Source: Methanosaeta sp. PtaU1.Bin060 (lineage in GTDB: Archaea > Halobacteriota > Methanosarcinia > Methanotrichales > Methanotrichaceae). From it: DNA of 39,930 bases. Positions 1 to 39,930 of this stretch are shown one piece after another. Both the position numbers and the translations under genes were made by a program. The notes beneath the pieces are model-generated. The model was not told the origin of the DNA. It saw nothing but the letters and a program-made list of their open reading frames with translations, and did not search any database. The DNA is taken from positions 1-39,930 of the forward strand of contig MVRK01000068.1 in assembly GCA_002067365.1 (NCBI GenBank), written 5' to 3'. Position 1 is the stretch's first letter; each line of letters opens with the position of its first letter.

Positions 1-75
1 CGCCATGAATGTACCGTCCTCAAGTGCCTCGTATTTTGCGTGTCTCAACGCTGCTGCGATATATTCAGAGAACAT
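1..75 (-). CDS. HicB-family antitoxin-like protein, 5' end only (partial at window edge)
   Basis: The minus strand reads 25 codons from an ATG at 75 down to base 1 with no stop, so the gene continues beyond the window. The peptide starts MFSEYIAAALRHAKYE and continues ALEDGTF. This resembles the N-terminus of a HicB-type antitoxin family in which a tyrosine-isoleucine helix is followed by a 'xLEDGTFxxxIPG' strand. HicB proteins neutralise HicA mRNA-interferase toxins and often repress their own operon. A hicA partner, if there is one, would lie outside the window. There is no clear ribosome-binding site, but a TATA-like box sits about 28 nt upstream, which fits a leaderless mRNA. Only 25 residues are visible, so the family call is an inference from pattern. 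Confidence 0.55.
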   Translation of the reverse strand, partial: MFSEYIAAALRHAKYEALEDGTFMA

Positions 76-102
76 TTCAAAGCGACTGTTGCTGCACTAT
101 AG

Positions 103-112
103 ATTTTATATC
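103..112 (-). promoter_or_regulatory. TATA box for the hicB-like gene
   Basis: On the minus strand this reads GATATAAAAT, a good archaeal TATA element, ending about 28 nt before the ATG at 75. The spacing suggests a leaderless or nearly leaderless transcript. Confidence 0.45.
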
Positions 113-185
113 TTGTCATTTTTGATTTGGCAACAAGACGAAATCCTTCAGGATCGCGTCTTCTGGTTCCCAGCGTTGATCCAGC

Positions 186-262
186 GGACAAGGGGGCCCC
201 GGGCGCTCGCCCGTGATGTGCCTGCTCGCATGCGCGGTCGGTGCGGCGGGCTGATGATTTAT
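186..262. repeat. Dispersed direct repeat, copy A
   Basis: The core at 203-229 matches 2269-2295 in the same orientation at 26 of 27 positions; the only difference is G at 213 against A at 2279. Looser similarity extends left (GGACAAGGG against GGACCAGGG) and right (GCTGATGATTTAT against GCTGATTATTATT). The two copies lie on either side of the orphan substrate-binding-protein gene. The rest of 76-354 holds no gene I can support. Confidence 0.7.
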
Positions 263-306
263 CTCTTTGTTTTTCCCCGATAGGATGCAAATCTTTTTGT
301 ACAATT

Positions 307-316
307 GATTTATTTA
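307..316 (+). promoter_or_regulatory. TATA-like box upstream of the ABC substrate-binding protein
   Basis: An AT-rich element (GATTTATTTA) lies about 40 nt before the ATG pair at 355/358, the right distance for an archaeal promoter with a short leader. No strong ribosome-binding site is visible beyond a weak GAG directly before the ATG. Confidence 0.35.
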
Positions 317-354
317 ATGACATTAAATGTTACCTATCTAAGAAAAGATCTGAG

Positions 355-2049
355 ATGATGCTAAACATGATACCAAATATCCGAATAACAACGGCGCGCC
401 TCGCGGCGCTGCTGGTGCTGGCTGCGCTCCTCTGCGCCGGGGTGCAGGCGGCGGTGGCGGAGGATGCTCTAACCATAGCTAGAAGCTCAGCTGTCAATTT
501 TGGAACCGATCCCACAATATCCAATACAATATCACCAGAGAATTGCGGCTATCAATTGCATCATCAATACACTCATTTTTCTCCTATGATTGGAATGGAT
601 AATACTGGAAACCTTATCCCTTGGATGGCAGAATCTTATGACATCTCAGACGATTATCGGACTATAACCTTTCATCTGCGAAAAGGAATCACGTTTGCAG
701 ATGGAACCCCATTCAATGCTTCTGTAGCCAAGTTCAACTTTGAAAGGATAATTAATTATGGCTATACTGACGCATTTGGGCCCAACGGAACGTCCAGTCG
801 GTTAAATATGTTTATCTATTTCGATAAGGCAGAGGTCATAAATGAATATACATTGAAGATTTATTTTACAAAAGGCTGGCTAGCAATAGCATTCGATTTT
901 GCACGCAGTCCGATCTGTGGGTGTTTTATAAGTCCCTTGGATGTAGTACCAGTCTGGGACACCAAAGGAGTTTTGATGCCTGAAAAGAAGTACAACGGCT
1001 TAGGGCCATATTATGTAGACGAGAACGAATCGATACCTAAGGAAAAGGTGGTCCTCAGGTTGAGGCCCTCTTGGCGGGATGATTTGAATTTCCATGAACC
1101 AAAGATGGACAAGATCGTTCTAATTCATATTGCTGATCCTCAGACTTCGCTTATGGCCATGGAGAAAGGTGAGATTGATTATATAGATAGATCTAATAAT
1201 CCTCCGGTAGATTCACTTATTAGGCTGAAGGGAAATTCGAAGATAACCATATTGGCAAGTCCGGATACTCAGATATATTATATTGCAACCGCCTACTGGA
1301 GAGCGCCTTTCAACGGAACGGAGGGAATATTGCTGCGGAAAGCCATTAATTATGCCCTTGATCGAGAGAAAATGGTAAAAGGTGCGTTCTTTGGCTATGC
1401 AACACCTGCAACAGATACAATGTACCTTTCACCCCAGCGAGCTGATGTTCCTGATTGCTGTTATCGAGGCTATGATTTCGACATAGAAAAAGCTAAGCAA
1501 CTCTTCGCTGAGGCCGGATGGAGTGATACGGACGGAGATGATATTCTCGATAAAAATGGAAAGCCTCTCAAGCTAGACCTCTTAACAACATCTCGTGCAA
1601 GCTTGATTTGGATGAAGGATCTCGCATTAATAATACAATCTCAAATGAAAGAGGTAGGAATAGACGTCGAGATTCGTACTCTTGATGCGAGTGGTTTTGT
1701 AGAAGCCAGCAAAATGGGAGATTATGATATGAGATTGTCGTATGATCAACCAAAAAGCAATCCAACTACAGAACAATTGACATATTTTTTATCGGGTGGG
1801 ATTCTTTCCACCCATTATGCAAATGAAAACGGAACACTTGAGCGAAACGCTATGAATGTCCGATATGCATTAGACGAGGAAGATAGGGAACAAAATCTTT
1901 GTCAAATATGCGATGTGCTATTCGAGGAAGCAGGCGTAATTCCCTTAGTTCACCCAATGACATATGCAATTATAAGCAGCAGAGTTCGTGGATTCGAGAT
2001 TAGGCCTGAATTTTATGAACATATCGAGGAGTGCTGGATCGAAGACTAG
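355..2049 (+). CDS. ABC transporter substrate-binding protein, family 5 (peptide/nickel type)
   Basis: This is an extracytoplasmic solute-binding protein that would deliver oligopeptides, nickel or a similar ligand to an ABC importer. From the ATG at 355 it has 564 residues. The first 35 or so form a signal peptide with an alanine/leucine-rich core, followed by the usual SBP_bac_5 order: a strand naming the current state (LIPWMAESYDIS), the signature TFHLRKGITFADGTPFNA, and later LRKAINYALDREKMVKGAFF, all typical of OppA/DppA/NikA proteins. The longer frame back to 241 has no support and lies partly in repeat A. No permease or ATPase gene is adjacent, so this is an orphan binding protein in the window. 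The mature part is clearly more AT-rich than its neighbours (hand count 25 G/C of 60 at 601-660), whereas the signal peptide is GC-rich. The ligand cannot be told from sequence. Confidence 0.9.
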   Translation: MMLNMIPNIRITTARLAALLVLAALLCAGVQAAVAEDALTIARSSAVNFGTDPTISNTISPENCGYQLHHQYTHFSPMIGMDNTGNLIPWMAESYDISDDYRTITFHLRKGITFADGTPFNASVAKFNFERIINYGYTDAFGPNGTSSRLNMFIYFDKAEVINEYTLKIYFTKGWLAIAFDFARSPICGCFISPLDVVPVWDTKGVLMPEKKYNGLGPYYVDENESIPKEKVVLRLRPSWRDDLNFHEPKMDKIVLIHIADPQTSLMAMEKGEIDYIDRSNNPPVDSLIRLKGNSKITILASPDTQIYYIATAYWRAPFNGTEGILLRKAINYALDREKMVKGAFFGYATPATDTMYLSPQRADVPDCCYRGYDFDIEKAKQLFAEAGWSDTDGDDILDKNGKPLKLDLLTTSRASLIWMKDLALIIQSQMKEVGIDVEIRTLDASGFVEASKMGDYDMRLSYDQPKSNPTTEQLTYFLSGGILSTHYANENGTLERNAMNVRYALDEEDREQNLCQICDVLFEEAGVIPLVHPMTYAIISSRVRGFEIRPEFYEHIEECWIED

Positions 2050-2069
2050 ACAACCATTCGATATGCAAA

Positions 2070-2105
2070 GGATCTCAGTCTCACCACGAGATCCCCTTTC
2101 TATTT
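2070..2105 (+). terminator. Hairpin plus T-rich tract after the substrate-binding protein
   Basis: GGATCTC at 2070-2076 pairs with GAGATCC at 2088-2094 (7 bp, 11-nt loop), followed by CCTTTCTATTTT. It begins about 20 nt after the stop codon. The remainder of 2106-2505 contains repeat copy B and a promoter but no gene I can support. Confidence 0.45.
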
Positions 2106-2257
2106 TAGTTGAATCGTTCTTCATTACGATTGGCATAATCCTTAGTTCAGGTCCGTCGCCTCTCTCCCTTGTTATTTAGCGACCACGACTACGCTCTTGC
2201 GCTCCTATCGGCCCGCCCGCACGACTAGCGTGCATGTCCGGGCTGGCACAGGTGGCA

Positions 2258-2320
2258 GGACCAGGGAGGCGCTCGCCCATGATGTGCCTGCTCGCGGGTG
2301 CAGTGAGCTGATTATTATTC
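2258..2320. repeat. Dispersed direct repeat, copy B
   Basis: The core at 2269-2295 is the second copy of the 27-nt repeat at 203-229 (26 of 27 identical, same orientation), with weaker similarity on both sides. Short ORFs on both strands here (about 2176-2439) look like chance reading frames across the repeat. Confidence 0.7.
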
Positions 2321-2463
2321 ATACCAGGGGTGGCCGCCATGATCACAGTCCTGGCATTCAACCTGCTCGGAGATGGGCGGAGGAGATGCGGGATAAAGAA
2401 AAAAGCAGATGCTCCGCCTTGATCGGCCACTCGTGACAATCCGTCGCCAATCTATCCAGGAGG

Positions 2464-2472
2464 CTTTAAATA
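2464..2472 (+). promoter_or_regulatory. TATA box for the Gate-domain membrane protein
   Basis: CTTTAAATA lies about 34 nt before the ATG at 2506, consistent with an archaeal core promoter and a very short leader. Confidence 0.45.
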
Positions 2473-2505
2473 ACCGGCCAAGCTGAAGATAGATGCAGCC
2501 AAACT

Positions 2506-3447
2506 ATGCTCGACCTGATACTCGAAACATTAGATGATACAGTCTCCACCATGATAACAGTATTCTTGATGCTCTTTATAACGGGCATCATGACAGAGAT
2601 GAATGTGTTTCAGCGGGTCTCGTTCATCGCCAAGCCGCTGGTGTCGATATCGCGTCTGCCAGAGGCATCAGCCTCGTCCCTTGTGATCAGCATCGGGTCT
2701 GCTCTGGCAGCGAATACTATGATCGCCAGGCTGAAGGAGGAAGGTCATCTGACTGAGCGGCAGGCGTTTCTCTCAGCCATCATGAACAGCGTTCCAGTCT
2801 ATTTCCGGGAGCTTTTCACATATCAACTGGCCTTTGTGATACCAGTGCTCGGTATCTTCGTCGGAGGAGTCTATGCGCTGGTCGCAATCACCACAGGGCT
2901 TGTCAAACTGATTCTAGTGATGATCCTTGGAAGGGCCTGCCTGAGTGATAATCTGGCGCAATCGTCCGGGAGTATAGAATACCATAGTGATAATAATATC
3001 ATCGCCGCATCAATTAAATCCTTAAGGGGTCAGAGCCGGATATTTTTCAGGATCGCAGCGCTCTACTTCATCATGACCTTCCTCGTCCTATATTCGAGCC
3101 AGAGAGGCATCTTGCAGTCGTTGGACGTCCATCCAATCGCCAATCTATTCATGGTTCCGCCTGACACAGTGATCCCTCTGACCATTTACGTTGCAAGCCC
3201 TAAAGCTGGAATCACCCTCCTTGGGCCCATGATCCAGAACGGAGGAATCTCAGAGTCGAAGGCCCTGATAGTATTGATGCTCGGAAGCTTATTCATGCTT
3301 CCAGTCTATTCCATCAGGTCGCTGATGCCCAATTACACTTCAGTCTTCGGCATGAGGCTCGGCCTTTCCCTGGTGGCTGTATCGACAGGGATTAGCGTCC
3401 TTGTCAGGCTCTTAGTGCTGATTGCACTTCTGATGGCGACTGGATGA
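2506..3447 (+). CDS. Gate-domain (nucleoside-recognition-like) polytopic membrane protein
   Basis: This 313-residue protein is almost entirely hydrophobic, with roughly seven to eight predicted membrane segments. The N-terminal part (residues about 10-70) contains the helix ...FLMLFITGIMTEMNVF followed by a conserved loop, and a similar Gate-type unit recurs in the second half (GITLLGPMIQNGGISESKAL). It resembles the COG3366/PF07670 group of uncharacterised archaeal membrane proteins related to the gating domains of nucleoside transporters and FeoB. The substrate is unknown. It stands alone: an AT-rich promoter precedes it and a convergent methyltransferase gene follows. The ATG at 2506 fits the promoter position. 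Family call reasonable; function unassigned. Confidence 0.8.
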   Translation: MLDLILETLDDTVSTMITVFLMLFITGIMTEMNVFQRVSFIAKPLVSISRLPEASASSLVISIGSALAANTMIARLKEEGHLTERQAFLSAIMNSVPVYFRELFTYQLAFVIPVLGIFVGGVYALVAITTGLVKLILVMILGRACLSDNLAQSSGSIEYHSDNNIIAASIKSLRGQSRIFFRIAALYFIMTFLVLYSSQRGILQSLDVHPIANLFMVPPDTVIPLTIYVASPKAGITLLGPMIQNGGISESKALIVLMLGSLFMLPVYSIRSLMPNYTSVFGMRLGLSLVAVSTGISVLVRLLVLIALLMATG

Positions 3448-3539
3448 TGCCTTGCCATAATCAAGCAGCTCCCCGAGCGAGAGGCGATCCCCAGATGAAT
3501 AGAGGATCATAGAGGATTTTGCAGATCCGACTCGAATGC

Positions 3540-4190
3540 TCAGGAACGCTGCCCAGGCGACGCAGTGACTATGAAATATCTCCTCAAAAGATTTCCTTTG
3601 ATCATCCATTTAGCGGATGTGAACCCACAATCCTTGAGCAATTCCTCCATCTCGTCTTGGGTGTATACCCTCACGTCTCCAGCACTGTTGAACCTCGATC
3701 TGAGGACCAGATTCACAAGGAATCTAAATGGATTGGGCGCCCACGGATCTGCGATTATCAAATGTCCGCCGCTTCTCAAGACGCGTCTCATCTCCCTCAG
3801 AACAAGCTCTGGACTCGGATAATGATGAAAAGATGCAATGCAGGTGATGATATCAAAGGATTTGTCCTCCCAGGGCAGATGCTCTGAGTCTCCAACCCTC
3901 AGATCGACGCGATGTCCTAGTAATTCCCTGCTTCTTTCTATCATTCCGGGTGATATATCGATCCCAGAGACCCTTGCATGGAATTTATTCGAGACCATAG
4001 ACAAGAATGTGCCAGTTCCACATCCCACATCCAATAATCTCTCGAAATTCCTGCCGGCAAGCTCCTGAATTATATCATAGTGCATCGGCTCTGTGTACTT
4101 GCCCGCGCAAGCATCGGAGTAATGCGAAGATAGCTCTTCGAAATGATCTCTGGATAGCTCTTTATACTTTTGCTGTCCAAATTTCCCCAT
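3540..4190 (-). CDS. Class I SAM-dependent methyltransferase
   Basis: This 216-residue cytosolic enzyme transfers a methyl group from S-adenosylmethionine to an unidentified acceptor. Motif I is clear (RLLDVGCGTGTFL, about residues 51-63), followed by SGIDISPGMIERSRE with the acidic residue that binds the ribose, then a motif around DIITCIASFHHYPSP and the LRSGGHLIIADPW strand of a Methyltransf_11-type fold. The start could be the ATG at 4193 or the next at 4190. The gene converges on the Gate-domain gene and is divergent from pheS across a 330-nt interval, so it is probably a single-gene unit. Its C-terminus (KGNLLRRYFIVTAS) gives no clue to the substrate. Ubiquinone/menaquinone-type or small-molecule methyltransferases are the nearest look-alikes. 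Confidence 0.85.
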   Translation of the reverse strand: MGKFGQQKYKELSRDHFEELSSHYSDACAGKYTEPMHYDIIQELAGRNFERLLDVGCGTGTFLSMVSNKFHARVSGIDISPGMIERSRELLGHRVDLRVGDSEHLPWEDKSFDIITCIASFHHYPSPELVLREMRRVLRSGGHLIIADPWAPNPFRFLVNLVLRSRFNSAGDVRVYTQDEMEELLKDCGFTSAKWMIKGNLLRRYFIVTASPGQRS

Positions 4191-4310
4191 CAATTATTTT
4201 TCGATGAATTTCGTATATCTTTTTTCCGGTCAAAGCAGGCACTCCTTCCTTGAGGCCCCTTCCTGTGAAGATCAAAGAGGTTCTCCCTCCTCCGATGAAG
4301 ATTCGATAGG

Positions 4311-4522
4311 TTTATAAATCATCACTCTAACCGCAAAAGCGTGCCTGGAAAGACTGCTCGAATCTCCTTTGTGGACCACAGGATCAGCCTCCTGAAACCG
4401 GTGAGGCTGGCCTCGGGCATCTTCGGACACCTGGTCTTTTCTTTCTTTTGATGAAAGGGCGAAAAACCAGCTTGATTTAGCAGGCTGCCCGAGAGATTTT
4501 CGTCCGACGGCGGGATGGTACG
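4311..4522 (+). promoter_or_regulatory. pheS promoter and roughly 180-nt structured leader
   Basis: A strong TATA box, TTTATAAAT at 4311-4319, puts the transcript start near 4340 and leaves a long leader before the pheS ATG at 4523. Within it, CAGCCTC (4385-4391) pairs with GAGGCTG (4403-4409), and a pyrimidine tract rich in T (4434-4449) follows about 25 nt later. A second weak pairing, GGGC with GCCC (about 4457-4490), comes next. This could be an attenuator or the end of a small transcript. I see no gene in 4194-4522. Confidence 0.45.
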
Positions 4523-5992
4523 ATGTTATCTGAAAGCGATGCCAAAGTTCTGAAAGCGATATCTGAAGGCCAAACTGATCCCCAGACCATCGCTGAGCAG
4601 CTAGGAATGAAGGTGGAGGCAGTGCGTGCCTCTGCTGATGCGCTAGAGGAGCGGGGCCTCTCCAAGGTCAACAAGACAGTGAATGAGATCTTCACCCTGA
4701 CAGATGAGGGGAGACTGTACGCCAGGGAGGGCCTCCCTGAGAGGAGACTGCTTCAGGCTATCGGCTCGGGAAAATCCATGGCCGAGCTGAAGGACCCGGC
4801 CCTCAAGATCGGATTGGGATGGCTTCGAAAGAAGGGCTGGGCTGTGATCCAGGCAGGAGAAATAAAGCCCATAGGCACAGCTGCCAGAGGATTGGATGAG
4901 GAGGTCCTGGAGGACCTGCTCTCCGGGCCTAAAAGCGGGACTATGCTGGACGGCAATGGTCTGGCGGCGCTGAAAGGACGCAGCCTGGTGGCATCGAGCA
5001 AAACCAAAGCGTGGAAGTACGAGATCACCCCCGAGGGCTCCAGGGCGGCCTCCGATCAGAAGGCAAAGGGCGCAGAGTCCATCGCTGCCATCACCACTGG
5101 AATGATCAAGACGGGTGATTGGGAGGGCGGCAGGGTAAATTATGGCGGCAGGCTTTACCAGGCCCGTCCCTACGACGTCACCCTCGCAGCAGACAGGATC
5201 TTTCCGGGCAAGAAGCACCCCTACCAGAGGCTCATCGACTTCATGCGGGAGATCATGCTGGAGATGGGATTCACTGAGATCAAGGGCCAGATCGTCCAGT
5301 CCAGCTTCTGGAACTTCGACGCCCTCTTCCAGCCGCAGGACCACCCTGCCAGGGAGATGCAGGACACATTCTATCTGGAGAGCAGGGCCGAGATCCCCGA
5401 CTTCACCAAGGTCAAGGAGATGCACGAGCGCGGCGGAACAGTTGGATCCACCGGCTGGGGAGGAGCTTGGAGCCCTGAGATAGCGCGCCAGGAGGTCCTG
5501 AGGACGCACACCACCGCTGTGACCATCAAGTACCTGGCAGACCACCCTGAGCCGCCAGTCAAGGCCTTCGGCATCGATCGAGTCTATCGGCGCGAGGCCA
5601 TCGATGCCACTCATACTCCTGAGTTCGAGCAGCTGGAGGGTGTCGTCATGGACAGGGATGTGAGCTTCCGGCACCTGCTAGGCGTCTTGGCGGAGTTCTA
5701 CTCCAAGATGGGCTTCGAGGAGGTGCGCTTCCGGCCCGGCTACTTCCCCTACACTGAGCCCTCCGTCGAGCCGGAGGTCTTCATAGACGGCCTGGGCTGG
5801 GTGGAGCTGGGGGGCGCGGGCGTCTTTCGCCGAGAGGTCACTGCTCCCTTCGGCATCGAGCACCCCGTGCTCGCCTGGGGCCTCGGCGTCTCGCGCGTTG
5901 CCATGCTGAAGCTGGGCCTGAAAGATCTCCGGCTGCTCTATCAGTCGGATGTCGAATGGCTGAGGAACACGCCCGTCACAGTAAAGTTGTGA
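4523..5992 (+). CDS. pheS: Phenylalanyl-tRNA synthetase alpha subunit
   Basis: This is the catalytic alpha chain of the (alpha-beta)2 enzyme that charges tRNA-Phe in the cytoplasm. The 489 residues begin with a winged-helix tRNA-binding region of about 170 residues typical of archaeal/eukaryotic PheS (AISEGQTDPQTIAEQLGM, then LTDEGRLYAREGLPE). The class II core follows, with the phenylalanine-pocket and ATP motifs HTTAVTIKYLAD, FGIDRVYRREAIDATHTPEF, RPGYFPYTEPSVEP and the motif 3 arginine in GLGVSRVAMLKLG near the C-terminus. The ATG at 4523 is preceded by CGGGATGGTACG; an out-of-frame ATG at 4515 is not used. pheT follows after 9 nt, so the two are co-transcribed. Length and motifs are normal for archaea. 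Confidence 0.98.
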   Translation: MLSESDAKVLKAISEGQTDPQTIAEQLGMKVEAVRASADALEERGLSKVNKTVNEIFTLTDEGRLYAREGLPERRLLQAIGSGKSMAELKDPALKIGLGWLRKKGWAVIQAGEIKPIGTAARGLDEEVLEDLLSGPKSGTMLDGNGLAALKGRSLVASSKTKAWKYEITPEGSRAASDQKAKGAESIAAITTGMIKTGDWEGGRVNYGGRLYQARPYDVTLAADRIFPGKKHPYQRLIDFMREIMLEMGFTEIKGQIVQSSFWNFDALFQPQDHPAREMQDTFYLESRAEIPDFTKVKEMHERGGTVGSTGWGGAWSPEIARQEVLRTHTTAVTIKYLADHPEPPVKAFGIDRVYRREAIDATHTPEFEQLEGVVMDRDVSFRHLLGVLAEFYSKMGFEEVRFRPGYFPYTEPSVEPEVFIDGLGWVELGGAGVFRREVTAPFGIEHPVLAWGLGVSRVAMLKLGLKDLRLLYQSDVEWLRNTPVTVKL

Positions 5993-6001
5993 GGTTCATT
6001 C

Positions 6002-7624
6002 ATGCCGGTTGTCAGACTTTATTACGAGGATATGGAGAGGCTGATAGGGGCCTCCAGGGACACCATCATGAGCAGGCTGGCCATGATGGGAGCAGACATC
6101 GGAAAAAGGGCTGAGGAGGAGTATGTGGACGTGGAGTTCTTCCCGGATCGGCCCGATCTCTACAGCCCTGAGGGAGTGGCGAGGGCTATGCAGGGCTTCC
6201 TCGGCCTTCGGACGGGCCTCGTGAATTACGATGTCGAGGAGGGTCCGATTGTGCTGGAGGTGGATGATTCCGTAAAATCGGTCCGCCCGATCATTGGCTG
6301 CTCTGTGGTGCGCGGCCTTGAGTTCTCAGACGAGGCCATCGAGTCCATCATGGGGCTGCAGGAGGACCTGCACTGGGGCCTCGGAAGGAACAGGCGCAAG
6401 GTGGCCATCGGGGTGCACGACATCTCCCGTGTGGTCCCGCCCTTCCGCTACCTGGGGGCTGACCCTGCGCGCGAGTTCGTGCCCCTGGACTTCTCGGAGA
6501 AGATGTCTATGCATGAGATCCTGCAGAAGCACCCCAAGGGCAGGGACTACGGCCACATCCTCGACGGCTGCGAGCGCTATCCCCTCATAGTTGATGCAAA
6601 CGACGATGTGCTCTCCTTTCCGCCTGTGATAAACGGCGAGCTGACGCGGGTGACAGATGAGAGCCATGACCTCTTCATCGACGTCACTGGGACAGATCCA
6701 GTCGTCTTCAAGGCCCTGAACATAGTAGTAACCTCGCTGGCCGAGAGGGGTGGCAGGATCGAGTCGGTCCTTGTGAGGCGAAGCGAGGGCGACTTCCGCT
6801 CGCCTGACCTGCGGCCAGCCCCCTGGACTGTTGCCTCAAGCGAGGCCAATAAGCTCATCGGCTTTGAGCTGAAGGCGCCGGAGCTGGCAGATTGCCTTGA
6901 GAGGATGCGCTTTGGGGCGAAGGCTGAAGGCGAATCTGTGCAGGTACAGGTTCCTGCATACAGGGCGGATATAATGCACTCCTGGGACATCTTCGAGGAT
7001 GCGGCCAAGGCATTTGGCTACGACAGGCTCGTGGCCGAGATCCCTAAGACTGTGACAGTGGGCCAGGCCCATCCGTCGGAGGTGCGCAAGGCTGAGGTTC
7101 GCGAGATCATGGCGGGGCTGGGTTACTTGGAGGCGATGCCATTCACCCTGACCAATGAGACTGTGCACTTCGACTGGATGAGGCGGCCGCGAGAGGGTGC
7201 GACGAGGGTCATGCATCCCATCAGCGAGCTGCACACTATCCTTCGCACGTCTTTGCTATCAAGCGTCCTGGAGATCTTCTCCCTCAATCAGCATCATCCC
7301 CTGCCCCAGAGGATCTTCGCTGCAGGCGACGTAGTGGTTGGGAGGAAGACCAATATGCACCTGGCAGCAGCATCGATTCACAGCGGCGCGAACTTCTCTG
7401 AGATCAGGTCTGTGGCGGACGCCGTCCTGAGGGAGATGGGCCTGGAGAAGCAGACGAAGATAGTTCCCTCCGAGGATGGTGCCCTGCTGCCCGGTCGCGG
7501 TGCGGACATCCTGGTCGAGGACGAAAATATAGGGCTCTTCGGGGAGATTCACCCGCTGGTCCTGCGCAGCTTCGGCCTGGAGCAGCCTGTCGTGGCGCTG
7601 GAGCTGAAGTGGGGAGAGCTTTGA
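6002..7624 (+). CDS. pheT: Phenylalanyl-tRNA synthetase beta subunit
   Basis: The beta chain supports tRNA binding and contains the editing (B3/4) domain that removes mischarged Tyr-tRNA-Phe. At 540 residues it is the short archaeal/eukaryotic form without the bacterial anticodon-binding extension. Visible markers are the opening B1 segment, EFFPDRPDLYSPEGVARAMQ, the B3/4 segment around HWGLGRNRRKVAIGVHD, the B5 region around FEDAAKAFGYDRL, and LGYLEAMPFTLTNE and HPISELHTILRTSLL in the synthetase-like core. The C-terminus FGLEQPVVALELKWGEL is complete. It starts with an ATG 9 nt after pheS, preceded by GAGGTTC. After the stop there is a small CGGCC/GGCCG hairpin but no T-tract, and no gene is apparent from 7625 to 7883. 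Confidence 0.97.
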   Translation: MPVVRLYYEDMERLIGASRDTIMSRLAMMGADIGKRAEEEYVDVEFFPDRPDLYSPEGVARAMQGFLGLRTGLVNYDVEEGPIVLEVDDSVKSVRPIIGCSVVRGLEFSDEAIESIMGLQEDLHWGLGRNRRKVAIGVHDISRVVPPFRYLGADPAREFVPLDFSEKMSMHEILQKHPKGRDYGHILDGCERYPLIVDANDDVLSFPPVINGELTRVTDESHDLFIDVTGTDPVVFKALNIVVTSLAERGGRIESVLVRRSEGDFRSPDLRPAPWTVASSEANKLIGFELKAPELADCLERMRFGAKAEGESVQVQVPAYRADIMHSWDIFEDAAKAFGYDRLVAEIPKTVTVGQAHPSEVRKAEVREIMAGLGYLEAMPFTLTNETVHFDWMRRPREGATRVMHPISELHTILRTSLLSSVLEIFSLNQHHPLPQRIFAAGDVVVGRKTNMHLAAASIHSGANFSEIRSVADAVLREMGLEKQTKIVPSEDGALLPGRGADILVEDENIGLFGEIHPLVLRSFGLEQPVVALELKWGEL

Positions 7625-7883
7625 GAGGGACGCCGAGAACGGCCTGAAGGCCGAATCCGAAGCTGTCGAATGCAATCTGTGAGTTCGACGGCTCCAGCCA
7701 ATAGGATACGGCCTCGTTCGATCATCAAGGGATGGCGAGAGGGGCGATCCTCAAGGCCGTTCGCATGAATCTTGGCGAAGAAGACTCGGAAAGACCTCTG
7801 GATTTCATAAAACCAAGCGAGGGGTGCTCTACGACTTTAGTGCGGCCAGATGCAGTTCGATCGGGCGGCAAAAAGATAAATGC

Positions 7884-8366
7884 TTAATTATAATATGTCA
7901 CATAACCATGCGGCGTGCCCTCAACGCCCCGGCTGAGGCTGGCGGCTGTGAGGGAAGACTGTGATCCATTTTTGGATTCTCTCGTGGGCCTGGTGTATCC
8001 CTTTATCATAAAAGCTGTCCTATTTGACTGAGGAGTCCCCGAAGCGCTGACTGAGGCATTGATGCCAGAAGTGGCGCAGACTCTGGCCCCTGTGCCCTTC
8101 GCCGGCCTGACATTCGCCTCGCCACATATCATAAAAGGAGGCTGTGGGCAGACCTTTTTTGGAATGCTGGCATTGAGGAGAGATTCATTCATGGCCGAGA
8201 TCTTCGAGATTGAGCTCAAGCTCGAATTGCTCAGGGCAGGCTCATTCGGAGTTGCATTGGTCGCATCATCCAAGCCATCACTGCTGTTCTCCGAGGCGGC
8301 CGCCAAAAAGCAAGCTGTCATGATAGCGATCAGCAGGCCCATGAAGCAGAAGGAAGGAATCCTCAT
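7884..8366 (-). CDS. Small secreted protein of unknown function
   Basis: I do not recognise this 160-residue protein. From the ATG at 8366 it has a clear signal peptide, MRIPSFCFMGLLIAIMTAC, then a serine/asparagine-rich stretch with several N-glycosylation sequons (NSS, NAT, NSS, NES, NAS, NRT, NGS). The mature chain has three cysteines, one in VCPQPPFMICG, and ends with a tyrosine-rich tail (YVTYYN). A GAGG lies 8 nt before this ATG, which is why it is preferred over the one at 8384. The gene is convergent with pheT and divergent from the thioesterase gene. Secretion and probable glycosylation suggest an envelope role; nothing further can be said. A plus-strand frame overlapping it has no such features and is taken as a shadow. 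Confidence 0.6.
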   Translation of the reverse strand: MRIPSFCFMGLLIAIMTACFLAAASENSSDGLDDATNATPNEPALSNSSLSSISKISAMNESLLNASIPKKVCPQPPFMICGEANVRPAKGTGARVCATSGINASVSASGTPQSNRTAFMIKGYTRPTRESKNGSQSSLTAASLSRGVEGTPHGYVTYYN

Positions 8367-8531
8367 CTTTGATCCTCGGCCCAACAGAGCACCTTTTGAG
8401 ATATCAACTTGCCCCTGAATCTTCTAAAGCCAGACGGGCGTGCAGTCTCAGCCGCCATAACCTCAAGGGCGTTCTGCTCGTCAAGTCACAACATTTAAGT
8501 CCATCGGGATCGGAAAATCGGCCGATCGGAA

Positions 8532-8966
8532 ATGGGGTATATTGAGGAGATAAGGAAGGCTGGCCGCGATGCAAATCCTTTTTTCAGGCTCATGGGGATC
8601 GAGGTGGAATCCTTTGGCGAAGGCAGCGCGATTCTCTCGATGAATGTTCGACCTGACATGCTCAATGGCGTCGGGTGGCTGCAAGGAGGGCTCTACGGTG
8701 CTCTGTGCGACGAGGCGATGGCTCTGGCCCTCTACACCCGTCTTGAAGAGGGTGAGCAGATTGCCACCATCTCTGAGAGCACCTCGTACCTGAGGGGAGT
8801 GAGGAATGGAAAGATCCGGGCAAGAGCAGAGATCGTCAGGAAAGGGAGGCAGGTCGCTTTCCTGGAGGGATGCGTGACTGACGCAGGGGATGGCCTGCTC
8901 TCGAAGACGACTGCCTCGTTCACCATCTTCAGATCGCAGCTCTCGAATGGAAAAGTTCAACAATGA
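8532..8966 (+). CDS. Hotdog-fold thioesterase, PaaI/YdiI-like
   Basis: This 144-residue protein has the single hotdog fold of the 4HBT/PaaI family, which hydrolyses acyl-CoA thioesters. The diagnostic segment is MLNGVGWLQGGLYGALCDEA (about residues 43-62), where PaaI proteins usually have 'H-G-G'. Here the histidine before the two glycines is Gln, and the acidic residue on the long helix (Asp59) is present. The later strands TISESTSYLRGVRNGKIRA and GRQVAFLEGCVTDAGDGLLSK complete the fold. The substrate is unknown. A CATTTAAGT box at 8492-8500 is a plausible promoter. The small zinc-finger gene begins 36 nt downstream and is probably co-transcribed. Confidence 0.85.
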   Translation: MGYIEEIRKAGRDANPFFRLMGIEVESFGEGSAILSMNVRPDMLNGVGWLQGGLYGALCDEAMALALYTRLEEGEQIATISESTSYLRGVRNGKIRARAEIVRKGRQVAFLEGCVTDAGDGLLSKTTASFTIFRSQLSNGKVQQ

Positions 8967-9002
8967 GAAGGTTCATCACCCTGCTGTAGGAGACGATACA
9001 AA

Positions 9003-9179
9003 ATGGCTGATTGCGAGCTATGCACGCGCGCCAGGCCGACGCTCTTTCCCATAAAGGCGCCTGTACACACACTGGCCTGGCCTGAAGGGGCTTACAAGGG
9101 AGTCTGCGACATCTGCTTGGAGAACCTTGAGAAGGGCTGGCAGGAGCGTTTCGGGCCGAAGCCTGAGGCGAAGAAGTAA
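9003..9179 (+). CDS. 58-residue double-CxxC putative zinc protein
   Basis: This is a short open frame of 58 codons. It has two knuckles, Cys4-x2-Cys7 (DCELC) and Cys35-x2-Cys38 (VCDICLENL), a pattern typical of a small zinc ribbon, and ends with a charged tail (FGPKPEAKK). The ATG is preceded by TAGGAG about 12 nt upstream. It sits 36 nt after the thioesterase gene, reads the same way, and is followed by a run of seven T (9249-9255). I know no function for it. The four conserved-looking cysteines and clean context make it more likely a real gene than a chance frame. Confidence 0.7.
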   Translation: MADCELCTRARPTLFPIKAPVHTLAWPEGAYKGVCDICLENLEKGWQERFGPKPEAKK

Positions 9180-9248
9180 TAGATATTGCAAAATGGCATT
9201 GATAGCAGCAATAAATCGCTGCTGAGATTGAGCTACTGAATCAAAAGA

Positions 9249-9255
9249 TTTTTTT
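9249..9255 (+). terminator. Oligo-T terminator after the zinc-ribbon gene
   Basis: Seven consecutive T residues lie about 70 nt past the stop codon and before the next gene. Oligo-U tracts are the normal archaeal termination signal. Confidence 0.45.
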
Positions 9256-9304
9256 GCGCCGTCGGTCATGCCAGCCGGGGCTCTCCGACCAAAGGATCTG
9301 GAAG

Positions 9305-9676
9305 ATGAGGATGCAGAAGGAAGAGAAGATTGTGATTGTGCTGCTCCTCATGGCAGCTGGATCTCTGGCTGTGGCTTTTTGGGCTTTCGGCAGCGATGAA
9401 GCCACCCCTGAAGAGCCAAGAGAGAAGGAAACGGGCCACACTGTGGAGGGCCGGGTGCTGGAGATCAAGCCCACCAAGTCCGGCGGCAACCTGATCTTGA
9501 GAGTCGAAGGATCGTCGCTTCCAGTCTTCATCCCGGCCAGCTCGGGCGCTGGCGATGTCCAGAAGAGGGTTCACCAGGGCGACAGCATCAGGGTCACTGG
9601 AACCGTCTCGTCCTACCAGGGAAAGGACGAGCTGAAGGTCGCCAGGGCCTCAGATGTGCAGCTGCAAAAGCCATGA
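9305..9676 (+). CDS. Membrane-anchored OB-fold protein
   Basis: From the ATG at 9305 this 123-residue protein has one N-terminal membrane helix (EEKIVIVLLLMAAGSLAVAF), an acidic linker (ATPEEPREKE), and a small beta-rich domain: TVEGRVLEIKPTKSGGNLIL, then a strand-turn-strand ending in IRVTGTVSSYQGKDELKVAR. That last segment is characteristic of OB-fold nucleic-acid-binding-like domains such as tRNA_anti/YhcR. It is probably exposed outside the cell or tethered to the membrane. The frame extends back to 9254, but that extension overlaps a T7 terminator and has no signal. It is the first gene of a run reading into SAM hydrolase, mer and nadM. No function is known. Confidence 0.7.
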   Translation: MRMQKEEKIVIVLLLMAAGSLAVAFWAFGSDEATPEEPREKETGHTVEGRVLEIKPTKSGGNLILRVEGSSLPVFIPASSGAGDVQKRVHQGDSIRVTGTVSSYQGKDELKVARASDVQLQKP

Positions 9677-9726
9677 TGAAGGCATGAAAAAAATCAGAGA
9701 ATAAGGACTTGCCAGAGGAGATCTCA

Positions 9727-11458
<1,732 letters not shown>

Positions 11459-11532
11459 TCGAGGCGTTTCGGCAAGAGGAGAAGCAGACAGGCGAATGCG
11501 ACCTGACGAGGAAGAGAGACGAGTCGGTTTTC

Positions 11533-12072
11533 ATGCGAGGACTCTATATCGGGCGCTTCCAGCCCTATCACCTCGGCCACGAGGCTGTGCTTGAGGCGAT
11601 TGCGAAGGATGTGGACGAGATAGTGATAGTGATAGGAAGTGCCCAGGAGAGCCACACTAAAGAAAACCCCTTCACAGCAGGAGAGAGGATGGAGATGATC
11701 TGCAGCGCCCTTGAGGAGGCTGACCTGAGGAGAAGGTGCTTCGTCGTCCCCCTGCAGGATGTCAAGCGCAACTCAATCTGGGTCTCTCACCTGATGTCCA
11801 TGGTTCCGCACTTCGATCTCGCCTACTCCAACAACCCCCTGGTGGTGCAGCTCTTCAAAGAGGCGGGGGTGGAGGTGAGAAGGCCGCCGATGTACCAGAG
11901 AGACCTGTACTCAGGAACGGCGATCCGGAGACTCATGCTGGAGGGAGGCGACTGGAAGGGCCTGGTGCCTTGTAAGATAGCATCAGCCATAGAGAAGATG
12001 GGCGGTATCGCGCGGATGGCCAATGTTTCCAGAAGCGACGCCTGTCGCCAGGAGAATCTCGAAGATCTCTAG
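11533..12072 (+). CDS. nadM: Nicotinamide-nucleotide adenylyltransferase (archaeal NMNAT)
   Basis: It joins NMN and ATP to form NAD+ and pyrophosphate, the last step of NAD synthesis. The 179-residue protein has the nucleotidyltransferase signature GRFQPYHLGH at residues 7-16 and the second motif YSGTAIRR near residue 126, where archaeal NadM has 'ISGTxIR'. Between them GSAQESHTKENPFTAGER matches the substrate-binding loop of the family. It starts with an ATG 74 nt after mer, on the same strand. After the stop (12073-12347) there is an AT-rich segment with TATA-like sequence (about 12160-12175) but no gene. Confidence 0.95.
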   Translation: MRGLYIGRFQPYHLGHEAVLEAIAKDVDEIVIVIGSAQESHTKENPFTAGERMEMICSALEEADLRRRCFVVPLQDVKRNSIWVSHLMSMVPHFDLAYSNNPLVVQLFKEAGVEVRRPPMYQRDLYSGTAIRRLMLEGGDWKGLVPCKIASAIEKMGGIARMANVSRSDACRQENLEDL

Positions 12073-12347
12073 ATCTGATTAGAGGATGGAGTGGTTGCCC
12101 AGAAGAGGAGATTGCAGGAGGTAATAACGGACCGGCAGCCACTCCCGTTGGATATAGATTTTATACAAAATAAATACTTTTCGATTGTTTAATGGAGAAA
12201 ATATAGAGAATTCCAAAAGATGAGAAGGATCTCAGGGGCCCAAAAAACCCGCACCCGTTTTCGGCTGGTTTTATGATGATCTTCGGGCCGTCGGTCGCGT
12301 CGGATTTCTGGAACCGGGGCTCCTGTCGAAAAAGTATTTAGGCATGA

Positions 12348-13577
12348 ATGGCCAGGAAAAGGGCGATGCAACCACAGAAACGGGAGCCAGCAGCGTCAGA
12401 TGATCTCTGGGTCATCTCCTTCATCGGCAGGGACAGGCCAGGCCTCGTCTGCGACATCTTGCAGGAGCCTGCCGAAAAAGGCGTGAACATCGTTGACATG
12501 GACCAGAGGGTCATGCAAGGGATATCAGTCATGTCGGTGGTTGCGGACTTCGGAGCGGCTAGTGTTACGCCAAAGGAGATGGAGACGTGGTTTGAGGGCA
12601 AAGCCGATTCCTTTGGCATCGAGTTCAGCTTCCTGCCCCTGGAGCCGTACAGGGGAAGGCGCGGCACAAAGAAGAGCTTGCATGTGGTCACCATCCTCGC
12701 CAAGGACAGAGTGGGCATCATCAGGGACGTGGCTGCTTTCGCCGCCAGAAGCGAGATCAACATCGAGAGGGCGTCAGTCACCGCCAGGGGCGATCTGATC
12801 TCCATCGAGTTCCTCATGGACTTCTCAGGCTGTGGGGCGGATGCCTGCAGGGAGATGCTAAGGAAAGAGTGCGAGCGGCTGGGCTTGGACGTGGTGATCC
12901 AGGAGATCGGACGATCCAGGAAAGAGAAGCGGCTGATAGTCTTCGACATGGACATGACCATCGTGGACTTCGAGATCATCAACAGGCTGGCAAGCTTCGT
13001 GGGCGTGGACGAGGAGGTCAGGTCGATAACCGAGAGAGCCATGAATGGAGAGATGGACTTCAAAGAGTCGCTGCGGCAGAGGGTGCGCCTCCTGCGGGGA
13101 ACACCGGAGAGCACTCTGCGGGAGATCGCCAAAGATCTGCAGCTCACCCCCGGCTCCGAGGAGCTGATCCACCACCTCAAGCACGTGGGCTACAAGATCG
13201 CCCTCATAAGCGGCGGCTTCACATATTTCACAGACGTTCTGAAGGAGCGCCTGGGCTTCGACTACGCATATGCCAATGAGCTCGAGATCGAGGACGGCGT
13301 TCTGACGGGCGAGATCCGGGGCGAGATCATCGATGCCGAGGCCAAGGGGCGCATCATCTACCGCCTGGCGGAGATGGAGAGGATCGGGCCCGAGAACATC
13401 GTGGCAGTGGGAGATGGTGCCAACGACTGCCTGATGATCAAGAACGCCGGCCTGGGCGTCGCCTTCAACGCCAAGGAGATACTGAAGAGGGTCTCCGACG
13501 GAACCCTATCGAGGGAGAACCTCCTCGGGCTGCTCAATGTCCTGGGGCTCGCCGAGAAGGAGAAGGAGCTGCTCTGA
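12348..13577 (+). CDS. serB: Phosphoserine phosphatase with two N-terminal ACT domains
   Basis: SerB removes phosphate from O-phosphoserine, the last step of serine synthesis. The 409 residues start with two ACT domains: residues about 20-95 (WVISFIGRDRPGLVCDILQE) and about 110-185 (VVTILAKDRVGIIRDVAAFA). ACT domains usually bind an amino acid and confer feedback control. The HAD phosphatase core follows. Its nucleophile motif is VFDMDMTIVD with Asp200 and Asp202. Further HAD markers are LISGGFTYFTD, EAKGRIIYRLAE and VAVGDGANDCLMIKNAGLG. The usual serine in DxDST is Met here, which is tolerated in HAD enzymes (DxDxT). The ATG at 12348 is chosen; an ATG at 12344 is out of frame. It is a single gene between nadM and the ribosomal operon. 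Confidence 0.93.
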   Translation: MARKRAMQPQKREPAASDDLWVISFIGRDRPGLVCDILQEPAEKGVNIVDMDQRVMQGISVMSVVADFGAASVTPKEMETWFEGKADSFGIEFSFLPLEPYRGRRGTKKSLHVVTILAKDRVGIIRDVAAFAARSEINIERASVTARGDLISIEFLMDFSGCGADACREMLRKECERLGLDVVIQEIGRSRKEKRLIVFDMDMTIVDFEIINRLASFVGVDEEVRSITERAMNGEMDFKESLRQRVRLLRGTPESTLREIAKDLQLTPGSEELIHHLKHVGYKIALISGGFTYFTDVLKERLGFDYAYANELEIEDGVLTGEIRGEIIDAEAKGRIIYRLAEMERIGPENIVAVGDGANDCLMIKNAGLGVAFNAKEILKRVSDGTLSRENLLGLLNVLGLAEKEKELL

Positions 13578-13688
13578 GCTTCATGAGAAGGGGCTTGGAT
13601 GAGATTGTAACCCGGATTCGCCCCTGAACTGGAATTTGCTCCCATGATTACTTGGCGGTGCCGCACCTGGAACTGATATGGAAAAAAG

Positions 13689-13697
13689 CATTTATAC
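13689..13697 (+). promoter_or_regulatory. TATA box for the rps19e-ftsY operon
   Basis: CATTTATAC preceded by an A-rich stretch (GAAAAAAG, resembling a BRE) lies about 60 nt upstream of the rps19e start, giving a leader of roughly 35 nt that includes GGAGG at 13739-13743. Confidence 0.55.
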
Positions 13698-13753
13698 TTG
13701 TTCTGGCGTAAGGGTTCTGGTTTGTTCCTTATCATCCTGGAGGATTGAAGGAT

Positions 13754-14200
13754 TTGACAACTGTTTACGACGTACCTCCCCATGATCTGATAGAGGCCGC
13801 GGCCCAGGAGCTGAAGGCTGCGGGCAAGGTTCAGCCGCCGAAATGGGCTGAGTTCGCGAAGACTGGCGTGCACAAGGAGATGCCTCCGACCAACCCCGAC
13901 TGGTGGTTTGTGAGGTGCGCATCCGTGCTGCGCAGGATTTACATCGATGGCCCAGTAGGCGTCTCCCGCCTCAGAAGCTTCTACGGCGGGAAGCAGCGAA
14001 AGCCCGTTCGCACCGGCGGCTTTGCCAAGGGCAGCGGCTCCATTGCGAGAGAGGCCCTGCAGCAGCTGGAGAAGGCGGGCTATGTCAAGAAACTAAAGGT
14101 CGGACGCCAGATAACCCCAGAGGGCCAGGCATTCCTGGACGGCACGGCCCACAAGGTCAGGTCCAAGGCTGAGGGGACGACTGGCACACCAGCGGCCTGA
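13754..14200 (+). CDS. rps19e: Ribosomal protein S19e (eS19)
   Basis: eS19 is an archaeal/eukaryotic small-subunit ribosomal protein. The chain begins [20 protein letters not shown] and contains the family segments [55 protein letters not shown] and [14 protein letters not shown] prefer the TTG at 13754 (148 residues) to the TTG at 13745, because GGAGG at 13739-13743 is 10 nt before the former and only 1 nt before the latter, and because eS19 proteins normally start close to 'TTVYDVP'. It opens a nine-gene operon in the order common in Euryarchaeota. Confidence 0.96.
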
Positions 14201-14217
14201 AGAGGTGCAGCAAGAGC

Positions 14218-14559
14218 ATGGCTGACGACGAGCTTGCAGAACTGAGACGAAAGAGGCTGGAGCAGCTTCAAAGGCAGCAGGTGGACTCGCAGATGATGGC
14301 AGCTCAGCAGGAGCAGGCTCAGGCCGAGCTGGAGGCCAAGAAGGCAGCCATCATGAGGAACATCCTGACGTCGGACGCAAGGGAGCGTCTCAACGCGATT
14401 AGGATGACGAAACCCGAGTTCGTTGCCCAGATCGAGGCCCAGCTCATAATGCTCGCCCAGAGCGGCAGGCTGAGGGGCGCGATCACCGATGAGCAGCTCA
14501 AGGCCATCCTCAGGCAGGCCCAGCCCAAGAAGAGAGATATCACCATCACCAGGAAGTAG
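14218..14559 (+). CDS. PDCD5-family DNA-binding protein
   Basis: This 113-residue basic protein belongs to the archaeal relatives of human PDCD5/TFAR19. It has the charged, coiled-coil-like N-terminus ([16 protein letters not shown]), then a three-helix bundle with [20 protein letters not shown] and a C-terminal [19 protein letters not shown]. Family members bind DNA and, in some studies, chaperonin; the exact archaeal role is unsettled. It starts with ATG 17 nt after rps19e and has the usual operon neighbours (eS19 before; PP-loop ATPase and eL39 after). Confidence 0.93.
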
Positions 14560-14594
14560 GCAGGGCGAGAGGATAACGGGAGAAAGGCGATCCA

Positions 14595-15251
14595 TTGAAG
14601 GCTTCAATCCTGTTTTCCGGCGGAAAGGATAGCGGTCTGACGACGCTTATGCTCGAGCCCTTCTTCGACGAGATAGAGCTTGTCACCTTCAGCTTCGGAA
14701 GAGACGAGGCATGGAGGGTGGCTGCATCGGCTGCTGCCGAGATGGGCCATGTTCACAGGCGAATCGTATTCGAGGAAGGCGTCCTGGAGAAGGGCCTCGA
14801 TATGCTGAGATCGACAGGGTATCCCAACGATGCCCTCAATTATGTTCATTCAATTGCATTAGAGACTCTGGCAGAGAGTTGCGAATTCGTGGCAGACGGG
14901 ACGAGAAGAGATGATCGCGCGCCCAAGATGGGGCCAAGCGCTATCAAGAGTCTCGAAGACCGCCTGGGCGTCCATTATCTGAGGCCCTTGGCGGGCCTTG
15001 GAGGCAAGGCGATTCAGGCGATGGCCCGGCGCTACCTCGATTTCGAGGAAGAGCTCTCCGAGAGGTACCCCGCCTCCGACTTTGAGGTGGGGCTGAGGTA
15101 TGCCTTGAGGGAGCAATACGGCCAGCAGGAGGTCGAGAGGATTTTCCCCTCTCGGCATACGCACACCAGAGTCATTCGGAGGAAGGATATTGTCCAAGAA
15201 GTTGAAGGGCAAGAAGATCAGGCTTGCCAAGGCATTCAATCAGAATCGTAG
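14595..15251 (+). CDS. PP-loop ATPase, predicted tRNA-modification protein (COG2117-like)
   Basis: The 218-residue protein carries the pyrophosphatase loop [12 protein letters not shown] at its N-terminus, typical of enzymes that adenylate RNA or other substrates (ThiI, TilS, GuaA families). Later segments [18 protein letters not shown] and [20 protein letters not shown] match the archaeal COG2117 group annotated as a possible tRNA thiolation or methyltransferase subunit. The start is a TTG at 14595. The last 20 or so residues (after [11 protein letters not shown]) are encoded within the rpl39e gene in another frame, giving a 62-nt overlap, and their composition looks unconstrained. Function is inferred from the PP-loop only. 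Confidence 0.85.
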
Positions 15252-15342
15252 GGTGCCGGCCTGGGTAATAGTCAAGACCATGAGGCGAGTAGTCACGCAC
15301 CCCAAGAGAAGACATTGGCGCAGAAGCACTCTAGAGGCATGA
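15190..15342 (+). CDS. rpl39e: Ribosomal protein L39e (eL39)
   Basis: eL39 is a very small, strongly basic large-subunit protein lining the peptide exit tunnel. The 50-residue product begins [20 protein letters not shown] and continues [14 protein letters not shown], ending in a basic [11 protein letters not shown] tail; length and pattern match the family. It begins with TTG at 15190, preceded by GGAGG at 15178-15182 with 7-nt spacing. It lies inside the 3' end of the PP-loop gene, overlapping by 62 nt in the +1 frame, and its TGA stop is one base before the rpl31e ATG. Confidence 0.95.
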
Positions 15343-15343
15343 T

Positions 15344-15610
15344 ATGGCTGACACAGAGAGAGTTTACACCATTCCCCTCAAGGTCGTGAAGAATGTTCCC
15401 ATTTATCGCAGATCAGACAGGGCGATGGCTGAGGTGAGGAAGTACTTGGCCCGTCACATGAAGACGCCGGCAGAGAACGTGAAGATAGACCAGAGCTTGA
15501 ACGAGGTCATCTGGGCGCGGGGCGACATGAAGCCGCCGACGAGAGTTCGTGTCCGCGCAGTCAAGTTCGAAGACGGCGGGGTTGAGGCGGAGTTTGCAGG
15601 CGAGCGATAA
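15344..15610 (+). CDS. rpl31e: Ribosomal protein L31e (eL31)
   Basis: An 88-residue large-subunit protein found in archaea and eukaryotes. Markers are the N-terminal ERVYTIPLKVVKNVPIYRRS and the middle AMAEVRKYLARHMK, followed by VKIDQSLNEVIWARGDMKPP and RVRVRAVKF, all standard for eL31. The ATG starts one base after the eL39 stop. The aIF6 gene begins inside the last codons, so translation of the three genes is probably coupled. Confidence 0.97.
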   Translation: MADTERVYTIPLKVVKNVPIYRRSDRAMAEVRKYLARHMKTPAENVKIDQSLNEVIWARGDMKPPTRVRVRAVKFEDGGVEAEFAGER

Positions 15611-16265
15611 GAGGCTGAAGATCGCTGGCAGCTCCCTTCTGGGAGTCTTTGCAAGGTGCACTGAGAAAGTGGTCCTCGTCCCGCAAGATGCTGAACCCGA
15701 TGCCATCGAGGTCCTCGCCGAGGGGCTGAAGGTTCCATCCGTCCGGCTCCTGGCCGGCGGAAGCTCTGTGCTGGGGTCCCTCGTCGCGGGTAACTCTCAG
15801 GGGTTTGTGGTCACGCATCACGCCTTGGAGGCGGAGCTTGAGGCCCTGAGAGAGCACGGGAGGGCATCGAGGCTGCCCGCGAGGATAAACGCCGCGGGAA
15901 ATGTCATCCTGGCCAACGACCAAGCTGCCCTCGTCCATCCCGGGCTCTCCTCCAGGGCCTGCGAGACTGTGGCCGAGACCCTGGGCGTCACCGTCGCCAA
16001 GGGCACCATCGGCGGGCTGAAGACAGTGGGCATGGCGGCCGTGGCGACGAATAACGGCCTTCTGGTTCACCCGCGGATCACTGGGGCTGAGATCGCTGTC
16101 TTAGAAGACCTCTTCGAGCTGCCGGTGGATGTCGGAACAGTCAATTTCGGATCGCCTCTGGTGGGATCGGGCATCTTGGCCAACAGCCGGGGATACTTAG
16201 CAGGGGACGAGACTACAGGCCCTGAGCTTGGCCGCATCGAGGATGCTTTAGGTTTCCTGGTTTAA
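15594..16265 (+). CDS. eif6: Translation initiation factor 6 (aIF6)
   Basis: aIF6 binds the large ribosomal subunit and prevents premature joining with the small one. The beta-alpha propeller repeats of the family are visible: LLGVFARCTEKVVLVPQDAE, LGSLVAGNSQGFVVTHHA, GNVILANDQAALVHPGLS, TVGMAAVATNNGLLVHPRIT and VNFGSPLVGSGILANSRGYL. I place the start at the TTG at 15594, giving 223 residues, the usual family length, with GAGGCGGA just upstream (15584-15591) and a 17-nt overlap with rpl31e. The GTG at 15549 would add 15 unsupported residues inside rpl31e. Confidence 0.95.
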   Translation: MQASDKRLKIAGSSLLGVFARCTEKVVLVPQDAEPDAIEVLAEGLKVPSVRLLAGGSSVLGSLVAGNSQGFVVTHHALEAELEALREHGRASRLPARINAAGNVILANDQAALVHPGLSSRACETVAETLGVTVAKGTIGGLKTVGMAAVATNNGLLVHPRITGAEIAVLEDLFELPVDVGTVNFGSPLVGSGILANSRGYLAGDETTGPELGRIEDALGFLV

Positions 16266-16287
16266 GGATAGGTGGAGAGGAAGAGCG

Positions 16288-16476
16288 ATGAGCACATTCG
16301 AGATCAAAGGATTGTACAGTGGAGGAGTGGTCGGCAAGACATGGCTGCCCTTCACCAAGATCGTTGAGAGCCAAAACGAGAAGAACGCTGTGGAGTGGGT
16401 CTATTCCCTCATGGGAAGCGAGCACGGCTTGAGGAGGGATAAGATCAGGGTCGAAGGGGTGAAGGCTGTTGAGTAG
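16288..16476 (+). CDS. rpl18a: Ribosomal protein L18Ae/LX
   Basis: This 62-residue protein is the archaeal LX protein, equivalent to the N-terminal half of eukaryotic eL20 (L18a). It opens FEIKGLYSGGVVGKTWLPFT and continues KIVESQNEKNAVEWVYSLMG, then GLRRDKIRVEGVKAV, as expected. The ATG follows AGGTGGAGAGGAAGAG (strong ribosome-binding site). Its TAG stop lies inside the first codons of the prefoldin gene (TTGAGTAG). Confidence 0.96.
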   Translation: MSTFEIKGLYSGGVVGKTWLPFTKIVESQNEKNAVEWVYSLMGSEHGLRRDKIRVEGVKAVE

Positions 16477-16918
16477 CTCTCCTGGAGGCGAGGAGCAGGT
16501 GAGGCAGCTTTTGGCCGCCTACCAGCAGTATCAGGCCGAGGCTGAGGCGATAGCCCGCCAGATAGGCCTAACGCAGCTCACTGCCGAGGGCCTGGATAGA
16601 GCAGTCACAGCTGTGGACGCCCTGGAGAAGGCCGAAGAAGGACAGGAGATGCTTGTCCCCATCGGGTCTGGATCATTCATCCATGGCAAGCTCGCCTCCA
16701 AGGAGAAGGTTGTCCTGAACATAGGAGCCGGCGTGAGCATCGAGAAGACTGCTGCCGAGGCCAGGGAGTCGCTGAAGGAGAGGAGAGCCGAGGTGGCTGA
16801 AGGGTCCAAGAGGCTGAACGAGGTGCTCTCCAAGATCGACATGGAGATGCAGAAGTTGCAGGCCCAGCTCGCCAAGCTCGAGCAGCAGCCAGGCGAAAGG
16901 AGCGAAGGAGTTGTTTAA
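16469..16918 (+). CDS. pfdA: Prefoldin alpha subunit
   Basis: Prefoldin captures unfolded proteins and passes them to the thermosome. The alpha chain here is 149 residues: an N-terminal coiled-coil helix (VRQLLAAYQQYQAEAEAIA), the central beta hairpins (EMLVPIGSGSFIHGKL and VVLNIGAGVSIEKTAAEA), and a C-terminal coiled-coil helix (MEMQKLQAQLAKLEQQ). It begins with TTG and overlaps rpl18a by 8 nt; ftsY overlaps its own end by 8 nt in the same way. Position between LX and ftsY is the classical archaeal order. Confidence 0.95.
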   Translation: MSSSPGGEEQVRQLLAAYQQYQAEAEAIARQIGLTQLTAEGLDRAVTAVDALEKAEEGQEMLVPIGSGSFIHGKLASKEKVVLNIGAGVSIEKTAAEARESLKERRAEVAEGSKRLNEVLSKIDMEMQKLQAQLAKLEQQPGERSEGVV

Positions 16919-18032
16919 TCGGTTTAAGGAAAAGCTCTCAGGCTTCAAGGAGGCCCTCTCAAGTAAGATCCAGGAGAAGGTCGGGGCGAAGGCTGATCAG
17001 GCGGAGAAAGCCACTACGGCTGAGAAGCCGGCAGCCGCCAGCAGCCAGCCGCAGCAAGAGGCGAGATCAGGGGCAGTCTCCGAAGCCCCGAAGGCGCGAG
17101 AGGCCGAGAGGGACAGCTCCAAGCCGAAGAACAGGCTCTCTTTTCTTGAAAAGGCGAAGACCCTCGTCTTCGAGCAGGAGGTAGTCCTCGAGGAGAAGGA
17201 TCTTGATGAGCCCCTGTGGGCTCTGGAGATGGCTTTGCTCGAGAGCGACGTAGCCCTTCCCGTGGCCGAGGAGATCGTGAAAGAGGTCAAATCAGGGCTC
17301 CTTGGGGTGAAAAAGAAGATTGGCGCTGACACTGGAGAGCTGGCTGAGGAGGCGCTCAGAGGCGCGCTCCTGAACATCCTTTCCCGAAACCACATCGACT
17401 TCGACGAGTACATCAGCGATAAGGAGAAGCCCGTCAAGATCCTCTTCGTGGGAGTGAACGGCACAGGAAAGACGACCTCGATCGCCAAAGTGGCGAAGCA
17501 TCTGATGGATCGGGGCTATTCTGTGGTCCTGGCTGCGGGCGACACATTTCGTGCCGGGGCCATCGAGCAGCTTGAGGTTCACGGAAATAAGCTCGGCCTG
17601 AAGGTCGTCAAGCACAAGACGGGCGGCGACCCGGCTGCGGTGATCTTCGACGCCATAGAGTACGCGAAGGCGCACAACAAGGACGTTGTCCTGGCTGACA
17701 CCGCCGGGAGGCTGCACACGAACATAAACCTGATGGACCAGATGAAGAAGATAGTTCGTGTGACGAAGCCTGACCTGCTCATCTTCGTGGACGAGGCCAT
17801 CGCGGGCAACGACGCCGTCGAGAGGGCGCGCCTCTTCAACGAGTCTGTGCCGATAGGCGGGTCGATTCTCACGAAGACTGATGCTGACGCCAAGGGCGGC
17901 TCGGCCATCAGCGTCGCTTACATCACAGGCAAGCCCGTTCTCTTCCTCGGAATAGGCCAGACCTATCCCGACCTGGTCAAGTTCGAGCCCCAGTGGCTGG
18001 TTGACAGGCTGATGGGAGAGGCAGAGGCATAA
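16911..18032 (+). CDS. ftsY: Signal recognition particle receptor FtsY
   Basis: FtsY is the GTPase receptor that docks SRP-ribosome complexes at the membrane. The 373 residues comprise an N-terminal charged, low-complexity A region (to about residue 70), the four-helix N domain, and the G domain. G motifs are FVGVNGTGKTTSIAKVAKHL, the SRP-GTPase insertion GDTFRAGAIEQLEVH, DTAGRLHTN, and ILTKTDADAKGGSAISVAY, ending FLGIGQTYPDLVKFEPQW. The start is TTG at 16911, 8 nt inside pfdA. A T7 run 14 nt after the stop probably ends the operon. There is no membrane segment, so it would bind the membrane peripherally. Confidence 0.97.
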   Translation: MFNRFKEKLSGFKEALSSKIQEKVGAKADQAEKATTAEKPAAASSQPQQEARSGAVSEAPKAREAERDSSKPKNRLSFLEKAKTLVFEQEVVLEEKDLDEPLWALEMALLESDVALPVAEEIVKEVKSGLLGVKKKIGADTGELAEEALRGALLNILSRNHIDFDEYISDKEKPVKILFVGVNGTGKTTSIAKVAKHLMDRGYSVVLAAGDTFRAGAIEQLEVHGNKLGLKVVKHKTGGDPAAVIFDAIEYAKAHNKDVVLADTAGRLHTNINLMDQMKKIVRVTKPDLLIFVDEAIAGNDAVERARLFNESVPIGGSILTKTDADAKGGSAISVAYITGKPVLFLGIGQTYPDLVKFEPQWLVDRLMGEAEA

Positions 18033-18046
18033 AGCACAATAAATCC

Positions 18047-18053
18047 TTTTTTT
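18047..18053 (+). terminator. Oligo-T terminator of the ribosomal/ftsY operon
   Basis: Seven T residues begin 14 nt after the ftsY stop codon, a typical archaeal terminator at the end of the nine-gene run. Confidence 0.6.
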
Positions 18054-18121
18054 GAAGACCCGAAAGAGCGCTGGGATACGCTTATTAATCATCGTGTTAT
18101 GGCTAAGTCTGAGGCTGTACC

Positions 18122-18643
18122 ATGGAAGACGAGACTGTTCCGCAGACGACAGGTGAGGCCCGCGAGAGGATAAAGTCCTGGCTCACCGAGGAGAGGCTCC
18201 TCAAGGAGACAGTCGAGGACGAACGGCTCAGCTTTCACTTCGCCTGCGAGTACCCCGTGGGCTCAGGGAGGCACATGAACGTCTTCCAGCCGAAGGATCA
18301 CGAAGACCTGATTGTGATCTTCAGCAGAATCAGGCTCGTCGATCTTCACAAGAACGCCCTCGCCGCCATGCCGCAGAAGGAGAAGGAGCGGCTCATCTGG
18401 CAGATGCGCTACGACCTGCTCTTCAGGGAGTCCAGCTTCGAGATGGAGATGAAGGAGGGCGAGCTTGAGGGCTTTCGCTTCACGCGGGAGCTCTACGCCG
18501 ATGGCCTGAACAAAAACCTCTTCATGGATGCTATCCGGGAGAACTTCAAGGGCGAGCTTTACGTCATCTGGAAGTTCCAGGAGGTCTTCGGCGAGGGGCA
18601 GGCCGCCCGTATCTCCGGCCCGCCAGAGCCGATGTACTGCTAG
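18122..18643 (+). CDS. DUF2299-like archaeal protein
   Basis: This 173-residue cytosolic protein resembles DUF2299, an archaeal family of unknown function. The characteristic early pattern is a helix (IKSWLTEERLLKE), a strand with 'FHF' (LSFHFACEYPV), and MNVFQPKDHEDLIVIFSRI; the C-terminal half is helical and ends with LYVIWKFQEVF. There is no signal peptide, membrane segment or catalytic motif I can name. It has its own TATA-like box (CTTATTAATC, about 18081-18090) after the ftsY terminator, so it is likely a single-gene unit. The fold resembles small alpha/beta chaperone-like proteins, but that is speculation. Confidence 0.8.
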   Translation: MEDETVPQTTGEARERIKSWLTEERLLKETVEDERLSFHFACEYPVGSGRHMNVFQPKDHEDLIVIFSRIRLVDLHKNALAAMPQKEKERLIWQMRYDLLFRESSFEMEMKEGELEGFRFTRELYADGLNKNLFMDAIRENFKGELYVIWKFQEVFGEGQAARISGPPEPMYC

Positions 18644-18727
18644 CGTTTTGGCAAATGCAAGGCCTTGTTTTTCGCCATATTTAACAGCAAAAAAATGATT
18701 GCTTTCCTGTGAGGCTTACTGATCTAG

Positions 18728-18802
18728 CGGGCGCGGAGGGATTCGAACCCCCGATCTACAGCTTAGGAGGCTGCCGCCTTATCCTGACTAGGCCACGCGC
18801 CC
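18728..18802 (-). tRNA. tRNA-Arg (anticodon CCU)
   Basis: The minus strand folds into a full cloverleaf of 75 nt. GGGCGCG at the 5' end (18802-18796) pairs with CGCGCCC at 18735-18729; the discriminator base is G at 18728. The D arm starts GCCTAGTCAGGATAAGGC. The anticodon stem GCAGC/GCTGT encloses the loop CTCCTAA, giving anticodon CCU for AGG codons, which are frequent in this window. The T arm reads GGGGGTTCGAATCCCTC. No intron is present and CCA is not encoded. Other ORFs drawn across this segment are spurious. Confidence 0.96.
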
Positions 18803-18825
18803 TGACGGCCTTTCCGTTTAATCAG

Positions 18826-18837
18826 CACGTATATCAA
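18826..18837 (-). promoter_or_regulatory. TATA box for tRNA-Arg
   Basis: On the minus strand this reads ATTGATATACGT and ends about 24 nt before the tRNA 5' end, the standard archaeal tRNA promoter position. The rest of 18803-19197 holds no gene I can support; a TTATAAG-like box near 19123 may serve the next plus-strand gene. Confidence 0.5.
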
Positions 18838-19197
18838 TCTTTCCGGGTGGTCGCTGCTCTCCAGCTCAATTGGGCTCTGTCCTGCTCAACATACGAGCGA
18901 GGAGACTGTGGGAAGATGAGGGCGCTGGCCTCCGAGACGCCAGATGGGCTGGCAGATGCTCTCATCTCTTCTGGCTATCCGACTGCACTCTGACCGCGCA
19001 ACGCACTCCTGAACAGAGAATGCTCAACACTGAGATGGCGAGGAGCATGAATATAGAGCATTCTAGATATCATAGATACCCATGTTTTTCTTTCTGTATA
19101 TATTCTATTTTGGTTAAAATCTTATAAGGATTTCACTAAAACCTTACTTTGGTCGAAGAACAGCCGAGGATTCGAATCGCATCGAAGAGGACTTCAC

Positions 19198-19467
19198 ATG
19201 GTCATAGGCGTCATAATGGTCAAAGTCGTGCCCGGCCAGGAGAGATCCGTATACTGCGCCCTGAAGAGGAGAGATGGAATAATGGATGTCTACCACGTCT
19301 TCGGGGAGTACGACTTCTTCGTGGTGCTACAGGCTGATGGCCTGAGCGATCTGGACGAGATCATGGAGGACATAAAAAGGTCGCACGATGTTATCCTGTC
19401 AAGGACAATTCTTGTGGGCTGGGATAGCGGTCTGCGAGGGAGAGCAGCTCTCGAAGCCCCGGTTTAA
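19198..19467 (+). CDS. Stand-alone Lrp/AsnC ligand-binding (RAM) domain protein
   Basis: This 89-residue protein is only the C-terminal effector domain of Lrp/AsnC regulators, without a DNA-binding helix-turn-helix. It opens VIGVIMVKVVPGQERSVYCA and continues with DVYHVFGEYDFFVVLQADGL, the typical beta-alpha-beta pattern with a glycine pair in the binding loop, ending SRTILVG. Such stand-alone RAM proteins may form octamers that bind amino acids and modulate partner regulators. The ATG at 19198 is used; another at 19216 is possible. It is an independent gene after the tRNA region. Confidence 0.85.
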   Translation: MVIGVIMVKVVPGQERSVYCALKRRDGIMDVYHVFGEYDFFVVLQADGLSDLDEIMEDIKRSHDVILSRTILVGWDSGLRGRAALEAPV

Positions 19468-19518
19468 ATCGCACTCGATAATGGCCCTGAAAGGCTTTCC
19501 GCATCTCGCGTGAGTTCA

Positions 19519-20340
19519 TCATGATGCCTTGACATCGGTTTTCCTGATAGGCGATATGGGCTCTGAGAACTCCTTCGCCTTGACGCCTGCAAGATCCTCT
19601 GCCTCTATCTCCACCACGAAGGGCCCTTCGCCAGAAGCTCTTCTCTCGATGATGAGGGTGTAATGCTGGATGGGCGACCTGTCCAGCACCATTGCAGGAA
19701 AGGTGTTCAGGCCATGGTCGAGGTTCAGCCAGAAGAAGCGAAGAGCTGTCTGGCCGACTACAAGGGTTATGTTGTTCTTGACGTATCTGCCGTAGGGCGT
19801 CGTCGGGCTGGCGGATCTCAGGAACTCCATCGACCTGTAATACTCCTTTCCTGAGAGGTCCCTGAGTGAATGAAACCGGCCCTTCTCATCGAAGTACGCC
19901 AGGGCGGTCGTCTCGTCCTCTCCCTGATTAAGCGCCATCTGGCAAGGGGCCGAGTAGACCATATAGGGTGCCTCTTCGGGCGGCAGATCTATGGTGTTCA
20001 CCACCACAGCAGGCTCGATGAAATTGGTGCCATTTGAGATCCTCCAGCTCTGCCGGGGCCACAAGAAGCTCAGGTTGGCCTCTCTTGCGCGAAGGATCCT
20101 GTGCTCAGTCCAGACCACATCGCGGCTCTTCGCATCAATGACATAGAGCGTTGCGCTGGTCAGCTCCTCGGCATCGGCGATCCGGGCGTCGATGATCAGG
20201 TTGTCCTTCTCCCATTTAGCGGCAAAGGTTATGCTGGGCCCCTGGCCCTGCACCGAGGATATGCAGATCACCCCAAAAAGGATGGAGACCAGCAGCGCCC
20301 CTGCAAGCAGCCTGCTCCACATATCTGATTCAATACTCAT
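19519..20340 (-). CDS. Secreted protein of unknown function, second gene of a pair
   Basis: The 273-residue product has a signal peptide (core LLAGALLVSILFGVICISS, cleavage probably after VQG) and a mature beta-rich chain. I recognise no family. Visible features are a sandwich-like start (ITFAAKWEKDNLIIDARIAD), several N-glycosylation sequons (NLS, NGT, NIT), and a C-terminal strand set LIIERRASGEGPFVVEIEAE. It starts with an ATG that overlaps the end of the upstream gene by 11 nt (ATGAGTATTGA), so the two are translated from one message. It is probably an envelope protein, possibly in a complex with its partner. Confidence 0.75.
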   Translation of the reverse strand: MSIESDMWSRLLAGALLVSILFGVICISSVQGQGPSITFAAKWEKDNLIIDARIADAEELTSATLYVIDAKSRDVVWTEHRILRAREANLSFLWPRQSWRISNGTNFIEPAVVVNTIDLPPEEAPYMVYSAPCQMALNQGEDETTALAYFDEKGRFHSLRDLSGKEYYRSMEFLRSASPTTPYGRYVKNNITLVVGQTALRFFWLNLDHGLNTFPAMVLDRSPIQHYTLIIERRASGEGPFVVEIEAEDLAGVKAKEFSEPISPIRKTDVKAS

Positions 20341-21178
20341 CCGGGTTCACCGAGAATACCATCTCCTCAAAAGGGAGACTCCCACTTATGGCACAACAAT
20401 CGGGCCATGCGCCACTTCTAGTGAGATTCGTATAGGTGTTCGTCATATTGAGATGCCGCTTGATCATGAACCTGCCAATGTAGCTCTCTGTGCTCTCGGC
20501 TGCAGTCACCCTGTCGTTGGCCTGCCTGTGCCTCAGGGTTGCCATGCCGTCTGAGCGCGAATTCAGCCTATAATCGGTGAGCTTGTTAGGCTGGAATTCG
20601 TCGAGGATTATGGTATGGCTCGCATCGTTTATCAGAGCCCTGAAGAAGGCGTTCTGGAGAGCAAGGGAGCATGAGCGATCCTTCTTCAGGTCCTTTGCCT
20701 GCCAGTAGGCTGCTCCGACGTAGTCCAGGTTGTTGCCGAAGATCTCACTCTCGGAGATCCCCTCCCCGAGATAATCCATATTTCTGGAGGCTGTGAGGGA
20801 TACAGGCCAGCTCTCGTTGACGATTATGTAGAATATCTGACCTCCAGGATACTTGCCGTAATTGGGGCCATTCACATCATTGGAGGTGTTCGCCTCCAAA
20901 TGGATGTGCTCGCTCGTATCCAGGGTGCCCCTGTGTGCCGCGATCCTCTCCCTCATGTGCACATAAAGGATGCCCATCTCAGTGTACCTCTGATAGGAGC
21001 CCTCTCCGATCGCCGAACCTGTGATATTCAGGGATATGTTGTTGCTTTGTCGCAGACCAGTGGTCCATCCGCTCTCGCCCTCGGTGATCTGATAAGACCG
21101 ACCTGCGGCAGGGGAGCTGAGAAGTATCATCACAGATATCAGCAGCAAAGAGTTGATCGCCCGCGAATCCACTGGCAT
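20330..21178 (-). CDS. Secreted protein of unknown function, first gene of a pair
   Basis: 282 residues starting with a signal peptide (AINSLLLISVMILLSSPAAG). The mature part carries many N-glycosylation sequons (NIS, NIT, NTS, NES, NMT, NLT), LHxEAN-like strands typical of beta-helical or sandwich envelope proteins, and a few cysteines (DCCAIS near the C-terminus). No domain is recognised. The ATG at 21178 is preceded by GAGG, and a TATA-like box (minus-strand reading of 21202-21214) lies about 25-35 nt upstream. It is co-transcribed with the overlapping downstream gene; no relatives elsewhere in the window are evident. Confidence 0.75.
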   Translation of the reverse strand: MPVDSRAINSLLLISVMILLSSPAAGRSYQITEGESGWTTGLRQSNNISLNITGSAIGEGSYQRYTEMGILYVHMRERIAAHRGTLDTSEHIHLEANTSNDVNGPNYGKYPGGQIFYIIVNESWPVSLTASRNMDYLGEGISESEIFGNNLDYVGAAYWQAKDLKKDRSCSLALQNAFFRALINDASHTIILDEFQPNKLTDYRLNSRSDGMATLRHRQANDRVTAAESTESYIGRFMIKRHLNMTNTYTNLTRSGAWPDCCAISGSLPFEEMVFSVNPDEY

Positions 21179-21201
21179 GTCCTCTGACCCACTTTTGGCA
21201 G

Positions 21202-21214
21202 ATCAAATAAAAAG
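21202..21214 (-). promoter_or_regulatory. TATA box for the secreted protein pair
   Basis: On the minus strand the segment reads CTTTTTATTTGAT, about 25-35 nt before the ATG at 21178; a plausible core promoter. Confidence 0.35.
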
Positions 21215-21315
21215 CATTACCGGCGGCACACACTTTTTCGCTTTTTTGCTCTCTTGATCTCCCCCTCAACCCTTGGCGACCATCGTCTCGAAGATTGTCT
21301 GATCGATATCAAAAA

Positions 21316-21467
21316 TTCATTGAAACTTAAAACTTAATCATACTTTTCTATCAAAAATCTTAAAAATAGTTCCGAAAAGGAGGAGATGACATTAAAGAAA
21401 ATAACATTAAATAGTTCAATGGGGAGATGGCTCAACCTGCAAAACGACTATTGGGAAGGTGACTGAT
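21316..21467 (+). promoter_or_regulatory. AT-rich cooS control region with a possible 26-codon leader ORF
   Basis: The region contains repeated short AT-rich words (AACTTAA twice at about 21324-21337, ACATTAAA twice at about 21389-21410) and a TATA-like CTTAAAAATA at 21359-21368. A 26-codon frame runs from ATG 21386 to TGA 21464-21466, ending 1 nt before the cooS ATG. GGAGGAG stands directly before its ATG, closer than usual. If the TATA at 21359 is used, transcription would start near 21390 and exclude that ATG. Confidence 0.35.
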
Positions 21468-23315
21468 ATGAGTAAGAACGCTCGCGATAGATCTATAGAT
21501 CCAGCAAGCCAGGAGATGCTCGCTCTGGCATCCCGCGCGGGTCTTGAGACCGCCTGGGACCGCCTGGAGAAGCAGCAGCCCCAATGCGGCTTCGGAGAAC
21601 TAGGCCTCTGCTGCCGCAACTGCAACATGGGCCCCTGCCGCATAGATCCCTTCGGCGAAGGCCCCCAGCGCGGCGTATGCGGCGCAACTGCGGAGATCAT
21701 CGTCGCCAGAAACCTGCTGCGCTCGATTGCGGCAGGCGCTGCAGCCCACTCGGATCACGCCCGCGATGTGGCTCACATCTTCAAGCTCGTCTCACAGGGC
21801 AAAGCCACGAGCTACAGCATCACAGACAAGGCCAAGATGGAGCGGCTGATGAAGGAGTATGGCGTGGCTGACCAGATCGCCCTTGCAGAGGCCATTTTAT
21901 CCGAGTTTGGCAAGCAGGATGGCCCCATCAAGTTCGTCTCAAGGGCTCCTGCGAAGCGCCTCGACCTGTGGAAGAGGCTGGGGATTGAGCCCCGTGGGAT
22001 CGACCGCGAGATCGTCGAGTGCATGCACAGAACCCACATGGGCGTCGACAACGATCCCTTGAACCTGATACTTCAGGGCCTCCGGGCGAGCCTGGCAGAC
22101 GGCTGGGGCGGCTCAATGATCGCCACAGAGCTTCAGGACGTTCTCTTCGGCACTCCAGTCCCCACTTTCTCTGAGACAAATCTCGGGGTCCTGGAGAAGG
22201 AGAAGGTGAACATCGTGGTTCACGGCCACGAGCCCATCCTCTCCCAGATGATTGTGGCAGCTGCCTCAGATCCCGAGATGATAGATCTGGCACAAAATCA
22301 GGGCGCAGAGGGCATCAATGTCGCCGGAATGTGCTGCACAGGCAATGAGATCCTCATGCGCCACGGGGTGCCCTCGGCAGGAAACTTCCTTCAGCAGGAG
22401 CTGGCCGTCGCCACGGGCGCAGTGGATGCGATGATCGTGGATGTTCAGTGCGTCATGCCCGCGCTCGGCGCGTTAGCGGGCTGCTACCACACAAAACTGA
22501 TCTCGACATCGCCCAAGGCGAAGTTCCCTGGAGCGACTCACATGGAGTTTCATGAGGAGACCGCCTACGATACTGCCAGATCCATCGTCAGGGCAGGCAT
22601 CCTGAACTTCAAGAACAGAAATCCCTCGCGGGTCCACATTCCGGAGATCAAATCCAAGGCGATGGTGGGCTTCAGCGTCGAGACTATAGTCGATGCCTTG
22701 GGCGGCAGCCTCGATCCGCTCTTGGGCGCTATCAAGTCCGGCGCGATTCGCGGCATCGGGGCGGTCGTCGGATGCAACAACCCCAAGATTCAGCATGACT
22801 TCGGGCATGTCAACCTCGTCCGGGAGCTGATCAAGAAGAATGTGCTGGTGGTGACCACAGGCTGCAACGCCCTGGCCTGCGCGAAGGCGGAACTCCTGCA
22901 GCCCGAAGCGGCAGATCTGGCCGGAGACGGCCTCAAGGGCATCTGCAAGGCTCTCGGCATCCCGCCGGTGCTGCACATGGGCTCGTGCGTGGACATCAGC
23001 AGGATCCTCGTCGCCGCAGCGGCCATCGCCGACGCTCTGGGCGTTGATATCAGCGACCTGCCGGCTGCCGGGGCTGCTCCAGAGTGGATGAGCGAGAAGG
23101 CGGTGTCGATCGGAGCCTATGTCATAGGCTCAGGCGTCTTCACAGTGCTTGGAACAGTGCCTCCGGTCCTCGGGAGCCCTGCTGTGGCTGCGCTGCTGAC
23201 AGAAGGGGCGAAGGACGTCCTGGGCGCGAGCTTCGCAGTCGAGCCGGATCCCTTCAAGGCGGCATCTCTCATGATCGAGCATATCGATGAACAGCGAAAG
23301 AAGCTGGGGCTGTGA
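21468..23315 (+). CDS. cooS: Anaerobic carbon-monoxide dehydrogenase, catalytic subunit
   Basis: CooS is the Ni-Fe-S enzyme that interconverts CO and CO2. The 615 residues from ATG 21468 have the metal ligands in the expected order. The N-terminal cysteines are Cys40, 48, 49, 52, 57 and 71, with exactly the spacing known for the D- and B-clusters of CooS. C-cluster ligands are visible in VVHGHEPI (His), VAGMCCTG, VDVQCVMP, VVGCNNPK, TTGCNALAC and MGSCVDIS. This is the monofunctional bacterial-type form, not the CdhA subunit of the acetyl-CoA decarbonylase. GGGAAGGTG precedes the ATG; the GTG at 21459 is an alternative start. cooF overlaps its stop. No cooC (nickel insertion) gene is adjacent. 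Confidence 0.97.
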   Translation: MSKNARDRSIDPASQEMLALASRAGLETAWDRLEKQQPQCGFGELGLCCRNCNMGPCRIDPFGEGPQRGVCGATAEIIVARNLLRSIAAGAAAHSDHARDVAHIFKLVSQGKATSYSITDKAKMERLMKEYGVADQIALAEAILSEFGKQDGPIKFVSRAPAKRLDLWKRLGIEPRGIDREIVECMHRTHMGVDNDPLNLILQGLRASLADGWGGSMIATELQDVLFGTPVPTFSETNLGVLEKEKVNIVVHGHEPILSQMIVAAASDPEMIDLAQNQGAEGINVAGMCCTGNEILMRHGVPSAGNFLQQELAVATGAVDAMIVDVQCVMPALGALAGCYHTKLISTSPKAKFPGATHMEFHEETAYDTARSIVRAGILNFKNRNPSRVHIPEIKSKAMVGFSVETIVDALGGSLDPLLGAIKSGAIRGIGAVVGCNNPKIQHDFGHVNLVRELIKKNVLVVTTGCNALACAKAELLQPEAADLAGDGLKGICKALGIPPVLHMGSCVDISRILVAAAAIADALGVDISDLPAAGAAPEWMSEKAVSIGAYVIGSGVFTVLGTVPPVLGSPAVAALLTEGAKDVLGASFAVEPDPFKAASLMIEHIDEQRKKLGL

Positions 23316-23830
23316 GTATGAAGGAGATCTTCGTTCGCCTGGAGAGATGCATGGGCTGCAGGTCGTGCGAGATGGCCTGCGCAGTCGAGCACTCCATGAG
23401 CAAGAGCCTCTGCAGTGCCGTGGCCGAGAGGCCGGGACCCAGGCGCAGGGTTTACGTGGAGATGGCAGAGGGGCACAAGATACCCCTGGTCTGCCGCCAC
23501 TGCGAAGACGCTCCCTGCGCTGCAGTCTGCCGCACCGGGGCGATGCACCAGGACCCTCAATCAGGGACTGTGGAGAGAGATCTGGAGAAGTGCGTAGGCT
23601 GCTGGATGTGTGCTATGATCTGTCCCTATGGCGTCATAGGACGCAGCAGCGGCAGCACTCGCGCGGCGATAAAGTGCGATCGCTGCAAGAGCCTTGAGGT
23701 TCCTGCATGCGTTAACGCCTGCCCCACGGGCACCCTAGTCTTCGCCACTCAGGAGAATTTCATGGAGATGGTGCGTAAGGAAGCGGCCTCCAGGCTTGTC
23801 CGCGATACCAGGAGCACCGCCAGGACCTGA
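23312..23830 (+). CDS. cooF: CooF-like polyferredoxin (four [4Fe-4S] clusters)
   Basis: The 172-residue iron-sulfur protein would take electrons from CooS. Sixteen cysteines form four cluster sets: CMGCRSCEMAC at the N-terminus, CRHCEDAPCAAVC, CVGCWMCAMICP, and CDRCKSLEVPACVNACP. This arrangement is that of the CooF/HycB group of electron-transfer subunits. Translation probably starts at GTG 23312, overlapping the cooS stop, or ATG 23318. The final electron acceptor cannot be seen: no hydrogenase or F420 partner is next to it. No terminator is evident on this strand before the convergent gene at 23919. Confidence 0.93.
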   Translation: MSMKEIFVRLERCMGCRSCEMACAVEHSMSKSLCSAVAERPGPRRRVYVEMAEGHKIPLVCRHCEDAPCAAVCRTGAMHQDPQSGTVERDLEKCVGCWMCAMICPYGVIGRSSGSTRAAIKCDRCKSLEVPACVNACPTGTLVFATQENFMEMVRKEAASRLVRDTRSTART

Positions 23831-23882
23831 TCCTGCCCATAGAAAGCTGAAGAGTCGCCATAGGCCGAATACTTCAGAGAGC

Positions 23883-23893
23883 AAAAACAAAAA
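23883..23893 (-). terminator. T-rich terminator for the KaiC-like gene
   Basis: On the minus strand this reads TTTTTGTTTTT and lies 26-36 nt after the stop codon at 23919; a good archaeal terminator. Confidence 0.5.
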
Positions 23894-23918
23894 TCAGGAG
23901 AAGTGAAGGCAGGAGGAG

Positions 23919-25286
23919 CTAGACTATAGGAGTCATGCTGATCCTGTTCCTCTCCTCCAGGAACATATTGTAGGGCTCAGTGCGCGGAATAATGCCATAG
24001 AGGCAGAGGCCGCCATTCAGCTCGTTGACCAGGAAGTAGGTATCCGCGGTGTGAATGGCCATGTTCATGCTCTCCTGGCCGCTTTTCACTATCAGCAGGT
24101 TTATGTCGTTTGTCTCCTTCCACTTGCGGATCATGAGGTTTGCAAGATTCAGGACCTCCTTGTAGCCGAAGGCGAACTCCATGGCGTCGAGGCCTATGAT
24201 GTTCAGGATGGGCCTGCCGGTTCTCTCGCGCAGCACATCCCACTTTTTCAGTACGTCCTTGCCCCATATCTCAGGCTCTTCCCCCTGAGGCTGGGAGACG
24301 ACGACGTTGGTGGGCACGAAGATATCCCGCGAGCTGAGCTGGTAGCCTATGGACGGAAGGATGAAGACACCTCTTCCGTTCTTCAATGCATTGGAGGCGA
24401 GCGCCGTCAGGACCTGGTAGTACCTCTTCCCCACGCCGTGATCTATCTCCATCAGGTTGCATGATCCGTACTTGAGGCCGCCAGTGATGGCATCCAGGTC
24501 AGGAATGCCTGTTGAGATCCTATCGTCTCCGGGGTCTGGGATCCTCACAACATCGCTCGCAATCCTGGCGTCGCTGTGCTCCCTGTAGGGCTCGAAGTAG
24601 CTGAACCTTCCGCCATGAAGCGTTGAGGTATAGGTCTTCTGCCTGATCTCCACGCCCCGAAGCTTGTTGAGCCTGATCTGGCGGGCGTAGCGCGTCCTCA
24701 TTCCCTCATAGTTGGGGAGCGAGAACTGCTCCATTGTCACGACGCCGTCGACGATGTAGTCAAGAGGCATCACATTCGCAAACTCGCTGACGAAGATGAG
24801 GTGAGTGTCCAGGTCCCTGGCGAACTCGCAGATATTCTGCTCGAAGCTGTGCTGCGAATCGCCGATCAGATGTGATGTGTAGTTCAGCACCGCATCCCAG
24901 CTGTCGATGATGATCATGGGGTTGTCCATCTCCTCAGCCTCGTCGAAGAAGACCTTGAAGAAGTCGAGGACTGCGTAGTAGTTGGTGAGCCCAGCGCTCC
25001 TCATGCCCTTCAGACTATCGAGGAGCTTGGTCTGCGTCGCATTCACAATGTTCTTCGGAGGTACTATCTCCTTCACCCAGGGATGAGTGGCATAGAGCCT
25101 CTTCGGGTCTATCCTGGTGGATATATACATCCCGTTCTTGCTCTCGCAGAGGCTGCTCATGACCTCCAGGGCCAGGGTCGTCTTGCCAGTGCCGGGCTGC
25201 CCCTTGATGAGAAGCGTCTGGCCGCTCTCCATCTGGAAGAAGTCCTTGATCTCATTGGGTATGGACATCCGCGCTCCGCTAGACAT
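23919..25286 (-). CDS. KaiC/RAD55/GvpD-like double-domain ATPase
   Basis: This 455-residue cytosolic protein has two RecA-like halves. The first has an intact Walker A (GQPGTGKTT, residues 29-37) and Walker B (PMIIIDSWD, with Asp128) and is likely to bind ATP. The second begins about residue 255 (RISTGIPDLDAITGGL), as KaiC domains do, but its P-loop at about 280-290 (EIDHGVGKRYY) is degenerate. It resembles archaeal RAD55-type and GvpD-like regulators, which control transcription or signalling, not DNA repair. I prefer the ATG at 25286, with GGAGAG five bases upstream, to the GTG at 25298, which abuts GAGGAG. It follows the winged-helix gene in the same operon. Confidence 0.82.
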   Translation of the reverse strand: MSSGARMSIPNEIKDFFQMESGQTLLIKGQPGTGKTTLALEVMSSLCESKNGMYISTRIDPKRLYATHPWVKEIVPPKNIVNATQTKLLDSLKGMRSAGLTNYYAVLDFFKVFFDEAEEMDNPMIIIDSWDAVLNYTSHLIGDSQHSFEQNICEFARDLDTHLIFVSEFANVMPLDYIVDGVVTMEQFSLPNYEGMRTRYARQIRLNKLRGVEIRQKTYTSTLHGGRFSYFEPYREHSDARIASDVVRIPDPGDDRISTGIPDLDAITGGLKYGSCNLMEIDHGVGKRYYQVLTALASNALKNGRGVFILPSIGYQLSSRDIFVPTNVVVSQPQGEEPEIWGKDVLKKWDVLRERTGRPILNIIGLDAMEFAFGYKEVLNLANLMIRKWKETNDINLLIVKSGQESMNMAIHTADTYFLVNELNGGLCLYGIIPRTEPYNMFLEERNRISMTPIV

Positions 25287-25301
25287 CGATCTCTCCACTC
25301 C

Positions 25302-25685
25302 TCAGCAGTTGTCAGCTACTTTGCAGATGCATTTCTTTGCGCGCTTCATGAGGCTGCAGATATGGTCGGGCTTGACCCGGAAGGTGAAGTAGATGGTGCT
25401 GCTATCACCGTCGCAGAAGTCGATGTCCACCACAGGAAGGGCCTCGATCTCCATCCTGGCGTCGGATAATTGCGCATCTGGGCGCTTTCCAGCGGAGTTC
25501 TTGGTCCTCCAGAGCTTGGAAGGTCCAACCTCCACGAACTCCACCTCGCCCTCGGAGCTGAGCACTGAGAGGTACTTTATGACTGTGGTCTTGCTGACGC
25601 CTGCCTTCTTGGCGACATCCACCGTCGTGAGGCCAACCTCGGATTCCCTGATGACCTCCAGTATCCTTTCTTTGTAGGACGCCAT
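25302..25685 (-). CDS. Winged-helix regulator with cysteine-rich C-terminus
   Basis: This 127-residue protein begins with a helix-turn-helix of the winged type, residues about 5-60: ERILEVIRESEVGLTTVDVA, then KKAGVSKTTVIKYLSVLSSE and a wing ending KLWRTKN. The C-terminal half (80-127) is a beta strand region followed by five cysteines at 91, 110, 119, 121 and 127, the last four within 18 residues (pattern C-x8-C-x-C-x5-C). That suggests metal or redox sensing. It is the first gene of a two-gene operon with the KaiC-like ATPase, whose start lies 15 nt after its stop. Function is unassigned; a regulator whose partner is the ATPase is an inference. Confidence 0.8.
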   Translation of the reverse strand: MASYKERILEVIRESEVGLTTVDVAKKAGVSKTTVIKYLSVLSSEGEVEFVEVGPSKLWRTKNSAGKRPDAQLSDARMEIEALPVVDIDFCDGDSSTIYFTFRVKPDHICSLMKRAKKCICKVADNC

Positions 25686-26112
25686 TCAGATGTCACCCTT
25701 CACAGGCTCAAGGAGCGATCTCGTGCTCAACCACTTCAATGCTTCTCCTGATCCCTTCATTGCGCTATTTATTGGTCTCCTCATCAACTATCCTCATCGA
25801 TTTTCCTGAATTTGATATCTACATCATCATTCGTGCATCATCTTTTCATCAGATATAATTATCTGGTCTCCCGATCCTGTCTTCCTTCATCGTATTAAAT
25901 TTTGTCTGCACCCCTGCCATGACTCATCCAAAACCAGCATTTGAAAGATAACTTTATTTATCGAAAAATCTATGGCAGTCTCATGAAGGGAAGCGATAGC
26001 TCGGCGGCTATTCCTGCCTCGATTCAAATGTTAGAGTGTGGCTTCATCCAAGAATGTCCTGAAGAGATTCACCTTCAATAGATTTCTGGCGATCAGTGGG
26101 TTGTGACAGTAA
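25686..26112 (+). other. Intergenic region between divergent genes, with promoters
   Basis: This 427-nt AT-rich interval separates the minus-strand regulator from the plus-strand secreted protein. CTTTATTTATC at about 25952-25962 is a TATA-like element for the plus strand. CATCATC-type words recur at 25831-25860. A 32-codon frame (25983-26081) has no support and is not called. I see no RNA gene. Confidence 0.4.
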
Positions 26113-27855
26113 ATGCGTGCAGCGCTGAATTGGTGCCTGAAAGGTCTGAAGATAATTATATTATTAATCTTCCTGATGGAGACGGTCGCCGCTGAGGATG
26201 TACATTACGGCACCATCTATGGGCAGGTCTATGATGCCAAGACCAAGCAGCCGATCTCAGGAGCATGGGTGTATTGCCAGGAGGCCAAATGCCCGATGCA
26301 GCTGACAGACTGCGAGGGACGCTATGCCATCAAGAATGGCATCCAGCCGCTTGGCACCTACACCATCGAATGCGCAAGATATGGATATCAATTGAAGAAG
26401 AACATAACCCGAACAGATTCCAGAGGCAAAGCAAATGCGGACTTCAGTCTAGAGCCATTATCAGCTGCAGAGAGCTCTGACTCTCTTCAGAGAGCTTCCA
26501 ATGGCTCTGTGCCACATCAGAGCGAAAGCCGGAAGGCCGAGACGACGCCCGGGTCTGGAAAGGTATCTGGCACGGGCAGCATCAGAAAGGAATATCGCAT
26601 AATGAATGGTGCAAATGATCATGCCAATCTGTCTGTAGATATATTAAATGCCACATATTATGAATATGAGTACAATATTCATTCAGATGAGGCGCGATGC
26701 CTTGCCGACCTGGATTTGGCTGTCAAGAAGGCAGAGAGCATCACATGCTCAGGGATTGCAAAAAACAGAGACGGCATCCCTGCAGACATAACCATAAGAA
26801 TGAAAAATGGGGACTTGACGTACAGCAATTATGTCGTCGCCTCTGATCAGGGCGTGCAGGCCTCTCAGAATATAATTGAGACGACCGGCAGAGATGTTGA
26901 CGTCAATGGCGAGGCACTCGGAGATGATGATGCAATCATGGCGAACATCATCCGTGCGCGCCACAGCGAGAGCCTCAATGGCACCCAAAAGATATCAGCC
27001 GGCGAAGATACATCAATATGCACCAGCGTCAATGCCGTAGCCGGGCCTCTGTATATCTGGTCTTATACGGTGGCCGAAGATCACATCATCAACGCCACTG
27101 CAGATGTTGCCGCGGGCTCTGCGTCAGTCAATCAGAGCATGAACCTCACTGGTGCATATCAGAGACTAAAGGGGATGACCGGCGGGTCTAGCCTGGAGAC
27201 ATCGGCGAAGAACACTGCTGGAAACGGGAGCCATCTGTATGCAACAGCTGGAAGTGGAGATCTTCAGCTGTCTCAGCAGGCTTCAGCCGCAGACGCTTCA
27301 TATGAGATGAATTATGAATACATGCCAGTCAGATATTCAACAGGGACATACGATACAGAGTATGCAAGGGCGAGCTCAGAGGTGAACTCTGACAAAAAGG
27401 CAGCCAACGATTTGCTGGCAAGTAACTGCGAACAGATGCATGTTTCACAGAAGACTGATCTGGACAAGGATCTTCTGACTCATATAGGCCTTGATGCAAT
27501 CGCTGGGCCTCTGGATGTCAGGTCCTATATAGCAGCCGAAGATCGCATCCTCGACGCCACTGCAGATGTTGATGCAGGTTCGGTGAGCATCGATCAGGGC
27601 GTAAATCTCACAGATGCCTCTCAGTCCTGCAAGGGTGTGGCCGGCGGATGTATGTTCTTCACTGCGATCACGAACGCTGAAAAAAAGACAACAAGGGCAT
27701 TTACCACTCTTGGGAGCGGTAATGTGATTGATCTTGCTCAACTTGCCTCACTGAAAGACGCCTGGTACAGAGTAGAATATGAATACGTGCCTGTCTCCTA
27801 TCAGACGGGAACATATGATACAGACCTGAATACGAGCCGGATCGATAGGTACTGA
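26113..27855 (+). CDS. Large secreted protein with CarboxypepD_reg-like domain and duplicated repeat
   Basis: A 580-residue exported protein with a signal peptide (LKIIILLIFLMETVAAE). Residues about 30-115 form a carboxypeptidase-regulatory-like beta sandwich (GTIYGQVYDAKTKQPISGAW ... CEGRYAIKNG ... GTYTIECARYGYQL). A serine/threonine-rich linker and a third, partly related segment follow (to about residue 300). Residues 308-416 and 462-571 are tandem copies of a roughly 110-residue unit, each opening AGPL and closing TGTYDT. N-glycosylation sequons are frequent. The function is unknown; an S-layer or surface role is inferred. The ATG of mtrA lies 1 nt after its stop, which is unexpected for a secreted protein and a cytosolic enzyme. 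Confidence 0.8.
   Translation: MRAALNWCLKGLKIIILLIFLMETVAAEDVHYGTIYGQVYDAKTKQPISGAWVYCQEAKCPMQLTDCEGRYAIKNGIQPLGTYTIECARYGYQLKKNITRTDSRGKANADFSLEPLSAAESSDSLQRASNGSVPHQSESRKAETTPGSGKVSGTGSIRKEYRIMNGANDHANLSVDILNATYYEYEYNIHSDEARCLADLDLAVKKAESITCSGIAKNRDGIPADITIRMKNGDLTYSNYVVASDQGVQASQNIIETTGRDVDVNGEALGDDDAIMANIIRARHSESLNGTQKISAGEDTSICTSVNAVAGPLYIWSYTVAEDHIINATADVAAGSASVNQSMNLTGAYQRLKGMTGGSSLETSAKNTAGNGSHLYATAGSGDLQLSQQASAADASYEMNYEYMPVRYSTGTYDTEYARASSEVNSDKKAANDLLASNCEQMHVSQKTDLDKDLLTHIGLDAIAGPLDVRSYIAAEDRILDATADVDAGSVSIDQGVNLTDASQSCKGVAGGCMFFTAITNAEKKTTRAFTTLGSGNVIDLAQLASLKDAWYRVEYEYVPVSYQTGTYDTDLNTSRIDRY
27034..27360 (+). repeat. Repeat unit 1 in the secreted protein
   Basis: Encodes residues 308-416, starting AVAGPLYIWSYTVAEDHI and ending YSTGTYDTE. 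It aligns along its length with unit 2. Confidence 0.65.
27496..27825 (+). repeat. Repeat unit 2 in the secreted protein
   Basis: Encodes residues 462-571, starting AIAGPLDVRSYIAAEDRI and ending YQTGTYDTD. The shared anchors with unit 1 are AGPL, AEDxIxxATADVxAGS, NLT, YEY(M/V)PVxY and TGTYDT. Confidence 0.65.
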
Positions 27856-27856
27856 A

Positions 27857-28513
27857 ATGAGCGATTCAATGAACAAGGCCGATGGCGCTACGGCTGAGGC
27901 GTCCAAGAGGGGCTACGAGGATTCATGGCCGCCTGTTCGGGGTGACTACATTATCGGCAACCCGGCTGCAGGAGTGGCTGTAGTGACCCTGGCAAGCCAG
28001 GTCTTCGCACGGGAGAGCCTTGACGCCCGCACAGTTCGAGGAGCTGCAATGATAGGCCCCTGCGTGACTGAGAACCTGGGAGTCGAGAAGGTGGTGGCCA
28101 ATATAATCTCAAACTCCAATATCCGCTTTCTTCTGGTCTGCGGCGCCGAGTCGAAGGGCCACCTGCCGGGCAACACGATTCTTGCGCTTCACAGGAACGG
28201 CATCGATGATCAGGGCAGGATCGTGGGATCGAGGGGTGCCATCCCCTTCATCCAGAACCTGCCGCCTGAGGCTGTAAAGCGCTTTCAGGAGCAGGTCGAG
28301 CTGGTAGACCGCATCGGCCTTGAGGAGAAGGCGGAGATCGAGCGGCTGATCGAGGAGTACAATGCCCTAGCGCGGCCTTACCCGGAGGAGCCCTTCCAGG
28401 TCTTCAGGAGAAGGATCAGGCCCGAGTTGGCCGCCGCCGGGGAGGGCGATCTGACCTTCGGCGAGGGCGTTGTCGCTGACACATCTTCGTGGCTTGTTTT
28501 TTCTGAGGTGTGA
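27857..28513 (+). CDS. mtrA: MtrA-like cobamide-binding methyltransferase subunit, soluble form
   Basis: MtrA carries the cobamide that receives the methyl group from methyl-H4MPT in the membrane-bound, sodium-pumping Mtr complex. The 218-residue chain has the family blocks WPPVRGDYIIGNPAAGVAVV, GPCVTENLGVEKVVANIISN, IRFLLVCGAESKGH and GAIPFIQNLPPEAVKRFQEQ. The histidine corresponding to the axial cobalt ligand of MtrA (His84 in Methanothermobacter) is present as His102 in SKGHLPG. The protein ends TSSWLVFSEV with no C-terminal membrane helix, unlike Mtr-complex MtrA (about 240 residues with an anchor). It starts 1 nt after the upstream gene (an ATG at 27869 is the alternative) and mtrH follows after 3 nt. 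None of the other mtr genes (E, D, C, B, F, G) is in the window. Confidence 0.9.
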   Translation: MSDSMNKADGATAEASKRGYEDSWPPVRGDYIIGNPAAGVAVVTLASQVFARESLDARTVRGAAMIGPCVTENLGVEKVVANIISNSNIRFLLVCGAESKGHLPGNTILALHRNGIDDQGRIVGSRGAIPFIQNLPPEAVKRFQEQVELVDRIGLEEKAEIERLIEEYNALARPYPEEPFQVFRRRIRPELAAAGEGDLTFGEGVVADTSSWLVFSEV

Positions 28514-28516
28514 TAA

Positions 28517-29434
28517 GTGTTCAGGTTCAGGCGCGAGCAGTCAGTCGTGAACGTGAGCGGCGTGAAGCTCGGAGGACAGCCGGGCGAGCTGGCGACTGTT
28601 CTTTGCGGCACCATCTTCTACCAGGGACATAGGGTTGTGAAGGATGAGGAGAAGGGCCTCTTCGATCGCGAAAGGGCGGAGGGGCTTGTGGCCAGGCAGG
28701 CAGAGCTGGCTGAGGAGACAGGGTGCCCCGCAGTGCTGCACCTCTACGCCAGGACTGCAGATGCCTTCGAGAGGTATCTCGACTTTGCCGAAAGGTCCTG
28801 GGGCGGCCCCATCATCGTCGACTCTGCAGATCCCGCTGTGCGCGCTTTCGCTGCGCGGCTCGTATCCGAGCTGGGGTATGCGGACAGGGTCATATACAAC
28901 AGCATCAGCCTCGCCAACTCCGAAGAGGAGATGGATGCCGTCAGGGATTCGGAGGTCGACTCGGCGATCCTTTTGGCCTACAACCCCTCCGAGCCGGGCG
29001 TCGATGGCTCCCTGAAGGTTCTGGAGACAGGAGGCTCTGTGATGGTGAAAGGCCTGATAACCCTGGCGAGGGAGCTGGGATTCGCCAACCTGCTCGTCGA
29101 TCCCGGTGTCTTGCCCCTGGGAAGCGGAGCTGGAGCTGCGTTGCGCTTCTCAGTGGTGGCTAAGGCGAGGCTCGGTTTGCCCGTCGGCTCTGGAATTCAC
29201 AATGCTATGAGCACATGGGCTTGGCTGAGAGAGAAGGAGACGACATCCAGAAAATGCTGCGACGCAGCTGCTGCGGCGATGCAGCTTCTAGCAGCAGCCG
29301 ACTTCCTCCTCTATGGCCCCATAGAGAACGCCGATTTCATCTTTCCTGCGGCTGCCATGGCCGACATCCTGATCGCCGAGGCTGTGAGCGACCTGGTAGA
29401 GGATGCCGGCCATCCTCTGCACAGGCTAATCTGA
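28517..29434 (+). CDS. mtrH: MtrH-like methyl-H4MPT:cobamide methyltransferase
   Basis: MtrH is the soluble subunit that moves the methyl group from methyl-H4MPT to the cobamide on MtrA. The 305-residue TIM barrel begins FRFRREQSVVNVSGVKLGGQ and has LCGTIFYQGHRVVKDEEKGL, PIIVDSADP, RVIYNSISLANSEEEMDA, ILLAYNPSEPGVDGSL, LPLGSGAGAALRFSVVAKAR, LPVGSGIHNAMSTWAWLR and FLLYGPIENADFIFPAAAM, all matching methanogen MtrH. It starts with GTG at 28517, preceded by GAGGTG. It forms an operon with the soluble mtrA. Either the two replace the usual genes or they are extra copies; the rest of the genome would be needed to tell. Confidence 0.94.
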   Translation: MFRFRREQSVVNVSGVKLGGQPGELATVLCGTIFYQGHRVVKDEEKGLFDRERAEGLVARQAELAEETGCPAVLHLYARTADAFERYLDFAERSWGGPIIVDSADPAVRAFAARLVSELGYADRVIYNSISLANSEEEMDAVRDSEVDSAILLAYNPSEPGVDGSLKVLETGGSVMVKGLITLARELGFANLLVDPGVLPLGSGAGAALRFSVVAKARLGLPVGSGIHNAMSTWAWLREKETTSRKCCDAAAAAMQLLAAADFLLYGPIENADFIFPAAAMADILIAEAVSDLVEDAGHPLHRLI

Positions 29435-29494
29435 CGATGACAGCCTTTATCGCTTCTGGCCCTGACCTTCGGGCTCAAATTTTATGCTGAAGGA

Positions 29495-29503
29495 TTTTAT
29501 ACC
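29495..29503 (+). promoter_or_regulatory. TATA box for the phosphomevalonate dehydratase genes
   Basis: TTTTATACC ends 20 nt before the ATG at 29524, so the message would be leaderless or nearly so. A second, weaker TTTTATG lies at 29479-29485. Confidence 0.45.
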
Positions 29504-29523
29504 AAGGACTCTCGATCGATATC

Positions 29524-30768
29524 ATGTATCTTTCCCGCGAGGAGGATGGCATCCTCCAGGGCGATCAGGGCGAGACACTGCGCAGGATGATGGAGATCCT
29601 CGTAGCCCTGGGGGACATCTACGGTGCCGAGAGGCTCGTGCCAGTCAGGAGCGCCCAGATCGCGGGCGTCTCCTTCAAGAACATCGGCGAGGCTGGCCTT
29701 GAGTGGATCTCGGACCTGCAAGGGCATGTGGCTGTTCCAAGCATCCTCAATCCAGCCGGCATGGACCTAGAACGGTGGAAAGAGATGGGCATCGACGAGG
29801 ACTTCGCCGCCCGCCAGAGGGAGGTGGTCCGGGCCTATGAGCGCCTGGGCGTAACAGCGGACTGCACCTGCACCCCCTACCAGATCCATCCCGACCTCGT
29901 CAGGCGGGGAGATCACCTCGCCTGGAGCGAGTCGTCTGCTGTATCCTATGCCAACTCGGTTCTCGGCGCGAGGACGAACCGCGAGGGGGGGCCATCCGCA
30001 CTCGCGGCGGCCCTGGTGGGCAAGACGCCCCTCTACGGATATCACCTGGACGAGAACAGAAGGCCGACCCACATAATAGCGGTAGACGCAGATCTGAAGG
30101 GTTCAGACTACGGTGCCCTGGGGTTTCTCGCCGGGAGGATAGTGAAGGACGGCGTGCCCCTCTTCAGGCTTCGAGGAAGGCCGGAGCAGGACGATCTGAA
30201 GGCGCTTGGCGCTGCTATGGCAGCCAGCGGCTCTGTCGCCCTCTACTTCGTCGAGGGTCTCACGCCATACCCCGCTTCTGGATCGTCCTCGCAGAGAAAT
30301 GATCGTGGGAACGAGAAGAGCAATCAGTGGATCAATAAGAATATTGACAAAAAAATCGAGAGGGAAGCCGCTGAGAAGATCGCGCTGGAGAACAAAGATA
30401 TCGATGAGGTCTACGAAAGATATCCCCCAGGCGATTCCGAGATGGTGGCCCTCGGCTGCCCCCACTGCTCCAGGGCAGAGCTTGAGAGGATCGCCGCTCT
30501 TCTGGATGGCAGGAAGGCCCGAAGGGAGCTGTGGGTCTGCACCGCCAGGAGGATCGCCGAGGCATCTCCTGATCTCGTGTCAAGGATCGAGAGGAGCGGT
30601 GCGAAGGTGATCTGCGACACCTGCATGGTCGTCTCCCCTGCGAGCGAGAGATTCAGGAAGATGCTCGTCAACTCCGGCAAGGCATTGTCGTACATCCCCG
30701 GCCTATGCGGCGTCGAGGCAGGCTTTGCGAGCACCGAGGATTGCATCAGCATGGCAGAGGAGGATTAA
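29524..30768 (+). CDS. Phosphomevalonate dehydratase, large subunit (aconitase X)
   Basis: Aconitase X large subunit, which in most archaea dehydrates 5-phosphomevalonate to trans-anhydromevalonate phosphate in the modified mevalonate pathway to isoprenoid lipids. The 414-residue chain has AERLVPVRSAQIAGVSFKN, then the cysteine region ADCTCTPYQIHP (Cys114, Cys116), WSESSAVSYANSVLGARTNR (the active-site segment), GCPHCS (Cys312, Cys315) and CDTCMVVSP (Cys364, Cys367), sources of the Fe-S cluster ligands. Residues about 250-280 are an unusual hydrophilic insertion (SGSSSQRNDRGNEKSNQW and on), noticeably AT-rich. The small subunit gene follows after 3 nt. Confidence 0.93.
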   Translation: MYLSREEDGILQGDQGETLRRMMEILVALGDIYGAERLVPVRSAQIAGVSFKNIGEAGLEWISDLQGHVAVPSILNPAGMDLERWKEMGIDEDFAARQREVVRAYERLGVTADCTCTPYQIHPDLVRRGDHLAWSESSAVSYANSVLGARTNREGGPSALAAALVGKTPLYGYHLDENRRPTHIIAVDADLKGSDYGALGFLAGRIVKDGVPLFRLRGRPEQDDLKALGAAMAASGSVALYFVEGLTPYPASGSSSQRNDRGNEKSNQWINKNIDKKIEREAAEKIALENKDIDEVYERYPPGDSEMVALGCPHCSRAELERIAALLDGRKARRELWVCTARRIAEASPDLVSRIERSGAKVICDTCMVVSPASERFRKMLVNSGKALSYIPGLCGVEAGFASTEDCISMAEED

Positions 30769-30771
30769 ACC

Positions 30772-31167
30772 TTGGAGTTCAGATGCCACAGGGTCGCCTC
30801 GGGCTGCGCCTGCGGTCCGGCGCTCGTCACGAGGGAGCCGATATCCTTCCTCGGAAACGTCGATCCGGAGACGGGCAGGGTCATCGATCCGTCTCATGAG
30901 CTTTGCGGCAAGTGCGTCAGCGGGAAGGTGCTCATCTTTCCGGGGGGCAAGGGCTCCACAGTCGGCTCCTACGTCATATACCAGCTGAAGAAGAGGGGCC
31001 TGGCACCAAATGCCATGATAAACCTTCGGGCGGAGCCCATCGTCGCAGTGGGCGCTATCATCAGCGGGATTCCTCTGGTGGACAGAGTGCCCGAGGAGGT
31101 GCTCGGGATTGCCGAAGGAGCAGAGGTCTTGGTTGACGCCGACGGAGAGGTCGTCGAGGTGCTCTGA
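30772..31167 (+). CDS. Phosphomevalonate dehydratase, small subunit (DUF126/AcnX swivel)
   Basis: The 131-residue small subunit forms the swivelling domain that covers the active site of the large subunit. It has RVASGCACGPALVTREPISF at the start, then GNVDPETGRVIDPSHELCGK, a serine/glycine loop FPGGKGSTVGSYVIYQLKKR, and a C-terminal IPLVDRVPEEVLGIAEG. Translation starts from TTG at 30772, 3 nt after the large-subunit stop, so the two are coupled. It ends just before the convergent artA-mptD operon (31168-31201 between them), with no obvious hairpin or T-tract. Confidence 0.93.
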   Translation: MEFRCHRVASGCACGPALVTREPISFLGNVDPETGRVIDPSHELCGKCVSGKVLIFPGGKGSTVGSYVIYQLKKRGLAPNAMINLRAEPIVAVGAIISGIPLVDRVPEEVLGIAEGAEVLVDADGEVVEVL

Positions 31168-31201
31168 CTGCAAAGGCCGACCCAGTCCAAAGAAAATCTG
31201 G

Positions 31202-31510
31202 TCAGAGAAGCCGCATCAGCGGATAATCCTTTCTTGCGTCGTACTCCAGCCTGGCGCTGACACGCTCACCCTCGTACTCGATCTCCACCTCGGCTGTGAT
31301 CATGCGCCCCGCCAGCTCTCCGTACCCGAAGATGTTCTCCTGCAGCATTTCCCTGTCTATTCTGACTTCGACTCTTCGAACATAGGGCTGAAGCGATATG
31401 CTCTCCTGCATGGCCTTCTCAAGGCTTCCTGCAGAGGCTTTGCCCACAGGCGCTCCCACGAACTGATGGTAGAGAGCGCCGAGCTTTATGCCCGCCTCGA
31501 AGGCGGCTAT
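31202..31510 (-). CDS. mptD: Archaeal dihydroneopterin aldolase MptD (DUF372), noncanonical start
   Basis: MptD makes 6-hydroxymethyl-7,8-dihydropterin for the methanopterin/folate-type pterins of archaea. The chain AAFEAGIKLGALYHQFVGAP, SLEKAMQESISLQPYVRRVE, NIFGYGELAGRMITAEVEIE and DYPLMRLL is typical of DUF372. No ATG, GTG or TTG occurs in this frame between the pssA body and that conserved start. The only positional candidate is ATA at 31510-31508, inside ATAG with the pssA stop, giving 102 residues and continuing the operon's 4-nt overlap pattern. A -1 shift from pssA at CGAAAAG (about 31514-31520) would instead fuse the two. A reading frame extending to 31999 is a shadow apart from this C-terminal part. 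Confidence 0.8.
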   Translation of the reverse strand: MAAFEAGIKLGALYHQFVGAPVGKASAGSLEKAMQESISLQPYVRRVEVRIDREMLQENIFGYGELAGRMITAEVEIEYEGERVSARLEYDARKDYPLMRLL

Positions 31511-32178
31511 TTCTCTTTTCGTAGGCGTGAGAACACCACCGGGCTGATCATGTAGATCATGATGATAGCAATGAGCAGAAGGGCTGCATAGGCGACATCC
31601 TCCTGCTGCCAGATCAGAGATGCAGCTGCCAGGATCATCAGGCCGAGGATACAGAGGGCCCTGATGTCGCGCACCTTCGGATAGGGGGCGCTGCTCACCA
31701 TAAGAAGAGCCAGAACCAGCATGAGAAAGATCGTTGGGATCGATTTTCCATAGAGCACGCTCGCCGCCAGGAGGATGCCAGCTGCAGGGACGGGAAGCCC
31801 CTCGAAGGACTGGTCGTTCTTGGGGGTGGCATTGAACCTTGCCAGCCTCAGCAGGCCCGCGAGCAGATAGAGAAAGCCTGCCTCCAGGATGAAGGGCTGC
31901 CCTCGGAAGGCTGTGACGGCGAGGAACGCGGGCGCAGCTCCAAAGGAGATCAGATCCGCCAGGGAATCTAGGTCTGCACCAATGAGGCTTGAGCCCCACC
32001 TCCTGGCAAGAAAACCATCGATCCCGTCTGAGACAGCCGCGAGAAGGATGAGCACAACTGCAGACTGCATGAAGTAAGGAGCTTCAGCCCGGCTTGCCAT
32101 CAGCAGCGCCGAGAATCCGAGGAGGGCGTTGAGAAGGGTCACACAGTCGGCCGGCTTCAATTCCCGAAGGACGTTCAT
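31507..32178 (-). CDS. pssA: CDP-alcohol phosphatidyltransferase, archaetidylserine synthase
   Basis: It joins CDP-archaeol and L-serine to form archaetidylserine, an integral membrane enzyme. The 223 residues contain the CDP-alcohol phosphatidyltransferase motif, DGIDGFLARRWGSSLIGADL followed by DSLADLISFG, with the aspartates that bind metal. Several membrane helices follow (GFLYLLAGLLRLARF, VLYGKSIPTIFLMLVLALLM, LLLIAIIMIYMISPVVF). The ATG at 32178 overlaps the asd stop in ATGA, and its TAG stop overlaps mptD. With artA and asd upstream it makes the known archaeosortase/archaetidylethanolamine neighbourhood. Confidence 0.94.
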   Translation of the reverse strand: MNVLRELKPADCVTLLNALLGFSALLMASRAEAPYFMQSAVVLILLAAVSDGIDGFLARRWGSSLIGADLDSLADLISFGAAPAFLAVTAFRGQPFILEAGFLYLLAGLLRLARFNATPKNDQSFEGLPVPAAGILLAASVLYGKSIPTIFLMLVLALLMVSSAPYPKVRDIRALCILGLMILAAASLIWQQEDVAYAALLLIAIIMIYMISPVVFSRLRKEK

Positions 32179-32762
32179 GATCGCTTCACCGCAACAACAG
32201 TCTCCCCGGCGCGGACCTTATCGCCCACAGAGACCACCACATCGTAGCACTCTGGGAGGGTCACCTCGACCCTCGATCCGAAGCGGATCATGCCGATCCT
32301 CTCTCCCCGAAGAACTCGATCACCGGCATTAACGTAGCAGATGATCTCCCGGACGATGGTTCCTGTGATCTGGCGAATCTCCATCTCTCCGTCTGAGGTC
32401 TTGATGCAGATCTTGTTCTGCTGGTTGCGGCTCGCTGCTCCCATGAAGGCAGGGAGATGCCCGCCCCTTATGTGCTCTGTCTCGACCACGATCCCATCAA
32501 GGGGGGCCCTGTTCACATGCACATCGACCGGCCCCATGAAGATGGCGATCCGCCTCTCTGAAGCCCGGATTATTCTGCCGTCCGCTGGCGAGACCATGCC
32601 CTCGCCGCCAGGCATCCTGTCTGGGTCCCTGTGGAAGAATATCATGAAGAGGGAGCCCACCAGCGCCGCGGCAGAGATGTACCAGCTTCCGGCTGCAGCC
32701 ATCGCCGCTGTCAGGAAGAGAGGAACAGAGATCCAGGCTGTGGAGTTCCTGGCGAGCCTCAA
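32175..32762 (-). CDS. asd: Archaetidylserine decarboxylase (phosphatidylserine decarboxylase family)
   Basis: It decarboxylates archaetidylserine to archaetidylethanolamine. The 195-residue proenzyme has an N-terminal hydrophobic segment, then the family blocks MVSPADGRIIR, IFMGPVDVHVNRAPLDG and MIRFGSRVEVTLP. Gly162-Ser163 is where such proenzymes cleave themselves to form the pyruvoyl group; the usual 'LGST' reads FGSR here, as in short archaeal/bacterial forms. It starts with TTG at 32762, overlapping the artA stop (TTGA), and pssA overlaps its end (ATGA). Haloarchaeal work links ArtA, PssA and PssD, so these are likely partners. Confidence 0.94.
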   Translation of the reverse strand: MRLARNSTAWISVPLFLTAAMAAAGSWYISAAALVGSLFMIFFHRDPDRMPGGEGMVSPADGRIIRASERRIAIFMGPVDVHVNRAPLDGIVVETEHIRGGHLPAFMGAASRNQQNKICIKTSDGEMEIRQITGTIVREIICYVNAGDRVLRGERIGMIRFGSRVEVTLPECYDVVVSVGDKVRAGETVVAVKRS

Positions 32763-33538
32763 GCTGCATCCTCTCCCGGGTGCTTGATCACCGCTGCCAG
32801 CTCATCTATATTCGAGAGAAGCTCTGGCAGGAGCCTGAATACAAGGTAGGCCACAGCCAGAAGCGCGAGCGTCGAGCCGACCTTGGCGATGAGATTGTGG
32901 GCGACATAGAAGCTGTCGGCTCCGAACCAGTCCCAGCCGTAGGCCAGGAGAACGAAGCCGTTTCTCACTATGTTGAGGAGATAGATCGTGAGCGTCGAGG
33001 CCGCCAGAGCCGCCAGCTTTCGTCCCGCCGGAGCCTGCACGGAGACTATCACACCTGCAAAAAGCGCGATGCTCTCGATGGCTGTGCAGGCGAGGATGAT
33101 CTCCACTGATCTGCCGTTCAATGTCATTGTGTTCCAGCTCACCAGGGCCACTGGAATCGAGAGCGACCTGAGAGAGGCAGCCGTCACAAGAGCTGTGAAC
33201 CCTATAAGCCCATCCCTGAGCGAGACTATCTCGGAGAATGGAAAGTAGATCATCCCGCAAACGCCTGCAGCATAGCTCGCCCAGGCGCATGCCCTGGAGC
33301 GAGAGTCCTTTTTCAGGATTATCCAGGCTATGTAGAGGCAGAAGAGGGCTGCGAAGAGCACCAGGGCTGCGTTGAAGTAGTCCTCCGCGGCCATATAGTG
33401 GCCGGGCTGGCCCAGCCAGAAGAGCGCGAAGAGCACCCAGCCAGGCACAGCTAAAAGGCTTCGGTTCACCAGCGCCGATGCCAGAAGAAGGAGCAAGCCA
33501 ACCCATAGAACATTGGAGATCAGCCAGTCCAGGGACAT
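32759..33538 (-). CDS. artA: Archaeosortase A-like membrane transpeptidase
   Basis: Archaeosortases cut PGF-CTERM surface proteins and attach them to lipid. This 259-residue protein is polytopic, with about eight membrane segments. The catalytic cysteine lies in LACTAIESIALF (Cys151), the conserved arginine in LNIVRNGFV (Arg192), and a third position, His214, in VAHNLIAKVGS; in Haloferax ArtA the third residue is an arginine, so alignment should decide which residue serves here. It starts the artA-asd-pssA-mptD operon; asd overlaps it by 4 nt. I find no PGF-CTERM tail on any protein encoded in the window. Confidence 0.9.
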   Translation of the reverse strand: MSLDWLISNVLWVGLLLLLASALVNRSLLAVPGWVLFALFWLGQPGHYMAAEDYFNAALVLFAALFCLYIAWIILKKDSRSRACAWASYAAGVCGMIYFPFSEIVSLRDGLIGFTALVTAASLRSLSIPVALVSWNTMTLNGRSVEIILACTAIESIALFAGVIVSVQAPAGRKLAALAASTLTIYLLNIVRNGFVLLAYGWDWFGADSFYVAHNLIAKVGSTLALLAVAYLVFRLLPELLSNIDELAAVIKHPGEDAA

Positions 33539-33624
33539 AAGGCTAGAAGTACCACAGGTTTATTTAGAATTATCTGCCTACGGAGGTCTATAGTGATTTG
33601 ACAGATTGGTGCCCTCCATGAGGC
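33539..33624. promoter_or_regulatory. Divergent promoter region between artA and the protease gene
   Basis: The AT-rich core AGGTTTATTTAGAATTA (about 33556-33572) can be read as a TATA element on either strand (TTTATTTA one way, CTAAATAAAC the other). It separates the artA operon and the protease gene. AGGT and TGGTG follow on the plus strand. Confidence 0.45.
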
Positions 33625-36600
33625 ATGGGCCGAAGATGGATGAGAGAGATGATCCCAATTAGAAGTGAGATTATGTCGATTCCGGCAAAGCTGATGCTGA
33701 TCTCAGCCGTCGCCCTGATGCTCATCGCAGTGGCGAGTGCATCAGGTGACGCTTCGCAGCAGAAGATAGACCCCGGCCTGGCCCCGCAGATCTCGTCGGC
33801 TGGAGACGAAAAGATACCAGTGATAGTGATCCTCGATGGCGATGGGGACCCTCGGCTGAAGGATATGGCTATCAAGTACAGGTTCAAATTGATCCACGGC
33901 GTGGCGGGAGAGGCCACGCCATCAGAGATCAGAGGTCTTGCCGAGAGCGACGCTGTCCAGGGGATCTATCCTGACGGCTCGATAGACCTCTCTTACCCCT
34001 CAAACGACTCCATCTCCAATGAGAGCGGCAGCCTTTTCATCCCCGCCACGGCCATCAATGCCGACAGGCTCTGGCAGAAGGGGGTCGATGGCAGGGGTGT
34101 TACAGTTGCAGTTATAGATTCGGGGATAGACAAGAACCATCCGGACCTCGCCGGCAGGGTTATTGGCGAGAAGAACTTCGTCGAGGATGAGACGACCACT
34201 GACGATCTCCTCGGCCACGGAACCATGGTGGCCGGCATCATCGCAGGCTCTGGGGCATCATCCGAAGGCAAGTACAGGGGGATAGCCCCAGGAGCAAACC
34301 TGCTCAACGTCAAAGTGATCAACAGCAAGGGCGATGGAAGGGTCTCAGACATCATCGCAGGCATCGAGTGGGCTCTCTACAACGGGGCTGATGTCCTCTC
34401 CCTCAGCCTTGGTGGCATTAATCTCGGCGAGACCAACCCGCCGATAACAATGGCCGCGGACAATGCAGCCCAATCAGGAGCCGTGGTCTGCGTGGCTGCT
34501 GGAAACCGCAACAATACCAACCAAGTCAGCGGGCAGATCAAAAATGCAGCAGCCTCGTCTGAGAGCGATCCTGTTGATGTCTCACAGCAGGGACGCTCGA
34601 GCAAGGATGTTCTCCTGCTCCTCGTTCCCATAGTCCTCGCCCTGCCGCCCGGCCTCATCGACTCTCCGGGCGACGGAGTGGAGGTGATCACCGTCGGAGC
34701 CTCAGATTACGAGGGCCATGTGGCGGATTTCAGCGGCTCGGGTCCGACGAGGGATGACAGGACGAAGCCTGATGTGGTAGCCCCAGGCGTCGACATCGTC
34801 TCAACTGTTCCTCCCGGCATTGAGAAGCTCGATTACGTCGACGTTTATTACGCCAGGGAGTCCGGCACGAGCCTCTCCACGCCCGTGGTGGCAGGCATGG
34901 CAGCCCTGCTCCTCCAGGAGAGAGAAAATCTGACGCCTGCAGGGGTCAAAGCTCTCATGACGAGGGGAGCAGAGAAGCTCAGGAACACCCTTGGAGAGGA
35001 GTACGAGGAGTACTACCAGGGCGCGGGCCTCCTCGATGCAGTCAGATCCTCGGAGCTTCTTCGCCAGGACATCTGCTATGCGGTGCCTGACAGGTGGATC
35101 GCAGGTCGCTGGGCCTACCTTCCGGCAGGAAGAGGGCTCTATGTTGGCCTGAACGCCGGAGCCGACAGGCCCCAGAAGAAGCTATATGCGCTCGCGCCTG
35201 GAGACCAGGACTGGACTACGCGGCTCGTCTTCTTCACAGACATGGAGAGGAATAACCTGAAGACCACAGTCTCAGGTGCCCTCTCGGAGTGGATCAGCCT
35301 GCAGCCTCTGCCCCAGAGCCTGCCAGCCAACGGTCAGCAGGTCTTCGCTGCATCGATGACTGTGCCGGAGGGAACAGCGCCCGGGGTTTACAACGGCTCC
35401 ATAGAGGTCTCAGAGGGCAAGAAAAAGGTCCTCACAATCCCCGTCAGCGCCGAGGTGGCAGCGCTCCTCAATATCACTGAGGGCACAGCCTCTGCGAAGG
35501 GCATCCTGAGGGGAAGCGAGTGGCGATACTACTATCTAGAGGTCCCTCTTGGCACCGACGAGCTCGATGCAAGCCTGATGTGGAATGAGACGTCCAGCAT
35601 CGACTTATTCCTTCTCGCTCCCACGAGCGAGTATTACGCAGGGGAGCCAGCGGATACAGAGGACAATGAGAGCCACAAGGTGAGGAGCATAGAGAATCCT
35701 CCATCAGGACGATGGCTTCTGGCAGTTCACAGCGAGAACTCATCAGTTCCCACCGGCTATACCCTTGATATCGAGCGCTCCCTGGTGGAGACCTCTCCGA
35801 GGAGATGGATCGTGGGGTCAGCGGCACTGGGTACAAGCGAGCACATGGAGTTCATAGTGGAGAACAGAGGACGAGCCCTCGAGAACATCAGCTACAGAGG
35901 TGTGATCAAGAACACGAGCTCCCAGGCACTGGGGGACTCTGTGGGCTACAAGGAGACCTGGGAGAAGGCTGTCAACGTGAGCGAAGGGACGCGCAGGCTC
36001 TCGGCCAGGTTGACAATCGCAGATCAGAGCAACACGAGCGAGGTCATGCTCGTCATCGAGGATCCGCAGGGAGAGCCCGAGGACTATGCACTAGGCTCGG
36101 GCGACCTGGGGCCTGTGGAGGTCTCTGAACCTGGAAAGGGAACCTGGAAGGTCAAGGTCTATGGATATGACGTTCCTGATTCGGGACTGCCCTTCAATCT
36201 CACTGTGACAGAGGACTCCATGGAGGATTGGAGCTGGATTGTGGCCCGCGGCCCAGGCAGGATCGAAAGCGACTCCAACGGCACCATCGAGGCGGAGATC
36301 AACATCCCCAGGAATGCCTCTGTTCCGAGGCTTGATGGCCAGATCGAGATAGTCTCCGGCAACCAGACATTCCAGATTCCAGTGAGCGTTGCTGTGGCAG
36401 GCACCCTGCTCCTGGGCATGGAGGAATCAAAATATGAGGACGACAATGACGACGGATATTTTGAGAGCCTGATCCTCGGCTTCGGGGTCAATGTCACAGT
36501 TCCAGGAAGCTACAGGCTCGAGGGAACTCTGACTGATTGCGAGGGCAGAGCCATCAAGATGATCGAGCGCATCAAAGTCCTCACGAGGAGCGGAGAGATC

Positions 36601-37203
36601 AATCTCACTGTGAATGGCAGCGAGATCTGGAAGAGTGGAGGATGCGGGCCCATGAAGGTTCAGAACCTGATACTCTATGATTCGAGCGGAAACCTGGTGG
36701 ACAGATACGAGGGGAAGATCACCATCGAGAAGGACCCCAAACAGTTCCAGCCCCCACTGGCCTATCTCACCGATGGCTTCGTGAACATGACCACAGGATC
36801 AGAGATCGCAGTGGGAGTGAACATATCTGTGGTCAAGGCCGGCCGCTATAGGGTCAGCGGCACAATCGTGAACGACGATGACGAGGAGGTCGGAAATGAA
36901 AGCCAGGAGAAGGATCTCGAGGCTGGAAACGCCACTATTCCTCTGAAGTTCGGACCCGCAAAGTTCGTGATGCTGGGGCAAAGATCGAGGCTTCATCTCG
37001 TCGATTTAGTGCTGAGCCGCGGCTCAGCAGAGATTGATCGCAGGGATGAAGCTTGGTCATCGGGCCGGATGAGGCCGGATGGATTCAGTTCGGGGTTGCA
37101 GGCTAATAGCACCAGCTTTGAGAGCGAGAACAATAGTAGCAGTGCCGGCAGTGGCACATCAGGCGTCATGAGGATAGTGGATGGAAAGATGGTGATCTCC
37201 TGA
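33625..37203 (+). CDS. Large secreted subtilisin-like (S8) serine protease
   Basis: This 1192-residue exported protease has a signal peptide (KLMLISAVALMLIAVASAS), a propeptide, and an S8 catalytic domain with the triad Asp165 (VAVIDSGID), His198 (LGHGTMVAGIIAG) and Ser416 (SGTSLSTPVVAGMAALLLQ), plus the oxyanion asparagine in CVAAGN (Asn294). Between that Asn and VITVGAS (about residue 355) lies an insertion with a hydrophobic run, DVLLLLVPIVLALPPG, about residues 328-343. The C-terminal 700 residues are beta-sandwich repeats, including a pre-peptidase-like segment (SIDLFLLAPTSEY ... GRWLLAVHSENSS). There are many N-glycosylation sequons and no PGF-CTERM. The ATGs at 33640 and 33673 are alternative starts. 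The radical SAM gene follows after 28 nt. Confidence 0.9.
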   Translation: MGRRWMREMIPIRSEIMSIPAKLMLISAVALMLIAVASASGDASQQKIDPGLAPQISSAGDEKIPVIVILDGDGDPRLKDMAIKYRFKLIHGVAGEATPSEIRGLAESDAVQGIYPDGSIDLSYPSNDSISNESGSLFIPATAINADRLWQKGVDGRGVTVAVIDSGIDKNHPDLAGRVIGEKNFVEDETTTDDLLGHGTMVAGIIAGSGASSEGKYRGIAPGANLLNVKVINSKGDGRVSDIIAGIEWALYNGADVLSLSLGGINLGETNPPITMAADNAAQSGAVVCVAAGNRNNTNQVSGQIKNAAASSESDPVDVSQQGRSSKDVLLLLVPIVLALPPGLIDSPGDGVEVITVGASDYEGHVADFSGSGPTRDDRTKPDVVAPGVDIVSTVPPGIEKLDYVDVYYARESGTSLSTPVVAGMAALLLQERENLTPAGVKALMTRGAEKLRNTLGEEYEEYYQGAGLLDAVRSSELLRQDICYAVPDRWIAGRWAYLPAGRGLYVGLNAGADRPQKKLYALAPGDQDWTTRLVFFTDMERNNLKTTVSGALSEWISLQPLPQSLPANGQQVFAASMTVPEGTAPGVYNGSIEVSEGKKKVLTIPVSAEVAALLNITEGTASAKGILRGSEWRYYYLEVPLGTDELDASLMWNETSSIDLFLLAPTSEYYAGEPADTEDNESHKVRSIENPPSGRWLLAVHSENSSVPTGYTLDIERSLVETSPRRWIVGSAALGTSEHMEFIVENRGRALENISYRGVIKNTSSQALGDSVGYKETWEKAVNVSEGTRRLSARLTIADQSNTSEVMLVIEDPQGEPEDYALGSGDLGPVEVSEPGKGTWKVKVYGYDVPDSGLPFNLTVTEDSMEDWSWIVARGPGRIESDSNGTIEAEINIPRNASVPRLDGQIEIVSGNQTFQIPVSVAVAGTLLLGMEESKYEDDNDDGYFESLILGFGVNVTVPGSYRLEGTLTDCEGRAIKMIERIKVLTRSGEINLTVNGSEIWKSGGCGPMKVQNLILYDSSGNLVDRYEGKITIEKDPKQFQPPLAYLTDGFVNMTTGSEIAVGVNISVVKAGRYRVSGTIVNDDDEEVGNESQEKDLEAGNATIPLKFGPAKFVMLGQRSRLHLVDLVLSRGSAEIDRRDEAWSSGRMRPDGFSSGLQANSTSFESENNSSSAGSGTSGVMRIVDGKMVIS

Positions 37204-37231
37204 GCGCCCTTGGAGAAGAAAGCCTTTAAGA

Positions 37232-38224
37232 ATGTCGCTTTTTCGGGTCACAAGGAGATCGGACATTCCCCTGGTAGGATGCCTGTACTTCGGGGTGGTC
37301 GACAGGGGCACAAACCTGCTGCAGATCAGGCCGAGCTGTGGCTGTAACCTGAACTGCCCCTTCTGCTCTGTGGATGCCGGCCCCATGTCCAGGACGAGGA
37401 GCATGGACTACGAGGTGGAGCTGGACTACCTTCTGGAGGCGGTTCAGGAGATCGCCCACTACAAGGGTCCAGGGGTCGAGTGCCACATAGATTCCCCTGG
37501 AGAGCCGATGCTCTACCCCCGGATCGAGGAGCTTGTGCGAAAAATGAAGCTGATCGAGGAGGTGTCGGTCGTCTCCATGCAGAGCAACGGCACCCTTCTG
37601 GGCGAGGATAGGATCAGGGCCCTTGAGGAGGCTGGCCTTGATAGGATCAACCTCTCCATTCATGCCATGACTCCAGAGCTGGCGCAGGAGCTTGCGGGCG
37701 TCTCATGGTACGATCTCGAAAGGGTGCTGGACGCCGCAAAGGAGATAGCCAGGAGCCGAATAGACCTTCTGATAGCGCCCGTTTACATCCCTGGGGTCAA
37801 CGATGCCGAGATTCCCATGCTCGTGGAGTTTGCAGGCAATGTTGGAGCCGGAAAACTGTGGCCTGGACTCGGCATCCAGAAGTTCGAGCATTATCGCCTC
37901 GGCAGATCGCCCAAAGGCATCAGGGCGCAGAACTGGTGGCATTTTTACAGAAATATCGGGGCATGGGAAAAGCAGCTCTCGACCGGCCTCAGGCTCAGCC
38001 CGAAGGACTTCGGCATCGTGAAGCGACCAGCTATCCCGACAGTCTTCGAGAAGAAAGAGAAGGCATGGGTGGATATCAGGGCACCAGGATGGGTCAGGGG
38101 AGAGGCGCTGGGGATCGCCAGGAACCGGGTCGTCTCTGTGCTGGACTGCCCTGTGGAGCGCGGAGGCGTTCGGGTGCAGATCGTCAGCAACAAGCACAAC
38201 ATCTACGTCGGGGTCCCTTGCTAG
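37232..38224 (+). CDS. Radical SAM protein of COG2100 type
   Basis: This 330-residue cytosolic enzyme uses a 4Fe-4S cluster and SAM to start a radical reaction. The cluster motif is Cys38-x3-Cys42-x2-Cys45 within SCGCNLNCPFCSVDAG. The SAM-binding strand-turn motifs (HIDSPGEPMLYPR, SNGTLLGEDRI, INLSIHAMTPELA) follow. The C-terminal 60 residues, AWVDIRAPGWVRGEALGIAR and RVQIVSNKHNIYVGVPC, resemble a small TRAM-like beta-barrel. COG2100 proteins are predicted Fe-S oxidoreductases; no substrate is known. It begins 28 nt after the protease gene and ends with a strong hairpin terminator. Confidence 0.88.
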   Translation: MSLFRVTRRSDIPLVGCLYFGVVDRGTNLLQIRPSCGCNLNCPFCSVDAGPMSRTRSMDYEVELDYLLEAVQEIAHYKGPGVECHIDSPGEPMLYPRIEELVRKMKLIEEVSVVSMQSNGTLLGEDRIRALEEAGLDRINLSIHAMTPELAQELAGVSWYDLERVLDAAKEIARSRIDLLIAPVYIPGVNDAEIPMLVEFAGNVGAGKLWPGLGIQKFEHYRLGRSPKGIRAQNWWHFYRNIGAWEKQLSTGLRLSPKDFGIVKRPAIPTVFEKKEKAWVDIRAPGWVRGEALGIARNRVVSVLDCPVERGGVRVQIVSNKHNIYVGVPC

Positions 38225-38244
38225 GTTTTTTTCCGAAAAAACCT
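38223..38244 (+). terminator. Hairpin terminator with oligo-T arm after the radical SAM gene
   Basis: A perfect 9-bp stem, AGGTTTTTT pairing with AAAAAACCT, encloses a TCCG loop and overlaps the stop codon. Because one arm is seven T and the other six A, it can end transcription from either direction. Confidence 0.7.
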
Positions 38245-38601
38245 CATGAATCCCTTGAGCCGTACATGCCGCACGAGAAACATCCATACCTGATCAGATT
38301 ATCGCAGGAATCCAAGGAGCATCGCGACCCTTCTCCTTCCTGAAGAGGTATGTTTATATCCTTTGGACGACTCAATACTTTTTCACTGTGATCCGGATCT
38401 GACGAAAATGCGGGAACACAGTCGCATAAGGGCAGAGACGATGAGAAGCTTAGACCTGTCACCATATCCATTCTGCAAGGAATCTGAGTGAGCCGGTCTT
38501 GCAGGTGAATTCTCATGAGAAGCAGCTTTAAAGGGGCAATGAATTCGGCAGTAAGAGGCTACTCAGCTTTACAGGTGGTCAGGGGCTAGGAGGTGGGTGA
38601 G
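38245..38601 (+). promoter_or_regulatory. Intergenic region before the secreted protein gene
   Basis: TATA-like words are GTTTATATC (38350-38358) and CAGCTTTAAAGG (about 38523-38534). The latter is about 70 nt before the start of the next gene and CAGCTTTACAGG recurs about 40 nt further on. Nothing else is evident; short frames on either strand here look like chance. Confidence 0.35.
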
Positions 38602-39270
38602 ATGAGAGGTGATCTGAAGACTGCAAGTCTCAGGGCCCTGCTCCTGTTGATGGCCTCGATCCTGGGTATGATATCAGGTACATCCACGGTAAGCTTTTCT
38701 GGTGATTTTCAAAACTCAGATTCTTCAACGAGCATTTCCGAGAGCGGAGAAAATGTGAATGTGGCGGGCTTTGTGATGATGATGCCCGCATATGGCGTCA
38801 ATGACTATCCTTACTCCATTTTGGCTGGCGGCAGCATGGCTGCCAATCAGGTTGCTGCAGATACCAACTTCTCTGCCAGCATATCGGCCTCGGGAGATGG
38901 AAAGACCGTCAGCACAAACATCATGCTTCAAGAAGACGCCGGGATTGCGCCTGTATTATGCCCGAAATGGAAATATTCGCTGGCTCTGGGAGATACTGCC
39001 ACTCTGAATGGAGAAGGTATAAACACACTTGATCAGGTCATGGATATTTCCACGATCTCTGGATTCGGGACATATCCAACCTCGCCCAATCTCCATCCCA
39101 CAGTCACCACTGGCATCTACTACAATGCATTCGATGAGAACGGTCGCCCTATATTCCCCACGCAGTACGTACCCAATCCGACAGAATTCAGCTATCCTCT
39201 GACCCTCGGAGTGTACTATACGCCAGGTGCGCATTTTAAGAATGTGTTGGATATGCACGTCAAATGGTGA
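38602..39270 (+). CDS. Secreted protein of unknown function
   Basis: The 222-residue product begins with a signal peptide (ASLRALLLLMASILGMISG) and has a serine/threonine-rich, beta-strand-like mature chain (STVSFSGDFQNSDSSTSISE ... NVNVAGFVMMMPAYG). No domain is recognised. ATG 38602 is preceded by AGGAGGTG at 38588-38595, giving proper spacing and favouring it over the GTG at 38593. The region downstream contains no terminator I can see. A single cysteine occurs (VLCPKW). The style, with short repeated Ser/Asn stretches, is like other small secreted proteins in the window, but sequence similarity is not evident. Confidence 0.7.
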   Translation: MRGDLKTASLRALLLLMASILGMISGTSTVSFSGDFQNSDSSTSISESGENVNVAGFVMMMPAYGVNDYPYSILAGGSMAANQVAADTNFSASISASGDGKTVSTNIMLQEDAGIAPVLCPKWKYSLALGDTATLNGEGINTLDQVMDISTISGFGTYPTSPNLHPTVTTGIYYNAFDENGRPIFPTQYVPNPTEFSYPLTLGVYYTPGAHFKNVLDMHVKW

Positions 39271-39348
39271 GGCACAAAGCGCTTCGAAGGGACGGCCCCT
39301 GGATTGTATGGAGCTGCGAGATGTAGATCCATCAAATACTTTGGAATC

Positions 39349-39364
39349 GATAGATATATCTATC
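39349..39364. promoter_or_regulatory. 16-bp perfect palindrome over a TATA box (possible operator)
   Basis: GATAGATATATCTATC is a perfect 16-bp inverted repeat. It includes the TATA-like AGATATATC and ends 20 nt before the next start codon at 39385, as expected for a site at which a repressor could block TBP. Confidence 0.5.
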
Positions 39365-39384
39365 TTCGTTTGATATTCAAGAGC

Positions 39385-39930
39385 ATGGTCGCAAAGTTGG
39401 TGCCGATAATAGTCATATCAGTGGTCCTCTTCTCCGCAATGCCAGGGTCGGCGGATTTGATAAAGCTCCACAAGTACATGATAGATTCCGGCTCTTTCGT
39501 CGTGCCTTCGAACTGCAAGGTGGAAGAGCCTTCTTCCGCAGATGGCGCTTACTACGAGGGCCTCTCTTGGAACATCGGCAAGAACAAGCTCTTCATGATA
39601 TTGATAGGCAAGTATGATGCGCCCACAGACCCCAGAGTCTTGCAGTATTCGCTGATGGCAAATTCACTCTGTAATGAATCTGGGAACTGGAAATACGTCA
39701 ACATGAGCGCTGTCGAGAAGCCCTATCCCGGATGGATAACAGCCTGCAATGCAAAGGGAAAAGGAGCTACAGTGATAGTCTATGCAGGATCTGTAGACGA
39801 CGAGACTGTCGTTGTGGTCAGCACCACAGAGACTCCAAAGACCATGGATCGCCTTCTTGAGAACCTGCGGGTGATCCCACCAGAGGGTATAAATGAGGCC
39901 ATGGCCGAGAATCGGGTCAAGAGCTACTGA
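39385..39930 (+). CDS. Secreted protein of unknown function (181 aa)
   Basis: A 181-residue protein with a signal peptide (MVAKLVPIIVISVVLFSAM ending near GSAD) and a mature domain with the strand-rich pattern NKLFMILIGKYDAP ... GATVIVYAGSVDDETVVVVS ... RLLENLRVIPPEG. I recognise no family. Two or three sequons and three cysteines are present. The ATG at 39385 lies just after the palindromic promoter-like site; the longer frame from 39304 would begin inside upstream regulatory DNA. The stop codon is the last base of the window, so the gene is complete. Confidence 0.7.
   Translation: MVAKLVPIIVISVVLFSAMPGSADLIKLHKYMIDSGSFVVPSNCKVEEPSSADGAYYEGLSWNIGKNKLFMILIGKYDAPTDPRVLQYSLMANSLCNESGNWKYVNMSAVEKPYPGWITACNAKGKGATVIVYAGSVDDETVVVVSTTETPKTMDRLLENLRVIPPEGINEAMAENRVKSY

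Follow-up and report, generated by a model that had tools for sequence, protein, structure and literature searches.

The window, that is, the whole stretch of 39,930 nucleotides analysed here, is a contig (C68) of a 2.78-Mb genome that is 96.6% complete. It carries a gene for a soluble MtrA (mtrA2) followed by a gene for an MtrH-family methyltransferase (mtrH2). The pair and its neighbours are as follows:

21459..23315, plus strand: catalytic subunit of a monofunctional, CooS-type CO dehydrogenase, kept in the vicinity and convergent to the ATPase gene (TIGR01702, 7e-219; synteny)
23919..25298, minus strand: GvpD/KaiC-like ATPase, conserved beside the HTH gene (Pfam GvpD P-loop, 1.5e-22; synteny)
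25302..25685, minus strand: winged-HTH regulator, divergent to mtxA in most Methanothrix-family loci (Pfam HTH matches; synteny)
27857..28513, plus strand: mtrA2, mtxA-type soluble MtrA, cobamide-binding protein of 218 aa (Pfam MtrA, tree, no transmembrane segment, structure model)
28517..29434, plus strand: mtrH2, mtxH-type MtrH of 305 aa, a methyltransferase for CH3-H4MPT/H4SPT belonging to the TIM-barrel family (Pfam MtrH, tree, pterin residues)
29524..30768, plus strand: large subunit of aconitase X, probably a phosphomevalonate dehydratase, a kept downstream neighbour (Pfam AcnX, 2.7e-150)
30772..31167, plus strand: aconitase X small subunit (swivel domain), in conserved order (Pfam, 4.5e-36)

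A gene for a 580-aa predicted secreted protein (26113-27855) stands between the HTH gene and mtxA in the window only and ends 1 bp before mtxA; its product has a carboxypeptidase-regulatory-like domain just under the cut-off, and the other loci compared contained no homologue. Downstream, at 31507-33538, an archaeosortase A gene adjoins genes for phosphatidylserine decarboxylase and archaetidylserine synthase, a region that resembles an archaeal surface-protein anchoring set.

Both reading frames of the pair are intact and separated by a 3-bp gap. MtrA2 matches the Pfam MtrA family (E=6e-58) and MtrH2 the Pfam MtrH family (E=2.5e-100). MtrH2 passes the NCBIfam mtrH cut-off. For MtrA2, the score against the Mtr-complex model TIGR01111 is under the curated cut-off, and its top-scoring model, PRK14053 ('methyltransferase'), is likewise under its cut-off. 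The dN/dS values of the two genes among relatives range from 0.07 to 0.39, and both are therefore constrained; the pair is neither a chance arrangement nor a pseudogene.

The original prediction described a soluble mtrA-mtrH pair apart from the membrane Mtr complex, with an MtrA that retains the cobalt-ligand His102, lacks a C-terminal membrane anchor and is coupled to mtrH alone, and the analysis supports it in each of these respects. In the alignment, His102 is invariant, along with Glu72 and Ile129, and these positions correspond to His84, Glu54 and Ile111 of the Methanothermus fervidus MtrA structure, in which they form the linkage to the cobamide. With regard to the anchor, a Kyte-Doolittle scan (19-residue window) gave a best hydropathy of 0.63 for the hydrophilic last 60 aa of MtrA2, compared with 2.0-2.9 in 26/26 anchored MtrA proteins. 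The AlphaFold model (pLDDT 81) shows a soluble Rossmann domain followed by a small tail rich in strands, and it fits the MtrA domain structures PDB 5LAA and 5L8X (TM about 0.82-0.84 by target length); neither the scan nor the model contains a C-terminal transmembrane helix. None of mtrB, C, D, E, F and G adjoins the pair, all of them being located on another contig.

That contig (C99) of the same genome holds the mtr genes in the order E, D, C, B, A, F, G, H; each is recognized by its own NCBIfam model, and the MtrA of this operon has a membrane anchor. It had been allowed that the pair might be the ordinary Mtr, merely rearranged, in which case the genome would lack any other mtrA or mtrH and the two proteins would cluster with those of the Mtr complex. 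The Pfam families are indeed identical. However, a complete canonical operon is present, MtrA2 has lost the anchor, and MtrA2 and MtrH2 fall in clades apart from Mtr, with mean identities to their Mtr-complex counterparts of about 39% (MtrA) and 42% (MtrH). A rearranged Mtr is thus ruled out by the full operon elsewhere and the separate clades, and the broader idea that the pair represents either this or spare parts for Mtr is exceedingly improbable.

In maximum-likelihood trees, MtrA2 joins MtxA (support 99/98) and MtrH2 joins MtxH (98/87), the MtrH2 proteins of Methanotrichaceae forming a clade of their own (100/100). The mtxXAH genes have been described for Methanosarcinales, and their soluble MtrA has been named 'group II' (PMC4632066, PMC3087415). 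Membership in this group, conservation throughout the family and the aconitase X neighbourhood had not been recognized in the original prediction. A profile of the protein family, run across 238 genomes of the class, detects full-length soluble copies in genera of Methanosarcinaceae, family f4 and a few other groups. The mtxX gene (TIGR03270) lies directly upstream of the pair in the two loci tested, one each from the Methanosarcina family and family f4, and a gene of similar size stands at this place in most of the others. In the genome of the window, the mtxX match sits on a different contig (C60), and no linkage of mtxX to mtxA-mtxH was found throughout the order (50 genomes). Because mtxX is not linked, the proposed orthology is that of the two proteins and not of the mtxXAH operon. 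MtxA/MtxH were already known as an uncharacterized soluble paralogue pair; what is new here is a member in a new gene neighbourhood.

Several residues are characteristic of this type. Ser99, near the ligand histidine, is found in 52/52 MtxA-type rows, whereas valine occupies the position in 26/26 anchored MtrA. In MtrH2, the residues D102, N128, D195 and N229 are invariant in the alignment, and the equivalent Asp/Asn positions bind pterin in MtrH; His75 replaces Gln in the pterin pocket in 51/52 MtxH-type rows. Asp5 of MtrH, which forms a salt bridge with Arg5 of MtrB in M. mazei, is present in 17/17 canonical MtrH, 0/24 MtxH and 1/28 Methanothrix-family copies. Ser99, His75 and the loss of Asp5 appear to mark a separate job for the MtxA/MtxH type, with the caveat that Asp5 is not decisive for membrane docking, since it is also missing from the MtrH of another operon type with an anchored MtrA.

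The 50 genomes surveyed for the order all belong to one family with 11 genera, and a soluble second MtrA was detected in 42 of them, representing every genus. The eight genomes without it are all of the genus of the window; most are partial, but one (G027, locus L146) is 97% complete. G027, G028 and G031 apparently have neither mtxA nor mtxH, and G027 also carries one of the few matches to the URO-D family in the order.

Aconitase X lies within 240 bp 3' of mtrH2 in 27 genomes, and several genera have a gene for CooS-type CO dehydrogenase within a few kb. In genus g8, mtrA2 is separate from mtrH2 and, in the loci examined, accompanied by the divergent HTH and ATPase genes, while aconitase X stays with mtrH2. 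In genus g9, mtrA2 and mtrH2 remain together and aconitase X is found elsewhere, beside mer in two loci examined. An 18-bp AT-rich conserved sequence close to ATATTTCAATTTTTCATA occurs between the HTH gene and mtxA in five loci (L116, L124, L126, L145 and L151) and is a candidate operator; the motif is absent from the window. Other MtrA forms were also observed. In genome G005 (L138:973-1854), an MtrA domain in a 294-aa protein is followed by a C-terminal GYF_2-like domain, and the protein belongs to a long-branched clade with that of locus L234. Genus g11 (L136, L137) has a third MtrA, which ends in an MtrF-like anchor at the C-terminus and is followed downstream by MtrH and Mer; this third MtrA/MtrH set groups with Methanoperedens-type MtrA/MtrH.

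In 30 genomes of the family, the genes mtxA and mtxH stand side by side, and co-transcription is not essential, because they are far apart in genus g8. In two genomes of another genus (G142 and G149), MtxA and MtxH are encoded as one 524-aa ORF, and both Pfam models, MtrA and MtrH, were found in the single chain of the one tested (G142). This natural fusion is strong evidence that the two proteins act as one functional unit, and as a single chain it would be a convenient construct for biochemical and structural work; its structure model has low confidence (pTM 0.51) and carries no information on the interface.

The papers searched contained no biochemistry of MtxA/MtxH. Most likely, and most parsimoniously, the pair is a soluble CH3-H4SPT:cobamide methyltransferase that would work without Na+ coupling. 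Briefly, the TIM barrel of MtxH would bind methyl-tetrahydrosarcinapterin and move the methyl group onto the cobamide, in the Co(I) state, of MtxA, a free cytosolic protein whose His102 would be the lower ligand. The step would be equivalent to the first Mtr half-reaction, reversible and without Na+ transport, and methyl-MtxA would then hand the methyl group to an acceptor that is not the MtrCDE/CoM site. This reading supports the main idea of the original prediction, in which the pair would suffice for methyl transfer between H4MPT and a cobamide but not for sodium pumping and could serve a different methyl donor or acceptor. We assign a probability of about 0.8 to this reading as a whole, i.e., that Methanothrix has its orthologues of mtxA and mtxH in mtrA2 and mtrH2, that they catalyze transfer from CH3-H4SPT to the cobamide, and that the methyl group passes to an acceptor different from the MtrCDE/CoM site.

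With regard to that acceptor, our best guess is that the methyl group of methyl-MtxA goes into a biosynthetic branch. One specific candidate, which is possible though rather doubtful, is that the core synthase MesC would make methionine with methyl-MtxA as the donor. MtrA has been predicted as the donor for MesA (PMC7857596), and MesC homologues occur in this genome and in 226/238 genomes of the class. The MesC query came from the genome taken as M. acetivorans, where its position and the HxH zinc motif reported in PMC7857596 served to identify it. On the other hand, MesC homologues also occur in genera without MtxA, such as g35 (0/27 with an MtxA-type protein), and MtxA is therefore not required for MesC; no mesC lies beside the pair in the loci examined, and Price et al. 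predict a corrinoid iron-sulphur protein as the MesC donor. MesC is ruled out as an obligatory partner, being class-wide regardless of MtxAH. A search with PF01717 (methionine synthase) gave no match in this genome, and the M. acetivorans control was equally without one. A somewhat less likely, speculative version is that MtxA/MtxH would be dedicated to delivering methyl groups in the cytosol from CH3-H4SPT to biosynthetic methylation (methionine or another acceptor), neither spending nor making a Na+ gradient, and that in Methanothrix this delivery would be co-regulated with isoprenoid synthesis (aconitase X).

Two other routes are less probable still. A Na+-independent bypass of Mtr, in which a soluble methylcobamide:CoM methyltransferase would pass the methyl group of methyl-MtxA to CoM or the reverse, is chemically straightforward, and MtxAH would give exactly its first half-reaction; we nevertheless regard it as improbable. 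A URO-D family (MtaA/MtbA) protein is missing from this genome and from 47/50 genomes of the order, and a bypass through enzymes of the MtaA/MtbA type is thus rejected for this genome. The genome that we take to be M. acetivorans (G200) carries the mtx operon. After disruption of mtr in M. acetivorans, growth is reported (PMC13224831) to depend on electron donors other than methanol, and native MtxAH therefore does not replace Mtr there.

The least probable of the proposed roles, to which we give little credence, is that the pair would feed methyl groups of methylated substrates (methylamines, methanol) into H4SPT. This role in methylotrophy was proposed by Harms and Thauer in 1997, as cited in PMC4632066, and mtxXAH was noticed in methylotrophic Methanosarcina. 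However, MtxA occurs in each of the 11 genera of Methanotrichaceae, a family whose members in culture have been described as obligate acetoclasts, and the pair is absent from 27/27 genomes of g35 and 6/6 of g36, which we take to be the methylotrophs Methanolobus and Methanomethylovorans. A role in methylotrophy therefore fits poorly, with acetoclasts keeping the pair and presumed methylotrophic genera lacking it. Every genus of the Methanothrix family has kept the pair, which is under selection there and has a different set of neighbours, whereas it is missing from several other genera, and this argues against the idea; the same distribution makes the question of the methyl acceptor for MtxA testable.

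The soluble methyltransferase proposed here can be compared with several known systems. It has the catalytic residues, the cobalt ligand and the folds in common with MtrA/MtrH of the Mtr complex, but it is without the membrane anchor, the other subunits and the MtrB-docking Asp5. MtxA/MtxH of Methanosarcina are also a soluble MtrA with an MtrH, orthologous in the trees, and their MtxA has the C-terminal tail pattern of MtrA2 and a serine three residues before the ligand histidine. In Methanotrichaceae, by contrast, mtxX is unlinked, the genes for aconitase X, the HTH protein and the KaiC-like ATPase are linked instead, and mtxA and mtxH are apart in one genus. The cytoplasmic MtrA homologue of Methanothermus fervidus (5LAA) is likewise soluble and cobamide-binding; it is, however, 97% identical to the membrane MtrA of the same organism, whereas MtrA2 is an old, divergent paralogue with an MtrH of its own. 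MtgA and other MtrH-family methyltransferases resemble MtrH2 in family and methyl-pterin site, but MtgA uses tetrahydrofolate and another corrinoid protein, and MtrH2 scores 216 bits against the MtgA model, for which the cut-off is 550. Finally, the MtrAH fusions of Asgard archaea (PMC11291895) represent, as here, an MtrA-MtrH unit without membrane subunits; they occur in other lineages and have been described as a distinct clade, whereas the genes in the window are separate and the fusion of G142 and G149 belongs to the MtxAH clade.
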